Below, piece after piece: positions 1 through 64,000 of a stretch of 64,000 nucleotides of DNA (its first letter is position 1; each line of letters opens with the position of its first letter). The position numbers and the translations under genes were made by a program. Origin of the DNA: Pricia mediterranea. Its GTDB lineage: Bacteria; Bacteroidota; Bacteroidia; Flavobacteriales; Flavobacteriaceae. The notes beneath the pieces were generated by a model. The model saw only the letters and a program-made list of their open reading frames with translations. It ran no database searches and was not told the origin of the DNA. Location: positions 2,788,501-2,852,500 of the forward strand of contig NZ_JAVTTP010000001.1 of the NCBI RefSeq assembly GCF_032248455.1. The letters are read 5' to 3'.

Positions 1-2258
1 TAGAGAGGGTATCCTGTGAATAGTCCTAAAATTAGGGTTTCTGAAAGCAATTCACAACGATAAGGAACATACTTAGGCTTATGGCTTGCCTGTGAATAGT
101 CCTAAAATTAGGGTTTCTGAAAGCAATTCACAACTGGAATCCCGGACGGCCTTGTCCGCTTTTTCCTGTGAATAGTCCTAAAATTAGGGTTTCTGAAAGC
201 AATTCACAACTGCGGGAACTGCTTTGCGGTTATACCCCATCCTGTGAATAGTCCTAAAATTAGGGTTTCTGAAAGCAATTCACAACTTCTTTCTATGAAT
301 TCGATAAAGCCCCATTCCTGTGAATAGTCCTAAAATTAGGGTTTCTGAAAGCAATTCACAACTTCACAGTATTTATTGCACAAGGTTCGCACCTGTGAAT
401 AGTCCTAAAATTAGGGTTTCTGAAAGCAATTCACAACTGTAAAATCTAAAGACATAATTTTAATTTACCTGTGAATAGTCCTAAAATTAGGGTTTCTGAA
501 AGCAATTCACAACCCATTGCCGTCCTTAGCGCACCGACTTAACCTGTGAATAGTCCTAAAATTAGGGTTTCTGAAAGCAATTCACAACGAAAACGGCCAG
601 AGAGAACCGAAAGCGTATCCTGTGAATAGTCCTAAAATTAGGGTTTCTGAAAGCAATTCACAACAGCGAGTACATATGGAACATGGGCGATAGTCCTGTG
701 AATAGTCCTAAAATTAGGGTTTCTGAAAGCAATTCACAACAAAAAAACAAAGAGCGTAAAACAAATGATTCCTGTGAATAGTCCTAAAATTAGGGTTTCT
801 GAAAGCAATTCACAACAGCGGGATTGCCCACCCTCTTAACAGCGTGCCTGTGAATAGTCCTAAAATTAGGGTTTCTGAAAGCAATTCACAACAAAACGCG
901 ATTTGCTCCGAGTTATCCCATTCCTGTGAATAGTCCTAAAATTAGGGTTTCTGAAAGCAATTCACAACTATTCGGGGGAATTTTTCGAGAATGAAAACCC
1001 TGTGAATAGTCCTAAAATTAGGGTTTCTGAAAGCAATTCACAACACTAAACGAAGGCGAGATAATCCTAAACAGCCTGTGAATAGTCCTAAAATTAGGGT
1101 TTCTGAAAGCAATTCACAACTTTTAATCTGGGACAATAACAACCCAAGAACCTGTGAATAGTCCTAAAATTAGGGTTTCTGAAAGCAATTCACAACTATG
1201 TTTGTTGTAGAACCTATAATTCTACACCTGTGAATAGTCCTAAAATTAGGGTTTCTGAAAGCAATTCACAACAGCGAAAGTGATGTGAGGTTACCGTAGA
1301 ATCCTGTGAATAGTCCTAAAATTAGGGTTTCTGAAAGCAATTCACAACCATACCTCTTTGTTGAATAACATGAAAACCCCTGTGAATAGTCCTAAAATTA
1401 GGGTTTCTGAAAGCAATTCACAACCCCAGCATCAAATGCAAGTTCGGCCACTTTCCTGTGAATAGTCCTAAAATTAGGGTTTCTGAAAGCAATTCACAAC
1501 CTCGCTTCATGTCTATGGTAAAAGAAAATCCCTGTGAATAGTCCTAAAATTAGGGTTTCTGAAAGCAATTCACAACACTTGCCGGCGCCTTAATAATTTC
1601 CGGTTTCCTGTGAATAGTCCTAAAATTAGGGTTTCTGAAAGCAATTCACAACCGGTTCGTAGTTGTGTGGTATACCCATCTTCCTGTGAATAGTCCTAAA
1701 ATTAGGGTTTCTGAAAGCAATTCACAACTGATGTCTCCATAACTTTTTGCATTAGGCCCTGTGAATAGTCCTAAAATTAGGGTTTCTGAAAGCAATTCAC
1801 AACTTTATCGCCTCGCGGATGAAGTTCGAGACCCTGTGAATAGTCCTAAAATTAGGGTTTCTGAAAGCAATTCACAACTGCTATCGATGTTTTCCTCTAA
1901 CGCCTTGGCCTGTGAATAGTCCTAAAATTAGGGTTTCTGAAAGCAATTCACAACCTTCGTCCTTAATCTGAATACTCTTCAAAACCTGTGAATAGTCCTA
2001 AAATTAGGGTTTCTGAAAGCAATTCACAACTAATTTCCGAGTTTTAATTTGTTGCTGTTTCCTGTGAATAGTCCTAAAATTAGGGTTTCTGAAAGCAATT
2101 CACAACTATTTGTTAAAGATTGCCATTAAATCGTTTCCTGTGAATAGTCCTAAAATTAGGGTTTCTGAAAGCAATTCACAACATAGTCCCCATAGCTCCG
2201 TGATTCCCTATCCCTGTGAATAGTCCTAAAATTAGGGTTTCTGAAAGCAATTCACAAC
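1..2258 (-). CRISPR. Type II-C-like CRISPR array, right part (30 repeats, 29 spacers)
   Basis: Thirty copies of a 46-bp repeat are spaced with a period of 75-76 bp; the first starts at 13 and the last ends at 2258. Spacers are 30 nt, with four of 29 nt (363-391, 514-542, 1729-1757, 1804-1832). Bases 1-12 are the tail of another spacer, so the array continues left of the window. As far as I can read, all 30 repeats are identical and all spacers differ. Read on the minus strand the repeat begins GTTGTGAATTGC and ends ACAGG. This is the length and 5' end expected of type II-C repeats in Bacteroidota, where crRNA is spacer followed by GTTGTG. No cas9, cas1, cas2 or tracrRNA is in the window; they probably lie to the left. 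Strand is inferred from the repeat orientation. Confidence 0.97.
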
Positions 2259-2466
2259 TGGTTCCACTAAAGATGACCGTAATCGAAGAGTGCCTTCCTC
2301 TCGCTCCCTTTGATCGCTCGTCGGAGGCAGATAAATTAGGATTTCTGAAAGCAATTCATAACTGGTTCCACTAAAGATGACCGCAATCGAAGAGTGCCTT
2401 CCTCTCGCTCCCTTTGATCGCTCGTCGGAGGCAGACAAATTAGGGTTTCTGAAAGCAATTCACAAC
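2259..2466 (-). repeat. Two 104-bp tandem hybrid units at the CRISPR array end
   Basis: Two near-identical 104-bp units (2259-2362 and 2363-2466) follow the last full repeat. Each has a 30-nt spacer-like stretch beginning tggttccact, then about 43 nt of a flank element (gtgccttcctctcgct ... tcggaggcaga), then the last 30 nt of the 46-bp CRISPR repeat. The first 16 nt of the repeat are missing. The repeat part carries two substitutions in the first unit and none in the second; the spacer-like parts differ by one base. The same flank element, 15 nt shorter, follows the degenerate repeat at 4667-4712. The units therefore look like a recombination product between the array's end flank and a repeat, duplicated afterwards. 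Confidence 0.9.
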
Positions 2467-3197
2467 TGAAGAACACGGGGTATTCGGAGATATTGTCAAA
2501 GAACTCGTTGTTGTTCTTCTGCCCCCTTACGAGTTGGTCTTCGAGAACGTCGAAGTCTTCGGTGAAGGAAATGCCGAACTGCTGGGCGAGCGTCCGGGCC
2601 GATGTCAGCATTTCCTTGAAATCAACGTCGAAAGTCTTGGCAAGTGCCTCGTCCCGTATGCGCGCCTAATCGGCCGCCTGATCGGTAAGCCCCGTAATCT
2701 GTTGGGTAAGGCGCAGGGCCTCGACGATCTGCGAATTGTAGTCGAACCATTGTTTTGCGGCGGCACCGATGCCGACCAAGGCGGCGATTGCGACACCGAT
2801 GGGGGTGGCGATAAATGCCAACGCGGCCTTGGTAGCGCCCTTGATACCGTTGAAAGCTTCCTTAACCTGAAGGATATCGCCGTTGCGGTAGCCATCGAGC
2901 ATGGTCTGGAAGCTACCGGTAAAGTCCAATAACGCACGTTCGGAGTCGGAGACCCCGGCGGCGGTCAGCTTTACATCTTCGCGGAAGGTCTTCTGCGCCT
3001 CTCGGGCCTGTTTGTACCCGGTCTCGAGCTTGGCGACCTCTTCATTGTACTCGCGGAATTTGTCGGTACCCTCGATCTGGCGGTTGGCGAGGGTGCGGAA
3101 CTTGGCCAGGTTCTTTCGAAGGTTGGTGATGGCGGAGTCGACCTCTTCGCCGTTTCACGAAAATTTTTAACCGTCTGGTAATCGTTTTATCGGCCAT
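2467..3197 (-). pseudogene. Phage tail tape-measure protein, N-terminal fragment, frameshifted and interrupted
   Basis: A start at 3197 gives a protein beginning MADKTITRRLKIFV; the reading frame is lost near 3150 by a small indel and resumes with GEEVDSAITN. It continues through a charged, coiled-coil-like stretch (YNEEVAKLETGYKQAREAQK) and a hydrophobic Ala/Ile-rich segment (PIGVAIAALVGIGAAA). An in-frame TAG follows at 2668-2670, then the same frame reads on (ARIRDEALAKTF... to ISEYPVFFS) until it meets the CRISPR half-repeat at 2466. The N-terminal opening, the coiled coil and the hydrophobic segment are typical of tail tape-measure proteins of Bacteroidota phages. These are normally many hundreds of residues long, so most of the gene is missing. 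Three independent lesions (frameshift, stop, truncation) mean it is dead. Confidence 0.75.
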
Positions 3198-3255
3198 GTC
3201 GCCTTTTGAATTTTATGCAAAATGGCGGTTTCAAGACCGATAAAAAAGGACAGCA

Positions 3256-3285
3256 AAAAGCCCGTTAGAAAACTGACGGGCTTTT
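3256..3285. terminator. Bidirectional hairpin terminator after the lipoprotein gene
   Basis: AAAAGCCCGT (3256-3265) pairs perfectly with ACGGGCTTTT (3276-3285) around a 10-nt loop, with A and T tracts on both sides. It lies just downstream of the minus-strand lipoprotein gene and upstream of the tape-measure fragment. The lipoprotein gene is therefore a separate transcription unit inside the phage segment. Confidence 0.8.
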
Positions 3286-3306
3286 ATGTGTTTCGACGAG
3301 ATTCTA

Positions 3307-4266
3307 TCAATTACAGGTGAATAGGAAATTAATAGATTCGGATAGGGCCTCAATAGGAAGATTTTCAGGAGTAAATGTCTGGGATTCGAGAAGACGCTCT
3401 TCGTACTGGTTCTGTTCGTTGTACCAATTGGTCCACGTTCTAACGTGAATACTGTCCATTTTTCTGGTGTAAGGCACGGTATGATATCCGCGTAGGGTCT
3501 TGTCGGTTGATTCACTTTCTTTACGGTATATACGAACCGGATCAGGGCTCCCGTTTCTGAACATATCGACGGTCAAGATCTCTACGCAATCAGCATCTCC
3601 ATGTGCGCCCCTGCTGATGACGACGTTGAGCTGTCCGATTTGATCGGTCTCAAGGGAGCTCAGGGCTTCGCCTTCTACCGTTACTTTTGGAGGATTATAG
3701 CAAAGAGCGGTACCGGTAATACTTTGTGGATCGTTTTTCTTTATTGTGATATCAATGGGCAAAATGGTGTCAGCGAATCCTAAAAAATCTATGTCTGTTT
3801 CCTTCGGAAGGGCATAAAGCGTATCGTTGCCCGACATCAAGTAGCTGTCGGTAAGAACGTAATTGCCCTCGGGGAGGGAGTCCGGTTCGGACTGCCACAT
3901 ACCGTTAACTTGCGATACGGGGCTTTCTTTCTTCACATTCTCACCGTACGGACCGGTTAGAATGAAAGCAACGGATTTGGGGTCTGATTTCTTACACGTC
4001 GGGACTTTGGAAGTTCCGTCGGGAATCTGGCCCCGGTAACTGAAGGTGCCGTATTCGATTTCGGCGGGGGTTTCGATGACCGTTGTATCGGGTTGTGACA
4101 CCGCGGTGGTATCCGATGGGGTTTCGGGCTGGAGGGTGTCGACCTGGGGGCGGGGGTCAAGGTCGCCGTGGGAAATTGATTCTTGGAACTCCATAGGGTC
4201 GGCCGAGCATGCGGCGATGATTGCGATTACGACCAATGCGATGAGATAAATTGCCTGTTTTTTCAC
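3307..4266 (-). CDS. Lipoprotein of unknown function (319 aa) inside the phage segment
   Basis: The start is a GTG (4264-4266) followed by MKKQAIYLIALVVIAIIAAC, a lipoprotein signal peptide with a lipobox (IIAAC, Cys at about residue 20). A low-complexity Thr/Pro/Asp-rich linker follows (about residues 40-70, with repeated DTT and ETP), then a domain with paired cysteines (CKKS, CYNP, CVEI and a C-terminal FTCN). I do not recognise a family. The gene is intact while the tape-measure gene next to it is broken, and it has its own terminator. Lipoproteins carried by phages can act in superinfection exclusion, and the TP-J34 lipoprotein is known to act on the phage tape-measure protein. That role is only a suggestion here. 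It could also be ordinary host cargo. Confidence 0.7.
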   Translation of the reverse strand: MKKQAIYLIALVVIAIIAACSADPMEFQESISHGDLDPRPQVDTLQPETPSDTTAVSQPDTTVIETPAEIEYGTFSYRGQIPDGTSKVPTCKKSDPKSVAFILTGPYGENVKKESPVSQVNGMWQSEPDSLPEGNYVLTDSYLMSGNDTLYALPKETDIDFLGFADTILPIDITIKKNDPQSITGTALCYNPPKVTVEGEALSSLETDQIGQLNVVISRGAHGDADCVEILTVDMFRNGSPDPVRIYRKESESTDKTLRGYHTVPYTRKMDSIHVRTWTNWYNEQNQYEERLLESQTFTPENLPIEALSESINFLFTCN

Positions 4267-4305
4267 AATTGTGCGTTTTTAGTTAGAGATTTTTTTAAGG
4301 TCTTT

Positions 4306-4512
4306 TCATAGCAGCTTTTCAAGTTTATCGGCGGCGCTCTTGATGTAGGTGACAAGGTCGTCATGGTTTTGCTTCGTGAATTGATGGGCTTTGGCACTTT
4401 CGCTGTTCTTTTTCCAAAAAGTGGGAAGAGTCACGTTCATGTCCTTGGCCGCAACTTCGGATTTCATGCCGAAGGTGTCCGTGATACTGTTGATTTTCGC
4501 TTTATTGTTCAT
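4306..4512 (-). CDS. Small helical protein of unknown function (68 aa)
   Basis: The protein is 68 residues, Lys-rich and helical. The stretch SEVAAKDMNVTLPTFWKK resembles a helix-turn-helix (a short helix, a turn, then a recognition-like helix), followed by FTKQNHDDLVTYIK. This would fit a small phage regulator, but I cannot assign a family. Its ATG overlaps the end of the upstream cut-off gene by 11 bases, so the two were translated from one message. It precedes the lipoprotein gene by about 40 nt. Confidence 0.5.
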   Translation of the reverse strand: MNNKAKINSITDTFGMKSEVAAKDMNVTLPTFWKKNSESAKAHQFTKQNHDDLVTYIKSAADKLEKLL

Positions 4513-4666
4513 CGGATCGGTTTAAATCTTCCCAAATCAAGTATTCCCCGAACCATTCCCAAGCTTTATCCAGCAGTACCCGAGATTCCAGCCCATGGTG
4601 CGACGAGTTGTCGGTATACGCGAGGGTGTATGTTTCTCCGAAATATTCGCGCTGAATCGATTTTTG
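4502..4666 (-). pseudogene. C-terminal fragment of an unidentified gene, cut by the CRISPR repeat
   Basis: The frame is open from the CRISPR repeat boundary at 4666 to a TAA at 4502-4504 and encodes about 54 residues (SIQREYFGETYTLAYTDN ... WEWFGEYLIWEDLNRSDEQ). Its stop overlaps the start of the 68-codon gene, the usual sign of translational coupling, so this is a real coding end rather than a chance frame. The 5' part of the gene is absent: the sequence upstream is the degenerate CRISPR repeat. I do not recognise the family. Confidence 0.55.
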
Positions 4667-4712
4667 CCTGTGAAAAGTCCTAAAATCAAGGTTTCTGAAA
4701 GCAATTCACAAC
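4667..4712 (-). CRISPR. Degenerate CRISPR repeat, outermost copy
   Basis: This is a 46-nt copy of the array repeat with three substitutions (t to a at position 9, t to c and g to a near the centre). It is followed by exactly 30 nt of spacer-like sequence (4713-4742) and then the array flank element. Divergent repeats usually mark the old end of an array, so this was probably the last repeat before the 2.2-kb segment separated it from the others. Confidence 0.9.
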
Positions 4713-4860
4713 GCCACATCTTGGAACGGGCATCATCGTATGGTGCCTTCCTCTCGCTCTTCGGAGGCAGACCAATTGAAGGATTACTATTTAAACCCTA
4801 AAAAAACCGCCAAAACTTCCGAGGGGGCCAGTGGCCGTTCCTCCAACGGGGAAGCTTTAG
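4713..4860. repeat. Terminal spacer and array-end flank element
   Basis: A 30-nt spacer-like stretch (4713-4742) is followed by gtgccttcctctcgct and tcggaggcagacc, which can fold as a hairpin (TGCCTTCC against GGAGGCA). The same element, with 15 extra nt, appears twice at 2290-2435. After it comes caattgaaggatt, which resembles the repeat's aaattagggttt and could be the microhomology that created the hybrid units. I see no gene between 4713 and about 5030. Confidence 0.65.
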
Positions 4861-5029
4861 CGGTGTCTGAAGATAAAAGTAATAAATAACTAATCCAAAA
4901 AAGAAAACCGAACCGAAAAAAACAGTGGGTTCGAATAGCTTGCCTTCAGGCGGAAGGGTTTCCTCGATTCAGAAAGCAAAGCGACTAAAGTTAAATCGAA
5001 GAGAAGCGCAAGAATGATTTGAATTGAAA

Positions 5030-5162
5030 TCAAAAAACTGCCATGGCACCCTCACCATGATCCACTTTGGTGAATACATGAAAGCCCTTTGCTTTAAGAA
5101 GGCGCTCGACCCGATCCATGGTTTTTTCGGGAGAATATTGGCTGATAACCCTTGTTTTTCAT
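5030..5162 (-). pseudogene. DUF302 family fragment
   Basis: On the minus strand, MKNKG (start 5162) is followed, after a one-base frameshift in the aaggg run, by ISQYSPEKTMDRVERLLKAK and GFHVFTKVDHGEGA, then a stop at 5030-5032. The pattern Ser-Pro-Glu-x-Thr-(x)2-Arg-(x)12-GF/V-x-VF-x-(K/R)-(I/V)-D/N-H is the N-terminal signature of DUF302 proteins, which are normally about 130 residues. Only about 40 remain, so this is a truncated and frameshifted remnant. Confidence 0.6.
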
Positions 5163-5315
5163 TGAGCTATTGTTTTCGGAATATTGTCGATTTTGACAGG
5201 AGCAAAGTACTATTGCACCGTCGCATTCCGCCTCTTGTCAATGAAGGATTTTGAAACTTTTTTTGCCATGAAAATCGTATATCCGATGTACGTTTTTCAT
5301 AGGTAAAATAAAAAA

Positions 5316-5798
5316 TTATGCCCGAGGCTCGCTCTCCACTTTATTCTCCTGTAACTTCAGGGATGCCGAGTTCATACAATAGCGGAGTCCACTAGGTTCT
5401 GGACCGTCCGGAAAAACGTGGCCCAAATGGGCATCGCAAGTATTGCAGAGGGCCTCGACCCGAACCATTCCGAAAGAGGTATCTTTTTCGTACTTGACCG
5501 CATTTTCCTTAACAGGTTGGTGGAAACTGGGCCACCCGGTGCCGGATTCGAATTTGATGGTGGAGTCGAACAAAGGGGTGCCGCAACAGACACAGTTGTA
5601 CCTTCCGGCCTCGTGCGCCTCACAGTAGGCTCCCGAATGGGCGGGTTCCGTACCCTTTTTCCGGGTAATTTGGAACTGTTCGGGCGTTAAGACCTCCCGC
5701 CATTCCGCCTCAGACTTTTCGACCCTGCGGTCGGGTTCTGGATTTCCTTTGGTGCTGAATTTTATAATGTCTTTCCAAGTAAGCATAATATTGTCCAT
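5316..5798 (-). CDS. msrB: Peptide-methionine (R)-S-oxide reductase MsrB
   Basis: MsrB reduces methionine-R-sulfoxide in proteins. The 160-aa protein has the full SelR fold. Two zinc-binding pairs are visible (NCVCCG and CNTCDAH), as are the GTGWPSF and GHVFPDGP motifs. The catalytic cysteine is in [11 protein letters not shown] near the C-terminus; Met replaces the usual Ile after Cys. The length is normal for a single-domain, cytosolic MsrB. It stands alone, divergent from the endonuclease gene. The free-methionine reductase at 14.6 kb covers the other R-sulfoxide substrate. Confidence 0.96.
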
Positions 5799-5825
5799 TT
5801 TAGTGGTGTCAAGATAGAAAATTAG

Positions 5826-5858
5826 TTGCTTATCCTATCAGATCTAATCTTATATTTA
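5826..5858 (+). promoter_or_regulatory. Bacteroidota-type promoter of the endonuclease gene
   Basis: TTG (5826-5828), 22 nt, then TATATTTA (5851-5858) matches the flavobacterial consensus TTG-N17-23-TAnnTTTG with one mismatch. The predicted transcript starts at about 5864-5866. That excludes the ATG at 5860 and supports a start at 5890 or 5899. Confidence 0.6.
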
Positions 5859-5898
5859 CGTGAAAATTTATGCTCATGTTTGCTACTCGATGCCAATT

Positions 5899-6699
5899 AT
5901 GAGGCGGAAAACCATATACTCTATTTTAATCGCCCTCTGTATCGTTGGCTTTTGGCTGTTCGAAAATTTTTATACACAGGATACCTACTCCGATCCGGAG
6001 GGCGGGGGACTCAAAACGGAAATTCCCCCTACTTGGATGCCCAAATCCACCACTGGTGCCGTAGTCGAACATAGTTATTACACCCTTTCCTATAATGAAC
6101 CCTACGAGCAGGCGGAATGGGTAGCATACCTGCTCAAGAAAAGCCATTTGACCCAAGACGACCGTGAGCGTCCCTTTTTTATCGAAGACCCGAAGGTCAA
6201 GACCAAGTCGGCGGACTGGCGGAACTACAAGGGGTCGGGCTATGACAGGGGCCATCTTTGCCCCGCTGGCGACCGCCGCTTTTCGGAACAGGCGTACAAC
6301 GAGACTTTTTATACCAGTAATATAAGTCCCCAAGACCGTGATTTCAACGCGGGCGTTTGGAACCGGCTCGAACTGCAAATACGCGCTTGGGCCCGACGCT
6401 ACGGCGAGCTCTTTATCGTCACGGGGGGAGTACTGGAGCCCGGCCTGAAAGAAATCGGGGAAGAGGGGGTCGATGTGCCCAAGTTTTACTACAAGGTCAT
6501 CGCCCGGGGAAATCCCGACGAGCCGGAGGTATTGGCCTTTCTTTTACCGGGAAGGGAAAGTTCCCGGCCGCTAAGCCATTTTATGGTGACCGTCGATGAA
6601 GTCGAAAAACGCACGGAGATCGACTTTTTCAAAGCGCTTACCGATGATGTCGAAACGGATCTGGAGCGAAACATAAGGGCCGACGCCTGGAAGTTTTAG
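5899..6699 (+). CDS. DNA/RNA non-specific endonuclease (NUC1 family), membrane-anchored or secreted
   Basis: This is a beta-beta-alpha metal nuclease of the Serratia NucA / mitochondrial EndoG family. The catalytic motif DRGH (GYDRGHLCPAGDRR) lies at about residues 120-135, followed by NETFYTSNISPQ, which carries the Asn that binds Mg2+. From the ATG at 5899 the protein is 266 aa and begins MRRKTIYSILIALCIVGFWL, a signal peptide or signal anchor, so it acts outside the cytoplasm, probably in nucleic-acid scavenging or defence. ATGs at 5860 and 5890 are in frame, but the promoter position argues against the first. No immunity protein gene is visible next to it. Confidence 0.93.
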   Translation: MRRKTIYSILIALCIVGFWLFENFYTQDTYSDPEGGGLKTEIPPTWMPKSTTGAVVEHSYYTLSYNEPYEQAEWVAYLLKKSHLTQDDRERPFFIEDPKVKTKSADWRNYKGSGYDRGHLCPAGDRRFSEQAYNETFYTSNISPQDRDFNAGVWNRLELQIRAWARRYGELFIVTGGVLEPGLKEIGEEGVDVPKFYYKVIARGNPDEPEVLAFLLPGRESSRPLSHFMVTVDEVEKRTEIDFFKALTDDVETDLERNIRADAWKF

Positions 6700-6797
6700 G
6701 GAATTCTTGGGTGCGAATCCGTGCCCGTGGCCCAATTGCTCCAGGTCCCAGATCGCCGACCTGATCGTCCTGCCCTAATTTCTGCCCTTTACCCTTA

Positions 6798-8081
6798 TTA
6801 GATTCCTTCTTTCAGCCTATTGGCATCCAGCTTCACAAAAATGAACAGTAGCATGGTGAAAAAGAGCATCCCCGATCCGCCGTAGCTGAAGAAGGGGAGG
6901 GGTATGCCGATGGTGGGAAGAATGCCGATGACCATCCCGATATTGATAAAATAATGTACGAGCAGAATCGAGATGACCCCGTATCCGTACATGCGGCTGA
7001 AATCGTTCTTCTGTCGTTCCGCCAGATAGATAAGCCTTAAGAGCATCAGGGTAAAAAGCAGCACTACGGTAACCGTTCCGATAAAGCCCCATTCTTCGCC
7101 CACCGTGGTAAAAATATAATCGGAATGTTGTTCGGGAACGAAATTACCTTTAGTACGGGTTCCCTCCAAAAATCCTTTGCCGAAAAACCCGCCCGATTCT
7201 ATGGCTTTCTCCGACTGGTAGGAATTGTAGCCGATGGTTTGCTGGATTTCCGACAATTTAGAGGAATCCGTTTCCAGGTCCAGCCAAAGCGAGAACCGAT
7301 CGCGATGGCGCTGTTCAAAAACATTTTCAAACACAAAATCCACCGACAGTGAAAAGAGGATGGTGCCGATAAAGGCTGCGGCCAGAGGAATGAGAGGCAC
7401 CTTGAACCGTCTCTTTTTTGCCAACATAAATATGACGATGAGCAGAGATAGGGCAATGGCGATCCAAATGGTACCGAACATCAAGGTAGTAACAAATATC
7501 AAAACGGCAAAAAGGGCGATACCCAAGTAATAGACCGGTAAGCCCTCACGGAAAATGACGAAAGAGAGTGCAAAAAAGACCAGGGCACTGCCTGGATCGG
7601 GCTGTGGTACAATCAAGAGCGTGGGAATCAAGATAATCAAAAAGGCAAAGAGCTGATCTTTGGTATGTTTGATATCGGTCTGTATATCGCTCAAATATTT
7701 GGCCAGGGCTAGGGCCGTGGCCACTTTGGCAAACTCTGCCGGTTGTAGGTTGAAAAATCCGAGGTTGTACCATGACGTGGCACCGGAAATGGTTGTTCCA
7801 AAAAAATAAAGTCCGATTAAAGATAACATCGAAACGATGTAGAAAACACTTGAAAAGCGCTCGTAAAAACTGGCCTCCACAGCAAGTAAGATAACTATGG
7901 ACGCTAAGCTGGCACCAATGAAGAACAACTGCTTGCCGTGAAAGGTACCGAAATCAAAAATCGAGGCGTGGCTCTCGGAAAAGGTGCTTGAGTAGATGTT
8001 TACCCATCCGATGGCGACCAGCATCAAGTAAAAAAGTACGGTAAGCCAATCGATGCGCCTGAGGACACTTTTGCCGAACAT
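6798..8081 (-). CDS. rodA: Rod shape-determining protein RodA (SEDS glycosyltransferase)
   Basis: RodA polymerises lipid II into peptidoglycan strands during elongation, paired with PBP2. The 427-aa protein has about ten membrane helices and SEDS-family motifs: YNLGFFNLQPAEFAKVA in the first half (the conserved QPSE-like region), PDPGSALVF, and a C-terminal GIPLPFFSYGGSG. It lies 6 bp after the PBP2 gene in the same direction and is the last gene of the mreBCD-mrdA-rodA operon. Its length matches the flavobacterial form, slightly longer than in E. coli (370 aa). Confidence 0.97.
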   Translation of the reverse strand: MFGKSVLRRIDWLTVLFYLMLVAIGWVNIYSSTFSESHASIFDFGTFHGKQLFFIGASLASIVILLAVEASFYERFSSVFYIVSMLSLIGLYFFGTTISGATSWYNLGFFNLQPAEFAKVATALALAKYLSDIQTDIKHTKDQLFAFLIILIPTLLIVPQPDPGSALVFFALSFVIFREGLPVYYLGIALFAVLIFVTTLMFGTIWIAIALSLLIVIFMLAKKRRFKVPLIPLAAAFIGTILFSLSVDFVFENVFEQRHRDRFSLWLDLETDSSKLSEIQQTIGYNSYQSEKAIESGGFFGKGFLEGTRTKGNFVPEQHSDYIFTTVGEEWGFIGTVTVVLLFTLMLLRLIYLAERQKNDFSRMYGYGVISILLVHYFINIGMVIGILPTIGIPLPFFSYGGSGMLFFTMLLFIFVKLDANRLKEGI

Positions 8082-8087
8082 AATGGT

Positions 8088-9998
8088 TTATCTTGAGGAT
8101 TCGTCCTCTTTAAATTTTTTAGCATGCTGGCTCCAGTCGTACTCGTTGATCTTAAACTCCTCGCCGCTATAGGGTTTTGCGTATTCATGTTCCAAGGTCC
8201 GCTCGAGCATCCGTTTTTCGAGATCGGTGCGGGTGATTTCCCCCTTGAGGTACTTTTCGATCATCAAAGATGCGATATGGCCGGCGTATCGGGAGCCGTA
8301 GTATCCGTTTTCGATGTACACCGCGATAGCGATTTCTGGTTTCTCAACGGGGGCGAAGGCTACAAAAATGGAGTGATCGGTCAATTGAACGCGCACACTG
8401 TCAATTTTGGTGAAATTCTCTACGGTACCTGTTTTCCCGGCAATTTCGATACCGGGAATCTGTAACCATTTGGCCGTTCCTTCATTGTACACATCGGCCA
8501 TGCCCTGAATCACGGGCTCAAAGTGTCTCTTATCTATGGTGGTGTACTTAGGTTCTACGAAATCGGGAATGCTGATATCCTTGTCGTCAACTTTTTTAAG
8601 GATATGTGGCGTGTAATAAAACCCGCGATTGGCAATGGCGGCCGTCATGTTGGCCAATTGTATCGGGGTCACGGCTACCTCGCCCTGGCCGATGGAATTG
8701 GAGATGATGTACGATGACGCCCAGCGGTTGTCGCCGTACCATTTATCGTAGTATTCCTTGCTGGGTATCCGTCCCTTTCTTCCCGTGGGAAGGTCGTATC
8801 CCAGATATTCCCCAAGTCCGAAACTCTTCATGTGTTTTTCCCACACATCCATTCCCTCGTCCGTAGTCTCGTATTTTTCATAGATTTTTCGGAAGGCGTT
8901 GGCAAAATAGGCATTGCACGATTTATAAATGCCGTTGTTCAGGTTGCGGATCCCGCCTCCACAATGGCATCCCCTTTTTTTCCTTCCGACGTAGAAACCG
9001 TTGTGGCATTTCACTGTGGTGCTGGGCGAAATTACCCCTTCTTGCAGTCCTACCAGGGCATTCATGACCTTAAAAGGGGATCCCGGGGAAGGTTCCGCCA
9101 ATATAGAGCGGTCCCATGTCGGCCGGGAAATACTATCGTAATGCAGCTTGCTGTAATTTTTTGATCGCTCCCTACCGACCAATAGCGCCGGGTCATAGGT
9201 GGGTCCGGATATCATTGAAAGTATTTCGCCACTTCCAGGCTCCAAGGCTACAATGCCCCCATGCTTGCCTACCATCAGCCGTTCGCCGTATTCCTGTAGG
9301 GTCTTGTCTATGGTAATGTTTATTTCCAGTCCCTGTTCGGGCACGGTATCCAAAATACCATCTTTGTACTTGCCGATATCGCGGTTGTAGCGGTCCTTCT
9401 GAATGTACTGTACCCCCTTCCTTCCCCGTAAAATATCTTCGTATTGCTTTTCCACTCCGGTCCGCCCGGTCAGCTCGCCCTGCACGTAATATGGGTTTTT
9501 GGCCAGGTCGCGCTGGTTCACCTCGCTGATGTAACCGAGCACGTTGGCGGCGGCATTGGTATCATAATAACGAAGGGAGCGTTTCTGGATGTAAAAACCC
9601 TCGTAATGCCTCATTTTTTCCTGCAGCCTGGCGTAATCCTGTTTTGAAAGTTGTGGTACAAACACGGAAGGAAGCCTAGGGGAATAAATTCGGGCCTTAC
9701 GAAGTTCTTTGTTGAATTTGTCCTTATCTATCCCCAACAGTCCACAGAATTCCAAGGTATCGAGCTGTCGTACTTCCCTTGGGATAACCATCACATCGTA
9801 GGCGGGGTCATTGCCTACTAGAAGCTTATCGTTGCGATCATAGATATAGCCGCGTTCGGGATAATCGTAAACACGCTTAATGGCCGGATCCTCGAGCACT
9901 TGGTCCGGCGAAAAACTGAATATTTGCAAATACGAGAGCCTGCCGATAAATGTGATACCGATAATAACGATGATGGACGATAGAAGTATCTTTTTCAA
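8088..9998 (-). CDS. mrdA: Penicillin-binding protein 2 (elongation transpeptidase)
   Basis: This is a class B PBP of 636 aa that cross-links peptidoglycan with RodA. A single N-terminal membrane segment (ILLSSIIVIIGITFIGRL) is followed by the dimerisation domain and the transpeptidase domain. The active-site motifs are SPFK (in EPSPGSPFKVM, about residue 305; most homologues have STFK), SNS (YIISNSIGQGE) and KTGT (IAGKTGTVEN). A cysteine-rich stretch (CHNGFYVGRKKRGCHCGG) after the active serine is typical of Bacteroidota PBP2. It ends in a short charged tail. It sits between mreD and rodA. Confidence 0.97.
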   Translation of the reverse strand: MKKILLSSIIVIIGITFIGRLSYLQIFSFSPDQVLEDPAIKRVYDYPERGYIYDRNDKLLVGNDPAYDVMVIPREVRQLDTLEFCGLLGIDKDKFNKELRKARIYSPRLPSVFVPQLSKQDYARLQEKMRHYEGFYIQKRSLRYYDTNAAANVLGYISEVNQRDLAKNPYYVQGELTGRTGVEKQYEDILRGRKGVQYIQKDRYNRDIGKYKDGILDTVPEQGLEINITIDKTLQEYGERLMVGKHGGIVALEPGSGEILSMISGPTYDPALLVGRERSKNYSKLHYDSISRPTWDRSILAEPSPGSPFKVMNALVGLQEGVISPSTTVKCHNGFYVGRKKRGCHCGGGIRNLNNGIYKSCNAYFANAFRKIYEKYETTDEGMDVWEKHMKSFGLGEYLGYDLPTGRKGRIPSKEYYDKWYGDNRWASSYIISNSIGQGEVAVTPIQLANMTAAIANRGFYYTPHILKKVDDKDISIPDFVEPKYTTIDKRHFEPVIQGMADVYNEGTAKWLQIPGIEIAGKTGTVENFTKIDSVRVQLTDHSIFVAFAPVEKPEIAIAVYIENGYYGSRYAGHIASLMIEKYLKGEITRTDLEKRMLERTLEHEYAKPYSGEEFKINEYDWSQHAKKFKEDESSR

Positions 9999-10128
9999 CT
10001 AGGAGCTTGTTTTATGCAATGGGTTCAAACTTGAATGTTCAAAAAACTGGCCCTGTACGCGATGATGGGGCTGTTGACGCAATCAACCTAACGATATTGA
10101 ACTTTAGGCCGCGTACCTTTGGGTTTTT

Positions 10129-10638
10129 CTACTCTTTTCGTACACTAAAGAGCGAGCCGAAGAGCAAACAAAGTACGAGGGTAGCGGCACCGGTGGCCAG
10201 CACTTTTTGCAAAATTAAGAGGAAATTGGCCAAACTAAAAATTTCCAGCGAAAAGAAGACCAAATGGTGTACTATAATCAATAACGTCAAAAATGTAATT
10301 TGTTGTATGCGGGTGGTGTTACTTAACTTAAAACTTTGAAATTCAAAGTTTACCCCGAAGACAAAACGCATGATGGCGGGTCTCATATAGGCTATGGTAA
10401 TGGCCGATGCCGCATGTATGGCCATACTATCGGAGAAAAAGTCAATGGCAAAGCCCAACAAGAACGCTTGAAAAATAAAGGCAGCCCTATTCTCCTTGAT
10501 GGGGTACCAATACAGAAAGAGAATGTACACCATGGGATTGATGAAGCCGAAAAGGTTCAGCCTGTTGAATACAAGCACCTGCACCAGTACAAGCAGTATG
10601 AACCGCACCACATTTAAAAAGTACGAATTACTGATCAT
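10129..10638 (-). CDS. mreD: Rod shape-determining protein MreD
   Basis: This is a 169-aa integral membrane protein with about five helices (VVRFILLVLVQVLVFNRL, PMVYILFLYWYPI and others). MreD helps assemble the elongasome, linking MreC and PBP2/RodA. The ATG overlaps the end of mreC by four bases, indicating coupling. The family is poorly conserved in sequence, so the call relies on hydrophobicity, length and position between mreC and mrdA. A 130-bp gap before mrdA shows no other gene. Confidence 0.92.
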   Translation of the reverse strand: MISNSYFLNVVRFILLVLVQVLVFNRLNLFGFINPMVYILFLYWYPIKENRAAFIFQAFLLGFAIDFFSDSMAIHAASAITIAYMRPAIMRFVFGVNFEFQSFKLSNTTRIQQITFLTLLIIVHHLVFFSLEIFSLANFLLILQKVLATGAATLVLCLLFGSLFSVRKE

Positions 10639-11450
10639 GGCTCGGAGGTCTTGTTTTCCAATTCCTGTATCTCATCCCGGAATTCGTTGTTCACGATATA
10701 CACGTTCTTGATGTTGGTCATGTCGTTGAAAAGGGCCACGTCGATGCTGTAAAAGCTGTTCGAGCTGTTGAGGTCGAATTTGCGAATGGTGCCCACGGGA
10801 ACACCTTCGGGAAAAATACTGCTCATTCCCCCGGTAACGATGGTATCGCCAACGGTAAGCTTTACCAAGCGCGGTATATCGACGAGCTGCACGACGTCAT
10901 AGCGTTCCATATTCCATACCAGTGACCCGAAATTGTCGGTATTTTTGATCTTGGCATTAATATTCGATTTTTCGTTGAGAATACTTTGCACAGTGGCGAA
11001 ATTGTTCGAGGTGTTCTCCACGATACCCAATATACCTTTACTGGTAATGACCCCCATATCGCTATAGACGCTATCTTTTTCGCCTTTATCGATGGTGATG
11101 TAGTTACGCGGGTCGGCGAAACTGTTTTTGATGACCCGGCCTGTCGTGATGGTATAGGTACGGAGGGTGGAATCCAATGCTATGGAATCGGTTTCATCTT
11201 TGTTGAAGAGCAGGTGGCGTAGCCGTTTGTTCTCTTCCATCAGTTTTTGGTTCTCGGTCTTGAGTCCGAAATAGGTCGTAATAGTGTTCGAAGTTTCAAA
11301 AATGGTACCCGTTAGCCAGTTCGAGGAATTGAAAAACGCCGATTGGTGGTAGGAATGCGATTGAACGGTAAACGCCAGACATACGATCATCAGAAAGATA
11401 TAAAGAAGAAGGTTCTTATATCGAATGATAAAATTGATGATCTGCTGCAT
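10635..11450 (-). CDS. mreC: Rod shape-determining protein MreC
   Basis: This 271-aa protein is anchored by one N-terminal helix (LLLYIFLMIVCLAFTV), followed by a coiled coil (LKTENQKLMEENKRL) and the paired beta-barrel domain. Family motifs are GEKDSVYSDMGVITSKGILG, DTIVTGGMSSIFPEGVPVG and the FYSIDVAL strand. MreC forms periplasmic filaments that activate PBP2. It is separated from mreB by 166 bp, which holds repetitive ATAGGACATAAGAC-like sequence and no gene. Confidence 0.96.
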   Translation of the reverse strand: MQQIINFIIRYKNLLLYIFLMIVCLAFTVQSHSYHQSAFFNSSNWLTGTIFETSNTITTYFGLKTENQKLMEENKRLRHLLFNKDETDSIALDSTLRTYTITTGRVIKNSFADPRNYITIDKGEKDSVYSDMGVITSKGILGIVENTSNNFATVQSILNEKSNINAKIKNTDNFGSLVWNMERYDVVQLVDIPRLVKLTVGDTIVTGGMSSIFPEGVPVGTIRKFDLNSSNSFYSIDVALFNDMTNIKNVYIVNNEFRDEIQELENKTSEP

Positions 11451-11616
11451 GCCCCGTTAAAAATTTTTCTTTTATGCTTGTCCTTTGGTTTTGAACCAGA
11501 ATTAGGACCGTAAGACATAGGACATAAGACAAATTAAAATGGAAATATCTTTTACGTGGTAGTAGGGTTTCAGTCTTAGGTCTTCCGTCCTGCCGTCATC
11601 GGCTTCATGGTTCTGT

Positions 11617-12645
11617 TTACCGCGTGAGAATACTTTTATATCGCTCTAGATTCTTTAGGGAAATTCCTGTACCACGCACGACGGCCCGTAGGGGGTCTTC
11701 GGCGATATAAACGGGAAGATCGGTTTTTTGTGATAAACGTCTGTCCAGCCCCCGCAGCATCGAACCGCCACCAGCGAGATAGATGCCCGTATTATAAATG
11801 TCGGCCGCCAGTTCGGGAGGCGTTTGTGAAAGTGTCTCCATCACGGCATCTTCAACGCGTAGAATGGATTTGTCCAAGGCCTTGGCGATTTCCCGATATG
11901 ATATTTGTACCTGTTTCGGTTTTCCCGTTAACAGGTCACGCCCCTGTACCGATTTGTCATCCGGGGGGCTCTGCAAATCTTCTGTGGCCGAACCGATCTC
12001 TATCTTGATATTCTCTGCGGTGGACTCCCCTACGTACAGGTTGTGCTGTGTACGCATGTAGTAGATGATATCGTTGGTAAAGACATCGCCCGCGATCTTC
12101 ACCGACTTGTCGCAAACGATACCGCCCAAGGCGATGACCGCGATTTCGGTGGTACCCCCGCCGATGTCAACGATCATATTGCCTTTGGGCTGCATGATGT
12201 CGAGGCCGATACCGATAGCGGCGGCCATGGGTTCGTGAATAAGATAGACTTCCTTGCCGTTAACACGTTCTGCGGATTCCTTGACCGCCCGCATCTCCAC
12301 CTCGGTAATACCCGATGGAATACAAATAACCATCCGAAGGGCGGGGGGAAACCATTTTTTCTTGAGCGCAGGAATGTTCTTGATGAACATATTGATCATC
12401 TTTTCCGAGGCATCAAAATCCGCTATAACCCCATCTTTTAAGGGACGGATGGTCTTGATGTTCTCGTGCGTTTTGCCCTGCATCATGCTGGCCTCTTTGC
12501 CTACGGCAATTATTTTCCCGGATATGCGATCGCGGGCCACGATAGACGGACTGTCGACTACCACCTTGTCCATATGGATGATGAGGGTGTTCGCCGTTCC
12601 TAGGTCGATGGCGATTTCCTCGGTCAAGAAATCAAAAAATCCCAT
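11617..12645 (-). CDS. mreB: Actin-like cell-shape protein MreB
   Basis: This is a bacterial actin of 342 aa that directs lateral wall synthesis. The nucleotide-binding motifs are clear: phosphate-1 AIDLGTANTLI at residues 9-19, phosphate-2 IVDIGGGTTEIAVIALGG, and the adenosine motif GIYLAGGGSMLRGLD. The HEPMAAAIG connecting motif is also present. The length is typical. It is the first gene of the shape operon, with a good promoter about 180 bp upstream. Confidence 0.98.
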   Translation of the reverse strand: MGFFDFLTEEIAIDLGTANTLIIHMDKVVVDSPSIVARDRISGKIIAVGKEASMMQGKTHENIKTIRPLKDGVIADFDASEKMINMFIKNIPALKKKWFPPALRMVICIPSGITEVEMRAVKESAERVNGKEVYLIHEPMAAAIGIGLDIMQPKGNMIVDIGGGTTEIAVIALGGIVCDKSVKIAGDVFTNDIIYYMRTQHNLYVGESTAENIKIEIGSATEDLQSPPDDKSVQGRDLLTGKPKQVQISYREIAKALDKSILRVEDAVMETLSQTPPELAADIYNTGIYLAGGGSMLRGLDRRLSQKTDLPVYIAEDPLRAVVRGTGISLKNLERYKSILTR

Positions 12646-12826
12646 GTTATTATTTTGGTTATGTTATACGTGTTGTATTAAGCCCATTTTAGCCGGCCCA
12701 GGTCTTCTTCTTTTCCACCAGTCCCGCGTTGGAAAATAACGGTGACTCAACCGACATACTTGGCGTAAACCAACACGGGTTCGATAAGGGGCGAGGCAGC
12801 AAAACGTCTTCCTTGCGCTTCATCGA

Positions 12827-12855
12827 CAAAAGTAGCAAAATTAGCTGCCGTTCAA
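12827..12855 (-). promoter_or_regulatory. Promoter of the mreBCD-mrdA-rodA operon
   Basis: On the minus strand, TTG (12855-12853), 18 nt, then TACTTTTG (12834-12827) is an exact match to TTG-N17-23-TAnnTTTG. The transcript would start near 12821, leaving a leader of about 175 nt before mreB. The rest of the 340-bp gap between purH and mreB shows no gene and no clear riboswitch. Confidence 0.75.
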
Positions 12856-12984
12856 TATTTTATGTTGTGAATTCACCACTAATGATGGTCAAAGCCTGAA
12901 GTCTTGAGGAATATCGGCCTAAAATCCAACATTTTGGGTTCGTTTCAACGATTAAATTTGGATGTTTAAAAAACTCCCGTCCGT

Positions 12985-14514
12985 TTAGTGTTTAAAATGC
13001 CGGGTACCCGTCATCACCATCGAGACCTCGTTTTCGTTGCAATAGTCAATACTTAATTGGTCTTTTATTGATCCCCCGGGCTGTATGACGCTGGAGATAC
13101 CGTTTTTGTCCGCAATTTCGACACAATCGGGAAAGGGGAAAAAAGCGTCGCTGGCCATCACCGCCCCTTCGAGGTCGAATTTGAACGATAAAGCTTTGTG
13201 CACCGCCTGATTCAGGGCGTCGACTCGGGAGGTCTGCCCCGTACCGCTCGCGCACAATTGTTTGTTTTTGGCAAGAACAATGGTGTTCGATTTGGTGTGC
13301 TTGCACAGTTTCGACGCGAATATTAGGTCTTCCAGTTCCCTCTCCGAGGGCCGCTTTTCCGTCACGTATTGCAGCTCGTCCACACTATCTGTCTTGGCAT
13401 CCTTATCCTGTACCAATACTCCGTTCAGGCAAGTTCGTACAATAGTATCCGGCAGTTCTATATCGTTCTGTATCAACAGAATTCTATTTTTCTTTCCTTT
13501 TAGTATTTCGAGCGCTTCATCGGCGTAACTGGGGGCGATGACCACTTCGCAGAACAGCTGGTGTATCTTTTCGGCGGTCGCCTTATCGATTTCGGTATTG
13601 CTGATCAGAATGCCTCCGAAGGCCGAGACCGGATCGCCGGCCAGGGCATCGACATAGGCCTGGTGCAGGGTTTCCCTTTGGGCGACCCCGCAAGCGTTGT
13701 TGTGCTTTAAGATGGCGAAGGTCGGTCTATCGCCTTTGAATTCGTTCATCAGGTTGACGGCGGCATCGACATCCAATAGGTTGTTGTACGAAAGCTCTTT
13801 ACCGTGCAATTTCTTGAACATCGCTTCGAAATCCCCGAAAAAATATCCCTTTTGATGCGGATTTTCACCATACCGCAAGATCTGTCCCTTGGTTTCGCTG
13901 ACTTTTAGGGATGCGATGTCATGGTCCTTGTTGAAATAGTTGAAAATGGCCGAATCGTAGTGTGAGGAAACGTTAAAGGCCTTGGCTGCAAAGTGCTTTC
14001 GGTTTTCTAGGGATGTGCTTCCGTCCCCTTTGGAAATAATATCCAAAAACTCCCCATAATCTTCCATCGACGACACACAGAGCACATCCTTATAGTTTTT
14101 GGCGGCAGCCCGGATCAGGGAAATCCCCCCGATATCGATTTTTTCGATAATCTCCTGTTCGGATGCCCCCTCAGCCACCGTTTTTTCGAAGGGATAAAGA
14201 TCGACGATTACAATATCCAACTGCGGGATGTCGAATTCCTTCATTTGATCGGCGTCTCCCTCGTGGTCTTGCCGATTCAAGATACCGCCGAACACTTTCG
14301 GATGCAGGGTCTTCACCCGGCCTCCCAAGATGGAGGGGTAGCCGGTAACATCCTCAATGGCCGTAACTTCGGCACCAAGGTCTTTGATAAACTTTTCGGT
14401 GCCCCCCGTGGAATAGATGGTGATACCGAGTTCCTGGAATTTTTTGATGATAGGCTCCAGCCCATCTTTGTGAAAAACGGAAATCAGGGCAGAAGTAGCT
14501 TTTTTAGCGCTCAT
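12985..14514 (-). CDS. purH: Bifunctional AICAR transformylase / IMP cyclohydrolase
   Basis: PurH catalyses the last two steps of de novo purine synthesis (AICAR to FAICAR to IMP). The 509-aa protein has the N-terminal MGS-like cyclohydrolase domain (ALISVFHKDGLEPI, IYSTGGTEKFI, GGRVKTLHPKVFGGIL) and the C-terminal transformylase domain (LRYGENPHQKG, AILKHNNACGVA with the catalytic Lys-His, and SDAFFPFPDCVE). The C-terminus MVMTGTRHFKH is the canonical end. Its length and all motifs are normal. It is monocistronic, with its own promoter. Confidence 0.98.
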   Translation of the reverse strand: MSAKKATSALISVFHKDGLEPIIKKFQELGITIYSTGGTEKFIKDLGAEVTAIEDVTGYPSILGGRVKTLHPKVFGGILNRQDHEGDADQMKEFDIPQLDIVIVDLYPFEKTVAEGASEQEIIEKIDIGGISLIRAAAKNYKDVLCVSSMEDYGEFLDIISKGDGSTSLENRKHFAAKAFNVSSHYDSAIFNYFNKDHDIASLKVSETKGQILRYGENPHQKGYFFGDFEAMFKKLHGKELSYNNLLDVDAAVNLMNEFKGDRPTFAILKHNNACGVAQRETLHQAYVDALAGDPVSAFGGILISNTEIDKATAEKIHQLFCEVVIAPSYADEALEILKGKKNRILLIQNDIELPDTIVRTCLNGVLVQDKDAKTDSVDELQYVTEKRPSERELEDLIFASKLCKHTKSNTIVLAKNKQLCASGTGQTSRVDALNQAVHKALSFKFDLEGAVMASDAFFPFPDCVEIADKNGISSVIQPGGSIKDQLSIDYCNENEVSMVMTGTRHFKH

Positions 14515-14573
14515 TTTTATGGTGTTAGGGTCGGGATTAAAGATTTCGCCCGCTCAGTGGATGTAAGGCCGTA

Positions 14574-14581
14574 CAAAAGTA
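14574..14581 (-). promoter_or_regulatory. -7 element upstream of purH
   Basis: TACTTTTG on the minus strand exactly matches the Bacteroidota -7 consensus TAnnTTTG. No TTG at the ideal distance is visible. It lies 60 nt before the purH ATG. Confidence 0.5.
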
Positions 14582-14632
14582 CTTTTTTCAATGGGAAAAA
14601 AGTAATGGGATGGTCGACAATTACGGGAAGTT

Positions 14633-15088
14633 TTAAACGAGTATTTTGGCAATCTCGGCATTGACAAATTCCAAAAAACGTTCATCCTCTACCGTAAAGG
14701 GGTCGGACGTGTTCGAATCAATGTCGATCTGACCGATATTTTCGCCGTTTACGAAAAGCGGGACCACGATTTCTGATTTGACGCTAATACTACAGGCGAT
14801 ATAATTATCCTGCGCCTTTACGTCGGGTACCACGAAATTTTGGTTGCTGATCGCCACCTGTCCGCATATACCCTTTCCGAAGGGTATGAGGGTATGGTCG
14901 GTGGGGGCACCGGCGTAAGGCCCCAGTTTTAATTCCTCCTTGTCGCCGTTCTTAAAATAGAATCCTACCCAGTCGTAGTGGGGCACCGTATTTTTTAAAA
15001 GCTCACACACCTGTTGTAGTCGGATATCGGTTTTTAGAGCGGTGCGGTTCAGTAGAATCGGGATGTCATTGTATAATTTCTCGAACAT
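14633..15088 (-). CDS. GAF-domain free methionine-(R)-sulfoxide reductase
   Basis: This is a single GAF domain of the fRMsr type, which reduces free L-methionine-R-sulfoxide. Visible motifs are HYDWVGFYF, a first cysteine in FGKGICGQVA and a second in NYIACSISVKSEIVVPLF, with the IGQIDIDSN and FTVEDERFLE ends typical of the family. From the ATG at 15088 (MFEKLYNDIPILL) the protein is 151 aa. An in-frame upstream start at 15193 would add 35 unconserved residues and would lie before the predicted transcription start, so I prefer 15088. Confidence 0.9.
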   Translation of the reverse strand: MFEKLYNDIPILLNRTALKTDIRLQQVCELLKNTVPHYDWVGFYFKNGDKEELKLGPYAGAPTDHTLIPFGKGICGQVAISNQNFVVPDVKAQDNYIACSISVKSEIVVPLFVNGENIGQIDIDSNTSDPFTVEDERFLEFVNAEIAKILV

Positions 15089-15092
15089 ACGG

Positions 15093-15100
15093 CAAAGGTA
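15093..15100 (-). promoter_or_regulatory. -7 element four bases from the GAF gene ATG
   Basis: On the minus strand, TACCTTTG ends only 4 nt before the ATG at 15088. If used, the transcript begins at or beside the start codon, giving a leaderless mRNA and supporting this start. Confidence 0.5.
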
Positions 15101-15261
15101 TATAATTTGATTTTGTTCATATCTAGAAGTTATTCCGCAGCGAATTTGATAACCTCGGTTCAATGAATAGAATAAAGAGAATACCGTTCTCACTATAAAA
15201 TCCGTTTTCCTAAATTTTCGTTAAATGGATGTTGCCCGACTACACAAAAACCGGTATTCTT

Positions 15262-15269
15262 TATTTTTG
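15262..15269 (+). promoter_or_regulatory. -7 element six bases from the HYC_CC_PP gene ATG
   Basis: TATTTTTG (TAnnTTTG, exact) lies six bases before the ATG at 15276. It decides that start over the in-frame ATG at 15225, and again predicts an almost leaderless message. Confidence 0.5.
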
Positions 15270-15275
15270 CCGGCT

Positions 15276-15725
15276 ATGACAAAGGGCCTGCATCGTATTC
15301 TGTCCGTCGCTATGACACTCTTGCTTTTGGTCGCGACCACATCATGGACGGTGGGCAGGCATTATTGCATGGGCCGTTTGATGGATGTTTCCCTTTTCGA
15401 GGTTCCTGAAGGCTGCTGCTCGGAAATGGCTCCGGATGGAGATGGTCGAATATCCCTGGTGGTAGTTGACGACGGACTAGAGATACCTTTGGAGGATAGT
15501 GGTGCCTGCTGTAGCGACGAGGTCGTGAGCCTCGCAGGACGTGACGACCTCAGATTGTCCTACAATGAGCTCGGCCTCGACCAACCCTTATTTTGGGATG
15601 CCGTTGCGCATTCCTATCCTTTACTACTTCAAACTACTACGGAACGGCATGTCCCCAACGTACACTACCCATCACCCGTTCTGGTCAAGGACATCCAGTT
15701 GCTTGACGGGGAATTTCTTATTTGA
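15276..15725 (+). CDS. HYC_CC_PP family membrane-associated protein
   Basis: The 149-aa protein has one N-terminal hydrophobic segment (ILSVAMTLLLLVATTSW) followed by GRHYCMGRL. It then has two vicinal cysteine pairs (GCCSE, ACCSD) and a proline-containing tail. The order HYC, CC, PP defines a Bacteroidota family usually found beside TonB-dependent receptors and heavy-metal-associated proteins, so a role in copper or other metal handling is inferred from the cysteines and context. The remains of just such a receptor and metal protein follow immediately. Its biochemical function is unknown. Confidence 0.8.
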   Translation: MTKGLHRILSVAMTLLLLVATTSWTVGRHYCMGRLMDVSLFEVPEGCCSEMAPDGDGRISLVVVDDGLEIPLEDSGACCSDEVVSLAGRDDLRLSYNELGLDQPLFWDAVAHSYPLLLQTTTERHVPNVHYPSPVLVKDIQLLDGEFLI

Positions 15726-15874
15726 AGGCTGTCTTTCCGGCCTTTCCTCGTTGATGAAATAAACTTCGGCGGGAAGTTTCGCAACGCTCGAGTTCGTTTT
15801 AAAATCCCGGGACGCTCGCAGTGCTTCTCAATCCCAAGACCGTAAAATTTACCCTATTCCCACAAAGATAAAAT

Positions 15875-16246
15875 ATGAAACCCTGTCTATATATTATTCT
15901 GGCCTTCTGTCCGTTGCTATCCCTTTCACAGGACAAAGTCGAGGGCAAGGTCATGGAAGCGGATAACACGACCGCCATTAACGGACTTCCGGGCGCAAGC
16001 GTCTATTGGATGGATTCCCCCACAGGTACCGTCACGGATGCAGACGGCCTGTTCAGCATCCCCTATAAGAAAGAATACGACAAACTAATTATCAGCTATG
16101 TGGGGTTCGAACCGGATACCTTGACCATAAACGGACCCATGACGGTGCGACATTTTCTGCAACCGAGCAACGAGCTCGATGAGGTGGTGCTGGAACAAAA
16201 GCGCAAGGCGCTCCAAAAAAGCCATTTCAGTGCTCGAATCCCATGA
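15875..16246 (+). pseudogene. N-terminal fragment of a TonB-dependent receptor
   Basis: A signal peptide (MKPCLYIILAFCPLLSLSQ) is followed by a carboxypeptidase-like regulatory domain (VEGKVMEADN, LPGASVYWMDSPTGTVTDAD, YVGFEPDTLTI). The start of the plug region is present (ELDEVVLEQKRKALQKSHFS), and then the frame ends. Intact receptors of this kind have 700 or more residues, so the barrel and most of the plug are gone. The next frame encodes the end of a heavy-metal-associated protein, which suggests one deletion removed everything between. Confidence 0.8.
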
Positions 16247-16383
16247 AAGTGAAATCCGCCCTGGTCGCGGTAGGGCACGACACCAAGGAACTAAAGGCGA
16301 GCGATGAGGCCTATGAGTCGGTACACCCCTGCTGCAAGTACCGGGAAGATGGTTCCGATGACAGTGAACACCACGAGGATTAA
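16243..16383 (+). pseudogene. C-terminal fragment of a heavy-metal-associated (HMA) protein
   Basis: A 46-codon frame reads KSALVAVGHDTKELKASDEA then YESVHPCCKYRE and an acidic HHED tail. The VGHDT...ASDEAYE..H.CCKYR pattern is the C-terminal end typical of flavobacterial HMA-domain proteins. The metal-binding MxCxxC part is absent. It lies in a different frame from the receptor fragment, overlapping its stop. It might still be translated, but is best read as a deletion remnant. Confidence 0.6.
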
Positions 16384-16593
16384 GTTTCTGGAGCCAGGCC
16401 CTCTGCCCGTGCCGCTGGCCCGTGATTGCGAGCTTTGATTAACCATTGACCAGTTTACAGGTGCAAAAGTTTATAAAAACCATTTGATTGTCAATCCGCG
16501 TGTTGGCTATGGCAACGAATCGTTGTAAATTGACCTTTTACCCAATACCCCTTATATCCGGAGGCGTGTATGATTATGGCTTAAGAACAGAAT

Positions 16594-17811
16594 TTGGAAA
16601 CCGATCTCTTTGACATCAGCATAATCGGTGGCGGGATTGTAGGCTTGGCAACGGCCTACAAAATCCAAAAAAGCCGGCCCGACTTGAGATTGCTCATCCT
16701 CGAGAAGGAAGCGGTATTGGCCGCACATCAAACAGGCCATAATTCGGGAGTACTACATTCCGGTATCTATTACACGCCGGGGTCCCTAAAAGCTGAGAAT
16801 TGTATAGACGGCCGTCGGCAAATGGTCGATTTTGCTTTTGAAAATGGCATAGACCACGATATCTGCGGAAAAATCATCGTAGCGTCCCAACTTGATGAGC
16901 TTCCCGCCATGGAAAAGGTCTATGCCAACGGAATCAAGAACGGATTGACCGGTGTCAGAAAAATTTCCCCCGAAGAAATTTCTGAAATCGAACCATTTTG
17001 CAAAGGTGTCGCGGGGCTTTGGGTGCCCGATGCGGGAATTATCGACTATGTCGCAGTAACACAAAAACTGGCAGAATTGGTGACGAAAATCAATCCCTAT
17101 AGCGAAATACGCTTGGGCCATGCCGTCAAGTTTTTTTCGAAAGACGCTGCCCAGAACCTTGTGCATACTGACAACGCACATTTCCGGACCAAGAAAATGA
17201 TATTTTGCGGTGGTCTTTTCGCCGACCGTCTGGCACGGCGGCAGGGGGTCTCGATACAAGAGAAAGTAGTTGGTTTCCGGGGAGACTACTACGAACTTAC
17301 CGAAGGGGCGGAACATAAAATACGCAACCTGATCTATCCTGTCCCCAATCTTGATTTTCCATTTTTGGGAGTCCATTTTACCCGCATGACCGATGGCGGC
17401 ATCGAATGCGGCCCCAATGCCGTGTTCACCTTTCAGAGGGAAGGGTATGGCAAGATGGATTTCAATCTCGAAGACACGCTCGATGCCCTATCCTATTCCG
17501 GTACTTGGCAGTTGTTCAAGAAGAACTGGCGCTTCGGAATCGGCGAATATCGAAGGGCGTTTTCCAAAAATCTTTTTTTAAAAACGCTGCAACGGCTTGT
17601 GCCCGATCTTTCCGAGCCCGATATTTGTCAAGGTAGAAGCGGCGTGCGTGCATTGTTGCTCAATAAGAGGGGCGACACCCGAACGGACTTTCGGATTGCC
17701 CGTGGCGAAGATAGCATTCACGTCTTAAACGCACCGAGTCCCGCTGCGACTGCCGCTTTGGCTATCGCGGATATAATCTGGAAGATGGCGGACAAGGAGT
17801 TTAGGCTTTAA
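16594..17811 (+). CDS. lhgO: L-2-hydroxyglutarate oxidase (FAD-dependent, LhgO-like)
   Basis: The enzyme oxidises L-2-hydroxyglutarate to 2-oxoglutarate. The protein (405 aa) has an N-terminal FAD-binding GxGxxG motif (ISIIGGGIVGLATAYKI), the family motif HNSGVLHSGIYYTPGSLKA, and PDAGIIDY. The C-terminus includes RSGVRALLLNK and NAPSPAATAALAIA. The start is a TTG at 16594: a stop codon lies four codons upstream in frame and there is no ATG before the FAD motif. It appears monocistronic. Confidence 0.9.
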   Translation: METDLFDISIIGGGIVGLATAYKIQKSRPDLRLLILEKEAVLAAHQTGHNSGVLHSGIYYTPGSLKAENCIDGRRQMVDFAFENGIDHDICGKIIVASQLDELPAMEKVYANGIKNGLTGVRKISPEEISEIEPFCKGVAGLWVPDAGIIDYVAVTQKLAELVTKINPYSEIRLGHAVKFFSKDAAQNLVHTDNAHFRTKKMIFCGGLFADRLARRQGVSIQEKVVGFRGDYYELTEGAEHKIRNLIYPVPNLDFPFLGVHFTRMTDGGIECGPNAVFTFQREGYGKMDFNLEDTLDALSYSGTWQLFKKNWRFGIGEYRRAFSKNLFLKTLQRLVPDLSEPDICQGRSGVRALLLNKRGDTRTDFRIARGEDSIHVLNAPSPAATAALAIADIIWKMADKEFRL

Positions 17812-18089
17812 TTTGCTGATGCTAAGATCTAGGAAAGTCCCTGACTGGTCCCAATCTCGCAATCAACGGAAAATAAATCGCTGGAAGGTGAATAGAACCG
17901 ATCATGCCGGTCGAATGTCATATTTATTTTTGCGACAATCAGTCTTATATTTCAGATTTCGTATGCCTATGCCTTATTCTGCTGAAAGTAATTCAAATAC
18001 AAGGGTGTGATTTACATTTTTGCTCAAATATTACAAGGATATGACATGTTCAATGTCAATATATCGGTTTTTATGCTTAACATAGTATC

Positions 18090-18878
18090 ATGAACGAAAT
18101 TGAACAGCTGCTTCAGCACCTTAGAGGTCAACTCATGGAGCTTCTGCCGGGTATTATCATATCCTTCCTTATCCTTGCCATAGGCTATGGCATAGCTCGG
18201 CTAATCAAATACCTGACTTCCGTACTTTTCAACTATATGGGTAAGTTGGCGGGGCCAAGGGCCGGTAGCCTAAATCTCGGACAGGCCGGTTCCTTTTTAG
18301 GATCGGCTTTTTTTTGGTTGATTCTATTTTCGACCCTACTGCTGATTACCAATTATCTTGGAATGACGGTAATTACGGGTTGGTTTCAAGGGGTTATGCA
18401 GCATGTTCCCAATATACTGGCCGCCATCTTGATTATTTTCGCCTCGATTATGTTGGGAAATTTAGTATCCGATTTACTGACTTCCTTCGGTAAACGAACA
18501 GGATTTCACTACAGCCAAGCATTGATCAGAATTGTTCGTTTTATTCTTATTGCCCTTGCCGTAGTAATCGCCCTTGATCAGGTAGGCATTGAGATCTCGA
18601 TCTTGAAAGACGTCATTGTTATCATCCTGGCGGCCTTGCTTTTTGGGGCCGCCCTTGCGTTCGGACTGGGTGCCCAAACCTCGATAAGCAACATCCTGTC
18701 GTCATTTTACGTACGCAAGATGTACAGCGTGGGAGACCAGATACGGATTGGAAAAACAAGCGGTAAAATTCTCAGTATCAATACCAATTCGGTAATTCTG
18801 GAAAACGGGAAGGGGCAGGTGACTATTCCGACAAAGGAGTTCAACGAAAGCAAATCCTATTTAATAAAGACAGACTAG
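18090..18878 (+). CDS. Small-conductance mechanosensitive channel family protein (MscS-like)
   Basis: The 262-aa protein has at least four or five membrane helices (about residues 18-40, 70-95, 105-125, 145-165 and 172-195). It also has a glycine/alanine-rich pore-like helix (LFGAALAFGLGAQTSISN) and a short cytosolic MscS beta domain (YSVGDQIRIGKTSGKILSIN, VTIPTKEF). The tandem helix pattern resembles the conserved-TM-helix subtype of MscS proteins. It is followed after 4 bp by the MgtE_N/CBS gene and then MgtE, so it may regulate or accompany Mg2+ flux rather than osmotic release. The 278-bp stretch before it shows no gene. Confidence 0.85.
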   Translation: MNEIEQLLQHLRGQLMELLPGIIISFLILAIGYGIARLIKYLTSVLFNYMGKLAGPRAGSLNLGQAGSFLGSAFFWLILFSTLLLITNYLGMTVITGWFQGVMQHVPNILAAILIIFASIMLGNLVSDLLTSFGKRTGFHYSQALIRIVRFILIALAVVIALDQVGIEISILKDVIVIILAALLFGAALAFGLGAQTSISNILSSFYVRKMYSVGDQIRIGKTSGKILSINTNSVILENGKGQVTIPTKEFNESKSYLIKTD

Positions 18879-18882
18879 GCGC

Positions 18883-19686
18883 ATGGATTCGAACCAAATC
18901 ATTCTAAACGATTTTATCACCAAACATCCTTTCGCCGCTGCAAAAGCTTTGGAGGTCTTGGGCCATGAAGATGTGGTGGAATTCTTACTTGCGCTGCCGT
19001 CACAGAAAGGCTTGAGGATGTTGTCACTCATGAACCCCAAAAATGCATCGGAGTGTTTTGTGCTATTACCGGCCAAACAGAGGGTCGAATATTTAGAAAA
19101 AGGAAGCCCTTCTGCCATGGCTGCCATCCTAAGAATGATCGATAACCCGTTGCACGACGAGCTGTTAAGGGCGATAGCCCCTGGTAAAGCCGTTCCCATC
19201 AAGCGGGAACTGGAGTTTAAGCCTAATACTGTCGGCCCCTTTGCGGACCCTGCGATGACGGTGCATAAGGCGACGAGCGTTGACAATGCGGTGGACATGC
19301 TCAAAAGAGAACGAACGTCAAGAAGTTCCGAACTATACGTTGTCGACTTGGACGGAATCTTCCAGGGCCTGGTAGAAACGACGGAACTACTGAGGGCCGA
19401 AAGGGCCGACATCGTTGAAACTATTATGGTCAAGACGTGTCCGAGATTTTCAGCCGATCAACCGATCAAGAGTGTATTGCACGATGATGCCTGGTTGCAG
19501 TACCGGCAGGTGCCCGTGGTAGATAGGGCGGACAAATTTATCGGGACCTTATCCTATAAAGCGGTAATGGCGATAGAAGGAAAACCAGAAGGTCTGACCA
19601 AAGATAGCATAAACGAAACTGCCGGTGCCCTGGGGGAGCTATATCGAATCGGATTAACAAGTTTGTTACAAAGCACAGGTAAATAA
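18883..19686 (+). CDS. MgtE N-domain plus CBS regulatory protein without a membrane domain
   Basis: The 267-aa soluble protein carries the superhelical MgtE_N domain (residues 1-100, e.g. HPFAAAKALEVLGHEDVVEF) and a pair of CBS domains (about 120-240; DNAVDMLKRERTSRSSELYV, YRQVPVVDRADKFIGTLSYK). There is no transport domain. It matches the cytosolic gate half of MgtE, which closes the channel when Mg2+ is high. It sits 4 bp after the MscS-like gene and 7 bp before a complete MgtE, so it probably acts in trans on one of them. The exact partner is inferred. Confidence 0.8.
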   Translation: MDSNQIILNDFITKHPFAAAKALEVLGHEDVVEFLLALPSQKGLRMLSLMNPKNASECFVLLPAKQRVEYLEKGSPSAMAAILRMIDNPLHDELLRAIAPGKAVPIKRELEFKPNTVGPFADPAMTVHKATSVDNAVDMLKRERTSRSSELYVVDLDGIFQGLVETTELLRAERADIVETIMVKTCPRFSADQPIKSVLHDDAWLQYRQVPVVDRADKFIGTLSYKAVMAIEGKPEGLTKDSINETAGALGELYRIGLTSLLQSTGK

Positions 19687-19693
19687 TAGGATT

Positions 19694-21007
19694 ATGGGCT
19701 CAGATGTCAAAATGATAGAGCGTACACTGTTGGATGAATATTTTTTTAAATTCCCTAAGGATGCCGCGCGCGTTCTGGACGCTATGCCTCCTGAAACGAT
19801 TATAAACTATTTATCGGCCATGCCTCCTGAGGCGGCCGGCAGCATTTTTTTCCGATTGAATTCCGAAACGATAAGCGAATGTATCCCGGAAATGGATGAC
19901 CGAATGTTCGTTCAATTTTTCGCCAAGGGCAATACCCATAGAACGGCCCGCTTACTTTCTCGTCACGACCGAGCAGCGGTAAGCGAAAAGCTCGCCCTTT
20001 TACCGGACATAGTCTCCCGGGAAATCCAGGATTTTATGAACTACAAGGAGGGAACGGCAGGCTACCTTATGGAAACTTCACTTATTACCTTCCATCCAGA
20101 TAATTCGGTCGATGACGTTCTCACCAGATTACGTAGAATAGGCAACCGTAACGTTATGGTGGTTTATATCGTCGATGCAGAGGGAGCACTGTTGGGCAAG
20201 ATTCCTGTGCAGCATATCGCCATATCACAACCTGACGTGCCTCTTGACAGCCTAATGGATAATGCACCTTCCGTTGACGCCATGTCAACTAGGGAAGAGG
20301 TACTGTCGGCAATAGAAAAGGGACACCTTTTACAGATACCGGTAACCGACATCAATAACAATCTTCTAGGAGTAATACGAAACGAGGCCCTGATGTCCGC
20401 CTCCAAGAAGGAGATATCGGAAAACCTACAGGCCATGTTCGGGGCAGGGCGGGAAGAACAAGCCCTGTCAAAGATTTCCTTTGCCGTTCGTAAAAGGTTG
20501 CCTTGGCTACAGGTCAATCTTGCTACCGCATTTCTTGCCTCCATGGTAGTCGGGCTGTTTGAGGATACCATTGCCAAGATTACGATCCTCGCCATTTTTC
20601 TTCCCGTAGTGGCCGGTCAATCGGGAAATACCGGCTCGCAGGCACTGGCCGTGACCATACGGGGATTGGCACTCAAGGAAATACGGATTTCCCAGTGGTT
20701 CAAGGTAGCGCGTAAAGAGCTCATGGTCGGCCTTATAAACGGGATTGCCGTAGCACTGACAACGGGCATAATAGTTTACTTTTGGTCCTCTTCATCGGGG
20801 ATTGCCATTGTTATCGGGATATCTATGATCATATCCATGCTCATTGCCGGTTTTGCGGGCGCAATCATCCCAATAGCGTTGAAAGCGATAGGTCAGGATC
20901 CCGCCACTTCCTCGTCGATAATCTTGACGACGGTAACCGATATTTGTGGATTTCTAAGTTTTTTGGGCCTGGCTACGGCGCTATCTTCCGTGTTGGGAAT
21001 AGTTTGA
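19694..21007 (+). CDS. mgtE: Magnesium transporter MgtE
   Basis: The full-length MgtE (437 aa) has the N domain (1-115), CBS pair (about 120-245), plug helix, and five membrane helices. The selectivity motif PVVAGQSGNTGSQALAV is in the first transmembrane part, with DPATSSSIILTTVTDICGF near the end. It imports Mg2+ down the membrane potential and is gated by Mg2+ bound to the N/CBS domains. It is the last gene of the three-gene operon and is closed by the hairpin at 21045-21082. Confidence 0.95.
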   Translation: MGSDVKMIERTLLDEYFFKFPKDAARVLDAMPPETIINYLSAMPPEAAGSIFFRLNSETISECIPEMDDRMFVQFFAKGNTHRTARLLSRHDRAAVSEKLALLPDIVSREIQDFMNYKEGTAGYLMETSLITFHPDNSVDDVLTRLRRIGNRNVMVVYIVDAEGALLGKIPVQHIAISQPDVPLDSLMDNAPSVDAMSTREEVLSAIEKGHLLQIPVTDINNNLLGVIRNEALMSASKKEISENLQAMFGAGREEQALSKISFAVRKRLPWLQVNLATAFLASMVVGLFEDTIAKITILAIFLPVVAGQSGNTGSQALAVTIRGLALKEIRISQWFKVARKELMVGLINGIAVALTTGIIVYFWSSSSGIAIVIGISMIISMLIAGFAGAIIPIALKAIGQDPATSSSIILTTVTDICGFLSFLGLATALSSVLGIV

Positions 21008-21044
21008 TTTGTGGGGTCCACTACGGTCCTATGATAAGCCAACA

Positions 21045-21082
21045 AAAAAACCGCCCCGATAAGTGTATCGAGACGGTTTTTT
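21045..21082. terminator. Bidirectional terminator between mgtE and groEL
   Basis: AAAAAACCG pairs with CGGTTTTTT, with an extra inner CGAT/ATCG pairing. It has A and T runs on both sides, so it serves the convergent mgtE and groL transcripts. Confidence 0.8.
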
Positions 21083-21113
21083 GAAAATTCATACGCTACG
21101 CGTAAATTCTAGA

Positions 21114-22775
<1,662 letters not shown>

Positions 22776-22887
22776 TTAATATCCCAATTTTCAAAATCCA
22801 AATTCCAATGTAAGGAATGGACTTTGAAGTAATTTTGGAATTTGGTAATTATTTTTTGGAATTTGGAATTTTTTAACCCGGGCCAGC

Positions 22888-23166
22888 TTAAATTATTGCT
22901 AGAACGTCACTCTCGCGCATCATCAAGTAATCGTTGCCCTCAAGTTTGAGTTCGGTCCCCGCGTATTTTCCGTAGAGCACTTTATCGCCGACCTTAACGG
23001 TTACTTTCTCATCTTTTGTTCCGGGTCCGACGGCTACGACTTTACCTTGTTGCGGTTTTTCTTTCGCCGTCTCGGGAATGTAAATACCAGACGCTGTTTT
23101 CGTCTCGGCTTCCATGGGCTCGATAAGCACTCGATCTGCCAATGGTTTAATGTTGACTTCTGCCAT
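22888..23166 (-). CDS. groS: Co-chaperonin GroES
   Basis: The 92-aa 10-kDa chaperonin contains the N-terminal [15 protein letters not shown], the mobile loop with [12 protein letters not shown], and the C-terminal [13 protein letters not shown]. It forms the heptameric lid on GroEL. It is preceded by a sigma-54-like promoter and the secG terminator, so the groESL pair is separately transcribed although it lies in the miaB-to-groEL chain. Confidence 0.99.
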
Positions 23167-23211
23167 ATTACTAGTTTTTAGTTTAAATGAATGAAATTCT
23201 CCCTGTCACTA

Positions 23212-23227
23212 GGCAGAAAGTATGCCA
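23212..23227 (-). promoter_or_regulatory. Sigma-54-like (-24/-12) promoter upstream of groES
   Basis: The minus strand reads TGGCATACTTTCTGCC, which keeps the invariant GG-N10-GC of sigma-54 promoters (consensus TGGCACG-N4-TTGC; two mismatches). It lies about 45 nt before the groES ATG, a sensible distance. A sigma-54-type AAA+ activator gene lies 2.6 kb upstream in the same chain. Confidence 0.45.
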
Positions 23228-23256
23228 TTGCCGAAAAACTGACACATTGTAAAATG

Positions 23257-23289
23257 AAAATGCCAGCTTGTCATTAAAGCTGGCATTTT
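23257..23289. terminator. Terminator between secG and groES
   Basis: AAAATGCCAGCTT and AAGCTGGCATTTT form a 13-bp perfect hairpin with flanking A and T tracts, 27 nt after secG. Confidence 0.85.
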
Positions 23290-23316
23290 GTGCGTATTCC
23301 TTTATTTTATTAGGTA

Positions 23317-23688
23317 TCAAAGACTATCTGTCGAGCCGGACCCGTCAGTTGCAGGTGCCGATGGGGTGGTGGGAAGGGATTCGGGTACCTCCTCGGGGAG
23401 GGTCGTTTCGATGTCGTCGCCGTTTAACAGTTTGGAATCGCCTGCCCCAAAGTTCCCTTTTAAGGTGACGTTGGAGGCCAAAATCAAGACAACGAGCAAA
23501 ATCGCCAAAGTCCACGTGCTTTTATCCAGAAAATCACCGGTTTTTTTGACCCCGCCTACCACTTGGCTGCCACCTCCGCCAAAGGAGGATGACAATCCGC
23601 CGCCCTTAGGATTTTGTACCATGATGACCAATACCAACAGAAAACAGACTATTATGATAAGAATTAAGAATATGGTAAACGTACTCAT
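23317..23688 (-). CDS. secG: Preprotein translocase subunit SecG
   Basis: The 123-aa protein has two membrane helices (TIFLILIIIVCFLLVLVIMV and LAILLVVLILASNVT) with the SecG signature VQNPKGGGLSSSFGGGGSQ between them. A Thr/Ser/Pro-rich C-terminal extension of about 40 residues is common in Bacteroidota. It is part of the SecYEG channel in the inner membrane. It lies downstream of the TPR and lptE genes. Confidence 0.95.
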   Translation of the reverse strand: MSTFTIFLILIIIVCFLLVLVIMVQNPKGGGLSSSFGGGGSQVVGGVKKTGDFLDKSTWTLAILLVVLILASNVTLKGNFGAGDSKLLNGDDIETTLPEEVPESLPTTPSAPATDGSGSTDSL

Positions 23689-23825
23689 TGCGAAAAGTTA
23701 ATGGTTAAAAGTCGGGTTTCGCCAAACTGTTAGGGTTTAAGGACAAAAGAGCCAAAAAAATTTAAGAATATTAAGAGCTATTGAGACCGGCAGAGCCACG
23801 CTATGTCATGGCAGCCGATGATTTA

Positions 23826-24824
23826 TCAAGCGTTGTCGGTTTTCAATCGTTCTACGGATTTTATTCGATCTGCAAAGAAACCACTTTTTTCCGGATATTT
23901 CAAACTTAAAATTTTATAGGCCTGAATCGCTTTTTTGTACTTTTTCTGCTCGAGATATACCTTGGCCAAAGTCTCGGTCATCAGTTCTTTTTGGTCAAAC
24001 TTCACCGAGTCGCCAATGATTACTTTGGGCGCCTCTTTTTCCGGTTTTATTTTCGGGTTATCGGCGATGAATTTATCGATAAGCTCGAATTTCTTCGATT
24101 TCTCGGGATTTTTTTCCAGAACAGAATCGATGGCATCCCTTCTTCGACCATCTGTTTTCCTGTCATTCGATCTCTTCTGCTTTCTTTTGACCGGTTTGGC
24201 GGTACTCAGCTGCAGCCATTCGCTGAACGAATACTTTTCTTTTTTAGTAAATGGGAGGGGTTCACCGAGTTCCAGTTTTTTGCGGGCCTGTTTCTTTTCT
24301 TCGGAGATGGCCGCGTCGATTTGGGGGTCTTTTGAGGCAAAGAGCTTGGGATCTAACAAAGCATCTGCCTCAGCTTTGGTAAATGGCAGGGATTCTTCTT
24401 GAATAACGTCTTTTCCAGAGGTATCCTTGGGAGTGTTTTCTCCAGAATCAAGATGAACGGAATTTCCGATTTGCTGCGGTGGGATTTCCCCCGATCGGCC
24501 GGGAACTACCTCCGGAAATGCGACCTCGATGTCATCCACGGGGGTTGGCGTATCCGATAAGCTGTCCGCGATACGGTTCTGAAGGAAGACTTCGGATGTG
24601 ATAAGATCAAAAAGTACCTCCCGGTCGGTGGTGTAAGCCGCAGTAACCTTTAGGGCATTGTTGTATTTGAAACTGTTTAGACTTTTCAATCCCTTTAAAT
24701 GCAGCGACCGGGCCGCTTGAAAATAAGGAAACTCTTCCAATATCTCTTCCAGTTGGTTGGTCTGTACGGGCGAGACCACCTTGTCAGGATGCCGCAATAG
24801 GTATGTGAGGTCTTTTGGGCTCAT
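23826..24824 (-). CDS. Hypothetical protein with C-terminal TPR-like repeat
   Basis: This 332-aa protein begins MSPKDLTYLLRHPDKVVSP; an upstream in-frame start at 24884 would add 20 hydrophobic residues that look unconserved. The N-terminal part (FPYFQAARSLHLKGLK, FKYNNALKVTAAYT) is characteristic of a flavobacterial family always found between lptE and secG. The middle is charged and low-complexity. The C-terminus has one or two TPRs (TLAKVYLEQKKYKKAIQAYK). It is probably cytosolic, and its function is unknown. The conserved position suggests a link to envelope biogenesis. Confidence 0.8.
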   Translation of the reverse strand: MSPKDLTYLLRHPDKVVSPVQTNQLEEILEEFPYFQAARSLHLKGLKSLNSFKYNNALKVTAAYTTDREVLFDLITSEVFLQNRIADSLSDTPTPVDDIEVAFPEVVPGRSGEIPPQQIGNSVHLDSGENTPKDTSGKDVIQEESLPFTKAEADALLDPKLFASKDPQIDAAISEEKKQARKKLELGEPLPFTKKEKYSFSEWLQLSTAKPVKRKQKRSNDRKTDGRRRDAIDSVLEKNPEKSKKFELIDKFIADNPKIKPEKEAPKVIIGDSVKFDQKELMTETLAKVYLEQKKYKKAIQAYKILSLKYPEKSGFFADRIKSVERLKTDNA

Positions 24825-24929
24825 GTGTAATAGGGCTAAAAGAACAAGGACTGAAATTGGGATAGCAGGAAACGACTCCGTCATCGGTCATCCATCTTCC
24901 GTCTCTGCTCTTTATTCTCTTTTTTTCAA

Positions 24930-25448
24930 CTACCAGTCCGCCAATGATTCATTAAAAATATCTTGGGTAATCCGTTCAAAAATGACTTCGAGGGCCTCGC
25001 TTTTGATGGCCGAGGGCTGGGTCGCCGCGGGAAAATCATAAAAGAAAGAGAAACGCTGTTCGAAATCCGCATCCTCTTTGGTCTTGTTGTAAAAACGGAC
25101 GTTCACTGCCATCGACAACCGGTTTTGGGCGGCCGTCTGCTGGGCGGTGGCGCTCATAGGGGCAATGCGATATTCCACAATTTCACCTTCGTAGAGCAGG
25201 TCGCCACCGTTGCTGGTGAGATCGAGACTCGTCTGGTTAAGTATTCGGTCTTGCAAGGCCTGGGTAAAATCACGTTCCAGTCCCGGTTCAAACACGGAAC
25301 CGGGATTCTGGGTGGCGTAATTTTGAAACCTCGGTACCGAAAAGGTCGTCGCCGTTCCCACATCGCCCCCGGTAAAATTGTAAATGCCGCAACCGTTTAG
25401 GCCAAGGGCAATAAAAAAGATGATTAGGATACGTTTGGACTGTCTCAA
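24930..25448 (-). CDS. lptE: LPS assembly lipoprotein LptE
   Basis: This is a 172-aa outer-membrane lipoprotein with signal peptide RILIIFFIALGLNGC (lipobox LNGC). It is followed by IYNFTGG, VPRFQNYATQNPGSVFEP, and RILNQTSLDLTSNGGDLLYEGEIVEY in the LptE/RlpB fold. LptE plugs the LptD barrel for LPS export. The order upstream of the TPR protein and secG is conserved in Flavobacteriia. Confidence 0.9.
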   Translation of the reverse strand: MRQSKRILIIFFIALGLNGCGIYNFTGGDVGTATTFSVPRFQNYATQNPGSVFEPGLERDFTQALQDRILNQTSLDLTSNGGDLLYEGEIVEYRIAPMSATAQQTAAQNRLSMAVNVRFYNKTKEDADFEQRFSFFYDFPAATQPSAIKSEALEVIFERITQDIFNESLADW

Positions 25449-25470
25449 TTGTTTTAAGCTATGGTGTTAA

Positions 25471-25518
25471 AAATTCCAAATTCCAAATTCCAAATTCCAA
25501 ATTCCAAATTCCAAATTC
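25471..25518. repeat. Heptamer tandem repeat aaattcc (about 7 copies)
   Basis: Six perfect copies of aaattcc and a seventh partial copy lie just upstream of lptE. Related ttccaaattcc blocks occur in the groES-groEL gap (22790-22875). The unit length of seven matches the different heptamer at 27155. Confidence 0.95.
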
Positions 25519-25530
25519 GGGTTTTTAAGT

Positions 25531-25710
25531 TTATTGTTTCGTAAGCCGCCTTAAAAGTATATCATCGTCTGTACCTAACAGCCAGTCGAGATGTTTTTTG
25601 GTTTGACTTTCGATGGTAATTCGATGGTGTTCGGTAGCACCGCTAGAAATGATAAAGACGCCCTTTAGTCTTCTAAAGGGACAATCATCTTCCGTAATTC
25701 CTAGGCCTTT
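25531..25710 (-). other. Possible remnant of a small gene in the lptE upstream gap
   Basis: The 336-bp gap between lptE and the AAA+ gene has a minus-strand frame open to a stop at 25531-25533. It reads LKGVFIISSGATEHHRITIE and HLDWLLGTDDDILLRRLTKQ, with amino-acid content that looks coding. There is no in-frame start; an ATG reading MIVPLED lies one frame off just upstream. It may be a frameshifted remnant or chance. The rest of the gap is purine-rich low-complexity sequence. Confidence 0.25.
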
Positions 25711-25784
25711 CCTCCCTTGTCTTCTTTTTCTCTCTTCCCTGGTCTTTTCTCTTTCTATCCTTGCTCTTTTCTCCTGCCTCTTCT

Positions 25785-27053
25785 TTACAGGTCGTACTGT
25801 TTGATCTTCCGATAAAGTGTCCGCTCCGAAATACCGAGTTCGGCAGCGGCGGCCTTTCGTTTGCCTTGGTTGCGCTCTAACGATTTTTTGATAAGCTCCA
25901 CTTCCTTTTCCTGTAAAGATAAGGTTTCTTCTTCCTCTATCTCTTCGGCGAAATGGTATTTGTCTTCCTGGGGGGGCTTACGTTGCGGACCAGGCGCGTC
26001 GTGTTCGGGAAGCTGCAATACTTCCAATGGGTCGCGGTCGTCTTCAACGGCGTTCTGCCCATTGTTGCCATAAATTTTCTCGATAAGCCCCTCGTTTTCT
26101 TCCTGCACTTTGTCCCCGTCGTCATTTTTCATCAGGGCAAGGGTCAATTTTTTAAGGTCGTTGAGATCGCCCTTCATGTCGAAGAGCACCTTATACAATA
26201 TCTCCCTCTCGTTGCTGAAATCGCTTTCGGACTTTTTCTGTCCGACGACGGCGGGGAGATTCGAGCCGCTGGAATCGGGTAGGTATCCTTTCAACGTATC
26301 CCAGGAAACGCTACGGCTTTGTTCCAATACCGATATCTGTTCTGCGATATTGCGCAACTGGCGCACATTGCCAGGCCATCGATATTTCAATAACAGCTGA
26401 ACGGCATCGTCTTGCAAACGGATGGTGGGCATTTTGTACTTCGTACCAAAATCGGAGGCGAACTTTCGAAAGAGCAGGTGAATATCGTCCCGTCTTTCGC
26501 GCAATGGAGGAATATTGATCTCTACCGTACTCAATCGATAGTAGAGGTCTTCGCGGAATTTTTCCTTTTTTATGGCCTCGAGCATATTGATGTTGGTGGC
26601 CGCCACGATGCGCACATCGGTTTTTTGAACCTGCGAAGAGCCCACTTTGAGGAATTCCCCGTTCTCCAGTACGCGCAATAGGCGCACTTGAGTGGTCAAG
26701 GGCAGTTCGCCGACCTCGTCTAGAAAAATGGTACCGCCATCGGCCACTTCAAAATAACCGCTACGGGTTGAAGTGGCGCCTGTAAAAGCCCCTTTTTCGT
26801 GTCCGAAAAGCTCACTGTCGATAGTACCTTCGGGAATGGCCCCGCAGTTTACCGCGATATACTTGGCATGCTTGCGATGCGAAAGCGAATGTATGATTTT
26901 GGGGATGGCCTCTTTTCCCACCCCGCTTTCACCTGTCACCAAGACCGAAATATCGGTAGGCGCGACCTGAGTAGCCTTCTCCAAGGCACGGTTCAGCTTC
27001 GGATCGTTTCCGATGATCTCATACCGTTGTTTTAAAGATTGAATGTTCTCCAT
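25785..27053 (-). CDS. Sigma-54-interacting AAA+ transcriptional activator
   Basis: The 422-aa protein has no receiver domain: the AAA+ module begins near residue 15. It shows Walker A GESGVGKEAI, the sigma-54 contact loop GAFTGA (ELFGHEKGAFTGATSTRSGYF), Walker B GGTIFLDEVGELP and a Fis-type helix-turn-helix at the end (KRKAAAAELGISERTLYRKIKQ). A charged linker of about 120 residues separates them. Lacking an input domain, it may be constitutively active or controlled by a partner. Its targets are unknown; the sigma-54-like site before groES is a nearby candidate. Confidence 0.92.
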   Translation of the reverse strand: MENIQSLKQRYEIIGNDPKLNRALEKATQVAPTDISVLVTGESGVGKEAIPKIIHSLSHRKHAKYIAVNCGAIPEGTIDSELFGHEKGAFTGATSTRSGYFEVADGGTIFLDEVGELPLTTQVRLLRVLENGEFLKVGSSQVQKTDVRIVAATNINMLEAIKKEKFREDLYYRLSTVEINIPPLRERRDDIHLLFRKFASDFGTKYKMPTIRLQDDAVQLLLKYRWPGNVRQLRNIAEQISVLEQSRSVSWDTLKGYLPDSSGSNLPAVVGQKKSESDFSNEREILYKVLFDMKGDLNDLKKLTLALMKNDDGDKVQEENEGLIEKIYGNNGQNAVEDDRDPLEVLQLPEHDAPGPQRKPPQEDKYHFAEEIEEEETLSLQEKEVELIKKSLERNQGKRKAAAAELGISERTLYRKIKQYDL

Positions 27054-27154
27054 GGTTCACTACTTCTGAAAAAACGGGATGCATTCCCCTAATTGAATCC
27101 TGTTTTCAGAAAAAAGGAATGAAAATTATTGATTACCTATTATTTAATATTTTT

Positions 27155-27224
27155 CGTCTAACGTCTAACGTCTAACGTCTAACGTCTAACGTCTAACGTC
27201 CGACACCTAACGCCCAACCCCAAC
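27155..27224. repeat. Heptamer tandem repeat cgtctaa running into the miaB stop
   Basis: Six perfect cgtctaa copies (27155-27196) are followed by degenerate ones (cgtccga, cacctaa, cgcccaa) that overlap the last codons of miaB. The repeat lies between miaB and the AAA+ gene. Confidence 0.95.
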
Positions 27225-28646
27225 CGCTTCCCCGATCAAGGTGGCCGAGGTGCAGCTATCCATACGCACCATTACAAAATCGCCAACTTGATAATCCTCT
27301 TTCGGAAATACGGCCACGGTGTTCTGCGAGTTGCGGCCCATCCAGTGTTCGTCCGATTTTTTCGAGGGGCCTTCGATCAACACTTCCTGAATTTTGCCGA
27401 GATGCTGTTCGGTACGTTCCTGACAGTGTTCGCGTTGTAGGGCGATGATTTCTGACAACCTTCTTTTCTTGATTTCCTGCGGCACGTCGTCTTCCAGTTT
27501 GCGTTCGGCCAAGGTACCCGGTCGTTCGGAATAGGCGAACATAAAACCGTAGTCGTATTTGACATATTCCATAAGGGACAAGGTGTCTTGATGGTCTTGC
27601 TCCGTTTCCGTTGGGAAGCCTGTAATCATATCCTGCGAAATGGCCACATCGGGGATAATCTCCCGGATGTTGTCGATCAACTCAAAATACTCCTGTCGGG
27701 TATGCAGGCGGTTCATGGCCTTAAGAATACGGTCGCTACCGCTTTGTACCGGCAGATGGATGTAGTTGCAGATGTTCTCGTATTTGGCCATGGTACGGAT
27801 GACATCCAAGGTCATGTCCTGCGGGTTCGAGGTCGAGAACCGGATACGCATCCTAGGCTGGGCCAGGGCGACCTTTTCGAGCAGTTGCGCAAAATCCACT
27901 GCCGTAGCCTTCTGCATGTCCGAAGCCTTGGAAAAATCCTTCTTCAGTCCCCCGCCGTACCAAAGATAGCTGTCCACGTTCTGGCCCAGCAAGGTGATTT
28001 CCTTGAATCCCTTTTCCCACAGATCGTTGATCTCGTCGACGATCGATTGCGGATCCCGGCTGCGTTCGCGTCCCCTCGTGAAAGGCACCACGCAGAAGGT
28101 ACACATGTTGTCGCAGCCCCGGGTGATGGAAACGAAGGCGGTGACCCCGTTGGTATTCAGGCGAACGGGCGCGACATCACCGTAGGTCTCGTCTTTTGAA
28201 AGAATAACGTTCACGGCATTGCGGCCTTCATCGATCTCCTGTATCAGGTTGGGCAGGTCTTTATAGGCATCGGGACCGACGACCATATCCACAATCTTTT
28301 CCTCTTCCAGAAATTGATGTTTCAGACGCTCTGCCATACAGCCCAGTACGCCGACCTTCATATGCGGACGCTCCTGCTTGACGGCGTTGAACTTTTCGAG
28401 CCGTTTTCGAACGGTAAGTTCCGCCTTTTCCCGGATCGAACAGGTATTGACCAAGACCAGGTCGGCCTCGGTGAGTTCTTGGGTGGTATCGAAACCCTCC
28501 TTGGCCAAAATCGAGGCCACGATCTCGCTATCGGAAAAGTTCATCTGGCAGCCGTAGCTCTCGATATAAAGCTTCCGGCCGTTCGATTGTTGCCTTTCCA
28601 GCGATAGCGCGGTGCCTTGAACTTTTTTGTCGATTATCTTTTCCAT
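27207..28646 (-). CDS. miaB: tRNA-2-methylthio-N6-dimethylallyladenosine synthase MiaB
   Basis: This is a radical-SAM methylthiotransferase that adds CH3S to i6A37 of tRNA. The 479-aa protein has the N-terminal MTTase domain with cluster cysteines ([30 protein letters not shown]). The radical-SAM motif is [22 protein letters not shown], and a C-terminal TRAM domain follows. It is the first gene of the chain leading to groEL and has a strong promoter. Confidence 0.97.
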
Positions 28647-28711
28647 ATCCTATTTAACATCCTCATAATCCGATTACATCCTCAAAAACGCCGGTAAAAC
28701 CTAGCGAAGGG

Positions 28712-28743
28712 CAAATATAGCACTAAATCCATGTCAATGACAA
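28712..28743 (-). promoter_or_regulatory. Promoter of miaB
   Basis: Minus strand: TTG (28743-28741), 21 nt, TATATTTG (28719-28712). This exactly matches TTG-N17-23-TAnnTTTG, with transcription predicted from about 28706, 60 nt before the ATG. Confidence 0.75.
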
Positions 28744-28847
28744 AGTGACAGTTGTAAATTTAATCTAAAATCCGACGCAACCTTTTGTCATCTTGCGTAT
28801 CTTATTTATAGCGCCTCTAAAGCGATAACCTTAAAAAACCAGATAAA

Positions 28848-30167
28848 ATGAAACAGACCGTACTTCTTTTCGCTTTCATTGCCGCATTCGGATTGATTTC
28901 CTGTGAAGACCAAGACGATATTTTGCCGCAATCCCGCGAATATCGGATCGCGACCCCCTTAACGGCAGACCTGGCCTCGTTCAAAGAAGAGGCCGTTGCG
29001 GTTACCGAACCCGTACCCATGCGGGAATCAGGTAAAATCTATGCCTATAAAGATTATGTATTCGTCAACGACGTGTCGCAGGGATTTCATATTCTGGACA
29101 ACAGCGACCCGAGTGCGCCTACCAATATCGGGTTTATCAAGTTAGAGGGCAACCATGACATTTCTATTAAAAATGAGCGGCTGTATGCGGATAGTTACGG
29201 CGATTTGATCGTGATGGATATTTCGGATATCGACAATATCCCGCCGGCCAAAAGGATGGAAAATGCCATATATCAAGAGTTTTGGTGTACCGTAGGATGG
29301 GATGTGGATTGGCCCGAGGCCGATTATTTCGATTATGGCAACTTGGACCCCACCCAAGAGGCCATCATCGGTTGGGAGGTCGAGACCGAGCGCCTGAGCC
29401 CCGCCGAATTTGAAACCCGGTTCGGCTATAACCCGCAAGTTGTCAACGGTGATTTGGCCTTTAACAGCAGTGGGGCCGAGGTGGCCGCGACGCCTACCTC
29501 GGATGCCGGTTCCACCACCGGGCAGGGGGGCTCTATGGCCCGCTTTAAAATTGTCGACCATTACCTGTACGCGGTGGAATGGGCGAGTATCAGCATTTTC
29601 GATATTTCGGACCTCGACAACCCTAAGATCCTAGAGGATGTTTACACCACCGGTACCATCGAAACCATCTTTAACCAAGGCGATAAGCTTTTTCTGGGCG
29701 GTCCCCAAGGCATGTACATCTACGATATTTCGACGCCTGCCAAGCCGACTTACGTATCCGAATTTATACACGGAACCGCCTGTGATCCCGTAGTGGTCGA
29801 TGGCGATTATGCCTATGTTACCCTCAGGGGAGATAATTTCTGCGGAAATACCGAAAGTGGACTCTACATCGTCAACCTGACCGACCTCAAAAATCCCGAA
29901 CTGCAAAAGTTCTATCCGCTAAAAGGCCCGAACGGACTTGGGTTCAAGGACAACAAGCTATTTATCTGTGACGGTTCCGACGGACTGAAGGTTTATGACA
30001 AGACCGATGTCGATGACCTGAAGCTGTTGAACCATTTCGAGGATATCGTAACCTACGATGTCATCCCCCTCGAGAATTCGCTGCTGATGATCGGCGACAA
30101 GGTGCTTTATCAATACAAGTATTTCGAGGATAACCTGCGGTTGTTGAGCACTTTTGAGCTCAAGTGA
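28848..30167 (+). CDS. LVIVD-repeat lipoprotein (beta-propeller-like)
   Basis: The 439-aa protein has a lipoprotein signal (MKQTVLLFAFIAAFGLISC, Cys at 19). Repeats of the LVIVD type follow: YADSYGDLIVMDISDIDNI, AVEWASISIFDISDLDNPK, LGGPQGMYIYDISTPAKPTY and TESGLYIVNLTDLKNPE. They are spaced about 40-45 residues apart, consistent with a surface or periplasmic beta-propeller. Its function is unknown; such proteins are thought to be adhesin- or binding-like. It is divergent from miaB and precedes topA with about 200 bp between, so it is probably a single gene. Confidence 0.85.
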   Translation: MKQTVLLFAFIAAFGLISCEDQDDILPQSREYRIATPLTADLASFKEEAVAVTEPVPMRESGKIYAYKDYVFVNDVSQGFHILDNSDPSAPTNIGFIKLEGNHDISIKNERLYADSYGDLIVMDISDIDNIPPAKRMENAIYQEFWCTVGWDVDWPEADYFDYGNLDPTQEAIIGWEVETERLSPAEFETRFGYNPQVVNGDLAFNSSGAEVAATPTSDAGSTTGQGGSMARFKIVDHYLYAVEWASISIFDISDLDNPKILEDVYTTGTIETIFNQGDKLFLGGPQGMYIYDISTPAKPTYVSEFIHGTACDPVVVDGDYAYVTLRGDNFCGNTESGLYIVNLTDLKNPELQKFYPLKGPNGLGFKDNKLFICDGSDGLKVYDKTDVDDLKLLNHFEDIVTYDVIPLENSLLMIGDKVLYQYKYFEDNLRLLSTFELK

Positions 30168-30366
30168 ACGTAAAAATTACAAAATCACAGCATAAGGCAC
30201 CTTTCCCCGGGTGCTTTTATTGTATCGTGATGACCCGGCCCATTCCAATACTGGTCGATTCTTTTTAATTCCAAGTCCTTCTTCCTTTCCCCTTTAGCGC
30301 AGCGGTCTTACGTTCTAAGTCCTACGCCGATATATTAAGGTATAGCCCATAATTAAAAAATTCAGT

Positions 30367-30374
30367 TACTTTTG
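30367..30374 (+). promoter_or_regulatory. -7 element upstream of topA
   Basis: TACTTTTG exactly matches TAnnTTTG and lies 18 nt before the ATG at 30393. It overlaps the GTG at 30372, which therefore cannot be the start codon. Confidence 0.55.
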
Positions 30375-30392
30375 TGGCTTCAAAATCAATGT

Positions 30393-32930
30393 ATGGCCAA
30401 GAATCTAGTTATCGTCGAGTCGCCCGCAAAGGCGAAGACAATCGAGAAATTTTTAGGGAAAGACTACAAGGTGGAGTCCAGCTTCGGGCACATCGCCGAT
30501 CTGCCCTCAAAAGAATTGGGGGTAGATGTCGAAAAAAATTTCGAACCCAAGTACATTGTCGATAAGGATAAAAAAGCGGTCGTCAAAAAATTAAAGGGCC
30601 TTGCCGACAAGGCCGAACTCATTTGGTTGGCCAGTGATGAAGACCGTGAAGGGGAAGCCATCTCATGGCATTTGGCCGAGGAATTGAAGCTCGACGAGAA
30701 AAAGACCCGGCGTATCGTCTTTAACTCGATTACCAAGTCCGCCATCCAAAAAGCGATCGAGAATCCCCGTAAAATCAACTACAACCTGGTCAATGCGCAG
30801 CAAGCGCGACGGGTGTTGGACCGTCTAGTGGGCTACGAGCTGTCCCCGGTACTATGGAAGAAAATCAAACCGGGCCTTTCCGCAGGTCGGGTGCAGTCCG
30901 TTGCGGTACGCTTGATCGTAGAGCGGGAAAGGGCCATCGAGGCCTTTACGCCCGAGGCATCCTTTAAGATATCCGCGGAATTCAAAACGGAAGAAGGCAG
31001 TGTCTTTACCGCAAAGCTGAACAAGGCCTTCCCAAGCCAAGAAGCGGCCCAGAAATTCTTGGACAAAAATATAGGGGCCGACTTTTCCGTGGGAAGTTTG
31101 GACAAAAAGCCCGCGAAGAAATCCCCCTCCGCCCCGTTCACTACGTCCACCCTGCAACAGGAAGCCTCGCGAAAACTCTATTTTTCCGTGAGCAGGACCA
31201 TGCAGGTCGCGCAACGGCTTTATGAAGCCGGTTTGATCACCTACATGCGAACCGATAGCGTCAATCTCTCGGGAGAAGCCATCGGGGCCGCCAAGAAGGC
31301 GGTCATCTCCAACTACGGGGAGAAGTACAGTAAGGTCAGAAACTATAAAGGGAAGTCAAAAGGGGCGCAAGAGGCCCATGAGGCCATCCGCCCGACCAAC
31401 ATGAAAAACGCGTCCCCCTCTTTGGAGCGCGACCAGTCGAAACTTTACGAATTGATATGGAAGCGTACCATCGCCTCCCAGATGAGCGATGCCCAGTTAG
31501 AGCGTACCAATGTCAAGATAAAGGCCAACACGCATTCCGAGGAGTTCAGCGCCAACGGCGAGGTCATTAAGTTCGACGGGTTTTTAAAAGTGTATTTGGA
31601 AAGCTCCGACGAAGAAGATACCCCCGAGGAGCAAGAGGGGATGCTGCCCGCTATGAAAGTCGGCGAGACCCTGCTCAACAACTATATTACTGCGACCGAA
31701 CGTTTTACTCGGCCGCCTTATCGGTTTACCGAGGCCTCTTTGGTGAAAAAACTCGAGGAACTGGGTATCGGCCGACCATCTACTTATGCCCCGACCATAT
31801 CGACCATTCAAAACAGGGGTTATATCGAAAAAGGCACTATCGAAGGTACGGAAAGAAATTACGTGCAGTTGGTGATGGAATCCGATAAAGTGAAGGTAAA
31901 GAAGCTGACGGAGACCGTTGGTTCCGACAAAGGGAAGATGGTGCCCACGGACATCGGAATGATCGTCAATGACTTTTTGGTAAACCATTTCGGAAACATC
32001 CTCGATTATAACTTTACGGCCAAAGTAGAGGAGGACTTCGATGAAATCGCGGAAGGCGATGAAGATTGGCAACGGGTGATGAAAGATTTTTATAAGGATT
32101 TTCACCCCACGGTGCTCGATGTAGAGGAAAACGCGGACCGTGCCAGCGGGGAGCGGATTCTGGGCAAAGATCCCAAGTCGGGCCGGCAGGTCTCCGTCCG
32201 CTTGGGGCGATTCGGTCCTATGGTACAGATGGGTACGGTCGATGATGAAGAGAAACCCAAGTTTGCCAGCCTGTTGCCCGACCAGTCCCTCGCCACGATT
32301 ACCTACGATGAGGCCATGGAGCTGTTCAAACTTCCTAGAAAACTGGGCGTTTTCGAAGGCGAGGAGGTAGAGGCTAATGTAGGGCGTTACGGGCCCTATG
32401 TGCGTTTCGGCAAGAAGTTTGTGTCCCTTGCAAAAGGGGAAAGTGCCTTTGAGGTGGATTTTGACCGTGCCGTGGAGCTGATCAAGGAAAAACAAAAGGC
32501 CGATGCGCCCATCTATAAGTATGAGGGCAAAGATGTCACGAAGGGAAAAGGCCGGTTCGGACCTTTTATCAAGTGGGACGGCATGTTTATCAACGTCAAC
32601 AAGAAATATGATTTCGACAACCTCTCCGAAGCCGACCTGATCGAATTGATCGAGGCCAAGAAGCAAAAGGAAATCGACAAGATCGTCCAAAATTGGGAGG
32701 AAGAAGGCATCCGGATAGAGAAGGCACGCTGGGGCCGACATAATATCGTTAAGGGAAAGACCAAGGTAGAGCTCGCCAAGTCGGTAGATGCAGCGGCCAT
32801 GTCATTGAAGGAAGCCAAGGAACTGCTCGCCAAGAAAGCCCCGAAAAAGAAAAAGACAACCAAGAAGAAAGCTACAGCGAAGAAAAAGACCACAGCGAAG
32901 AAGAAGACCACAGCGAAGAAGAAGAAATAG
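30393..32930 (+). CDS. topA: DNA topoisomerase I
   Basis: This is a type IA topoisomerase that relaxes negative supercoils. The 845-aa protein begins MAKNLVIVESPAKAKTIEKF (Toprim), has DEDREGEAISWHLAEEL, the active-site tyrosine in LITYMRTDSVNLSGEA, and ASLVKKLEELGIGRPSTYA. C-terminal topoisomerase repeats (GRFGPMVQMG, GRYGPYVRFG, GRFGPFIKWD) replace zinc fingers. It ends in a Lys/Thr/Ala-rich tail of about 30 residues made of KKKTTA units, probably for DNA binding. The start was chosen from the promoter and the conserved MAKNLVIVES. Confidence 0.97.
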   Translation: MAKNLVIVESPAKAKTIEKFLGKDYKVESSFGHIADLPSKELGVDVEKNFEPKYIVDKDKKAVVKKLKGLADKAELIWLASDEDREGEAISWHLAEELKLDEKKTRRIVFNSITKSAIQKAIENPRKINYNLVNAQQARRVLDRLVGYELSPVLWKKIKPGLSAGRVQSVAVRLIVERERAIEAFTPEASFKISAEFKTEEGSVFTAKLNKAFPSQEAAQKFLDKNIGADFSVGSLDKKPAKKSPSAPFTTSTLQQEASRKLYFSVSRTMQVAQRLYEAGLITYMRTDSVNLSGEAIGAAKKAVISNYGEKYSKVRNYKGKSKGAQEAHEAIRPTNMKNASPSLERDQSKLYELIWKRTIASQMSDAQLERTNVKIKANTHSEEFSANGEVIKFDGFLKVYLESSDEEDTPEEQEGMLPAMKVGETLLNNYITATERFTRPPYRFTEASLVKKLEELGIGRPSTYAPTISTIQNRGYIEKGTIEGTERNYVQLVMESDKVKVKKLTETVGSDKGKMVPTDIGMIVNDFLVNHFGNILDYNFTAKVEEDFDEIAEGDEDWQRVMKDFYKDFHPTVLDVEENADRASGERILGKDPKSGRQVSVRLGRFGPMVQMGTVDDEEKPKFASLLPDQSLATITYDEAMELFKLPRKLGVFEGEEVEANVGRYGPYVRFGKKFVSLAKGESAFEVDFDRAVELIKEKQKADAPIYKYEGKDVTKGKGRFGPFIKWDGMFINVNKKYDFDNLSEADLIELIEAKKQKEIDKIVQNWEEEGIRIEKARWGRHNIVKGKTKVELAKSVDAAAMSLKEAKELLAKKAPKKKKTTKKKATAKKKTTAKKKTTAKKKK

Positions 32931-33113
32931 GGTGGTAATAGGGCCGGGCCGCTAAGTAAGATTTAAGGTTCAATCGCTACTTCGTAGCTGTTCAAGGTCT
33001 AAGGTTGTTTTCTTCCAAACCTTAAACCTTAAATACGTTCAAGAGCCCAGTTCTTACGTTCTCAACTTCCACCTATCAGAGCAACTAATAACTTGAAGAA
33101 CAACCTCACTCCG

Positions 33114-34271
33114 ATGGCATTCGATTTCCTAACCCCTGTCGAAAACAAGGTGTTGGTGCACGGCGAAAAGTTGCCGGCACAGGCCTTGGGCAAACATCTA
33201 AAAATTCATACCGAACAAGACGGACTCCCAGACCTTGAATCCGTTTCCATCGCCTTGATCGGGGTGCGGGAATCCCGGAACGCCGTTGAGGAAAAGCCCG
33301 AAAAACTGGATCTTGCCACCATTCGTATCGAACTGTACACCTTATTTCTCGGCAACTGGAGCTCCAACCTGGCCGACATGGGCACCATCGAAGAAGGCGA
33401 GACCGTTGAGGACACCTATTTTGTCGTCCGCAACGCGGTGGCCGAACTCCTGAGGCAAGATATCGTGCCTGTAATCATAGGGGCAACCCAAGATATTACC
33501 TATCCTGCCTATCGCGCTTTCGACGGCATCAAGGAGTTGGTGAACCTGGTGGCGGTGGACAGTCGCTTCGATTTCGGGATGGACGACGAGCTTATTTCGT
33601 CACATTCCTATATGAGTAAGATCATTACCGAAAAGCCCAACAATCTTTTTAATTTTTCCAACATCGGCTATCAAAGCTATTTTAATGCCCAGGAAGAAAT
33701 CGACCTGATGGAGCGTCTTTTTTTCGATGCCTATCGTTTGGGCGAACTTGGGGCCGACATTTCATTGGCGGAACCCGTCTTGCGCAACGCCAACATGATC
33801 AGCATGGACGCCCGAGCCGTACGTGCCAGCGAAATAGGACTATCCGAAAATTTTTCACCCAATGGATTTACGGGCCGCGAAATCTGTGCCATAGCGCGAT
33901 ACGCCGGTATTAGCGATAAGGTCAACATCTTTGGGGTCTATGAGATGGAAAATACGGTACAGTCCGCCCAGCTTATGGCACAAATTATCTGGTATTTTAT
34001 CGAAGGGTTCAACTTTCGGGTCACCGAATCGCCTTTCGAGCGTGCCGACGATTTTACCAAGTACAATGTACCCACCGATATCGAGCAACTCGTCTTTTAT
34101 AACAGTCATCTTACCGATAGATGGTGGATCGAGGTGCCGTCCATTCTTTCCCCACACACTAAAACGGACAATCCCGCGTTATTACCCTGCACCAAAAACG
34201 ACTATCTAGAGGCTTGTAATCAGACCATTCCGGAAAGGTGGTATAAAGCCTACAGAAAAGGATTTAATTGA
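33114..34271 (+). CDS. Arginase-fold protein annotated as formimidoylglutamase, metal ligands substituted
   Basis: The 385-aa protein (start ATG 33114, MAFDFLTPVENKV) has the ureohydrolase fold. At the positions of the metal-binding motifs it has IIGATQDITY instead of GGDHS, VAVDSRFDFG instead of DAHxD, and SMDARAVRAS instead of SxDxD. Several His/Asp ligands are thus lost while two or three Asp remain. The family is always beside gldK in Flavobacteriia (topA, this gene, gldKLMN), which suggests a role tied to the secretion genes rather than histidine breakdown. No other histidine-utilisation gene is near. It may be a pseudoenzyme. Confidence 0.8.
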   Translation: MAFDFLTPVENKVLVHGEKLPAQALGKHLKIHTEQDGLPDLESVSIALIGVRESRNAVEEKPEKLDLATIRIELYTLFLGNWSSNLADMGTIEEGETVEDTYFVVRNAVAELLRQDIVPVIIGATQDITYPAYRAFDGIKELVNLVAVDSRFDFGMDDELISSHSYMSKIITEKPNNLFNFSNIGYQSYFNAQEEIDLMERLFFDAYRLGELGADISLAEPVLRNANMISMDARAVRASEIGLSENFSPNGFTGREICAIARYAGISDKVNIFGVYEMENTVQSAQLMAQIIWYFIEGFNFRVTESPFERADDFTKYNVPTDIEQLVFYNSHLTDRWWIEVPSILSPHTKTDNPALLPCTKNDYLEACNQTIPERWYKAYRKGFN

Positions 34272-34393
34272 AGTGAAAAAAATCAAGTATAATAGACTGC
34301 GATACAATAATTTCATCAAATCACAGTTTTAGAGAGTAGAATAAAAGCATTTTTTTTACAGTCAATAATCAGAATCGAAATTTAACCTAAAGT

Positions 34394-35752
34394 ATGAAAA
34401 AGCTATTGTTATCATCTATAGCGTTTGTTTTTTTGCTCAGCAGTTGCGGATCAGGAACAAAAGGAGAGCTAGTAGGGGCAAAGGGCAAAAAATGGTACCC
34501 GGAAAAACCTTACGGGATGGAACTGATTCCACGGGGGGCGTTCATCATGGGTAAATCCGAGGAGGATCAGGCCAAGCTTATGAACGCACCTACAAAAACG
34601 GTAACCGTTAGATCGTTCTACATGGATGATACTGAGATAACGAACAGCGAATACCGCCAGTTTGTCGAGTGGGTGAAGGATTCCATCACCCGAACTAAAT
34701 TGGCCGTTTTGGCCGACGAACTCAGCATCGGCCCAGAAGAGGGAGGTATCGGTGATTACGCTTTTAAAGATGCCGACACAACTAAATTATCCGCTTACGA
34801 CAAGTATATGTTGGAAAACTATGTCGGAATGGGCGACAATTTTTATGAGGGAAGGGCCTTGAACAAAGATCAAGAACTAATTTGGGACATTTCGGAATAT
34901 CCCGATGAATATTATACCGAGATCATGGTCGACTCCCTCTATATTCCCGAAGAGGAATCGTACAACGGGCAAAGAACTTTCGATGTCACCAAGTTAAAGT
35001 ACAAATACAGCTGGATGGATATCGAAGCAGCGGCCAGAGCCAAGACCGGTAGCAGGAAAGATTTTATCCGTCAAGAAGAATTGGAAATCTATCCCGATAC
35101 CACGGTTTGGATACGGGATTTCGAATATTCGTACAACGAACCCATGCACAACGACTATTTCTGGCACGATGCCTACAGTGATTATCCTGTGGTAGGCGTC
35201 TCTTGGGCACAGGCCAGGGCTTTTTGTAATTGGAGGACGAAGTTTAAGAACGACGACCAGAAAAGTCGTGGCAAGCAGTTTGTCAACCAGTTCCGGTTAC
35301 CTACGGAGGCGGAATGGGAATATGCGGCCAGAGGCGGTATCGAAAGCGGTACCTATCCGTGGGGAGGACCCTATGTCATCAGTGACACCGGTTGCTTCAT
35401 GGCCAATTTCAAGCCGCAGCGCGGTGACTACGCGGCCGATGAAGCCCTTTATACGGTAGAAGCGAAATCTTACGAGCCAAACGATTTCAACCTGTACAAT
35501 ATGGCCGGAAATGTATCGGAATGGACGAACTCAAGTTATGACCCCGCCTCTTACGATTACGTATCTACCATGAACCCGAATGGCGGGGACCGGGCGAACG
35601 AGCGAAAAGTGATCCGCGGTGGATCTTGGAAAGACGTTGCCTACTTCTTGCAGGTAAGTACCCGTGATTACGAATATGCAGACTCCGCACGTAGCTATAT
35701 CGGTTTCCGAACGGTACAGGACTACATGGGTGAGGAAGACTCTACCCAGTAA
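34394..35752 (+). CDS. gldK: Type IX secretion / gliding motility lipoprotein GldK
   Basis: GldK (PorK) forms, with GldN (PorN), the periplasmic ring of the type IX secretion system. The 452-aa protein has a lipoprotein signal (FVFLLSSC) and a sulfatase-modifying-factor fold: GMELIPRGAFIMGKSEED, FRLPTEAEWEYAARGG, YNMAGNVSEWTNSSYDP, RKVIRGGSWKD. It is first in gldKLMN, whose gaps are short. No formylglycine-generating activity is expected for this subfamily. Confidence 0.96.
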   Translation: MKKLLLSSIAFVFLLSSCGSGTKGELVGAKGKKWYPEKPYGMELIPRGAFIMGKSEEDQAKLMNAPTKTVTVRSFYMDDTEITNSEYRQFVEWVKDSITRTKLAVLADELSIGPEEGGIGDYAFKDADTTKLSAYDKYMLENYVGMGDNFYEGRALNKDQELIWDISEYPDEYYTEIMVDSLYIPEEESYNGQRTFDVTKLKYKYSWMDIEAAARAKTGSRKDFIRQEELEIYPDTTVWIRDFEYSYNEPMHNDYFWHDAYSDYPVVGVSWAQARAFCNWRTKFKNDDQKSRGKQFVNQFRLPTEAEWEYAARGGIESGTYPWGGPYVISDTGCFMANFKPQRGDYAADEALYTVEAKSYEPNDFNLYNMAGNVSEWTNSSYDPASYDYVSTMNPNGGDRANERKVIRGGSWKDVAYFLQVSTRDYEYADSARSYIGFRTVQDYMGEEDSTQ

Positions 35753-35929
35753 GCAGTAGCAGTCTCGGCAGGTAATAGCCGCTTGTCAGTAAGTAGCAAT
35801 AAGTAGTAAGAAAGAATTTAATAACTAGTAATCAATAATTCATCATCCGGCCAGTTTTCAAATACACCCCCCGAACGGCCAACGGGAAAAACCAAATCTT
35901 TTTAATTCAGTTTAATTAAATCTTAAATT

Positions 35930-36583
35930 ATGGCACAGTCAAAATCAACAAAGAAATTATTCAACATGGCCTATGGCCTTGGGGCATCGGTAGTGATTAT
36001 CGGGGCGTTGTTCAAGATCCTGCATTGGGAGTTCGGTCCCTTGACCGGTGGCCTATTGCTGGCGGTGGGTCTGATTACCGAGGCATTGATTTTTGCCATC
36101 AGTGCGTTCGAGCCTGTCGATGATGAAGTCGATTGGTCGCTGGTGTATCCCGAATTGACGGGTGGGGCTGCCTCTCAGGCGAAGACCAACGAAATGGCGG
36201 AGATAAAGGAAGCTGAAGCTTCTTTGTCGGCCAAATTGGACAATCTATTGAAGGAGGCCGGTGTGGATGCCAATTTGATGGAAAGTCTGGGGTCCAGCAT
36301 CCGTAATTTCGAGGGTGCCGCAAAAGGTATTGCGCCAACCGTAGATGCTATGGAATCTACCAAGAAATATTCCGATGAGATGGTACAGGCCGCAAGTCAA
36401 ATGGAATCCCTGAACAGCCTGTATAAGGTACAGCTCGAGAGTGCGAGCAAACAGGCCACGGTCAATGAAGAAGTAGTGCAGAACGCCAGCGCGCTTAAAG
36501 ATCAGATGGAATCCTTGGCAACCAACCTTTCTTCGTTGAACGGAGTATATGGAAATATGTTGACCGCAATGAACCGTAACTAA
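35930..36583 (+). CDS. gldL: Type IX secretion motor subunit GldL
   Basis: GldL (217 aa) is an inner-membrane protein with two N-terminal helices (LGASVVIIGALFKILHW and GLLLAVGLITEALIFAISAF) that carry the conserved Glu in the second helix. A long helical cytoplasmic tail follows (residues 85-217, AEIKEAEASLSAKLDNLL and others). With GldM it forms the proton-driven rotary motor that powers secretion and gliding. The 177 bp before it hold repetitive aagtagtaag-type sequence and no gene. Confidence 0.96.
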   Translation: MAQSKSTKKLFNMAYGLGASVVIIGALFKILHWEFGPLTGGLLLAVGLITEALIFAISAFEPVDDEVDWSLVYPELTGGAASQAKTNEMAEIKEAEASLSAKLDNLLKEAGVDANLMESLGSSIRNFEGAAKGIAPTVDAMESTKKYSDEMVQAASQMESLNSLYKVQLESASKQATVNEEVVQNASALKDQMESLATNLSSLNGVYGNMLTAMNRN

Positions 36584-36639
36584 TTAGATGTTAATTCATC
36601 CCAAATCGAATAAGTAAACCAATCTAATTAGAAAACAAT

Positions 36640-38199
36640 ATGGCTTCAGGAAAAGAAACGCCACGTCAGAAGATGATCAACCTTATGTATTTGATCTTCA
36701 TCGCGATGTTGGCCCTAAACATGAGCAAAGAAGTACTGGCCGCGTTCGGTATCATGAACGAAAAGCTAGAGGCTTCCAACGAAAAGATGGAGTCGAGTAA
36801 CGAGAATTACTTGGCCAATCTTGAGATTAAGGCAGAGGAGGATCCCAAAAAATATGAGGAACTTTATACAGATGCCCAACGCATAAAAGAACTGTCCGCC
36901 GATTACAATAGCTATCTGGCTACTTTGAAGTCCGAATTGATGGAGGGCGTAGATGATCCGAAGGATTACGCGGTGATGGACAAGTCCGACTATCTGGACC
37001 AAAAATTCTTTCAGGGCGACAACCTCGCCGAAGGCGGAGAGGAATTCATGAAGCGACTGAACGACTACCGCACCCAAGTTGCGGCCATTGTTCCCGAAGG
37101 ATTGAAGGCTTCTGTTAAGGCCCGTTTCGAGACCGGGGATGCCAACGGCAAGGTCGAAAAGCGCGACGGTACCAAGCAAGACTGGATCAACTACCACTAC
37201 GAAGGTTTTCCACAGGTGGCTTCCCTGGCTAAGTTGACCGCTTTACAGGCCGATGTACAAGCCACTGAAGAGTCCGCCTTAAAAGCGATGCTCGAAGGCG
37301 AGCTGAGCAGCCAAGTATCCTTGGAGAATTTTAAGACCGCCCTGTTTACCGAAAAATCGGCTTATTACGCCGGAGAAAAATTCGACGGTAAGATCGGAAT
37401 CAGCAAAACTGACGAGTCCTCTAAGCCGGTCAAGGCCGATTTGACCTTGGATGGTAGAAAACTTTCCGAAGGATCGGACTATCGATTGGAAGAAGGTGGA
37501 GTGCAGCTATTGATCGGAACCGGAAATGCCGGGGATCACGAAATCAAGGGTACACTGTACTTCCAGCAAGATGGCGAGGAAATCGAAGTGCCGGTGAGCA
37601 ACAGCTTTGCCGTGATCAGCAAGCCGAACGCCGCTTTGATCGCCGCCGACAAGATGAACGTTGTCTATCGAGGTGTCGCCAACCCGATGTCGATTTCTAT
37701 CCCAGGGATACCCAACAACAAGGTAAGTGCGTCGGCTCCCGGACTGAAGAAGGTCAGTGGAAGCAAGTATATCATGAACCCGCAACAGGGTCGCACGGTT
37801 AAGATTACCGCATCCGGGGTATTGCCCGATGGTCAGCGTATCTCGACCCCCGCGGAATTCCGAATTAAGGATATTCCCCGGCCCGCAGGTACGGTCAGTA
37901 AGCAAGACGGTTCTGTTAAAATGCCTAGGAACAATATGGAAATCGCCACTATCGGCGCCATGTTGGAGGATTTCGATTTTGATTTGAACATTGCGGTGAG
38001 CGGATTCAAGTTCAAGGTGCCGGGACAGCCTACGGTAAGTGTCAACGGCAACAAGTTGAACGGTATGGCCAAGACCGCCCTCAAAAGAGCGAAAAGAGGT
38101 GACGTGGTACAGGTTTTCGACATCAATGCCTATATTACCAATAACAAAAGTTATAAATTGAAGAAAGTGTCTCCTGTAGTTGTGGAGATTACGAACTAA
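36640..38199 (+). CDS. gldM: Type IX secretion motor stator subunit GldM
   Basis: GldM is a 519-aa protein with one N-terminal transmembrane helix (MINLMYLIFIAMLALNMSKE). It has a coiled region (AFGIMNEKLEASNEKMESSN) and four periplasmic domains ending in Ig-like beta domains (VYRGVANPMSISIPGI, FKFKVPGQPTVSVNG). It spans the periplasm and couples the GldL motor to the GldKN ring. Its start is 56 bp after gldL. Confidence 0.97.
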   Translation: MASGKETPRQKMINLMYLIFIAMLALNMSKEVLAAFGIMNEKLEASNEKMESSNENYLANLEIKAEEDPKKYEELYTDAQRIKELSADYNSYLATLKSELMEGVDDPKDYAVMDKSDYLDQKFFQGDNLAEGGEEFMKRLNDYRTQVAAIVPEGLKASVKARFETGDANGKVEKRDGTKQDWINYHYEGFPQVASLAKLTALQADVQATEESALKAMLEGELSSQVSLENFKTALFTEKSAYYAGEKFDGKIGISKTDESSKPVKADLTLDGRKLSEGSDYRLEEGGVQLLIGTGNAGDHEIKGTLYFQQDGEEIEVPVSNSFAVISKPNAALIAADKMNVVYRGVANPMSISIPGIPNNKVSASAPGLKKVSGSKYIMNPQQGRTVKITASGVLPDGQRISTPAEFRIKDIPRPAGTVSKQDGSVKMPRNNMEIATIGAMLEDFDFDLNIAVSGFKFKVPGQPTVSVNGNKLNGMAKTALKRAKRGDVVQVFDINAYITNNKSYKLKKVSPVVVEITN

Positions 38200-38256
38200 T
38201 AACAAGTCAAAATCCGGGTGGTCTCAGGGCTGCCCGGTACTTTAAAATTAACGAAC

Positions 38257-39159
38257 ATGAATTGGAAAAATGTTTTACTGATCGGAGCCGTGGCGCTGTT
38301 GCCCGCTTCCTTGATGGCCCAGGCGAACATATTGAACGCCAAGAAGCCCGAGGATATCGGCAAGAAAACCGCAGCCCAAAAGGCGATGGACAATGACGCC
38401 CCGCTCGAATACGGCTATGTCGACGATCGTGACATTCTATGGTCAAAGACCGTTTGGGAAGTCATCGACCTCGATGAGCGGGTCAATTTCCCCCTGTACT
38501 ATCCCACCGACACCATTGATATCGGTGCCGATAGACGTTCGTTGTACGATGTACTGATGAAAGGCATTAAGAGCGGTAAACTGAAAGATGTATATGCGGA
38601 CTCCTACTTTAAGGATAAGCGAGAGTTGAGCGATCTTCAGGCCACTTTGCAAAAAGTCGATACGACCGATTTCGGATATGAGCAGATCAATGCCGGCGAG
38701 GCGCTCTCTCCCGAATATGTCATGCGTAGAAACCTTTCGGCGGCTGATATCGAAGAATATCGAATCAGGGGGATGTGGTATTTCGACAAGCGCCAAGGAG
38801 AACTAAAGTACCGTTTATTGGGTATTGCGCCGGTGGCACCCGATGTCAACTTTATCGATGACGATTCAATGAACCCGGCGGATGCCAAGGTCGAACTGTT
38901 CTGGGTATTTTACCCTGATGCCCGTCAAATTTTGCACGATGCCAAGGTGTTCAACCAGCGCAACTCGGCCCAGCCGATATCGTTCGATATGTTGCTGAAC
39001 TCAAGAAGGTTCAATGGGGTCATCTATCGCGAGGACAACGTGCACGGAGATCGAGAGGTCAACGATTATATCAGTGATAATGCGCTGTTCCAATTGCTGG
39101 AGGCCCAAAGGATCAAAGAGGTCATCCGCGATCGTGAACAGGACATGTGGGCGTACTAA
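38257..39159 (+). CDS. gldN: Type IX secretion ring protein GldN
   Basis: The 300-aa periplasmic protein has a signal peptide (VLLIGAVALLPASLMAQA). It carries the PorN/GldN domain: DDRDILWSKTVWEVIDLDER, NFPLYYPTDT, LFWVFYPDARQILHDAKVFN and SFDMLLNSRRFNGVIY. An upstream in-frame start at 38218 would add 13 residues before MNWKN and is not needed. It is the last gene of the cluster, followed by the terminator at 39276-39306. Confidence 0.96.
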   Translation: MNWKNVLLIGAVALLPASLMAQANILNAKKPEDIGKKTAAQKAMDNDAPLEYGYVDDRDILWSKTVWEVIDLDERVNFPLYYPTDTIDIGADRRSLYDVLMKGIKSGKLKDVYADSYFKDKRELSDLQATLQKVDTTDFGYEQINAGEALSPEYVMRRNLSAADIEEYRIRGMWYFDKRQGELKYRLLGIAPVAPDVNFIDDDSMNPADAKVELFWVFYPDARQILHDAKVFNQRNSAQPISFDMLLNSRRFNGVIYREDNVHGDREVNDYISDNALFQLLEAQRIKEVIRDREQDMWAY

Positions 39160-39275
39160 TGAAAGCCGACCTTGAAGACTGCGCAGCAGGAATTCAAGGA
39201 CGATGCTTGAATTGGTCCCGCCGCAGGGCGGGATGTCAGCATCTAAAATTTGAAATTTCCAATTCAACAGTATTG

Positions 39276-39306
39276 AAACGCCTTGGTAAAACGCCAAGGC
39301 GTTTTT
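39276..39306 (+). terminator. Terminator of the gldKLMN cluster
   Basis: AAACGCCTTGG and CCAAGGCGTTTTT form a strong hairpin with a T tract on the plus strand. Confidence 0.85.
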
Positions 39307-39315
39307 CGTGTGTAG

Positions 39316-39421
39316 TTGCGAGCCCCGCTCGCCGTAGGCGGGCGGGGCGCGGCAATCTGTTCAGCATTCTAGAGGTTTCAACAGATTGCCGCGCCTTGTT
39401 TTTGCCGAAGGCAAAACAAGA
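39316..39421. repeat. Cluster of nested palindromes after gldN
   Basis: Three inverted repeats lie end to end. The first is GAGCCCCGCTCGCC with GGCGGGCGGGGC. The second is GCGCGGCAATCTGTT (39347-39361) with AACAGATTGCCGCGC (39380-39394). The third is CTTGTTTTTGCC with GGCAAAACAAG. A fourth, TCCCGCC-gca-GGGCGGGA, lies at about 39215-39235. The GC-rich hairpins resemble dispersed palindromic elements of flavobacterial genomes; no gene is seen here. Confidence 0.8.
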
Positions 39422-39443
39422 CTTCTAATGACTGCCAGTTTTA

Positions 39444-39451
39444 TACCTTTG
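39444..39451 (+). promoter_or_regulatory. -7 element four bases from the FAD oxidoreductase ATG
   Basis: TACCTTTG (exact TAnnTTTG) ends four bases before the ATG at 39456, so the transcript is predicted to be leaderless or nearly so. Confidence 0.5.
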
Positions 39452-39455
39452 GCCC

Positions 39456-40511
39456 ATGTTAGACTACCTCATTGTAGGCCTTGGCCTCGCCGGTATTTCC
39501 TTCGCCGAACAGCTCGAAAAAAACGGAAAATCCCATTCCGTGATCAGCGACGATTCACAAATCTCTTCCGTGGTGGCCGGCGGATTGTACAATCCGGTCA
39601 TCCTAAAGCGCTTTACCCTGGCCTGGAAGGCAAAGGAACAGTTAGACAGGGCCATCCCATTTTATACAGAACTCGAAAAGAAACTGGGAATTACATTGAA
39701 CCAAAAGCTGCCCGTCTATCGTCGATTTGCATCCGTAGCGGAACAGAATGCTTGGTTCGAGGCCGCCGATAAACCGGGACTCCAAATGTTCCTCTCCCCT
39801 AAGATCCATCCCAATACAAATCCACATATCAACGCGCCGTTCGGATATGGGGAGGTGATGGGCATCGGCCGTATCGATACTGCACTGCTGATTACATCCT
39901 ATAAAGAGTACTTAAGGAAGAAACAAATGTTTCTCGCGGAACGCTTTGATTACGAAAACCTGCAGATCGGCAAAGACCACGTCCGCTACTTTTCTCGCGA
40001 TGGCAGGGAACTGAGGGCCCGACGGATCGTTTTTGCCGAGGGCTTCGGAATGAAGCAAAATCCCTTTTTCAGAGATTTGCCGATGCAGGGAAGCAAAGGG
40101 GAGTATCTGTTCATTAGGGCCCCGGAACTACATGAGGAAAGCGCGATCAAGTCATCTGTATTCGTAATTTCCGAAGGTGAGGCTACGTACCGGGTCGGTG
40201 CAAACTATGGGCGGGACGACAAAACCAATGTCCCGACAGAAGCCGCAAGAAACGAACTGCTCAAAAAATGGGAAGACTTGGTGCGCTGCGATTACGAAAT
40301 TGTCGACCAAATAGCGGGGGTACGTCCTACCGTAAAGGACAGAAGACCCTTGGTGGGGAGGCATCCCGAACATCATCGGCTCTATGTGCTAAACGGGTTC
40401 GGTTCAAGGGGGGTGATAATTGCGCCTTATGCCGCGGAGGGACTTTTTGAGTATATCGAGCGGAACGTGACCTTGCCAGCTAGTATAGACAGTGCCAGAT
40501 TTGAGCGGTAA
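39456..40511 (+). CDS. FAD-dependent oxidoreductase (DAO family)
   Basis: The 351-aa protein has the N-terminal dinucleotide fold YLIVGLGLAGISFAEQLEK and a VVAGGLYNPVILKRF segment. The C-terminal FAD motif is GVRPTVKDRRPLVGRHPEH followed by LYVLNGFGSRGVIIAPYAAE. The layout is that of glycine/D-amino-acid oxidase-like proteins, but the substrate is unknown. It is cytosolic, with no signal peptide. It stands alone between gldN and the convergent DUF983 gene. Confidence 0.85.
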   Translation: MLDYLIVGLGLAGISFAEQLEKNGKSHSVISDDSQISSVVAGGLYNPVILKRFTLAWKAKEQLDRAIPFYTELEKKLGITLNQKLPVYRRFASVAEQNAWFEAADKPGLQMFLSPKIHPNTNPHINAPFGYGEVMGIGRIDTALLITSYKEYLRKKQMFLAERFDYENLQIGKDHVRYFSRDGRELRARRIVFAEGFGMKQNPFFRDLPMQGSKGEYLFIRAPELHEESAIKSSVFVISEGEATYRVGANYGRDDKTNVPTEAARNELLKKWEDLVRCDYEIVDQIAGVRPTVKDRRPLVGRHPEHHRLYVLNGFGSRGVIIAPYAAEGLFEYIERNVTLPASIDSARFER

Positions 40512-40535
40512 CTGTCATGGGAGCAGTGTGTTGCC

Positions 40536-40937
40536 CTATTGATGTTTTTCAGGAGGGGCTTCGGCCGCCTCGGGATCGTACTTTACAAAAAGACTGATCC
40601 AAATATTTCGGGACAGGCGGATGATGACCGGCATAAAGACCACCAGGGTGGCGACAATGGCGATAAAGGAATTAATCAACCCGGTGCCGACAATTAGAAA
40701 CGCAATGACAAAGGCGGCTACGGCGAACGCCACCCCTAGACCATAACTGACGTACATCGCACCGTAGAAAAACGAAGGCTCCATCTTATATTTCAATCCA
40801 CATCGGGAGCAGCGCTCGTGCATTTTGAACAGGTATCCCATCCGGTACGGGTTGTCGTCCAGATACATGCTTTCTCGATGGCATCTAGGGCACTTCCCTG
40901 TCAAAATACTATAAAGTTTATTTCCCTTTTTGAACAT
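40536..40937 (-). CDS. DUF983 family membrane protein
   Basis: This 133-aa protein has two cysteine pairs (GKCPRCHRES at the N-terminus and ERCSRCGLKY) and two membrane helices (LGVAFAVAAFVIAFLIVG and FIAIVATLVVFMPVIIRL). This is the DUF983 pattern of a zinc-ribbon membrane protein. Its function is unknown. It is divergent from the ABC-F gene. Confidence 0.88.
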   Translation of the reverse strand: MFKKGNKLYSILTGKCPRCHRESMYLDDNPYRMGYLFKMHERCSRCGLKYKMEPSFFYGAMYVSYGLGVAFAVAAFVIAFLIVGTGLINSFIAIVATLVVFMPVIIRLSRNIWISLFVKYDPEAAEAPPEKHQ

Positions 40938-40953
40938 TTGGAACCTTTTTTTA

Positions 40954-40989
40954 CAAAGTTAAGGGTTCAAAAAGGATAACTTACCTTTG
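40954..40989. promoter_or_regulatory. Divergent -7 elements for DUF983 and ABC-F genes
   Basis: TAACTTTG on the minus strand (40961-40954) and TACCTTTG on the plus strand (40982-40989) face away from each other, 20 nt apart. Both match TAnnTTTG. The first is 17 nt before the DUF983 ATG; the second would give the ABC-F message a leader of about 130 nt. Confidence 0.45.
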
Positions 40990-41124
40990 CAAATTGAAAA
41001 TTGCGTTTATCGGCCTCGACCATTAGTTTCCGACTGCGCGTTTGCCGAACGGAATTGAGGTATTCGAACTGATACGGTAGAGCCCCATTAAACGCCTTGA
41101 ATTCTATATAGAACCTGAAACTCA

Positions 41125-43041
41125 ATGCTGAACGTCCATAATCTTTCCGTCTCTTTCGGCGGCGAATATCTTTTTGAAGAAATCTCCTTTCGTTTGAACG
41201 GGGGCGACCGGGTAGGTCTGATCGGTAAGAACGGCGCCGGTAAATCGACCTTGTTGAAACTATTGGCGGGAGATATGTCCTTGGATACGGGAACCATCGC
41301 CAAGGAAAAGGGCATTAAGATCGGTTTTTTAAGGCAGGATATCGATTTCGAACAGGGACGCACCGTCCTGGAAGAATCTTATCAGGCCTTCGAGGAAATT
41401 AAGACGTTGGAAGCGGAACTGGAACGCATTAACCATCAGCTTGCCGAACGAACGGATTACGAAAGTGAGGGCTACAACCAATTGATGATCGATTTAGGGG
41501 ATGTTACACATCGGTACGAAATCATTGGGGGCTATAACTATCAGGGCGAGACTGAAAAAATATTGTTGGGACTGGGTTTCAAAAGGGAAGACTTCGATAA
41601 AAAGACCGACACATTTTCCGGAGGATGGCGCATGCGCATCGAACTGGCAAAACTACTCTTGCAAAATAATGATGTGCTGCTGTTGGACGAACCCACCAAC
41701 CACTTGGATATCGAGTCCATCTTGTGGCTTGAACAGTTTTTGAACGGATATGCGGGTGCCGTGGTCATCGTCTCGCACGATAAAATGTTTCTCGACAACG
41801 TCACCAATCGCACTATCGAAATATCTTTGGGCCGCATCTACGACTACAACAAACCCTATACGGAATTTTTAAAGCTGCGGGCCGAAATCAAGGAGCAGCA
41901 GCTGAACGCCCAAAAGAATCAGGAAAAGGAAATACAGCAGGCCGAACGCCTGATCGAAAAGTTCAGGGCCAAGTCCACCAAAGCCTCAATGGCACAGTCG
42001 CTGATCAAGAAATTGGACCGGATGGAACGTATCGAGGTCGACCAAGACGATAATGCGGTGATGAACTTGCGTTTTCCCGTTTCCATAACGCCCGGGAAGG
42101 TGGTTGCGGAAATGGAACACCTTTCGAAAAGCTATGGAAAGAAAGAGGTGCTCGATGACATCAACCTGTTGCTCGAACGAGACAGCAAGACGGCATTTGT
42201 AGGGCAGAACGGACAGGGGAAATCCACCCTAGCCAAGATTATGGTAGGCGAGCTCGACCACGCGGGCAAAATGAAGTTGGGCCACAACGTACAGATCGGG
42301 TATTTCGCCCAGAACCAAGCGGAATATCTCGACGGCAGCAAAACGGTGCTCGATACCATGATTGACGCCGCTACCGAAAAGAACCGAAGTAAGGTCAGGG
42401 ACATTTTGGGCTCTTTTTTATTTAGTGGCGATGATGTCGACAAATATGTGAAGGTACTTTCGGGCGGGGAGCGCAACCGTCTCGCCTTGGCCAAGATGTT
42501 GTTGCAGCCTTTCAACGTGCTGGTCATGGACGAACCTACCAACCATCTCGATATCCAATCCAAAAACGTACTCAAGCAGGCATTGAAGAATTTCGACGGC
42601 ACCTTGATCGTGGTTTCCCACGACAGGGACTTCCTGCAGGGCCTTACCGATAAGGTCTATGAATTCAGGGACAAAAAAATAAAGGAGTATTTGGGAGATA
42701 TCAACTATTACCTGGACCAACGCAAAGCCGCCGATTTTAGAACTATTGAAAAAAAGCAGGAGGAAGTCCGATCGAAACAGGAAAAAAAGAAGGGTCCCAC
42801 TGATTATGAAACCCAGAAAAAAATAAAATCCCTTAAGAACAAGGTCAGTTCGGTCGAAAGCAAAGTGTCCCGATTGGAAAAGGAAATTGCCGAAATCGAC
42901 CATGAACTGCTCATGGACTATGATGCCACCATTGCCAAGCCCGGTTTTTTCGACACCTACCAAAAAAAGAAAAAGGACTTGGAAAACCTGATGCACCGCT
43001 GGGAAGAGCTTACCGAAAAGCTTGAGGGGATAGAATCTTGA
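41125..43041 (+). CDS. ABC-F family ATPase (Uup/EttA-like ribosome-associated)
   Basis: The 638-aa protein has two ABC domains. The first has Walker A GKNGAGKSTLLKLL, signature FSGGWRMRIELAKLL and Walker B LLLDEPTNHLD. The second has GQNGQGKSTLAKIM, LSGGERNRLALAKM and LVMDEPTNHLD. They are joined by the charged P-site-tRNA-interaction-type linker (about residues 240-310), and a C-terminal coiled coil occupies 540-638. There are no membrane segments. Such proteins work on the ribosome (translation quality control or antibiotic resistance). The long coiled coil favours Uup. Confidence 0.93.
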   Translation: MLNVHNLSVSFGGEYLFEEISFRLNGGDRVGLIGKNGAGKSTLLKLLAGDMSLDTGTIAKEKGIKIGFLRQDIDFEQGRTVLEESYQAFEEIKTLEAELERINHQLAERTDYESEGYNQLMIDLGDVTHRYEIIGGYNYQGETEKILLGLGFKREDFDKKTDTFSGGWRMRIELAKLLLQNNDVLLLDEPTNHLDIESILWLEQFLNGYAGAVVIVSHDKMFLDNVTNRTIEISLGRIYDYNKPYTEFLKLRAEIKEQQLNAQKNQEKEIQQAERLIEKFRAKSTKASMAQSLIKKLDRMERIEVDQDDNAVMNLRFPVSITPGKVVAEMEHLSKSYGKKEVLDDINLLLERDSKTAFVGQNGQGKSTLAKIMVGELDHAGKMKLGHNVQIGYFAQNQAEYLDGSKTVLDTMIDAATEKNRSKVRDILGSFLFSGDDVDKYVKVLSGGERNRLALAKMLLQPFNVLVMDEPTNHLDIQSKNVLKQALKNFDGTLIVVSHDRDFLQGLTDKVYEFRDKKIKEYLGDINYYLDQRKAADFRTIEKKQEEVRSKQEKKKGPTDYETQKKIKSLKNKVSSVESKVSRLEKEIAEIDHELLMDYDATIAKPGFFDTYQKKKKDLENLMHRWEELTEKLEGIES

Positions 43042-43113
43042 CCTACGCTTTATCTTATTTTACCTCACATTATCCAGCTTTTACAACAAAGAGGGGGAGT
43101 TAATCGATAAATT

Positions 43114-43145
43114 TTGGTGTTCATCCAGCATTCACCGTATTTTTG
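43114..43145 (+). promoter_or_regulatory. Promoter of the LRR gene
   Basis: TTG (43114-43116), 21 nt, TATTTTTG (43138-43145) is an exact match to the flavobacterial consensus. It predicts a start near 43151 and a leader of about 53 nt before the ATG at 43204. Confidence 0.75.
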
Positions 43146-43203
43146 TAAGGCAATTCTTGTGAACACACTTTAAATCGTAGTGTTCAATGTAAATTTCTGT
43201 TTT

Positions 43204-44091
43204 ATGAAAAAACTGTCTGTCTGTCTTATCCTTTTTATGGTAGCTACGCAAAGCCTTTTTGCCGATATTCCAATTAAGGAAAAGGAAGCGCTGATCGATT
43301 TTTACCATAGCACCCAAGGCGAGAATTGGACGAATACATGGGATACAACCTCTGAGGCGACCGAATGGTACGGCATAAAGGTGGAAAACGGACATGTGGT
43401 CGAAATCAATCTTTTCAGGAACAATCTTGTAGGAACATTACCTGCAAGCATATCGCAGCTAAAGCGACTCGAGTCGTTGAACCTGGCTTTCAACCTCCTG
43501 ACTGGGGAGCTGCCGGAAACCATTGCCGACCTATCGCGACTGGAGATTTTAAAGCTCGAAATGAACCGTATAAAAGGGGAGCTTCCGTCGAATATTGGCG
43601 ACCTTGAAAACTTGCTGGAACTGACCGCATTTAACAACTTTTTTACCGGTACTATTCCCGAAAGCATCGGGAAACTGGAAAAGCTGAAAATTCTCAACCT
43701 CAGCAGTAACAGTTTAAAGGGTACGCTACCCAATTCTTTAGGAAGTCTTACAGAATTGGAGGTACTGGGACTTTTCGAAAATTCGATCGAAGGTAGTATT
43801 CCCACTGAAATCGGTAATTTAGGCAAGCTTGAAGAGCTTGTTTTGGCCAACAACCGAATCGGGGGCGAAGTTCCTTTTGAAATCGCCCAATTGTCGAACC
43901 TTCGCATCTTTCAAATTCAGAACAATAAATTCGATTCGTTCAACAATCTGCGCTATGTGGACGAAACACAGTTTTTGGTCTTCGATTTCGACGGGAACGA
44001 TAAGAAATCAGGTTATAAGGATATCAACTTCAGCAAAACACGAATGGCGGATACCAAGTTTGAGGAAAACCCTTCCGACGTCGACGATTGA
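43204..44091 (+). CDS. Secreted leucine-rich repeat protein
   Basis: The 295-aa protein has a signal peptide (MKKLSVCLILFMVATQSLFA). An N-terminal cap typical of plant-type LRRs follows (KEALIDFYHSTQGENWTNTW...TTEWYGIKV). About eight 24-residue repeats of the form L..L..L.L..N...G.(I/L)P..(I/L)G.L come next. There is no C-terminal sorting domain visible, and the tail is acidic. It is probably periplasmic or surface-located, a protein- or glycan-binding scaffold. The terminator at 44125 closes the unit. Confidence 0.88.
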   Translation: MKKLSVCLILFMVATQSLFADIPIKEKEALIDFYHSTQGENWTNTWDTTSEATEWYGIKVENGHVVEINLFRNNLVGTLPASISQLKRLESLNLAFNLLTGELPETIADLSRLEILKLEMNRIKGELPSNIGDLENLLELTAFNNFFTGTIPESIGKLEKLKILNLSSNSLKGTLPNSLGSLTELEVLGLFENSIEGSIPTEIGNLGKLEELVLANNRIGGEVPFEIAQLSNLRIFQIQNNKFDSFNNLRYVDETQFLVFDFDGNDKKSGYKDINFSKTRMADTKFEENPSDVDD

Positions 44092-44124
44092 GAACTAACT
44101 CTATTTCCGATATATAATTGTTAT

Positions 44125-44153
44125 AAGGGACGGCATTTGCCGTCCCTTTTTTT
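44125..44153 (+). terminator. Terminator of the LRR gene
   Basis: AAGGGACGGC and GCCGTCCCTT form a perfect hairpin followed by a run of seven or more T. Confidence 0.9.
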
Positions 44154-44181
44154 CTTACATTAAACCTCAAAGAACTAAAGG

Positions 44182-45207
44182 ATGTCAAAAATCAAGATTG
44201 GTATTGTCGGAACCGGTTCCATTGTGAAAACGTATCAAAAATGCATCGATGAACTGGCCGATAGTCAATTGGTAGCTCTTTATACCAAATCGGAGGACAG
44301 GAAAGCAGTAGCGGAAAAGCAGTTCGGAGTGCCTGTTTTCAGTACGATGGACGATTTTTTAGAGAATGATATCGATCTGGTGTGCGTTTGTAATGAAAGT
44401 GGAAGGCACGGGGAGGCCATCATGGCCGCTGCAAGGGCAGGCAAACATGTTTTGAGCGAAAAACCTTTAGAGACTACTCCCGAAAAAATCGATAAAATCA
44501 TTGAAGTCTGTGCCGATCACAGCGTGAAGCTGGGCTGTACCTTGCAGAACCGCTGCGGCACCCCCTATCAGCGCGTCCTTTCCGCGGTACGCTCCGGAAA
44601 ACTGGGCAAACCGATTATGGGCAACGCCCACATAAATTGGTATAGGAACGAAAGCTACTATGCGGATAGCGATTGGAAAGGCACGAGGGAATACGACGGC
44701 GGGGCTGCATTCATTAACCAGGGCATTCACACCATTGATCTGCTATTGCACCTCATGGGGCCGGTAACTTCTGTTTTCGGCAAGGTGGATACGCTCGTAC
44801 ACGATATCGAAGGCGAGGATGTAGGAGCGGCCATACTGAACTTTCGGAATGGGGCCATCGGAAATATTACCGCTGGAACGGCCCTGTACCCCGGTTATCC
44901 CGAGAGAATTGATATTTATGGGGAAAAGGGAAGCATCTTGATGGAGGGCGGAAATGTTAAAGCATGGAATGTAAAGGATGCCTCGTCAGCTCCTCAAATT
45001 TCCGATGAAATCCACGGAAGCGGTGCTGCGGATCCCGAGGCCATTGGCCATCAAAACCACAAAATGGTCATCGCCGACATGATAGCGGCGATACGAAATG
45101 ATCGCTCCCCGATGGTTGATGGCGCCGAAGCCCGGAAAGCGGTCGCTGTCATCAATGCAATTTATGAGGCTTCTCAAAAGGGACATCTGGTAGACCTGTC
45201 CGAGTAA
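44182..45207 (+). CDS. Gfo/Idh/MocA family oxidoreductase
   Basis: The 341-aa protein has an N-terminal Rossmann fold (KIGIVGTGSIVKTYQKCI) and the family's catalytic lysine in HVLSEKPLETTPEK. The histidine region is GGAAFINQGIHTIDLLLHLMG. It is an NAD(P)-dependent dehydrogenase of sugars or sugar derivatives. It is not in an obvious operon, so the substrate cannot be predicted. The 206 bp after it are low-complexity tccttttgtcgtttcg-type sequence. Confidence 0.9.
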   Translation: MSKIKIGIVGTGSIVKTYQKCIDELADSQLVALYTKSEDRKAVAEKQFGVPVFSTMDDFLENDIDLVCVCNESGRHGEAIMAAARAGKHVLSEKPLETTPEKIDKIIEVCADHSVKLGCTLQNRCGTPYQRVLSAVRSGKLGKPIMGNAHINWYRNESYYADSDWKGTREYDGGAAFINQGIHTIDLLLHLMGPVTSVFGKVDTLVHDIEGEDVGAAILNFRNGAIGNITAGTALYPGYPERIDIYGEKGSILMEGGNVKAWNVKDASSAPQISDEIHGSGAADPEAIGHQNHKMVIADMIAAIRNDRSPMVDGAEARKAVAVINAIYEASQKGHLVDLSE

Positions 45208-45413
45208 GGAGGAAAGACCGCTTCGCTGAAGGAGTAAGGACTGCTTCCTTGAAGGAAAAGACCGCTATACTGAAGCAGGTCTTTATACCAGTCTTTATTC
45301 CGTACTCTTTTTTTCATTTCGTCGTTTTGTCCTTCCTCTTTTCGTCCTTTTGTCGTTTCGTCCTTGCGCTTTCCGTCTTTCATCCATTACCTTTACTCCT
45401 TATTCCAAGAAAA

Positions 45414-45596
45414 ATGTTCGAACACTTTTTTCAGTGCCCTTATTGCTGGGAGGAGATTTCCATGTTGATGGATCCTTCCGTCCCAAAACAAACCTATGTA
45501 GAAGATTGTGAAGTCTGTTGCAATCCCATTGAGGTGACCGCGGAATTTCAGAACAACGAGTTGGTGGGCTTTGTAGCAAGAAATATGGAGCGCTGA
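45414..45596 (+). CDS. CPXCG motif-containing cysteine-rich protein
   Basis: This is a 60-aa protein with two CxxC pairs (FQCPYCWEE and CEVCCNPIEV) on either side of SVPKQTYVED, the pattern of the CPXCG zinc-ribbon family; its first motif reads CPYCW rather than CPYCG. The ATG at 45414 is chosen because longer frames upstream run through low-complexity non-coding sequence. Its function is unknown. Confidence 0.85.
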   Translation: MFEHFFQCPYCWEEISMLMDPSVPKQTYVEDCEVCCNPIEVTAEFQNNELVGFVARNMER

Positions 45597-45688
45597 GATG
45601 CAATTTAAAATTAAATCCCTGTCCCTTTTTTCCATGGGGAATCCGCTCTTACCAAAATTATGTCTTATTTTTATCGAAAATCTACTAT

Positions 45689-46738
45689 ATGAGCATCCAA
45701 ATTACCAAATTTCCCTTATTTCTTTGCCTTGCGGGGTTACTATTGGCGTCCTGTAAAACCAAAAAGCCGGTTTCCGACCAAGGCAGTGACGCCCAGGCTG
45801 ACACAAAGAAAACGGCCTCATCGGCCACCACTTCTGTCCCATCCGAAACATATACCGAAGAAATTCCCGAGACCGATGTCAGTTTCGAAATGGTATTGCT
45901 GCCCGGAGGAAGTTTTACGATGGGGAGTCCCGATTCGGAAGCCGAACGCAAACCCGACGAGGGGCCGCAAAAAGAAGTTTCCTTAGACCCGTTCTACATG
46001 GGCAAATACGAACTGACCTGGGATGTCTTCGAGCTATTCTTCAAACAGAACAAAGAAATCTTTGTAAAGCTAAGTGAAGACAAGACCGTGAAGATCGATG
46101 CGATAACGCGGCCGAGCCCGCCGTATGAAGACCCTTCTTATGGAATGGGCAAAGATGGGTTTCCTGCGGTCAGTATGTCCGCCTATTCGGCTTTGGTTTT
46201 CTGTAAATGGCTGAGTACGGTTACCGGAAAATTCTACCGGTTGCCTACCGAAGCGGAGTGGGAATATGCCGCCAGGGCAGGAACACAGACCTCGTACAGT
46301 TTTGGCGACACTATCGACGACCTCGATGCCTATGCCGTTTATTATCAAAATTCGGACAACGGTTATAAAAAGGTAGGCACCAAGGAACCGAATCCGTGGG
46401 GACTTTATGATATGCACGGGAATGTGGCGGAGTGGACCCTTGACGAATACAAGGAGGATGCCTACGCCTCTACCGAAAACGACAATCCATGGGTGACACC
46501 GACCGTAATCCACCCGCGGGTCATTCGAGGAGGTTCGTGGGACGACGATCCCGATAAGCTGCGCTCTGCTGCAAGAACCGCTTCAAGCTTAAAGCAACAG
46601 AAGCGCGACCCTCAAATACCCAAGAGTTTTTGGTGGTTTACCGATTCAAACTACGTCGGGTTCCGATTGGTAAGTCCGAAAGAACAGCCCAGCCCCGAGG
46701 AGCAGCAGAAATTCTGGGCAAAGGTTTTAGATGAGTAA
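45689..46738 (+). CDS. Sulfatase-modifying-factor-like (SUMF1/EgtB/PvdO) lipoprotein
   Basis: The 349-aa protein has lipobox LLLASC and a Thr/Ser-rich linker. A complete formylglycine-generating-enzyme-like domain follows: MVLLPGGSFTMGSPDSEAE, FYMGKYELTWDVF, YRLPTEAEWEYAARAG, YDMHGNVAEWTLDEYKE, VIRGGSWDDDPDKLRSAAR and SNYVGFRLV. The active-site cysteine pair of true sulfatase maturases is not apparent. Lipid anchoring suggests an envelope role. GldJ and GldK share this fold, but this protein is shorter and not in a gld cluster. Confidence 0.88.
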   Translation: MSIQITKFPLFLCLAGLLLASCKTKKPVSDQGSDAQADTKKTASSATTSVPSETYTEEIPETDVSFEMVLLPGGSFTMGSPDSEAERKPDEGPQKEVSLDPFYMGKYELTWDVFELFFKQNKEIFVKLSEDKTVKIDAITRPSPPYEDPSYGMGKDGFPAVSMSAYSALVFCKWLSTVTGKFYRLPTEAEWEYAARAGTQTSYSFGDTIDDLDAYAVYYQNSDNGYKKVGTKEPNPWGLYDMHGNVAEWTLDEYKEDAYASTENDNPWVTPTVIHPRVIRGGSWDDDPDKLRSAARTASSLKQQKRDPQIPKSFWWFTDSNYVGFRLVSPKEQPSPEEQQKFWAKVLDE

Positions 46739-46765
46739 AATTTAGTTTTAACGATTGCGATACCA

Positions 46766-47311
46766 ATGAAGAATTTCTTGTTACTATTGTTTTTAATCGG
46801 TTCGGCCCTTGTAGGCAGGGCTCAGGATACGTATACTTTAACCGAGGGAAGTACCCTTTCCATTGATGGCACTTCGACCGTTAGCGATTGGACCGTTATC
46901 GCAAATACGATGGAGGGAAGCCTGCAAGAAGATTCCGGCACACTAAGCTCGGTTGTTTTTTCGGTGCCCGTTAGCGACATTGAAAGTGGTCGGGCCGAGG
47001 CTATGGATACCAAGATGCATGAGGCCCTCAAGCAGGAAGAACATCCCAAGGTGACTTTTTCGGTCAAGAATGCCAAAACCTCCACGGGCGGGAAGCAGGA
47101 ACTGAAAGGTACAATGAACATTGCCGGGGTCGAAAACCAAGTGGCCGTGCCGGCTACCATTACCCAAAAAGACGGAGCCATTTTTATATCCGGGGAAAGA
47201 AAAATAACCTTAAAAGATTACGATATCGAACCGCCCAGCGCGATGTTCGGGTCTATAGTGGTCGGGGAAGAGGTCACGGTCAAATTCGATCTGGAATTTA
47301 CCAAGTCATAA
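46766..47311 (+). CDS. YceI family periplasmic protein
   Basis: The 181-aa protein has a signal peptide (FLLLLFLIGSALVGRAQ) and a YceI-like lipocalin fold: SLSIDGTSTVSDWTV, VFSVPVSDIESGRAEAMDTKMHEAL, HPKVTFSVKNA and LKDYDIEPPSAMFGSIVVGEEVTVKFDLEF. YceI proteins bind polyisoprenoid lipids such as ubiquinone precursors. It starts 27 bp after the SUMF1-like gene, with SDR following 29 bp later, so the three may be co-transcribed. Confidence 0.9.
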   Translation: MKNFLLLLFLIGSALVGRAQDTYTLTEGSTLSIDGTSTVSDWTVIANTMEGSLQEDSGTLSSVVFSVPVSDIESGRAEAMDTKMHEALKQEEHPKVTFSVKNAKTSTGGKQELKGTMNIAGVENQVAVPATITQKDGAIFISGERKITLKDYDIEPPSAMFGSIVVGEEVTVKFDLEFTKS

Positions 47312-47340
47312 CAGGTCAGGCGAATTTAAAATCGGAAGCA

Positions 47341-48117
47341 ATGAAATTCAATTTAGCAAATAAAACTGCCATCGTCACTGGTGGCGGCAGTGGTATCGGA
47401 AAGGCCATCTCCAAGACCTTGGCGGCGCAGGGGGCCCACGTACATATTCTGGAGTTAAAGCCAACGGCGGCCGAAGACGCGGTGAAGGAAATCGAATCTG
47501 AAGGCGGACACGCGACCGTGCATACTTGCGATGTATCCGAATCCGATGCCGTGACACAAACACTGGAGGCTATTGGGAAAAGAGGTACGATCGATATTCT
47601 GGTCAACAATGCCGGTATTGCCCATATCGGGAAAGTAGAAGATACTACGCCCGAAGACATGGACAGAATATATAAAGTCAACGTAAAGGGCGTGTACAAT
47701 TGTATGCACGCCACGGTTCCCCACATGAAGAAAAAAGGTGGGGTCATCTTGAATATGGCCTCGATAGCCGGATCTGTGGGAATCAATGATCGCTTTGCCT
47801 ATTCGATGTCCAAAGGCGCAGCTTTGAGTATGATGTATTCGGTGGCGAAGGATTACTTGCAGTACAACATCCGATGCAACAGCATCTCCCCGGCACGAAT
47901 CCACACCCCTTTCGTAGAAGGCTATCTTCAAAACAATTTTCCGGACAATCGGGATGAAAAGTTTGAGGAACTTTCAAAGACCCAGCCTATCGGGCGCATG
48001 GGCATGCCTCAAGAAGTAGCCGATCTGGTCTTGTATCTCTGCTCCGACGAAGCCTCGTTCATTACGGGAACCGATTTCCCTATAGATGGGGGATTCATCC
48101 GCTTGAACGGGAATTGA
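47341..48117 (+). CDS. SDR family NAD(P)-dependent oxidoreductase
   Basis: The 258-aa protein is a classical short-chain dehydrogenase: cofactor motif TGGGSGIGKAI, NNAG (LVNNAGIAHIG), catalytic Ser in NMASIAGSVG, and catalytic Tyr-x3-Lys in FAYSMSKGAAL. It ends GTDFPIDGGFIRLNGN. Substrate is unknown; the closest layout is 3-oxoacyl-ACP reductase/sugar alcohol dehydrogenase-like. Confidence 0.92.
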   Translation: MKFNLANKTAIVTGGGSGIGKAISKTLAAQGAHVHILELKPTAAEDAVKEIESEGGHATVHTCDVSESDAVTQTLEAIGKRGTIDILVNNAGIAHIGKVEDTTPEDMDRIYKVNVKGVYNCMHATVPHMKKKGGVILNMASIAGSVGINDRFAYSMSKGAALSMMYSVAKDYLQYNIRCNSISPARIHTPFVEGYLQNNFPDNRDEKFEELSKTQPIGRMGMPQEVADLVLYLCSDEASFITGTDFPIDGGFIRLNGN

Positions 48118-48128
48118 AGTAGTTTTCT

Positions 48129-48791
48129 CTACGCTGGATCGATGTATTCCCCTTTGCCGGCGTTATCCTTACGCAACTTGGGCATCGTCCCGAAAATATA
48201 ATCCCATAAGGGCGACGATATTCCGAACGCCCTATCCGGTTGGCGGTAATGGTGAATCGCATGATGGTGCCATAAGACCCGCAGAAAATTGTCTGGCACC
48301 TTAAAGGCGTGAACGCTGTAGTGAATGCCTAGATAAAAGGTATAGCCCATTACAAAACCCGGGAGGAAACCAAAGACATAATCCCCCATCAAAATCCCGA
48401 ACAGAAGAAAAAAGAAAGCCACCAACACTAGGGCTAGTATAGGTGGCATGGCCAAGCGTTTTTTATCCTTAGGATATTCGTGGTGCACCCCATGCACCTT
48501 ATAGCTAAATTTCTCAAGGGCCTTGGTGTAGGGGGCGATATGGTAAAGATATCTGTGCATGAGATATTCGACTAGGGTGTAGACCACCATTCCTATAAAA
48601 AAGAGGAGGGCCATTTGGGAGGCCGTAAACCCTAGCTCCGCAACTCCATAATAAATGAAACCTGCAGAAACCAAGGGATAGAGTACCAACGGCACCGCGA
48701 TATGAGTTCTTGTGAGTTTTTCAAGGGCAGGATTTTTAAAAACCGTTCCGCTGCCTTTATGTCTGGGTCTTTGTTGTTTCCTACTTTTCAT
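48129..48791 (-). CDS. Sterol desaturase / fatty acid hydroxylase family protein
   Basis: This 220-aa integral membrane di-iron enzyme has His clusters HRYLYH, HGVHHEY, HYSVHAF and HHHAIHHYRQPDRAFG. These supply the metal ligands of the family. Four membrane helices are visible (e.g. LVLYPLVSAGFIYYGVAEL, LALVLVAFFFLLFGIL). The small size and histidine spacing resemble fatty acid 2-hydroxylase. It may hydroxylate sphingolipid or amino-lipid acyl chains, common in Bacteroidota. It is convergent with the SDR, 11 bp apart. Confidence 0.87.
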   Translation of the reverse strand: MKSRKQQRPRHKGSGTVFKNPALEKLTRTHIAVPLVLYPLVSAGFIYYGVAELGFTASQMALLFFIGMVVYTLVEYLMHRYLYHIAPYTKALEKFSYKVHGVHHEYPKDKKRLAMPPILALVLVAFFFLLFGILMGDYVFGFLPGFVMGYTFYLGIHYSVHAFKVPDNFLRVLWHHHAIHHYRQPDRAFGISSPLWDYIFGTMPKLRKDNAGKGEYIDPA

Positions 48792-48906
48792 AATATTCTT
48801 ATTAATACGCTCCTAGGTAATGATGTGCATTGAGTTTTACAAAAAAATACACTCAAAGTTCACAAAATTCTGATATATTCTGAATTGCATCGGTAAAAAA
48901 ATTGAC

Positions 48907-49083
48907 ATGAAAGGGAGTATTAACTGGAAACAGCTTTCTGATATGTGGATATCGGCGTTTCATAAAGCTAGGATCGTTGTAACGGATGGAAAATATATGA
49001 ATCAGAAACAATGCAAAACACCGCTTTACGTAAACAAGTGGGTAAACGATAGGATGGGGTACTTTGAATTCGAAATGTTATAA
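48907..49083 (+). CDS. Possible small protein (58 aa), unrecognised
   Basis: The frame MKGSINWKQLSDMWISAFHK then ARIVVTDGKYMNQKQCKTPL ends MGYFEFEML. It lies in the 350-bp gap between the hydroxylase and the MocA operon. Nothing in it is recognisable, and it may be chance or a truncated gene. Confidence 0.3.
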   Translation: MKGSINWKQLSDMWISAFHKARIVVTDGKYMNQKQCKTPLYVNKWVNDRMGYFEFEML

Positions 49084-49142
49084 AATCCTATACATTTTAG
49101 ATAAATGTCTCTTAACTTTAGCCAGTCCAAATAACTACGCCT

Positions 49143-50336
49143 ATGAAAATCGCTATGCTCGGCTCGGGTTTTATCGCCCGGTTTTATGCCGAATCCCTTC
49201 ATGCACAACGCCGAAAAGACCATGTGGTCATGGTGTACTCCCGCAACGAAAAAAACGCCAAACGCTTTGCCGATGATTACGGTCTGCCGCATTACACCAT
49301 CGATATGGAAGAGGCCATAGCCCACCCCGAGGTCGATGTGGTACTGATTTCCTTGCCCAACCACTTGCACGAGGCCGCAGTGCTGGCCTGCGCCAGGGTG
49401 AAAAAACACGTCATCTGTACCAAGCCGCTGGGGCGTACCGCCAAGGAGGCCAAGCGCATGCTCGATGCCGTCGAGGAAGCCGGGATTTTCGGAGGCTATT
49501 TGGAAGACCTCTGTTACACCCCCAAATTCTTGAAGTCTATGGAAAGCATTAAAAAGGGGGATATCGGCAGGGTGCTGTGGGCGAAATCCCGCGAGGCACA
49601 TCCGGGCCCACACAGCGACTGGTTTTGGGACAAGGAGAAATCCGGCGGCGGGGCCATCATCGATCTTGGATGCCACTGTGTTGAAATTAGCCGCAATTTT
49701 ATCGGGAAAAATATCAAACCGCTTGAGGTCATGTGCTGGGCGGATACACAGGTACATCCGATCGATGCGGAAGACCATGCCATCGGACTGGTAAAATATG
49801 CGAACGGCGCCATCGGGCAGTTCGAGGTGAGCTGGACGTTCCGTGGCGGAATGGACCTGCGCGATGAGGTTATGGGCACCGAAGGCACCATTTGGATCAA
49901 CAGCTTTTTGCGTACGGGTTTTGAAATGTTCACGACCGGAAAAGGGGGCGAAGGTTATGTGGCCGAAAAGGCGGAGTCGAATACCGGCTGGCTGTTTCCC
50001 GTCGGCGACGAGGCGCACGAACTCGGCTATCCCCATATGTTTACCGATATGTTTAAGGCCATCGAGGAGAACAGGGATCCGCTCGAAACATTTTACGACG
50101 GCTACGTGGTCAATGCGATTTTAGATGCGGCATTTAAATCCGCCAAAACCAAAGTTTGGGAGCCCGTCATTTTGGAAGACTGGCGTGGAGAAGAACCTCA
50201 GGATGACCAAAAACAATTTCAATCGTACGATAAAGATCACTATTTGATTAAGGAAGAACTATTGCCCAACGGGGATATGGCAATACTGTTAAAACATAAA
50301 GAAACAGGGGAGGTTACCCGCAAGGTCTCACATTGA
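49143..50336 (+). CDS. Gfo/Idh/MocA oxidoreductase, first gene of a sugar-oxidation operon
   Basis: The 397-aa NAD(P)-dependent dehydrogenase has KIAMLGSGFIARFYAESLH, the EKP-type lysine in HVICTKPLGRTAKEAKRM, and GGAIIDLGCHCVEISRNFIG with the catalytic His region. It is longer than most because of a C-terminal extension (EDWRGEEPQDDQKQ...). It is followed almost without gaps by SDR, SIS, FAD and phosphotriesterase-family genes. It probably oxidises a sugar or inositol-like hydroxyl as one step of that pathway. Confidence 0.9.
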   Translation: MKIAMLGSGFIARFYAESLHAQRRKDHVVMVYSRNEKNAKRFADDYGLPHYTIDMEEAIAHPEVDVVLISLPNHLHEAAVLACARVKKHVICTKPLGRTAKEAKRMLDAVEEAGIFGGYLEDLCYTPKFLKSMESIKKGDIGRVLWAKSREAHPGPHSDWFWDKEKSGGGAIIDLGCHCVEISRNFIGKNIKPLEVMCWADTQVHPIDAEDHAIGLVKYANGAIGQFEVSWTFRGGMDLRDEVMGTEGTIWINSFLRTGFEMFTTGKGGEGYVAEKAESNTGWLFPVGDEAHELGYPHMFTDMFKAIEENRDPLETFYDGYVVNAILDAAFKSAKTKVWEPVILEDWRGEEPQDDQKQFQSYDKDHYLIKEELLPNGDMAILLKHKETGEVTRKVSH

Positions 50337-50350
50337 GAATCAAAAGGAAA

Positions 50351-51145
50351 ATGAACTTTAAGAATACCGTTTATATCATTATGGGCGGTACCACCGGAAT
50401 GGGGCTGGCCGCGGCCGTAGCCCTAAAGTCCGAAGGTGCCGAAGTGCTGGTCGTGGGTCGAAATGAAGAAAGTTGTGTCAAGGCGGCCGAGACCTTGGGG
50501 GAAGGCAGTATTGCACTAAGCGGCGATGCCACCGACCCAAAAACCGTCCGGACAGCCATCCAAAGGGGGCACGATGCCTTTGGAAGCATTACCGGGCTGT
50601 TCCATGTCGCGGGCGGAAGCGGTCGCAAATGGGGCGACGGTCCACTGGATAAAATTTCTTTGGAAGGATGGAACAAAACCATGGAGCTGAACCTGACCTC
50701 GATGATGCTTTCCAATCAGGCGATGGTCAATTACTTTTTGGAACATAAGAACCCCGGGACGATTTTGAACATGGGCTCTGTGCTGGGCTATTCCCCATCC
50801 CCCAAATATTTCACGACCCATGCCTATGCCGCGGCCAAATCGGCGATTATCGGCTTTTCGAAATCGATTGCATCCTACTACGCCGAGTATGGCATTAGGG
50901 TCAACGTAGTCGCGCCAAGCCTCTTTATTACGCCCATGGCCAAGCGTGCGGCAGAAGATGACGAGATCCTCTCCTTTCTAAAGACAAAACAACCCCTCGA
51001 TGGCGGCCGTCCGGGAGCTGCCGAAGATATCAATACGGCGGTGCTGATGTTCCTGCACCCGGCCTCCAAGTTTATCACGGGCCAGATATTGGCCGTGGAT
51101 GGGGGCTGGACGCTGAGCGAGGGGCAATATCCCCAAGGAAATTAA
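50351..51145 (+). CDS. SDR oxidoreductase of the sugar-oxidation operon
   Basis: The 264-aa short-chain dehydrogenase has IIMGGTTGMGLAAAVALK, FHVAGGSG at the NNAG position, Ser in NMGSVLGYSPS and Tyr-x3-Lys in HAYAAAKSAI. It ends LAVDGGWTLSEG. A TTG at 50333 is in frame and overlaps the previous gene, but the ATG at 50351 puts MNFKNTVYI at the usual SDR start. Spacing of 14 bp to the MocA gene indicates co-transcription. Confidence 0.9.
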   Translation: MNFKNTVYIIMGGTTGMGLAAAVALKSEGAEVLVVGRNEESCVKAAETLGEGSIALSGDATDPKTVRTAIQRGHDAFGSITGLFHVAGGSGRKWGDGPLDKISLEGWNKTMELNLTSMMLSNQAMVNYFLEHKNPGTILNMGSVLGYSPSPKYFTTHAYAAAKSAIIGFSKSIASYYAEYGIRVNVVAPSLFITPMAKRAAEDDEILSFLKTKQPLDGGRPGAAEDINTAVLMFLHPASKFITGQILAVDGGWTLSEGQYPQGN

Positions 51146-51163
51146 TACGTACAAAACGATTGC

Positions 51164-51949
51164 ATGAGCGTAACAAAACAATATTTGGCCAAGGGAAAAG
51201 AGATTCTCTCGATTGTCGAAAACCAGGAGGCAATTATTCAGGAAGTGGCCCGGATTTTCTCCCGCTCCATCTTAGACGGACGTATGGTGCACCTATTTGG
51301 ATCCGGCCACAGCCGGATGCTGATCGAGGAGATGTGGCCGCGCTATGGGTCGTTTCCCGGGTTTAATCCGATTGTGGAGCTTTCGCTGTCCTTCCACAAT
51401 CTGGTGGTCGGTGCGAACGGACAGCGGCAGGCGATGTTCTTGGAGAACGTATCGGGTCTGGCGGCCCGCATCCTCCGTAATTTTGATACGAGTCCCCAAG
51501 ATACCGCGCTGGTCGTCTCTTCCAGTGGATGTAACGTGGTGCCCATCGAGATGGCCGAGGAATTTCAAAAGCGCAATATCAAAGTGGTCGCTTTGGTCAG
51601 CCGGTTGCATTTGGAAGGCAGCACCTCCAAAAAGGAAGATGGAAAAAAACTGACCGATTTCGCCGATTATGTATTGGATACAGGAGCGCCCCTGGGCGAT
51701 GCCATGATCTATCTCGAGGGACTGGATTCCCCCGTTGCCCCAGGCTCTACCTTGGGCGGGGTACTACTAATAAACTGTATCAAGGCGGAAGTTGCGAAAA
51801 TACTTCACGAAAATGGACAATCGCCCAAAGTGCTGAGCAGTGGTAAAATCGTAGGTGAAGAACGAGCGGTCGAACTTTTCGAATCGGCCTATGACGAGCA
51901 TGCCCATCGGTTGGCGAAGTTGTACGAGAATGTGGGAAAAAAGGAATAA
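51164..51949 (+). CDS. SIS-domain sugar-phosphate-binding protein (UPF0309-like)
   Basis: The 261-aa protein has a SIS domain: HLFGSGHSRMLIEEMWPRYG, ALVVSSSGCNVVPIEMAEEF and the P-loop-like S/T residues that bind sugar phosphate. The C-terminal helix bundle is LGGVLLINCIKAEVAKIL. Relatives are phosphosugar isomerases or their regulators (UPF0309). Its presence implies that the operon handles an amino-sugar or ketose phosphate. It follows the SDR by 18 bp. Confidence 0.85.
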   Translation: MSVTKQYLAKGKEILSIVENQEAIIQEVARIFSRSILDGRMVHLFGSGHSRMLIEEMWPRYGSFPGFNPIVELSLSFHNLVVGANGQRQAMFLENVSGLAARILRNFDTSPQDTALVVSSSGCNVVPIEMAEEFQKRNIKVVALVSRLHLEGSTSKKEDGKKLTDFADYVLDTGAPLGDAMIYLEGLDSPVAPGSTLGGVLLINCIKAEVAKILHENGQSPKVLSSGKIVGEERAVELFESAYDEHAHRLAKLYENVGKKE

Positions 51950-51956
51950 AAAAACC

Positions 51957-53315
51957 ATGAAGTTTTCAAAACCGATCAAAAAATTCTACGAAACCGACAT
52001 CCTGATTATCGGAAGCGGTAGTGCGGGTTCTACTGCGGCTATTGCGGCAGCAAGCGGCAAGTACGAAGTTACTATGGTCGAACGCTACGGTTTTCCGGGA
52101 GGTACCTCGACGCAGATGTTGGATACGTTCTATGGGTTTTTTACGCCCTCCGCGTCCCCCAAAAAAATCGTGGGCGGCATTCCACATCGGGTTGTCGATG
52201 CCTTGGACCGGACCGGCAATATCTTCCTGCGTCCCAATACCTATGGGGCGGGTACGGGCGTGAATTACAATCCCGAAAAACTGAAACAGGTCTGGGACAA
52301 TCTTTTGTTGGAAGGCGGGGTGCGGATTTTCTACCATTCGACCTTAGTGGGCGTGGAGAGTACAGGCGAGACATCCACCTGTGTCTTCTTTCACAAGGGG
52401 ATGGGATTTTTTTCCATCACCGCCAAACGGATCATCGATGCCTCCGGGGATGCCGACTATTGCCATTGGGCGAACCTCCCCTATGAAAAGGCGGGCGAAA
52501 AGGAGCCTGCGCAGAGCATGACCACCACTTTTCGTATGGCGAACGTGGAACAGCAGGAATACGAGGCCGCAGGGGGAAAGAAAATGCTGAAGGAAAAAAT
52601 GGCGGAAGCCTATGAAAAGGGAAGCCATCCGCTACCACGGAAAGAAGGGTCCGCCCATGAGATGTGCCAGCCAAAATGTATTTCTACCGTTGCCGTCAAG
52701 GTGGTCGACTTAGACCCTCTTGATGTTGAGGGCATCACCAAGGCCGAAATCGAGGGCCGCCGACAGGCCTTTGTTTTTGAGGATTTTTTTCGGGCCGAAG
52801 TGCCGGGATATCAAAACGCCAAGATCATCGGCCTCTCCCACCAGATCGGGGTTCGGGAAACCCGGAGGGTCTTTGGGGAATACCGTTTGACGAAAGCGGA
52901 CTGTATGCAGGCCAAGACCTTCGACGACCAGATTTTTCTTTGTGGGGCGCCGATTGAAGACCATCGCAAATCCGATGACGGCGGTTCTGAAACTTTTTGG
53001 CAATACGTGCCGGAAGGAGGGGTTTACGGAGTTCCTTATCGTACCATCGTACCCAAAAACGGCCAGAACACCTGGGCGGTCGGCCGCTGTTTTTCAGCTA
53101 CCCACGATGCCCATGCCTCCTGCCGATCCATGGCCCAGACCATGAGTATGGGCCAGGCGGCCGGGTTGGCCGCTTTGGTTTCCCTGGACACCGACCAAAA
53201 TGCAAAGAACATTGATTTTAACAAGCTCCAGGATGCCCTGCTAAACCAAGGGGCCATTCTGGAAATGCCGGATAAAACTGCAGATACCTCAAGAGACGGA
53301 TGGAAAAACAATTAG
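51957..53315 (+). CDS. FAD-dependent oxidoreductase (PF12831-type) of the sugar-oxidation operon
   Basis: The 452-aa protein has ILIIGSGSAGSTAAIAAASG as the FAD motif and MVERYGFPGGTSTQ. The family block DASGDADYCHWANLPY is in the middle, with GRCFSATHDAHASCRSMAQTMSMGQAAGLAALVS near the end. It is related to FAD oxidases annotated as xanthan-lyase-like, common in polysaccharide-degrading Bacteroidota. The start at 51957 is 7 bp after the SIS stop; longer in-frame starts overlap SIS. The next gene begins 16 bases before its stop. Confidence 0.85.
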   Translation: MKFSKPIKKFYETDILIIGSGSAGSTAAIAAASGKYEVTMVERYGFPGGTSTQMLDTFYGFFTPSASPKKIVGGIPHRVVDALDRTGNIFLRPNTYGAGTGVNYNPEKLKQVWDNLLLEGGVRIFYHSTLVGVESTGETSTCVFFHKGMGFFSITAKRIIDASGDADYCHWANLPYEKAGEKEPAQSMTTTFRMANVEQQEYEAAGGKKMLKEKMAEAYEKGSHPLPRKEGSAHEMCQPKCISTVAVKVVDLDPLDVEGITKAEIEGRRQAFVFEDFFRAEVPGYQNAKIIGLSHQIGVRETRRVFGEYRLTKADCMQAKTFDDQIFLCGAPIEDHRKSDDGGSETFWQYVPEGGVYGVPYRTIVPKNGQNTWAVGRCFSATHDAHASCRSMAQTMSMGQAAGLAALVSLDTDQNAKNIDFNKLQDALLNQGAILEMPDKTADTSRDGWKNN

Positions 53316-54277
53316 AGTACGACCGCCAAAAATTCTTCAGAACGGTTTTAGGCGATCGGCCCGTATCCGAAATGGGACTCACATATGCCCACGAGCATAT
53401 CGTTATAGAGGACAGCTATGTGACCGCGGCCCATCCGGAATTTTTACTGAACGATGTCGAAAAAATTGCCGAGGAACTTTCGGAATTTTATTCCGCTGGC
53501 GGAAGAACGGTCGTAGATACCATGCCCGCTAATTGTGGGCGTAATGTGTTGAAATCCGTTGCCATTAGTCAACGTAGCGGGGTGAATATTATCTTGCCAA
53601 CGGGCATCCATCTAGAAATATACTATCCAAAAAACCACTGGCGGTATGCCTACACCGAAGATGAGCTGACCCAACTTTTTATCGAAGACATCGAAAAAGG
53701 CATCGACCGGTTCGATTACAGCGGACCATATATTCAAAGGACACCCCATAAAGCCGGACTTCTCAAATTGGCCACCGGCGATGAAACTTTCACTAAACAT
53801 CAAGAACTGATCTTCAGGGCCGTTGTCAACGCCCATCTCGAAACCGGAGCCCCCATCTTGACCCACACCAATTTTGGAAGACAGGCCTTGGAACAGGCAA
53901 AGCTGTTCGAAAGGCTGGGCGCAAATTTAGAGCATGTGGTGCTGTCACATGTAGATCGGGCGAAGCACGTAGATTACAATAAAGCGGTGCTCGATACGGG
54001 GGTACGCGTAGAGTACGACAGTGCGTTTCGGTGGAAAAATGACGGTGCCAATTACACCCTGGAACTGTTGGAACAGTTGCTTCCCGACTATCCCGATCAA
54101 ATTACCTTGGGTATGGACATGGCAAAAAGTGCGTATTGGAAAAGTTACGGTGGAGCCCCTGGCTTGAACTACTTGATCGACACCATCCCTGAATTCCTCA
54201 GATCAAAGGGGTTGGAGGACTATTATAACAAGGTGTTTTTCGACAATCCAAGGCAACTGTACTCCTTTATTCAATGA
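53300..54277 (+). CDS. Phosphotriesterase-family lactonase/amidohydrolase
   Basis: This is a 325-aa metal hydrolase of the PTE family. It has the His-x-His pair in LTYAHEHIV, a lysine bridging position in HKAGLLKLAT, His in LTHTNFGRQ, His in VVLSHVDRAKH and the catalytic Asp in TLGMDMAKSAYW. PTE-like proteins in sugar clusters are commonly lactonases, so hydrolysis of an oxidised sugar lactone made by the upstream dehydrogenases is plausible. It overlaps the FAD gene by 16 bp. A hairpin at about 54322-54342 (ccgggccataaggcccg) may end the operon. Confidence 0.88.
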   Translation: MEKQLEYDRQKFFRTVLGDRPVSEMGLTYAHEHIVIEDSYVTAAHPEFLLNDVEKIAEELSEFYSAGGRTVVDTMPANCGRNVLKSVAISQRSGVNIILPTGIHLEIYYPKNHWRYAYTEDELTQLFIEDIEKGIDRFDYSGPYIQRTPHKAGLLKLATGDETFTKHQELIFRAVVNAHLETGAPILTHTNFGRQALEQAKLFERLGANLEHVVLSHVDRAKHVDYNKAVLDTGVRVEYDSAFRWKNDGANYTLELLEQLLPDYPDQITLGMDMAKSAYWKSYGGAPGLNYLIDTIPEFLRSKGLEDYYNKVFFDNPRQLYSFIQ

Positions 54278-54388
54278 GAGCTATGAAACAATAAACGCGT
54301 CATATGTAGGTCGAGGATTCTGTTCCGGGCCATAAGGCCCGAAGAGGATGCTTGGTCATAGTCCCCACGGTAAGCCACTCCGCCGACT

Positions 54389-56005
54389 TTAGTCCCGCGC
54401 CGCCTTAAATTCGCTGCTGTCGTACCATTTCGGAAAATCGGATACGTTGGCCAGCTTGAGGCCCACCTCGTACATCAGTTGCACATCGAAGCGTACCCCG
54501 CTCAATTCCGTGGTTTCGGGGTCGTATTCGTCCGAGGGTTGATGGTAGTGCTTCTCCCGGTACTCGTCGTTCTTTTTTTGGATGAATTCCACGCCATGCT
54601 CAAAATCCTCATGAGATCCTGAGGCATAGAGGGCGGGGATGCCGATCTTGGCAAAATTAAAATGGTCCGACCGGAAGAAATAGCCTTTCTCCGCTTCGGG
54701 ATCGGGAATGACGTAGCGTCCTTGATTTTCGGCGACTTCCTCGGCATATTCATCCATTTCGGAATGCCCGTAGCCGGTAATGGTCAGGTCTTTCATAGGC
54801 CCGGGACTCGAAAAAGCATCCATATTGATGTTGGCCACGGTTTTTTCGGGGGGATAAATAGGATTTTCGGCATAATAGCCCGAACCCAACAAACCTTGTT
54901 CCTCGGCGGTCACCGCCATAAAAACGATGGAGCGTTTTGGTTGCGGACCTTTTTTAAAGGCTTCGGCAATGGCCAGGAGGGCCGCAACTCCGGAAGCATT
55001 ATCGATTGCGCCGTTGTAGATGGAATCCCCATCCACCGGACGTCCGATCCCGAGATGGTCCCAATGGGCGGAATAGATGATATACTCGTCCTTTCGGTCC
55101 GTGCCCTCGATAAGGCCGACTACGTTGTGGGAGACATCCCTTTCGATGGCGTTATCGATTTCTACGGAAGCCGTCACACCCAGGGGCACCGGTTTAAAAT
55201 CCTGGCTCAAGGCCAATGCATTGAAATCTTTGTTTTCTATGTTGGACGCTTCGAACACCTTGTTGGCAGCCTCTTTGCTCAGCCATCCTTCTACCTCGGT
55301 GACCGGGGCTTCGCTCTCCAAATTAAGCCGGGGGCCGGTCCAGCTGCTCTGCACCACGTTCCACCCGTAGGAGGCCGGGGCGGTCTCATGGATGATCAGC
55401 ACTCCCGCGGCCCCTTGTCGGGCAGCCTCCTCATATTTGTAGGTCCACCGGCCGTAATAGGTCATGGCGTTGCCCTTGAACAACGTAGAATCTTTGGTGG
55501 CAAAACCGGGGTCGTTGACCAGCACCACCGCCGTTTTACCTGTCCAATCCACTCCCTCGTAGTCGTTCCAATCGTACTCAGGAGCCACAATACCATAGCC
55601 CGCGAATACCAATTCGGAATCTTCAAGGCTTACGCTTTCCTCCGGTTTTTTGGTAAGGACCACAAAATCCTCGAGAAATTCGAGGTCAAAGTCCACGTTG
55701 GGTCCCGATATCTCCATTTCCTCCGAGGGATTTCCTGTAATCTCTACCAGCGGCACCTCTTGAAAATAGCTATCGCCATTACCGGGCGAAACGCCCAGTT
55801 TTTCAAATTCGGACTTTAGGTAGTTTACGGTTTTTTCCTCCCCTTCAGTGAACGGCATCCGTCCCATAAAAGCATCGGAAGCCAAGGTCTCGATATGTTC
55901 AGCAATGGTGGTCTGATCTACTTTTTGGGCTTTGTCAGTGTCGGCGTTGTTGGGTTGGCATCCTACGAGGAGTAGGAGCAATGCGATTTTTGGATAGTTG
56001 CTCAT
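54389..56005 (-). CDS. M28 family zinc aminopeptidase lipoprotein with PA domain
   Basis: The 538-aa lipoprotein (MSNYPKIALLLLLVGC, lipobox LVGC) starts at 56005; the longer frame from 56104 has no signal. An inserted protease-associated domain (FAGYGIVAPEYDWNDYEGVD ... GAAGVLIIHE) occupies about 135-280. It is followed by the M28 peptidase: HWDHLG, NGAIDNASGVAALLAIAE (Asp), AVTAEEQGLLGSGYY (catalytic Glu-Glu), NMDAFS and RSDHFNFAKIGIPALY. The zinc ligands appear complete. It is likely outer-membrane attached and degrades peptides. Confidence 0.93.
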   Translation of the reverse strand: MSNYPKIALLLLLVGCQPNNADTDKAQKVDQTTIAEHIETLASDAFMGRMPFTEGEEKTVNYLKSEFEKLGVSPGNGDSYFQEVPLVEITGNPSEEMEISGPNVDFDLEFLEDFVVLTKKPEESVSLEDSELVFAGYGIVAPEYDWNDYEGVDWTGKTAVVLVNDPGFATKDSTLFKGNAMTYYGRWTYKYEEAARQGAAGVLIIHETAPASYGWNVVQSSWTGPRLNLESEAPVTEVEGWLSKEAANKVFEASNIENKDFNALALSQDFKPVPLGVTASVEIDNAIERDVSHNVVGLIEGTDRKDEYIIYSAHWDHLGIGRPVDGDSIYNGAIDNASGVAALLAIAEAFKKGPQPKRSIVFMAVTAEEQGLLGSGYYAENPIYPPEKTVANINMDAFSSPGPMKDLTITGYGHSEMDEYAEEVAENQGRYVIPDPEAEKGYFFRSDHFNFAKIGIPALYASGSHEDFEHGVEFIQKKNDEYREKHYHQPSDEYDPETTELSGVRFDVQLMYEVGLKLANVSDFPKWYDSSEFKAARD

Positions 56006-56180
56006 GCTGTTCTGTTGTTGTCCGTTATATTCTGAATAAACGCCTGAATTTAAACTCAGACGATGTTCCTTGGTAAAGTTCAACAAAACAGCACTATAAA
56101 GCAAATGGGAGTTTTGTAGTTTAAATTGTCAACACCTCCGTTACACCTTCAATATCCGTACGCTTTGACTGCACAATCCG

Positions 56181-56320
56181 GTAAAAACGGACACCCATTC
56201 CGCTGGAAAGCGGACAGCCGTTCCGGAATAAAACGGACACCCTTTCCGGGGCAAGCCGGACAGTGATTCCGTTTCAAAACGGACAGCTGTTCCGGGGCAA
56301 AACGGACACTTTTCTCATCT
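56181..56320. repeat. Six tandem ~24-bp repeats, insertion-sequence end type
   Basis: Units of the form aaaacggacannnnttccggnnn are repeated six times with variation (for example aaaacggacaccctttccgg and aaaacggacagctgttccgg). Multiple TGTCC...CCGGAA repeats of this kind are found at the ends of IS21-family elements in Bacteroidota, so I read it as an IS end remnant. No istA or istB gene is present. Confidence 0.6.
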
Positions 56321-56450
56321 TAGTGCCATTAACTTCTAAAAAAAGGCGCCTCATATGGGCGAGTTCCATGCCCCCGAACTTCTTGCGCCAGTAATAGAAG
56401 GTGCTCTTGTCGACGCCCATCTCGCGCGCGATGTCCCAAGCTCAGGTATC
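56274..56450 (-). pseudogene. Transposase OrfA fragment (helix-turn-helix)
   Basis: Minus-strand frame WDIAREMGVDKSTFYYW then RKKFGGMELAHMRR is the helix-turn-helix of IS3-type OrfA (ARE.G....TFY.WRKKFGGME). It then runs out of homology into the tandem repeats. It is preceded by a stop codon and joined directly to the group II intron piece. Both ends are missing. Confidence 0.6.
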
Positions 56451-56905
56451 TTACCAAGAAAACGCCTCCATTGTCATTGGCGGAAAGGTTACAACGGCTA
56501 AAACCCATCTATAAAGGGTGGTCGAACAATTTCCGATTAGGGAATATACATACCAAACTTAAAAAGCTGGATGAATGGCTACGTAACCGGCTACGCTACT
56601 GCATATGGTACGATTGGAAGAAACCAGAGCGCAAACGCAAGAATCTCATAGGTCTAGGTATAAAACAGGGACAGGCATATGCTTGGAGCAGGACAAGAAT
56701 GGGAGGATGGGCAGTAGCTCAAAGTCCTATACTTAGAACTACTATTACTGAAAAACGCCTAGGCAAAAGAGGTTATCAAAGTATGCTAGCGTACTACCTT
56801 AGTGTAAAGTTCTGATATAACGAACCGCCGTGTACGAGACCCGTACGCACGGTGGTGTGAGAGGCGCAGTCCGTTCCTAACTAGGGGCGGACCCGTCTAC
56901 TCGAT
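56438..56905 (+). mobile_element. Group II intron 3' fragment (maturase C-terminus plus domains V-VI)
   Basis: The frame 56438-56815 encodes KTPPLSLAERLQRLKPIYKG then WSNNFRLGNIHTKLKKLDEW and RNRLRYCIWYDWKKPERKRK, the C-terminal maturase (X and D/En) region of a group II intron reverse transcriptase. The RT domain is absent. Downstream, ACCGCCGTG...CACGGTGGT forms the domain V hairpin. Then gtgagaggcg and ctactcgat (56897-56905) form the typical 3' end of domain VI. About 1.5-2 kb of intron 5' sequence is missing. It is fused upstream to the transposase fragment. Confidence 0.85.
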
Positions 56906-57965
56906 TAGCGGCTTTTTCTATATATTCCTTTAATATTCTTAACCTCTCTTTTATACTAGACGCATCATTTGTTCCTTGCTGAGATAATCTATCAAACTCT
57001 AGAAGTTCGTAATTTGCTCCTTCATAATTTGTTTCAGCTGAACGTCTATTATCCTTTACTTCTTGGTCAAATTTCAATAACCAGGAACGATTAATATTTA
57101 TACTGTTTTCATCAGCCCATTTAAATAGCATATAATTAACTACCATTGATCCTTGTGCTCGTAAAAGCAAGTCGTTATTGGAATAACAGCCTGCCATTAC
57201 ATCCATTACATTTATAACCGTTGTCTTAAAGTCATCAACAAGAGAGGATTTTCCTGATTTATATCTTCTAGTCATACTATCTAGATAAACCTTCTTTGTG
57301 TCAATTATTTTATTCGACTCATGTTCACTTGTTTCAACAAGCAAGAATTTCGCTGCAGCTTCATAGTGCTGATAGCGATTATTGTTAAATCGTACTTTAT
57401 TTGTAAAAAAACTATGACTAGCAACCTCTCTAATGGCCCTGACCATATCACCTCCAAAGGCATTTCTCTTTTCAGCTGCATTTAGTGGTGCCGATTCATT
57501 TAAACGTGAAAACATGTCTTCAATCAGGTCTAAGTCATCTGTTTGCACACCAACAATTGGTAGAACAAAGGAGTCGAAATTTATTAAAACCTTTGGGTGT
57601 TCTTTAGCTAAATCGTCATAGCTTAATCCACCTAATTTAAGTTGTGGATTATCCTGGTAATCAAAGTCGTCATCTAGACAATAATCTCCCTCAATAAACC
57701 CCCAAATCGCCTCTAATCTTTGTTTACCATCAATTATAGCATAAGACTTTCCTGTTTCTCTTTTTTCATCACGTGAAAACTGATGAAAGTAAATTTTAGG
57801 AATGTCATAGTTGTTAATAATTGAATCAATAAGAAGTTTCTTTTTCTCAAGAGTCCATACCCCACCATTTCTTTGATATTCCGGATCAGTAATGATTTCA
57901 TCCCTTTCAGAATATATTCTGAGAATCGTGGAATGTTGTATCGGATTAGTTTCTATGTAACTCAT
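56877..57965 (-). CDS. DUF262 (ParB-like N-terminal) domain protein
   Basis: The 362-aa protein has the DUF262 motifs ITDPEYQRNGGVWTLEKKKL, LIDSIINNYDIPKIYFHQF and YAIIDGKQRLEAIWGFIEGD (the conserved DGKQR). These are shared with the GmrS/BrxU-type nuclease-NTPase fold, but the C-terminal HNH (DUF1524) half seen in GmrSD is not present. It overlaps the FRG gene by four bases. Its last residues (VDGSAPS) are encoded by the group II intron's domain VI, so the original C-terminus was probably slightly different. The gene is visibly more AT-rich than its neighbours, which suggests horizontal transfer. Confidence 0.85.
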   Translation of the reverse strand: MSYIETNPIQHSTILRIYSERDEIITDPEYQRNGGVWTLEKKKLLIDSIINNYDIPKIYFHQFSRDEKRETGKSYAIIDGKQRLEAIWGFIEGDYCLDDDFDYQDNPQLKLGGLSYDDLAKEHPKVLINFDSFVLPIVGVQTDDLDLIEDMFSRLNESAPLNAAEKRNAFGGDMVRAIREVASHSFFTNKVRFNNNRYQHYEAAAKFLLVETSEHESNKIIDTKKVYLDSMTRRYKSGKSSLVDDFKTTVINVMDVMAGCYSNNDLLLRAQGSMVVNYMLFKWADENSININRSWLLKFDQEVKDNRRSAETNYEGANYELLEFDRLSQQGTNDASSIKERLRILKEYIEKAANRVDGSAPS

Positions 57966-58699
57966 TTAAGTCCTTTTTTTAATGTTTCCCCAATACTCGA
58001 TAGCTCTGGGAATAAAGTGAATTTATTTATACTCAACAGTTCAAGTTCTTTTCTGATATTTTGTCTGGAATCAGCAGGGACTTTATACTTGCAAACCTCC
58101 TCATTTGAACAAAATTCTTCGACCGCTTTGTTGTCCAAATGGTGGATTGTAAAAACTCCTAGTTGTGCTTGAATTCTAGGACTGTTTCGAGTAGCAATAG
58201 TTGCAATTGGAGCTAGCTTATTTCTAGGGTTAGAACTGAGTTTTTCTACAGAATACATTTTTAATTCGTCATCATCAAAAGACGGAATGAAATTCTTCTC
58301 ATTAGTACTAATATTAGCGATCTTATTAAGCTCTGTTGGCTTTAATGACCATAGTGCGGCATCTTTATCGTCATTTTCTTCCCCTATTACGGCAAAATAC
58401 AATGCTGTTAGCGGACTTTCTGTCCAATCAAGCAGTCTTGTCGGAACTCCGTAATGCTGCATTAAAAAGAGCCAGTCAAAATCGTCTTTAGGGCTAGCAT
58501 TTATAAGCATACCTGCAGATTGCTTAAATCTGGTCAGAAGAGTACCCTCCGAAGGTGCTTCGCTCAGCCTCATTAACCCTGGTGATAGTTTCCAGTCAAA
58601 ATCTGATTGGCCTCTAAACCAAATATCTTCACTGAAATCTTCAAAGTCAGTCTTTAATATTTCTATTAAATCACTTATGCTATTTATTGTCTTACTCAT
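57962..58699 (-). CDS. FRG domain protein, partner of the DUF262 protein
   Basis: The 245-aa protein has an FRG domain: the Phe-Arg-Gly motif in EDIWFRGQSDFDWKLSPGLM and the family's second signature LMQHYGVPTRLLDWTESPLT ALYFA in the middle. The FRG domain has no firmly established biochemical activity that I know of. The stop codon overlaps the DUF262 start (ATGA), so the two proteins are probably made together. Both are AT-rich and lie beside mobile-element debris, which is the usual setting of phage-defence cassettes. Confidence 0.88.
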   Translation of the reverse strand: MSKTINSISDLIEILKTDFEDFSEDIWFRGQSDFDWKLSPGLMRLSEAPSEGTLLTRFKQSAGMLINASPKDDFDWLFLMQHYGVPTRLLDWTESPLTALYFAVIGEENDDKDAALWSLKPTELNKIANISTNEKNFIPSFDDDELKMYSVEKLSSNPRNKLAPIATIATRNSPRIQAQLGVFTIHHLDNKAVEEFCSNEEVCKYKVPADSRQNIRKELELLSINKFTLFPELSSIGETLKKGLK

Positions 58700-58814
58700 A
58701 TTAAGAGTTTATTCTTTCTTGTTCGTCTATTGCCGCTAATAATTGTATAAAAAACATATGACCTATATCTCCAAATTATTCAGATATATAACACATACTT
58801 AAATTTTACCAAAA

Positions 58815-58958
58815 ATGTTAGAAAAACAAAATAAGGGTAAGACACTAAGAAATGAGGAACTGCAAGATAGTAAAATAATCAAAGCTATTCTTACGACTTT
58901 CCGTAGGATAATTAGGAAAAAAATTACTACGAAAGCAGTGCAAGAATTAGATAGATAA
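58815..58958 (+). CDS. Possible small basic protein (47 aa)
   Basis: The frame MLEKQNKGKTLRNEELQDSK then IIKAILTTFRRIIRKKITTK ends AVQELDR. It is basic and helical, in the gap upstream of the FRG gene and divergent from it. It is not recognisable. It could be a small regulator of the cassette or a chance frame. Confidence 0.3.
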   Translation: MLEKQNKGKTLRNEELQDSKIIKAILTTFRRIIRKKITTKAVQELDR

Positions 58959-59101
58959 TCAAGCATAACCTAGGCCTATGCGACTATTTTTATCTGTCAG
59001 AACTGATCTTTACAACACCGGTGTCAAAACAAAATTTCGATAAGCAAGATTGACTTAATCCACTGCAGGTAAATGGGGCCGGGACTGCGTATTCACTGAT
59101 T

Positions 59102-60028
59102 TTAATGTTGAGAAAACTTGTTTACTGCAATTCGTTTCAGCGGATCTCTTTGTGTTCCCCAAATATGTAAATTTCCTTGCTTGTCCACTTGCAATCCGGC
59201 CGCGGCACCAAAATCAACTGCATTCGTACAGTTAAAGGTTTTGGTGCTGACTTTCTCCATTATGGGTTCAAAATTTTCTGGACTACTCACAAGAATCAGA
59301 TCTGCATGACCGACACGTTCTTTGTTGTAAAATCCAATGGCATAAATGGCCTTCCCGTCCCTAATAAGATTGATCGATTGATAGCTTGCCCAGTCATCGG
59401 GAGCAGCAAAACTCGCTAGCATTGTTTGTTTGTTTTTTTCGGGATCAATGCGATAGAAGTCCCAGTTGCGACTGTCCCAATTGCTGACTACCATCAGATA
59501 TCCCGTATCGATGGCCAATAATCCCGTTGATCCAGCGGTTTGCCGCTTAGCTTCTCCTTTCCTGTCCATACTAAAAGTTGGCCGGGCCTTGCTCAGGTTG
59601 CCATCACGGTAATTATACAAGCAAACTTTTGAAGCGGTCTTGGTGAAATTGTCTTCAATGCCTACTACGATATAGGGTTCACTGACTTGAATGCCTCCCG
59701 CATGCCTATACGGTTCCTTCATCAGGGAAATTAGGGCATCCGTTTTTTGCGTCGCCAAGTCGACTTGCAAAATGTATGCTTGTTTAAGGGAACTCCCCGA
59801 AATTAGCAGTTTTTCATTCCCATTATTCTCGATTAGCTGAACCCCCTGTAAATGGCCCTCTTCACTGGGTACTTCAATTGTATTACTAATAACCATAATT
59901 TCCGGTTCGGAACTAAGGCCTTCAAAAGCTTCAAGTACATTTTTAACTTGTTGGCCGTAACCCAACACCGGATATACCCCAAGGAGGGTCAAAAGAAAAA
60001 ATCCGATATATACATTGCGCTGTCCCAT
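59102..60028 (-). CDS. Secreted protein of unknown function, beta-propeller-like
   Basis: The 308-aa protein has a signal peptide (VYIGFFLLTLLGVYPVLGYG). It has repeated strands with a hydrophobic-glycine pattern (EKLLISGSSLKQAYILQVDL, GYLMVVSNWDSRNWDFYRID, KAIYAIGFYNKERVGHADLI, DKQGNLHIWGTQRD), as in six- or seven-bladed propellers. No catalytic motif is visible and the family is not recognised. It stands alone. Confidence 0.7.
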   Translation of the reverse strand: MGQRNVYIGFFLLTLLGVYPVLGYGQQVKNVLEAFEGLSSEPEIMVISNTIEVPSEEGHLQGVQLIENNGNEKLLISGSSLKQAYILQVDLATQKTDALISLMKEPYRHAGGIQVSEPYIVVGIEDNFTKTASKVCLYNYRDGNLSKARPTFSMDRKGEAKRQTAGSTGLLAIDTGYLMVVSNWDSRNWDFYRIDPEKNKQTMLASFAAPDDWASYQSINLIRDGKAIYAIGFYNKERVGHADLILVSSPENFEPIMEKVSTKTFNCTNAVDFGAAAGLQVDKQGNLHIWGTQRDPLKRIAVNKFSQH

Positions 60029-60165
60029 AACGAAAGTTGGTTTTCAACACTATTTTTTCAGATGCAGAAGTAAAGAATGTCATGTTTAAATGACAACCCA
60101 TGTAAGCTTCCTAGCTGCCGTAGTTTAGACCGTTATCTTAAATATGTCCGCAAGTCCATATAGTA

Positions 60166-61218
60166 TTATGAGCCGTTTCTGCGTCTTACTATTTTTACGA
60201 TTCGATTATATACGATTTCCGCTAGATTCCAGTCATATCCATCAAAGTTGGTTGTATTATTAAATTGAATGACAACGGTGTCAATCTCTTTATGGTATCT
60301 GGCAAAACTCTGATAGCCAACAAGCAGCCCTGTATGTTCGTACACGTAAATGGAGGAATATATTTCCTGCTCCCCTTCATCAAACACGGAGCCGTCGTTC
60401 AATGCCCTCAAGAAAATACCTACATCCTCTGCTGTAGCTACCATTGAGCCGGCAGGGTTTATAAAGTCATTTTTTTTCAGATCGTCATCGTAACCCACGT
60501 AATACCCGCTCATAACGTCGTCTAAATCTACTTCACTGAGCAAACTGTATGTATTGTTCAGCTCAAGCGGTATTAAAATTTCCTCTTTGATATATTGGTG
60601 ATGGCTATAGCCCAATGTTTGGTCAAGAATTTCGCCTAGCAACAAATAATTGGTATTTGAATATTCATAGTCTTCATCGGGTTCAAAGTCCGCTGGCTTA
60701 TCCAGCACCAACTCAAGATTTTCTCTATTGGCTTTTGGTGGGTCTTCCCAATAGCCAATGATATCTGTAAAATTGGGAATGCCACTCCGATGCTGCACCA
60801 TCATTCTCAAGGTGATTTTATCGGCATTTTCAATGCGTCCCACAAGTGCGGGAATGTAATCGGCGAGCGTTTTATCCAAAGACAGACGTTCGTCATTTAC
60901 CAATTTTGCGGTAGCAACGGCAACATATAATTTGCTAATACTGGCAATTTTGAATAGGGCTTGCGGGTAGGCAGGTATTTTATTTTTCCGGTCATGCCAT
61001 CCTGCGGCATAAGACTCCGGTGGTTTCCCAGCTTGGTCCACGTAAACGATCATTCCATCAAATCCATGACCAATGGCCTCATTGACCTGTTCTTGAACTG
61101 TGTCAGGTAACGGCAATATCCAGGCCTTTACCAGTATCCATGGTACGAAGTACAAAGAGCTTATGCTCGCAATAATAAAGGCTATTCTGAGAACTCGTTT
61201 TGTTTGTTTTTTCATCAT
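60166..61218 (-). CDS. Serine beta-lactamase-like hydrolase (class C / PBP4* fold)
   Basis: The 350-aa protein is anchored by one N-terminal helix (AFIIASISSLYFVPWILV). It has the SxxK motif SISK (FKIASISKLYVAVATAKL), the Tyr-x-Asn motif YSN (DYEYSNTNYLLLGEIL) and an HTG triad (YVYEHTGLLVGYQSF) in place of KTG. These define the beta-lactamase/D-Ala-D-Ala carboxypeptidase superfamily. Such genes usually encode peptidases or esterases rather than resistance enzymes. The active site faces the periplasm. Confidence 0.9.
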   Translation of the reverse strand: MMKKQTKRVLRIAFIIASISSLYFVPWILVKAWILPLPDTVQEQVNEAIGHGFDGMIVYVDQAGKPPESYAAGWHDRKNKIPAYPQALFKIASISKLYVAVATAKLVNDERLSLDKTLADYIPALVGRIENADKITLRMMVQHRSGIPNFTDIIGYWEDPPKANRENLELVLDKPADFEPDEDYEYSNTNYLLLGEILDQTLGYSHHQYIKEEILIPLELNNTYSLLSEVDLDDVMSGYYVGYDDDLKKNDFINPAGSMVATAEDVGIFLRALNDGSVFDEGEQEIYSSIYVYEHTGLLVGYQSFARYHKEIDTVVIQFNNTTNFDGYDWNLAEIVYNRIVKIVRRRNGS

Positions 61219-61435
61219 ACTATTTCAAGATGATGCTTCTTTTCTTGAATCCCCCATAACGTCTCCGCTCGTGACAAACGGGGCGGTCGGTCGAAGCCGG
61301 GCATTTTAAAGAGCCAAGCCTAAGGATTTTACGTTTCGCGCTCCCCTTTTTTCCTTTAAATACCACATCAAAGGATTTTTAAAGAAAGCTACAGGCTTAT
61401 CACTAATTTTACCTCTAATGTAAAAATAGAATATT

Positions 61436-61738
61436 ATGGCGGTAATTATGTACGTAGATTTTCCTCATAAGAAGATTTGGGGGAAAGAAATGGCAAATCA
61501 AATGAAAGAACTTGCACAAAGTATTACCAAAGAACCTGGTTTTATTTGGAAATTCTGGACGGAAAGTAAGAAGGAAGAAATGGCAGGTGGCGTTTATATG
61601 TTCGATTCTCGAGAAAACGCAGATCAATACCTTAAAATGCACTCACAAAGATTGGCAGAATTTGGATATTCGGATATTAGGGGAAAAATTTTTGAAATAA
61701 ATAATGAGCTTTCTACCATTGGCAAAGCTCCTTTCTAA
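61436..61738 (+). CDS. YdhR family putative monooxygenase
   Basis: The 100-aa single-domain dimeric alpha/beta-barrel protein belongs to the YdhR family: AQSITKEPGFIWKFWTESKK, then EEMAGGVYMFDSRENADQYL, with the YLKMHSQRLAEFG helix. It has no cofactor motif. Members are proposed to oxidise small aromatics or to detoxify. The 217 bp upstream have no recognisable gene. Confidence 0.85.
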   Translation: MAVIMYVDFPHKKIWGKEMANQMKELAQSITKEPGFIWKFWTESKKEEMAGGVYMFDSRENADQYLKMHSQRLAEFGYSDIRGKIFEINNELSTIGKAPF

Positions 61739-61817
61739 TTAAGTTGGAGTCCAAAGTTCAATGTAAGATTACCATTTAGGAGAAGGTGAGATCATGTTCT
61801 TATGGCAGCTCCATAGC

Positions 61818-62843
61818 CTACAGCACTGGGGTCAAAACAATATTACGATACGAAACATTGCCATGGTCCCCTTGTAGGATGATGGGGCCGGGCGCGAGCA
61901 CATCGGAACTGATTGCACCTCCGGTTGGGCCACGCACGGGCTCGTTGTCAATTATTTTTTCGCCGTTGAGCACGACCGTTAAGTAACGGTCGTACAACGT
62001 GATGTCTAAACTCTGCCATTCGCCGGCGGGCTTTTCGGCAGTGGTACTGGGGGACACCCGACTGTAGAGAGCGCCCATGTTATGGGAGTCGGCTTCCTTC
62101 CCGTATGAGTCCACTACTTGAATCTCGTACATTCCTCGGAGATAGACACCGCTGTTATTGCCTTCGGGCACATTGACCTCCAGTTTTAGGTTGAAGTCCT
62201 CGAATTCCTGCTCGGTTCGCAAGTTACCGTAATTGACATGGTCCCCGGCTTTGGGTTGAACGGGATCGTTCACCAATTCCCCGTCGATTACGTTAAATCC
62301 GTTTGTATGTTTGGGATTGACGAGTCGCCAACCATCCAAGTTTTTACCATTAAAAAGCGATATCGGCTTTCCGTATTCCACATTACTCAAATTGGGGGTA
62401 TCGGGCATCGGGGGCATGCGTTTTCCGGTAAATTTCTGGGTAGTTTCCCCGACATCGCCCCATGAAGGGCCCGTCATGGTGCCCTGTAGTTGTTCCCCTG
62501 ATTTTTTGATTCGCAGCGTATAGGTGCGAATATGTTTGCGTTCGTCGGCCGCTCCTTTTTCTGTCTTGGTCACTTCGTTGGTGCGGGTTACTACCAGGGT
62601 ATTGTCATTCGCTAGATACACATCCGACACGGGAAGGACGCTCCCTCCGATCCAGAGTAGTTCGGCATCCAGAAAGCTCCGTTGGTCATGCACGTTCAAC
62701 CAGCCGACCCCGCCGCCTTCGATATCCAAGGCCCAAGCGCCCAAGAACGGGTTTTCTGTACTTGCCGATTGTGCGAAAGGGTTCGCCCAAGCCATGGGAG
62801 TGCTAAGTAGAACGACTGCGATAAATAGGATGGTATTTTTCAT
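61818..62843 (-). CDS. DUF1080 (3-keto-disaccharide hydrolase) domain protein
   Basis: The 341-aa protein has a signal peptide (FIAVVLLSTPMAWA), an N-terminal lipocalin-like domain, and a DUF1080 domain: ISLFNGKNLDGWRLVNPKHT, GNLRTEQEFEDFNLKLEVNV, GNNSGVYLRGMYEIQVVDSY and WQSLDITLYDRYLTVVLNGE. The concanavalin-like fold binds carbohydrate; some members cleave 3-ketoglycosides. It is secreted, probably periplasmic. Such genes often accompany MocA-type 3-dehydrogenases, although the ones in this window are 12-17 kb away. Confidence 0.9.
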   Translation of the reverse strand: MKNTILFIAVVLLSTPMAWANPFAQSASTENPFLGAWALDIEGGGVGWLNVHDQRSFLDAELLWIGGSVLPVSDVYLANDNTLVVTRTNEVTKTEKGAADERKHIRTYTLRIKKSGEQLQGTMTGPSWGDVGETTQKFTGKRMPPMPDTPNLSNVEYGKPISLFNGKNLDGWRLVNPKHTNGFNVIDGELVNDPVQPKAGDHVNYGNLRTEQEFEDFNLKLEVNVPEGNNSGVYLRGMYEIQVVDSYGKEADSHNMGALYSRVSPSTTAEKPAGEWQSLDITLYDRYLTVVLNGEKIIDNEPVRGPTGGAISSDVLAPGPIILQGDHGNVSYRNIVLTPVL

Positions 62844-62938
62844 TTGAGAACATCTTACATTACCTGAATTGGCAATTAAGATTCAATTTAACCAATTATT
62901 TCAAAATCCCTCCTATTTTCAAATGAATTTAGTTCCTT

Positions 62939-64000
62939 TTACAGTACCGATGTGGATATCTCAATATCGGCATCCTTCCAAGCCTTGCCGAATTCTTCTT
63001 TAATTTCCTCAGCTTCTTCCTTTTTATTTTGTGCCATCAAGCTTTGGTAAAGACCCATTAAAGACCACCCGTTTTGACGGAGTTCTTCGAGATCTTCTCT
63101 ATATACTTTTTCGGCTTCCCCATATTTCTTGGCTTTCAATAACACGGAACCTAAGGTCTGTCTCGCCGGAATATGCCATGGCGCGGGTTCACTGTAAATC
63201 AATTGGTCTTCGAACACAACAGCCTCCCGAAGGTGTTCGATAGCTTTGGCCAAGTCGCCTTCCGCGGCAGCAACTTCACCTGATATTACGGCAAGTGCTA
63301 CCTTGGCTATACTTGAACTGGAGTTGGTATAATTGGCGACAATATTTTCGAGTTCCGGGTCGTTTTTCATGGTTTCAATAGCCACCAATTCTTCCTTGGC
63401 CTCTTTCAAATTATTCTTTCTTAGAAAGGCTATTGCCCGGGCATAGTGACGAATGAGTTTGAGGTGTTTGTAGTCATCCCCTTGATACGGTATCGTCAAT
63501 ATTTCGTTCCATTTGCCAAATCGGGTATAGGCCAAAAGGGGGGTAGAGGCAAAATCTTGCAAGAATGGTAGGCTTGCCAGTTCTGCCGCAGGCACTTTCT
63601 CCGCAGTTTTTTTGGCGGCATCGATAGCTGTCTTGCTATCGCCCAATAAACTGGCGGCCGACCACAAAAAATGCAGGTTATGCGGATAATAAGCCAAGGG
63701 GTACATTCCTTGCGCAAAACATTGCGAGATATAATCCTCGTCGGCCAAAATGGCTTCCTGATTTGCCTTTACCGCATCTTGATAGCGACCTACACGAATA
63801 TAGATGTGCCCTGGCATATGTACGATATGCCCGGCAGCCGGCATCAAGGCCCCCAACTTGTCGGCACTGGGCACGGCAAGATCCGGATCGGTAAGCTCCA
63901 TCATGTGAATGTAATAATGATGTGCACCCGGATGATCGGGATCGAGTTGAATGGCCTTTTCCAAGGCCGACTTACCCTTTAGCGTATTGGAAGCGGGATT
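62939..64000 (-). CDS. TPR-repeat protein, 5' end beyond the window
   Basis: The frame is open from the stop at 62939-62941 to the right edge, at least 350 residues. TPR-like helices run through it (SALEKAIQLDPDHPGAHHYY, GRYQDAVKANQEAILADEDY, AKKYGEAEKVYREDLEELRQ). The segment AAGHIVHMPGHIYIRVGRYQ is characteristic of a family of large tetratricopeptide proteins found in Bacteroidota, with conserved HMPGHIY. No signal peptide is visible because the start is missing. Its function is unknown. Confidence 0.85.
   Translation of the reverse strand, partial: NPASNTLKGKSALEKAIQLDPDHPGAHHYYIHMMELTDPDLAVPSADKLGALMPAAGHIVHMPGHIYIRVGRYQDAVKANQEAILADEDYISQCFAQGMYPLAYYPHNLHFLWSAASLLGDSKTAIDAAKKTAEKVPAAELASLPFLQDFASTPLLAYTRFGKWNEILTIPYQGDDYKHLKLIRHYARAIAFLRKNNLKEAKEELVAIETMKNDPELENIVANYTNSSSSIAKVALAVISGEVAAAEGDLAKAIEHLREAVVFEDQLIYSEPAPWHIPARQTLGSVLLKAKKYGEAEKVYREDLEELRQNGWSLMGLYQSLMAQNKKEEAEEIKEEFGKAWKDADIEISTSVL

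Follow-up and report, generated by a model that had tools for sequence, protein, structure and literature searches.

The window analysed, a stretch of 64,000 nucleotides of Pricia mediterranea DNA (bases 2,788,501–2,852,500 of a 4.27-Mb contig, in a genome of 3 contigs), has near its start a CRISPR array whose cas genes lie close by, upstream of the window. These are a cas9 open reading frame (ORF) of 1,511 amino acids (TIGR01865), a cas1 of type II (TIGR03639) and cas2 (TIGR01573), which with a tracrRNA anti-repeat make the locus type II-C. No fourth cas gene adjoins the array, and the three upstream ORFs that were scanned are not cas genes. The other ORF of at least 90 amino acids on the stretch from cas2 to the array, which lay outside that scan, overlaps cas2 in a different frame. 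The anti-repeat stands near cas9, beside its likely start as judged by eye, and matches at 18 of 20 nt. Its place on the opposite strand gives the minus strand as the one from which the array is read. In F. columnare, transcription of the II-C array runs towards the leader (passages of PMC8092290), and this pattern, together with the degenerate repeats at the right of the Pricia array, puts the presumed leader on the cas2 side, with the old end at the right. The two loci are alike in having cas9, cas1 and cas2 with an array whose crRNA sense points towards the presumed leader (same passages), and the 46-nt repeats and 30-nt spacers of the Pricia array are those of the relatives' II-C arrays examined. 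Unlike the F. columnare array, that of Pricia has hybrid repeats and a 2.2-kb phage insert at its distal end.

The locus forms an island of about 13 kb between a protease-like gene (identified by eye) and msrB (SelR). The corresponding site in six relatives holds about 1–3.5 kb without a match to the CRISPR locus. Beside the locus (L012, 8612–9987) there are a nucleotidyltransferase with a substrate-binding partner, which is toxin-antitoxin-like, and a pRiA4 ORF3-like gene.

Table 1. Features of the array and of the block within it (positions in the window)
Feature	Position	Strand	Remarks
CRISPR array	13–2258	−	30 exact 46-nt repeats and 29 spacers of 29–30 nt; crRNA sense is the minus strand
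First 104-bp unit	2259–2362		31-mer 2259–2289; element 2290–2332; partial repeat 2333–2362 (3′ 30 nt, 2 mismatches)
Second 104-bp unit (96%)	2363–2466		31-mer; element 2394–2436; partial repeat 2437–2466, matching the consensus
Phage-derived block in one spacer position	2467–4666	−	2,200 nt
Phage tape-measure gene, 5′ fragment	2467–3197	−	Cut at repeat; TMP_2, phrog_24, phrog_37298
Terminator-like inverted repeat	3258–3286		Between lipoprotein and tape-measure genes; by eye
Lipoprotein ORF	3307–4266	−	Open, 319 aa; lipobox-like AAC
68-aa phage protein	4306–4512	−	41–43% to Riemerella phage proteins; phrog_32215
3′ end of an ORF	4502–4666	−	54 codons and stop; 5′ side cut by repeat
Leader-distal repeat	4667–4712	−	3 mismatches
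Last spacer	4713–4742		
Small element, third copy	4743–4774		Shortened; at array end

Past the last exact repeat the order is two 104-bp units, the block, the 3-mismatch repeat, one more spacer and the element in shortened form. The two units are a tandem duplication, each made up of a 31-nt spacer-like sequence, a 43-nt element and the 3′ 30 nt of the repeat. The small element, of ~40 nt, reads CCTCTCGCTC...CGCTCGTCGG and is present in three copies at this end of the array; its 13-nt core occurs at 3 places in the whole genome, all of them at the array's old end. It forms no significant hairpin (153 of 200 shuffles fold equally well), and sequences similar to it are found in three other genomes (G001, G003 and G100, including L043 125–164, L176 and L177). 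Since the left neighbour of the block is a rearranged partial repeat, this end of the array is prone to other rearrangements as well.

The preliminary description placed a 2.2-kb block in a single spacer position, and this is borne out: the block lies between repeat sequences. Its statement that both ends coincide with repeat boundaries to the base holds insofar as the ends are flush, but of the left ‘repeat’ only the 3′ 30 nt are there, and the right one carries 3 mismatches. It was also right that genes are cut at both ends on the same strand, both cut frames being on the minus strand with the lipoprotein likewise, and that the 30-nt ends of the block are unlike each other. At the left junction the tape-measure homology with four phage or prophage relatives (the prophage of the same-genus genome G002, L056, L057 and L072) extends as far as the base that adjoins the repeat. 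Three of the 4 share this base, and past it the relatives diverge from the repeat, which fixes the left junction with an uncertainty of about one base. At the right, a 54-codon open frame, in whose first 41 codons there is no ATG, GTG or TTG, runs out of the repeat that starts at 4667. Both junctions are at spacer/repeat edges, the position of the right one being that of the repeat edge alone. In the right-most 400 nt, beyond the lipoprotein, the only matches are that of the 68-aa protein and a weak PHROG match of the cut ORF (E 0.015, function unknown), and no relative covers the right end, so that phage identity up to position 4666 is presumed.

The comparison at the left junction bears on one route by which phage DNA could come to lie between two repeats. 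A solitary repeat carried by a phage could recombine with host repeats and leave phage DNA between two of them, a route envisaged in passages of PMC8616872, where the proposal for viral solitary repeat units likewise predicts virus DNA between host repeats. Such a route would need a repeat inside the tape-measure gene, and unlike the proposed units the four tape-measure relatives have none at the corresponding site; it is disfavoured as extremely unlikely. Insertions offer another comparison. Insertion sequences and other elements can interrupt CRISPR arrays, and they too put kilobase DNA between repeats, whereas the Pricia block is a piece cut out of phage DNA and flush at its ends. None of the block ORFs tested against Pfam and PHROG matched a transposase or integrase. 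Block DNA had no match among phage records, and of plasmids only 3 records matched window positions 1–4800, by short or array-region matches, with just 50 nt at 84% inside the block.

That the block holds part of a tape-measure gene, as had been claimed from the letters, is confirmed by several PHROG tail families and by prophage and phage relatives; the Pfam TMP_2 match has an E value of 3e-4, below the curated cut-off. Over block bases 33–786 the fragment matches the G002 prophage at 77%, and at the protein level two pieces of it match at 82.5% and 72.7%. The fragment is broken, with one frameshift, one stop and, relative to G002, a 12-nt deletion. Third codon positions account for 110 of the 174 substitutions between the two genes (110/243, against 40/244 and 24/243 at the other two positions), which argues that the gene was still working in a phage when most of the divergence took place, and that decay came later. 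A first scan of genome contigs with a tape-measure query gave no match. The query used for the alignment found two loci in genome contigs and 108 relatives in viral contigs, 80 of which were kept. Beside the tape-measure gene in those relatives there is no lipoprotein, 68-aa protein or right-end ORF like that of the block at E <0.3; the matches at that level in the neighbourhood comparison came from this genome and RAP44 only.

The lipoprotein, whose gene stands directly upstream of the tape-measure gene, has no Pfam or PHROG match and a predicted structure with a mean pLDDT of 36. Its relatives include a protein encoded on the G002 prophage contig (36%) and a lipoprotein of the G001 chromosome (30%), and its family is present in 7 of 397 sampled genomes of the Flavobacteriaceae. 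The G002 relative is ~23 kb away in the same contig, which has a terminase and other phage-like ORFs (by eye). Five neighbourhoods of the lipoprotein in four other genomes lacked both the 68-aa protein and the right-end ORF; scans of viral contigs with the 68-aa protein and the lipoprotein found none, the 68-aa protein is confined to this one genome of the 397, and the right-end ORF has no homologue among the loci and relatives compared. The block had been described as a capture of live phage genes, including an intact lipoprotein gene. The lipoprotein frame is open as stated, but with the tape-measure fragment broken ‘live’ is too strong a word. In Streptococcus phage TP-J34 a lipoprotein acts on the tape-measure protein and so blocks phages, and by likeness to it a possible exclusion role for the lipoprotein of the block is worth testing.

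Comparable inserts were sought in other arrays of the family. A 15-nt II-C repeat end is held by 43 of 397 family genomes, this one included. The survey took in 43 loci, from 36 of the 42 other genomes with this repeat end and from 4 further genomes (G004, G158, G238, G245, G266, G288 and genomes with short matches only were left out); 36 loci were scored as arrays and seven had too few repeats. Four of the scored arrays (L171, L173, L174 and L194) were found through another repeat, with a 77-nt period. Inserts of at least 300 nt between repeats, a cut-off chosen after the gaps had been seen, are present in 3 of these 36 arrays of relatives. One of the three, in G067 (another genus of the same family), is a second comparable case. 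Its insert of about 1.4 kb comes from a phage tape-measure gene (PhageMin_Tail; phrog_25337), of which it is the 5′ part, 49% to that of Flavobacterium phage laban6-1 with homology up to and including the final complete codon ahead of the junction. Like the Pricia fragment it has the crRNA strand as its coding strand, and its frame stays open for 382 codons to the junction. One of its junctions is flush with a repeat start and the other is 21 nt inside a repeat. The remaining two arrays hold inserts that do not look phage-like by eye: 696 and 876 nt between repeats in G026, and 4,880 nt in one array slot in G280 (L204 5868–10747, oriented as in the window). The G280 insert has serine-hydrolase-like and AraC-like ORFs, again by eye, and has GTTGGCAACAA and GTTAGCAACAA at its two boundaries, where the first copy forms the end of a normal 30-nt spacer.

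The same loci show irregularities of a smaller kind. Hybrid CRISPR repeats occur in three genera, at the distal end of L164 (G024), in L183 (G375) and in L172 (G067; 4210–6491). Several repeats of an array carry an insert (57 nt, 53 nt and about 97 nt) at one site, GTTGTGAATTGC^TTT in the crRNA sense; they adjoin different spacers and are intermixed with normal repeats. A small mobile element with CRISPR repeats as its target is a possible explanation of the insert. In L188 (G336), L190 (G147) and L211 (G142), GCTAAA- or GTTAAA-type letters precede repeat ends as they do in the hybrid repeats, with few or no normal repeats alongside. In L210 (G321) two lone II-C repeats are separated by 2.66 kb, and a run of N follows each of them.

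The Pricia block might also be a product of assembly. Repeats are classic misjoin points, and the assemblies are of 3 contigs for Pricia and 250 for G067. Even so, a misjoin would still require phage DNA bordering real CRISPR repeats, the right repeat differs from the 30 exact ones by its 3 mismatches, and the block has no second copy elsewhere in the genome. An artefact is, on these counts, very unlikely. The finding of the block is real, and with the G067 insert it is better supported than a single oddity would be. The G067 case supports a recurrent process and is silent on which process; that both inserts are of tape-measure genes may be coincidence, since such genes are long.

The best single account, held tentatively and falling somewhat short of probable, is that a captured piece of phage or prophage replaced one repeat between two former spacers through spacer–phage recombination. 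Spacers identical to phage sites would have recombined with the phage or with a newly integrated copy of it, either by double crossover through two spacers whose targets are ~2.2 kb apart on the phage, or by integration through one spacer with the remainder then lost through the other. The product would be repeat, former spacer, phage DNA, former spacer, repeat. Upstream of the left 30-mer (2467–2496) on the crRNA strand there is no repeat, hence no repeat-borne promoter, and downstream of the right 30-mer (4637–4666) no repeat either, so that neither would give a normal guide. As neither former spacer would keep the parts needed for a guide, the loss of both could explain how the cell survived with the block, which would have decayed after its capture. 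The block lies leader-distally, among the oldest spacers of the array, which can have been there before the event; the degenerate repeats fit this position. A stretch of 30 nt of homology is short for RecA. In staphylococci, recombination of this sort reportedly results in transduction of the CRISPR locus; here, by contrast, it would have left a fixed genomic trace, a phage segment inside a Flavobacteriaceae II-C array. The likeness is that spacer–target identity joins array and phage DNA (Varble et al. 2019 and Watson et al. 2018, as cited in a passage of PMC8616872), recombination between spacers and targets having been reported (same passage). For G067 an illegitimate step would be needed in addition, since its second junction is inside a repeat and not at a spacer edge.

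The double crossover through two spacers that was first proposed fits the anatomy of the block, but no phage with both ends and no array with both spacers was found. Neither of the 30-mers is present in the fetched loci at up to 7 mismatches, and phage records and viral-contig relatives contain no phage carrying either. Spacers of the array gave no convincing protospacer in phages, loci and 149 genomes, and 256 spacers of relatives gave no match at up to 6 mismatches to the block or to two stretches of the G002 contig. Of the 397 family genomes sampled, the other 396 lack the repeat's 25-nt 3′ part even when 1 mismatch is allowed. The PAM of the F. columnare II-C system is NNNNNTAAA (passages of PMC8092290). 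The flank of the right 30-mer inside the block, the only readable one, does not fit it, and the Cas9 of Pricia may use another.

The flush ends could also be the work of the adaptation machinery; that a normal Cas1-Cas2 complex is unable to insert 2.2 kb is an assertion of the preliminary description. Cas1-Cas2, or two half-site reactions, would have joined a 2.2-kb phage fragment to repeat ends, with duplication of the repeat. Flush ends on both sides would follow by construction and no earlier spacer would be required; cas1 and cas2 are present, and one flush end with one that is not, as in G067, is what integrase joining and repair would be expected to give. Adaptation works at the leader end, however, and by the inferred polarity the block is leader-distal, 29 normal spacers lying between it and the presumed leader. 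Being so far from the presumed leader, it would have to be very old or ectopic, later burial being possible. The flanking repeats should moreover be copies of each other, whereas the left one is a partial hybrid and the right one a full repeat with 3 mismatches (later change could hide their identity), and none of the papers searched, with passages of PMC4574026 among them, was found to show integration of kilobase DNA. Aberrant adaptation is for these reasons considered unlikely.

Illegitimate repair, in which a piece of phage or prophage was joined, in the course of replication or following a Cas9 cut, into an array that was broken, its ends coming to lie at repeat edges by chance or by trimming, is possible without being the expected answer. 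The rearranged array end, with its 104-bp tandem duplication, partial repeats and three small-element copies, is what such repair might leave. The non-phage-looking inserts of G280 and G026 also accord with it, as does the G067 junction inside a repeat. Against it, flush ends on both sides are judged unlikely by chance, and a flush end recurs in G067.

No description of a phage insert flush within a CRISPR array was found in the titles and abstract openings surveyed. The Pricia insert and that in another genus suggest that long continuous pieces of a phage genome may at times be taken up into such arrays. A wider reading, on balance doubtful, is that Flavobacteriaceae II-C arrays repeatedly capture kilobase phage segments in their spacer slots, whether by spacer–target recombination or by over-long integration, and hold tail genes and, in the Pricia case, an open phage lipoprotein frame that may be protective to the host. 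If this reading is true, the array would be a landing site for phage genes besides being a memory. If the finding is confirmed, nature would have left a trace of the entry of phage DNA into a CRISPR array at the edges of spacers, and another genus would supply a second case; public genomes could then be used to test how often and by what rules arrays and phages recombine, and immune memory would be seen to be able to become a site of phage gene capture.
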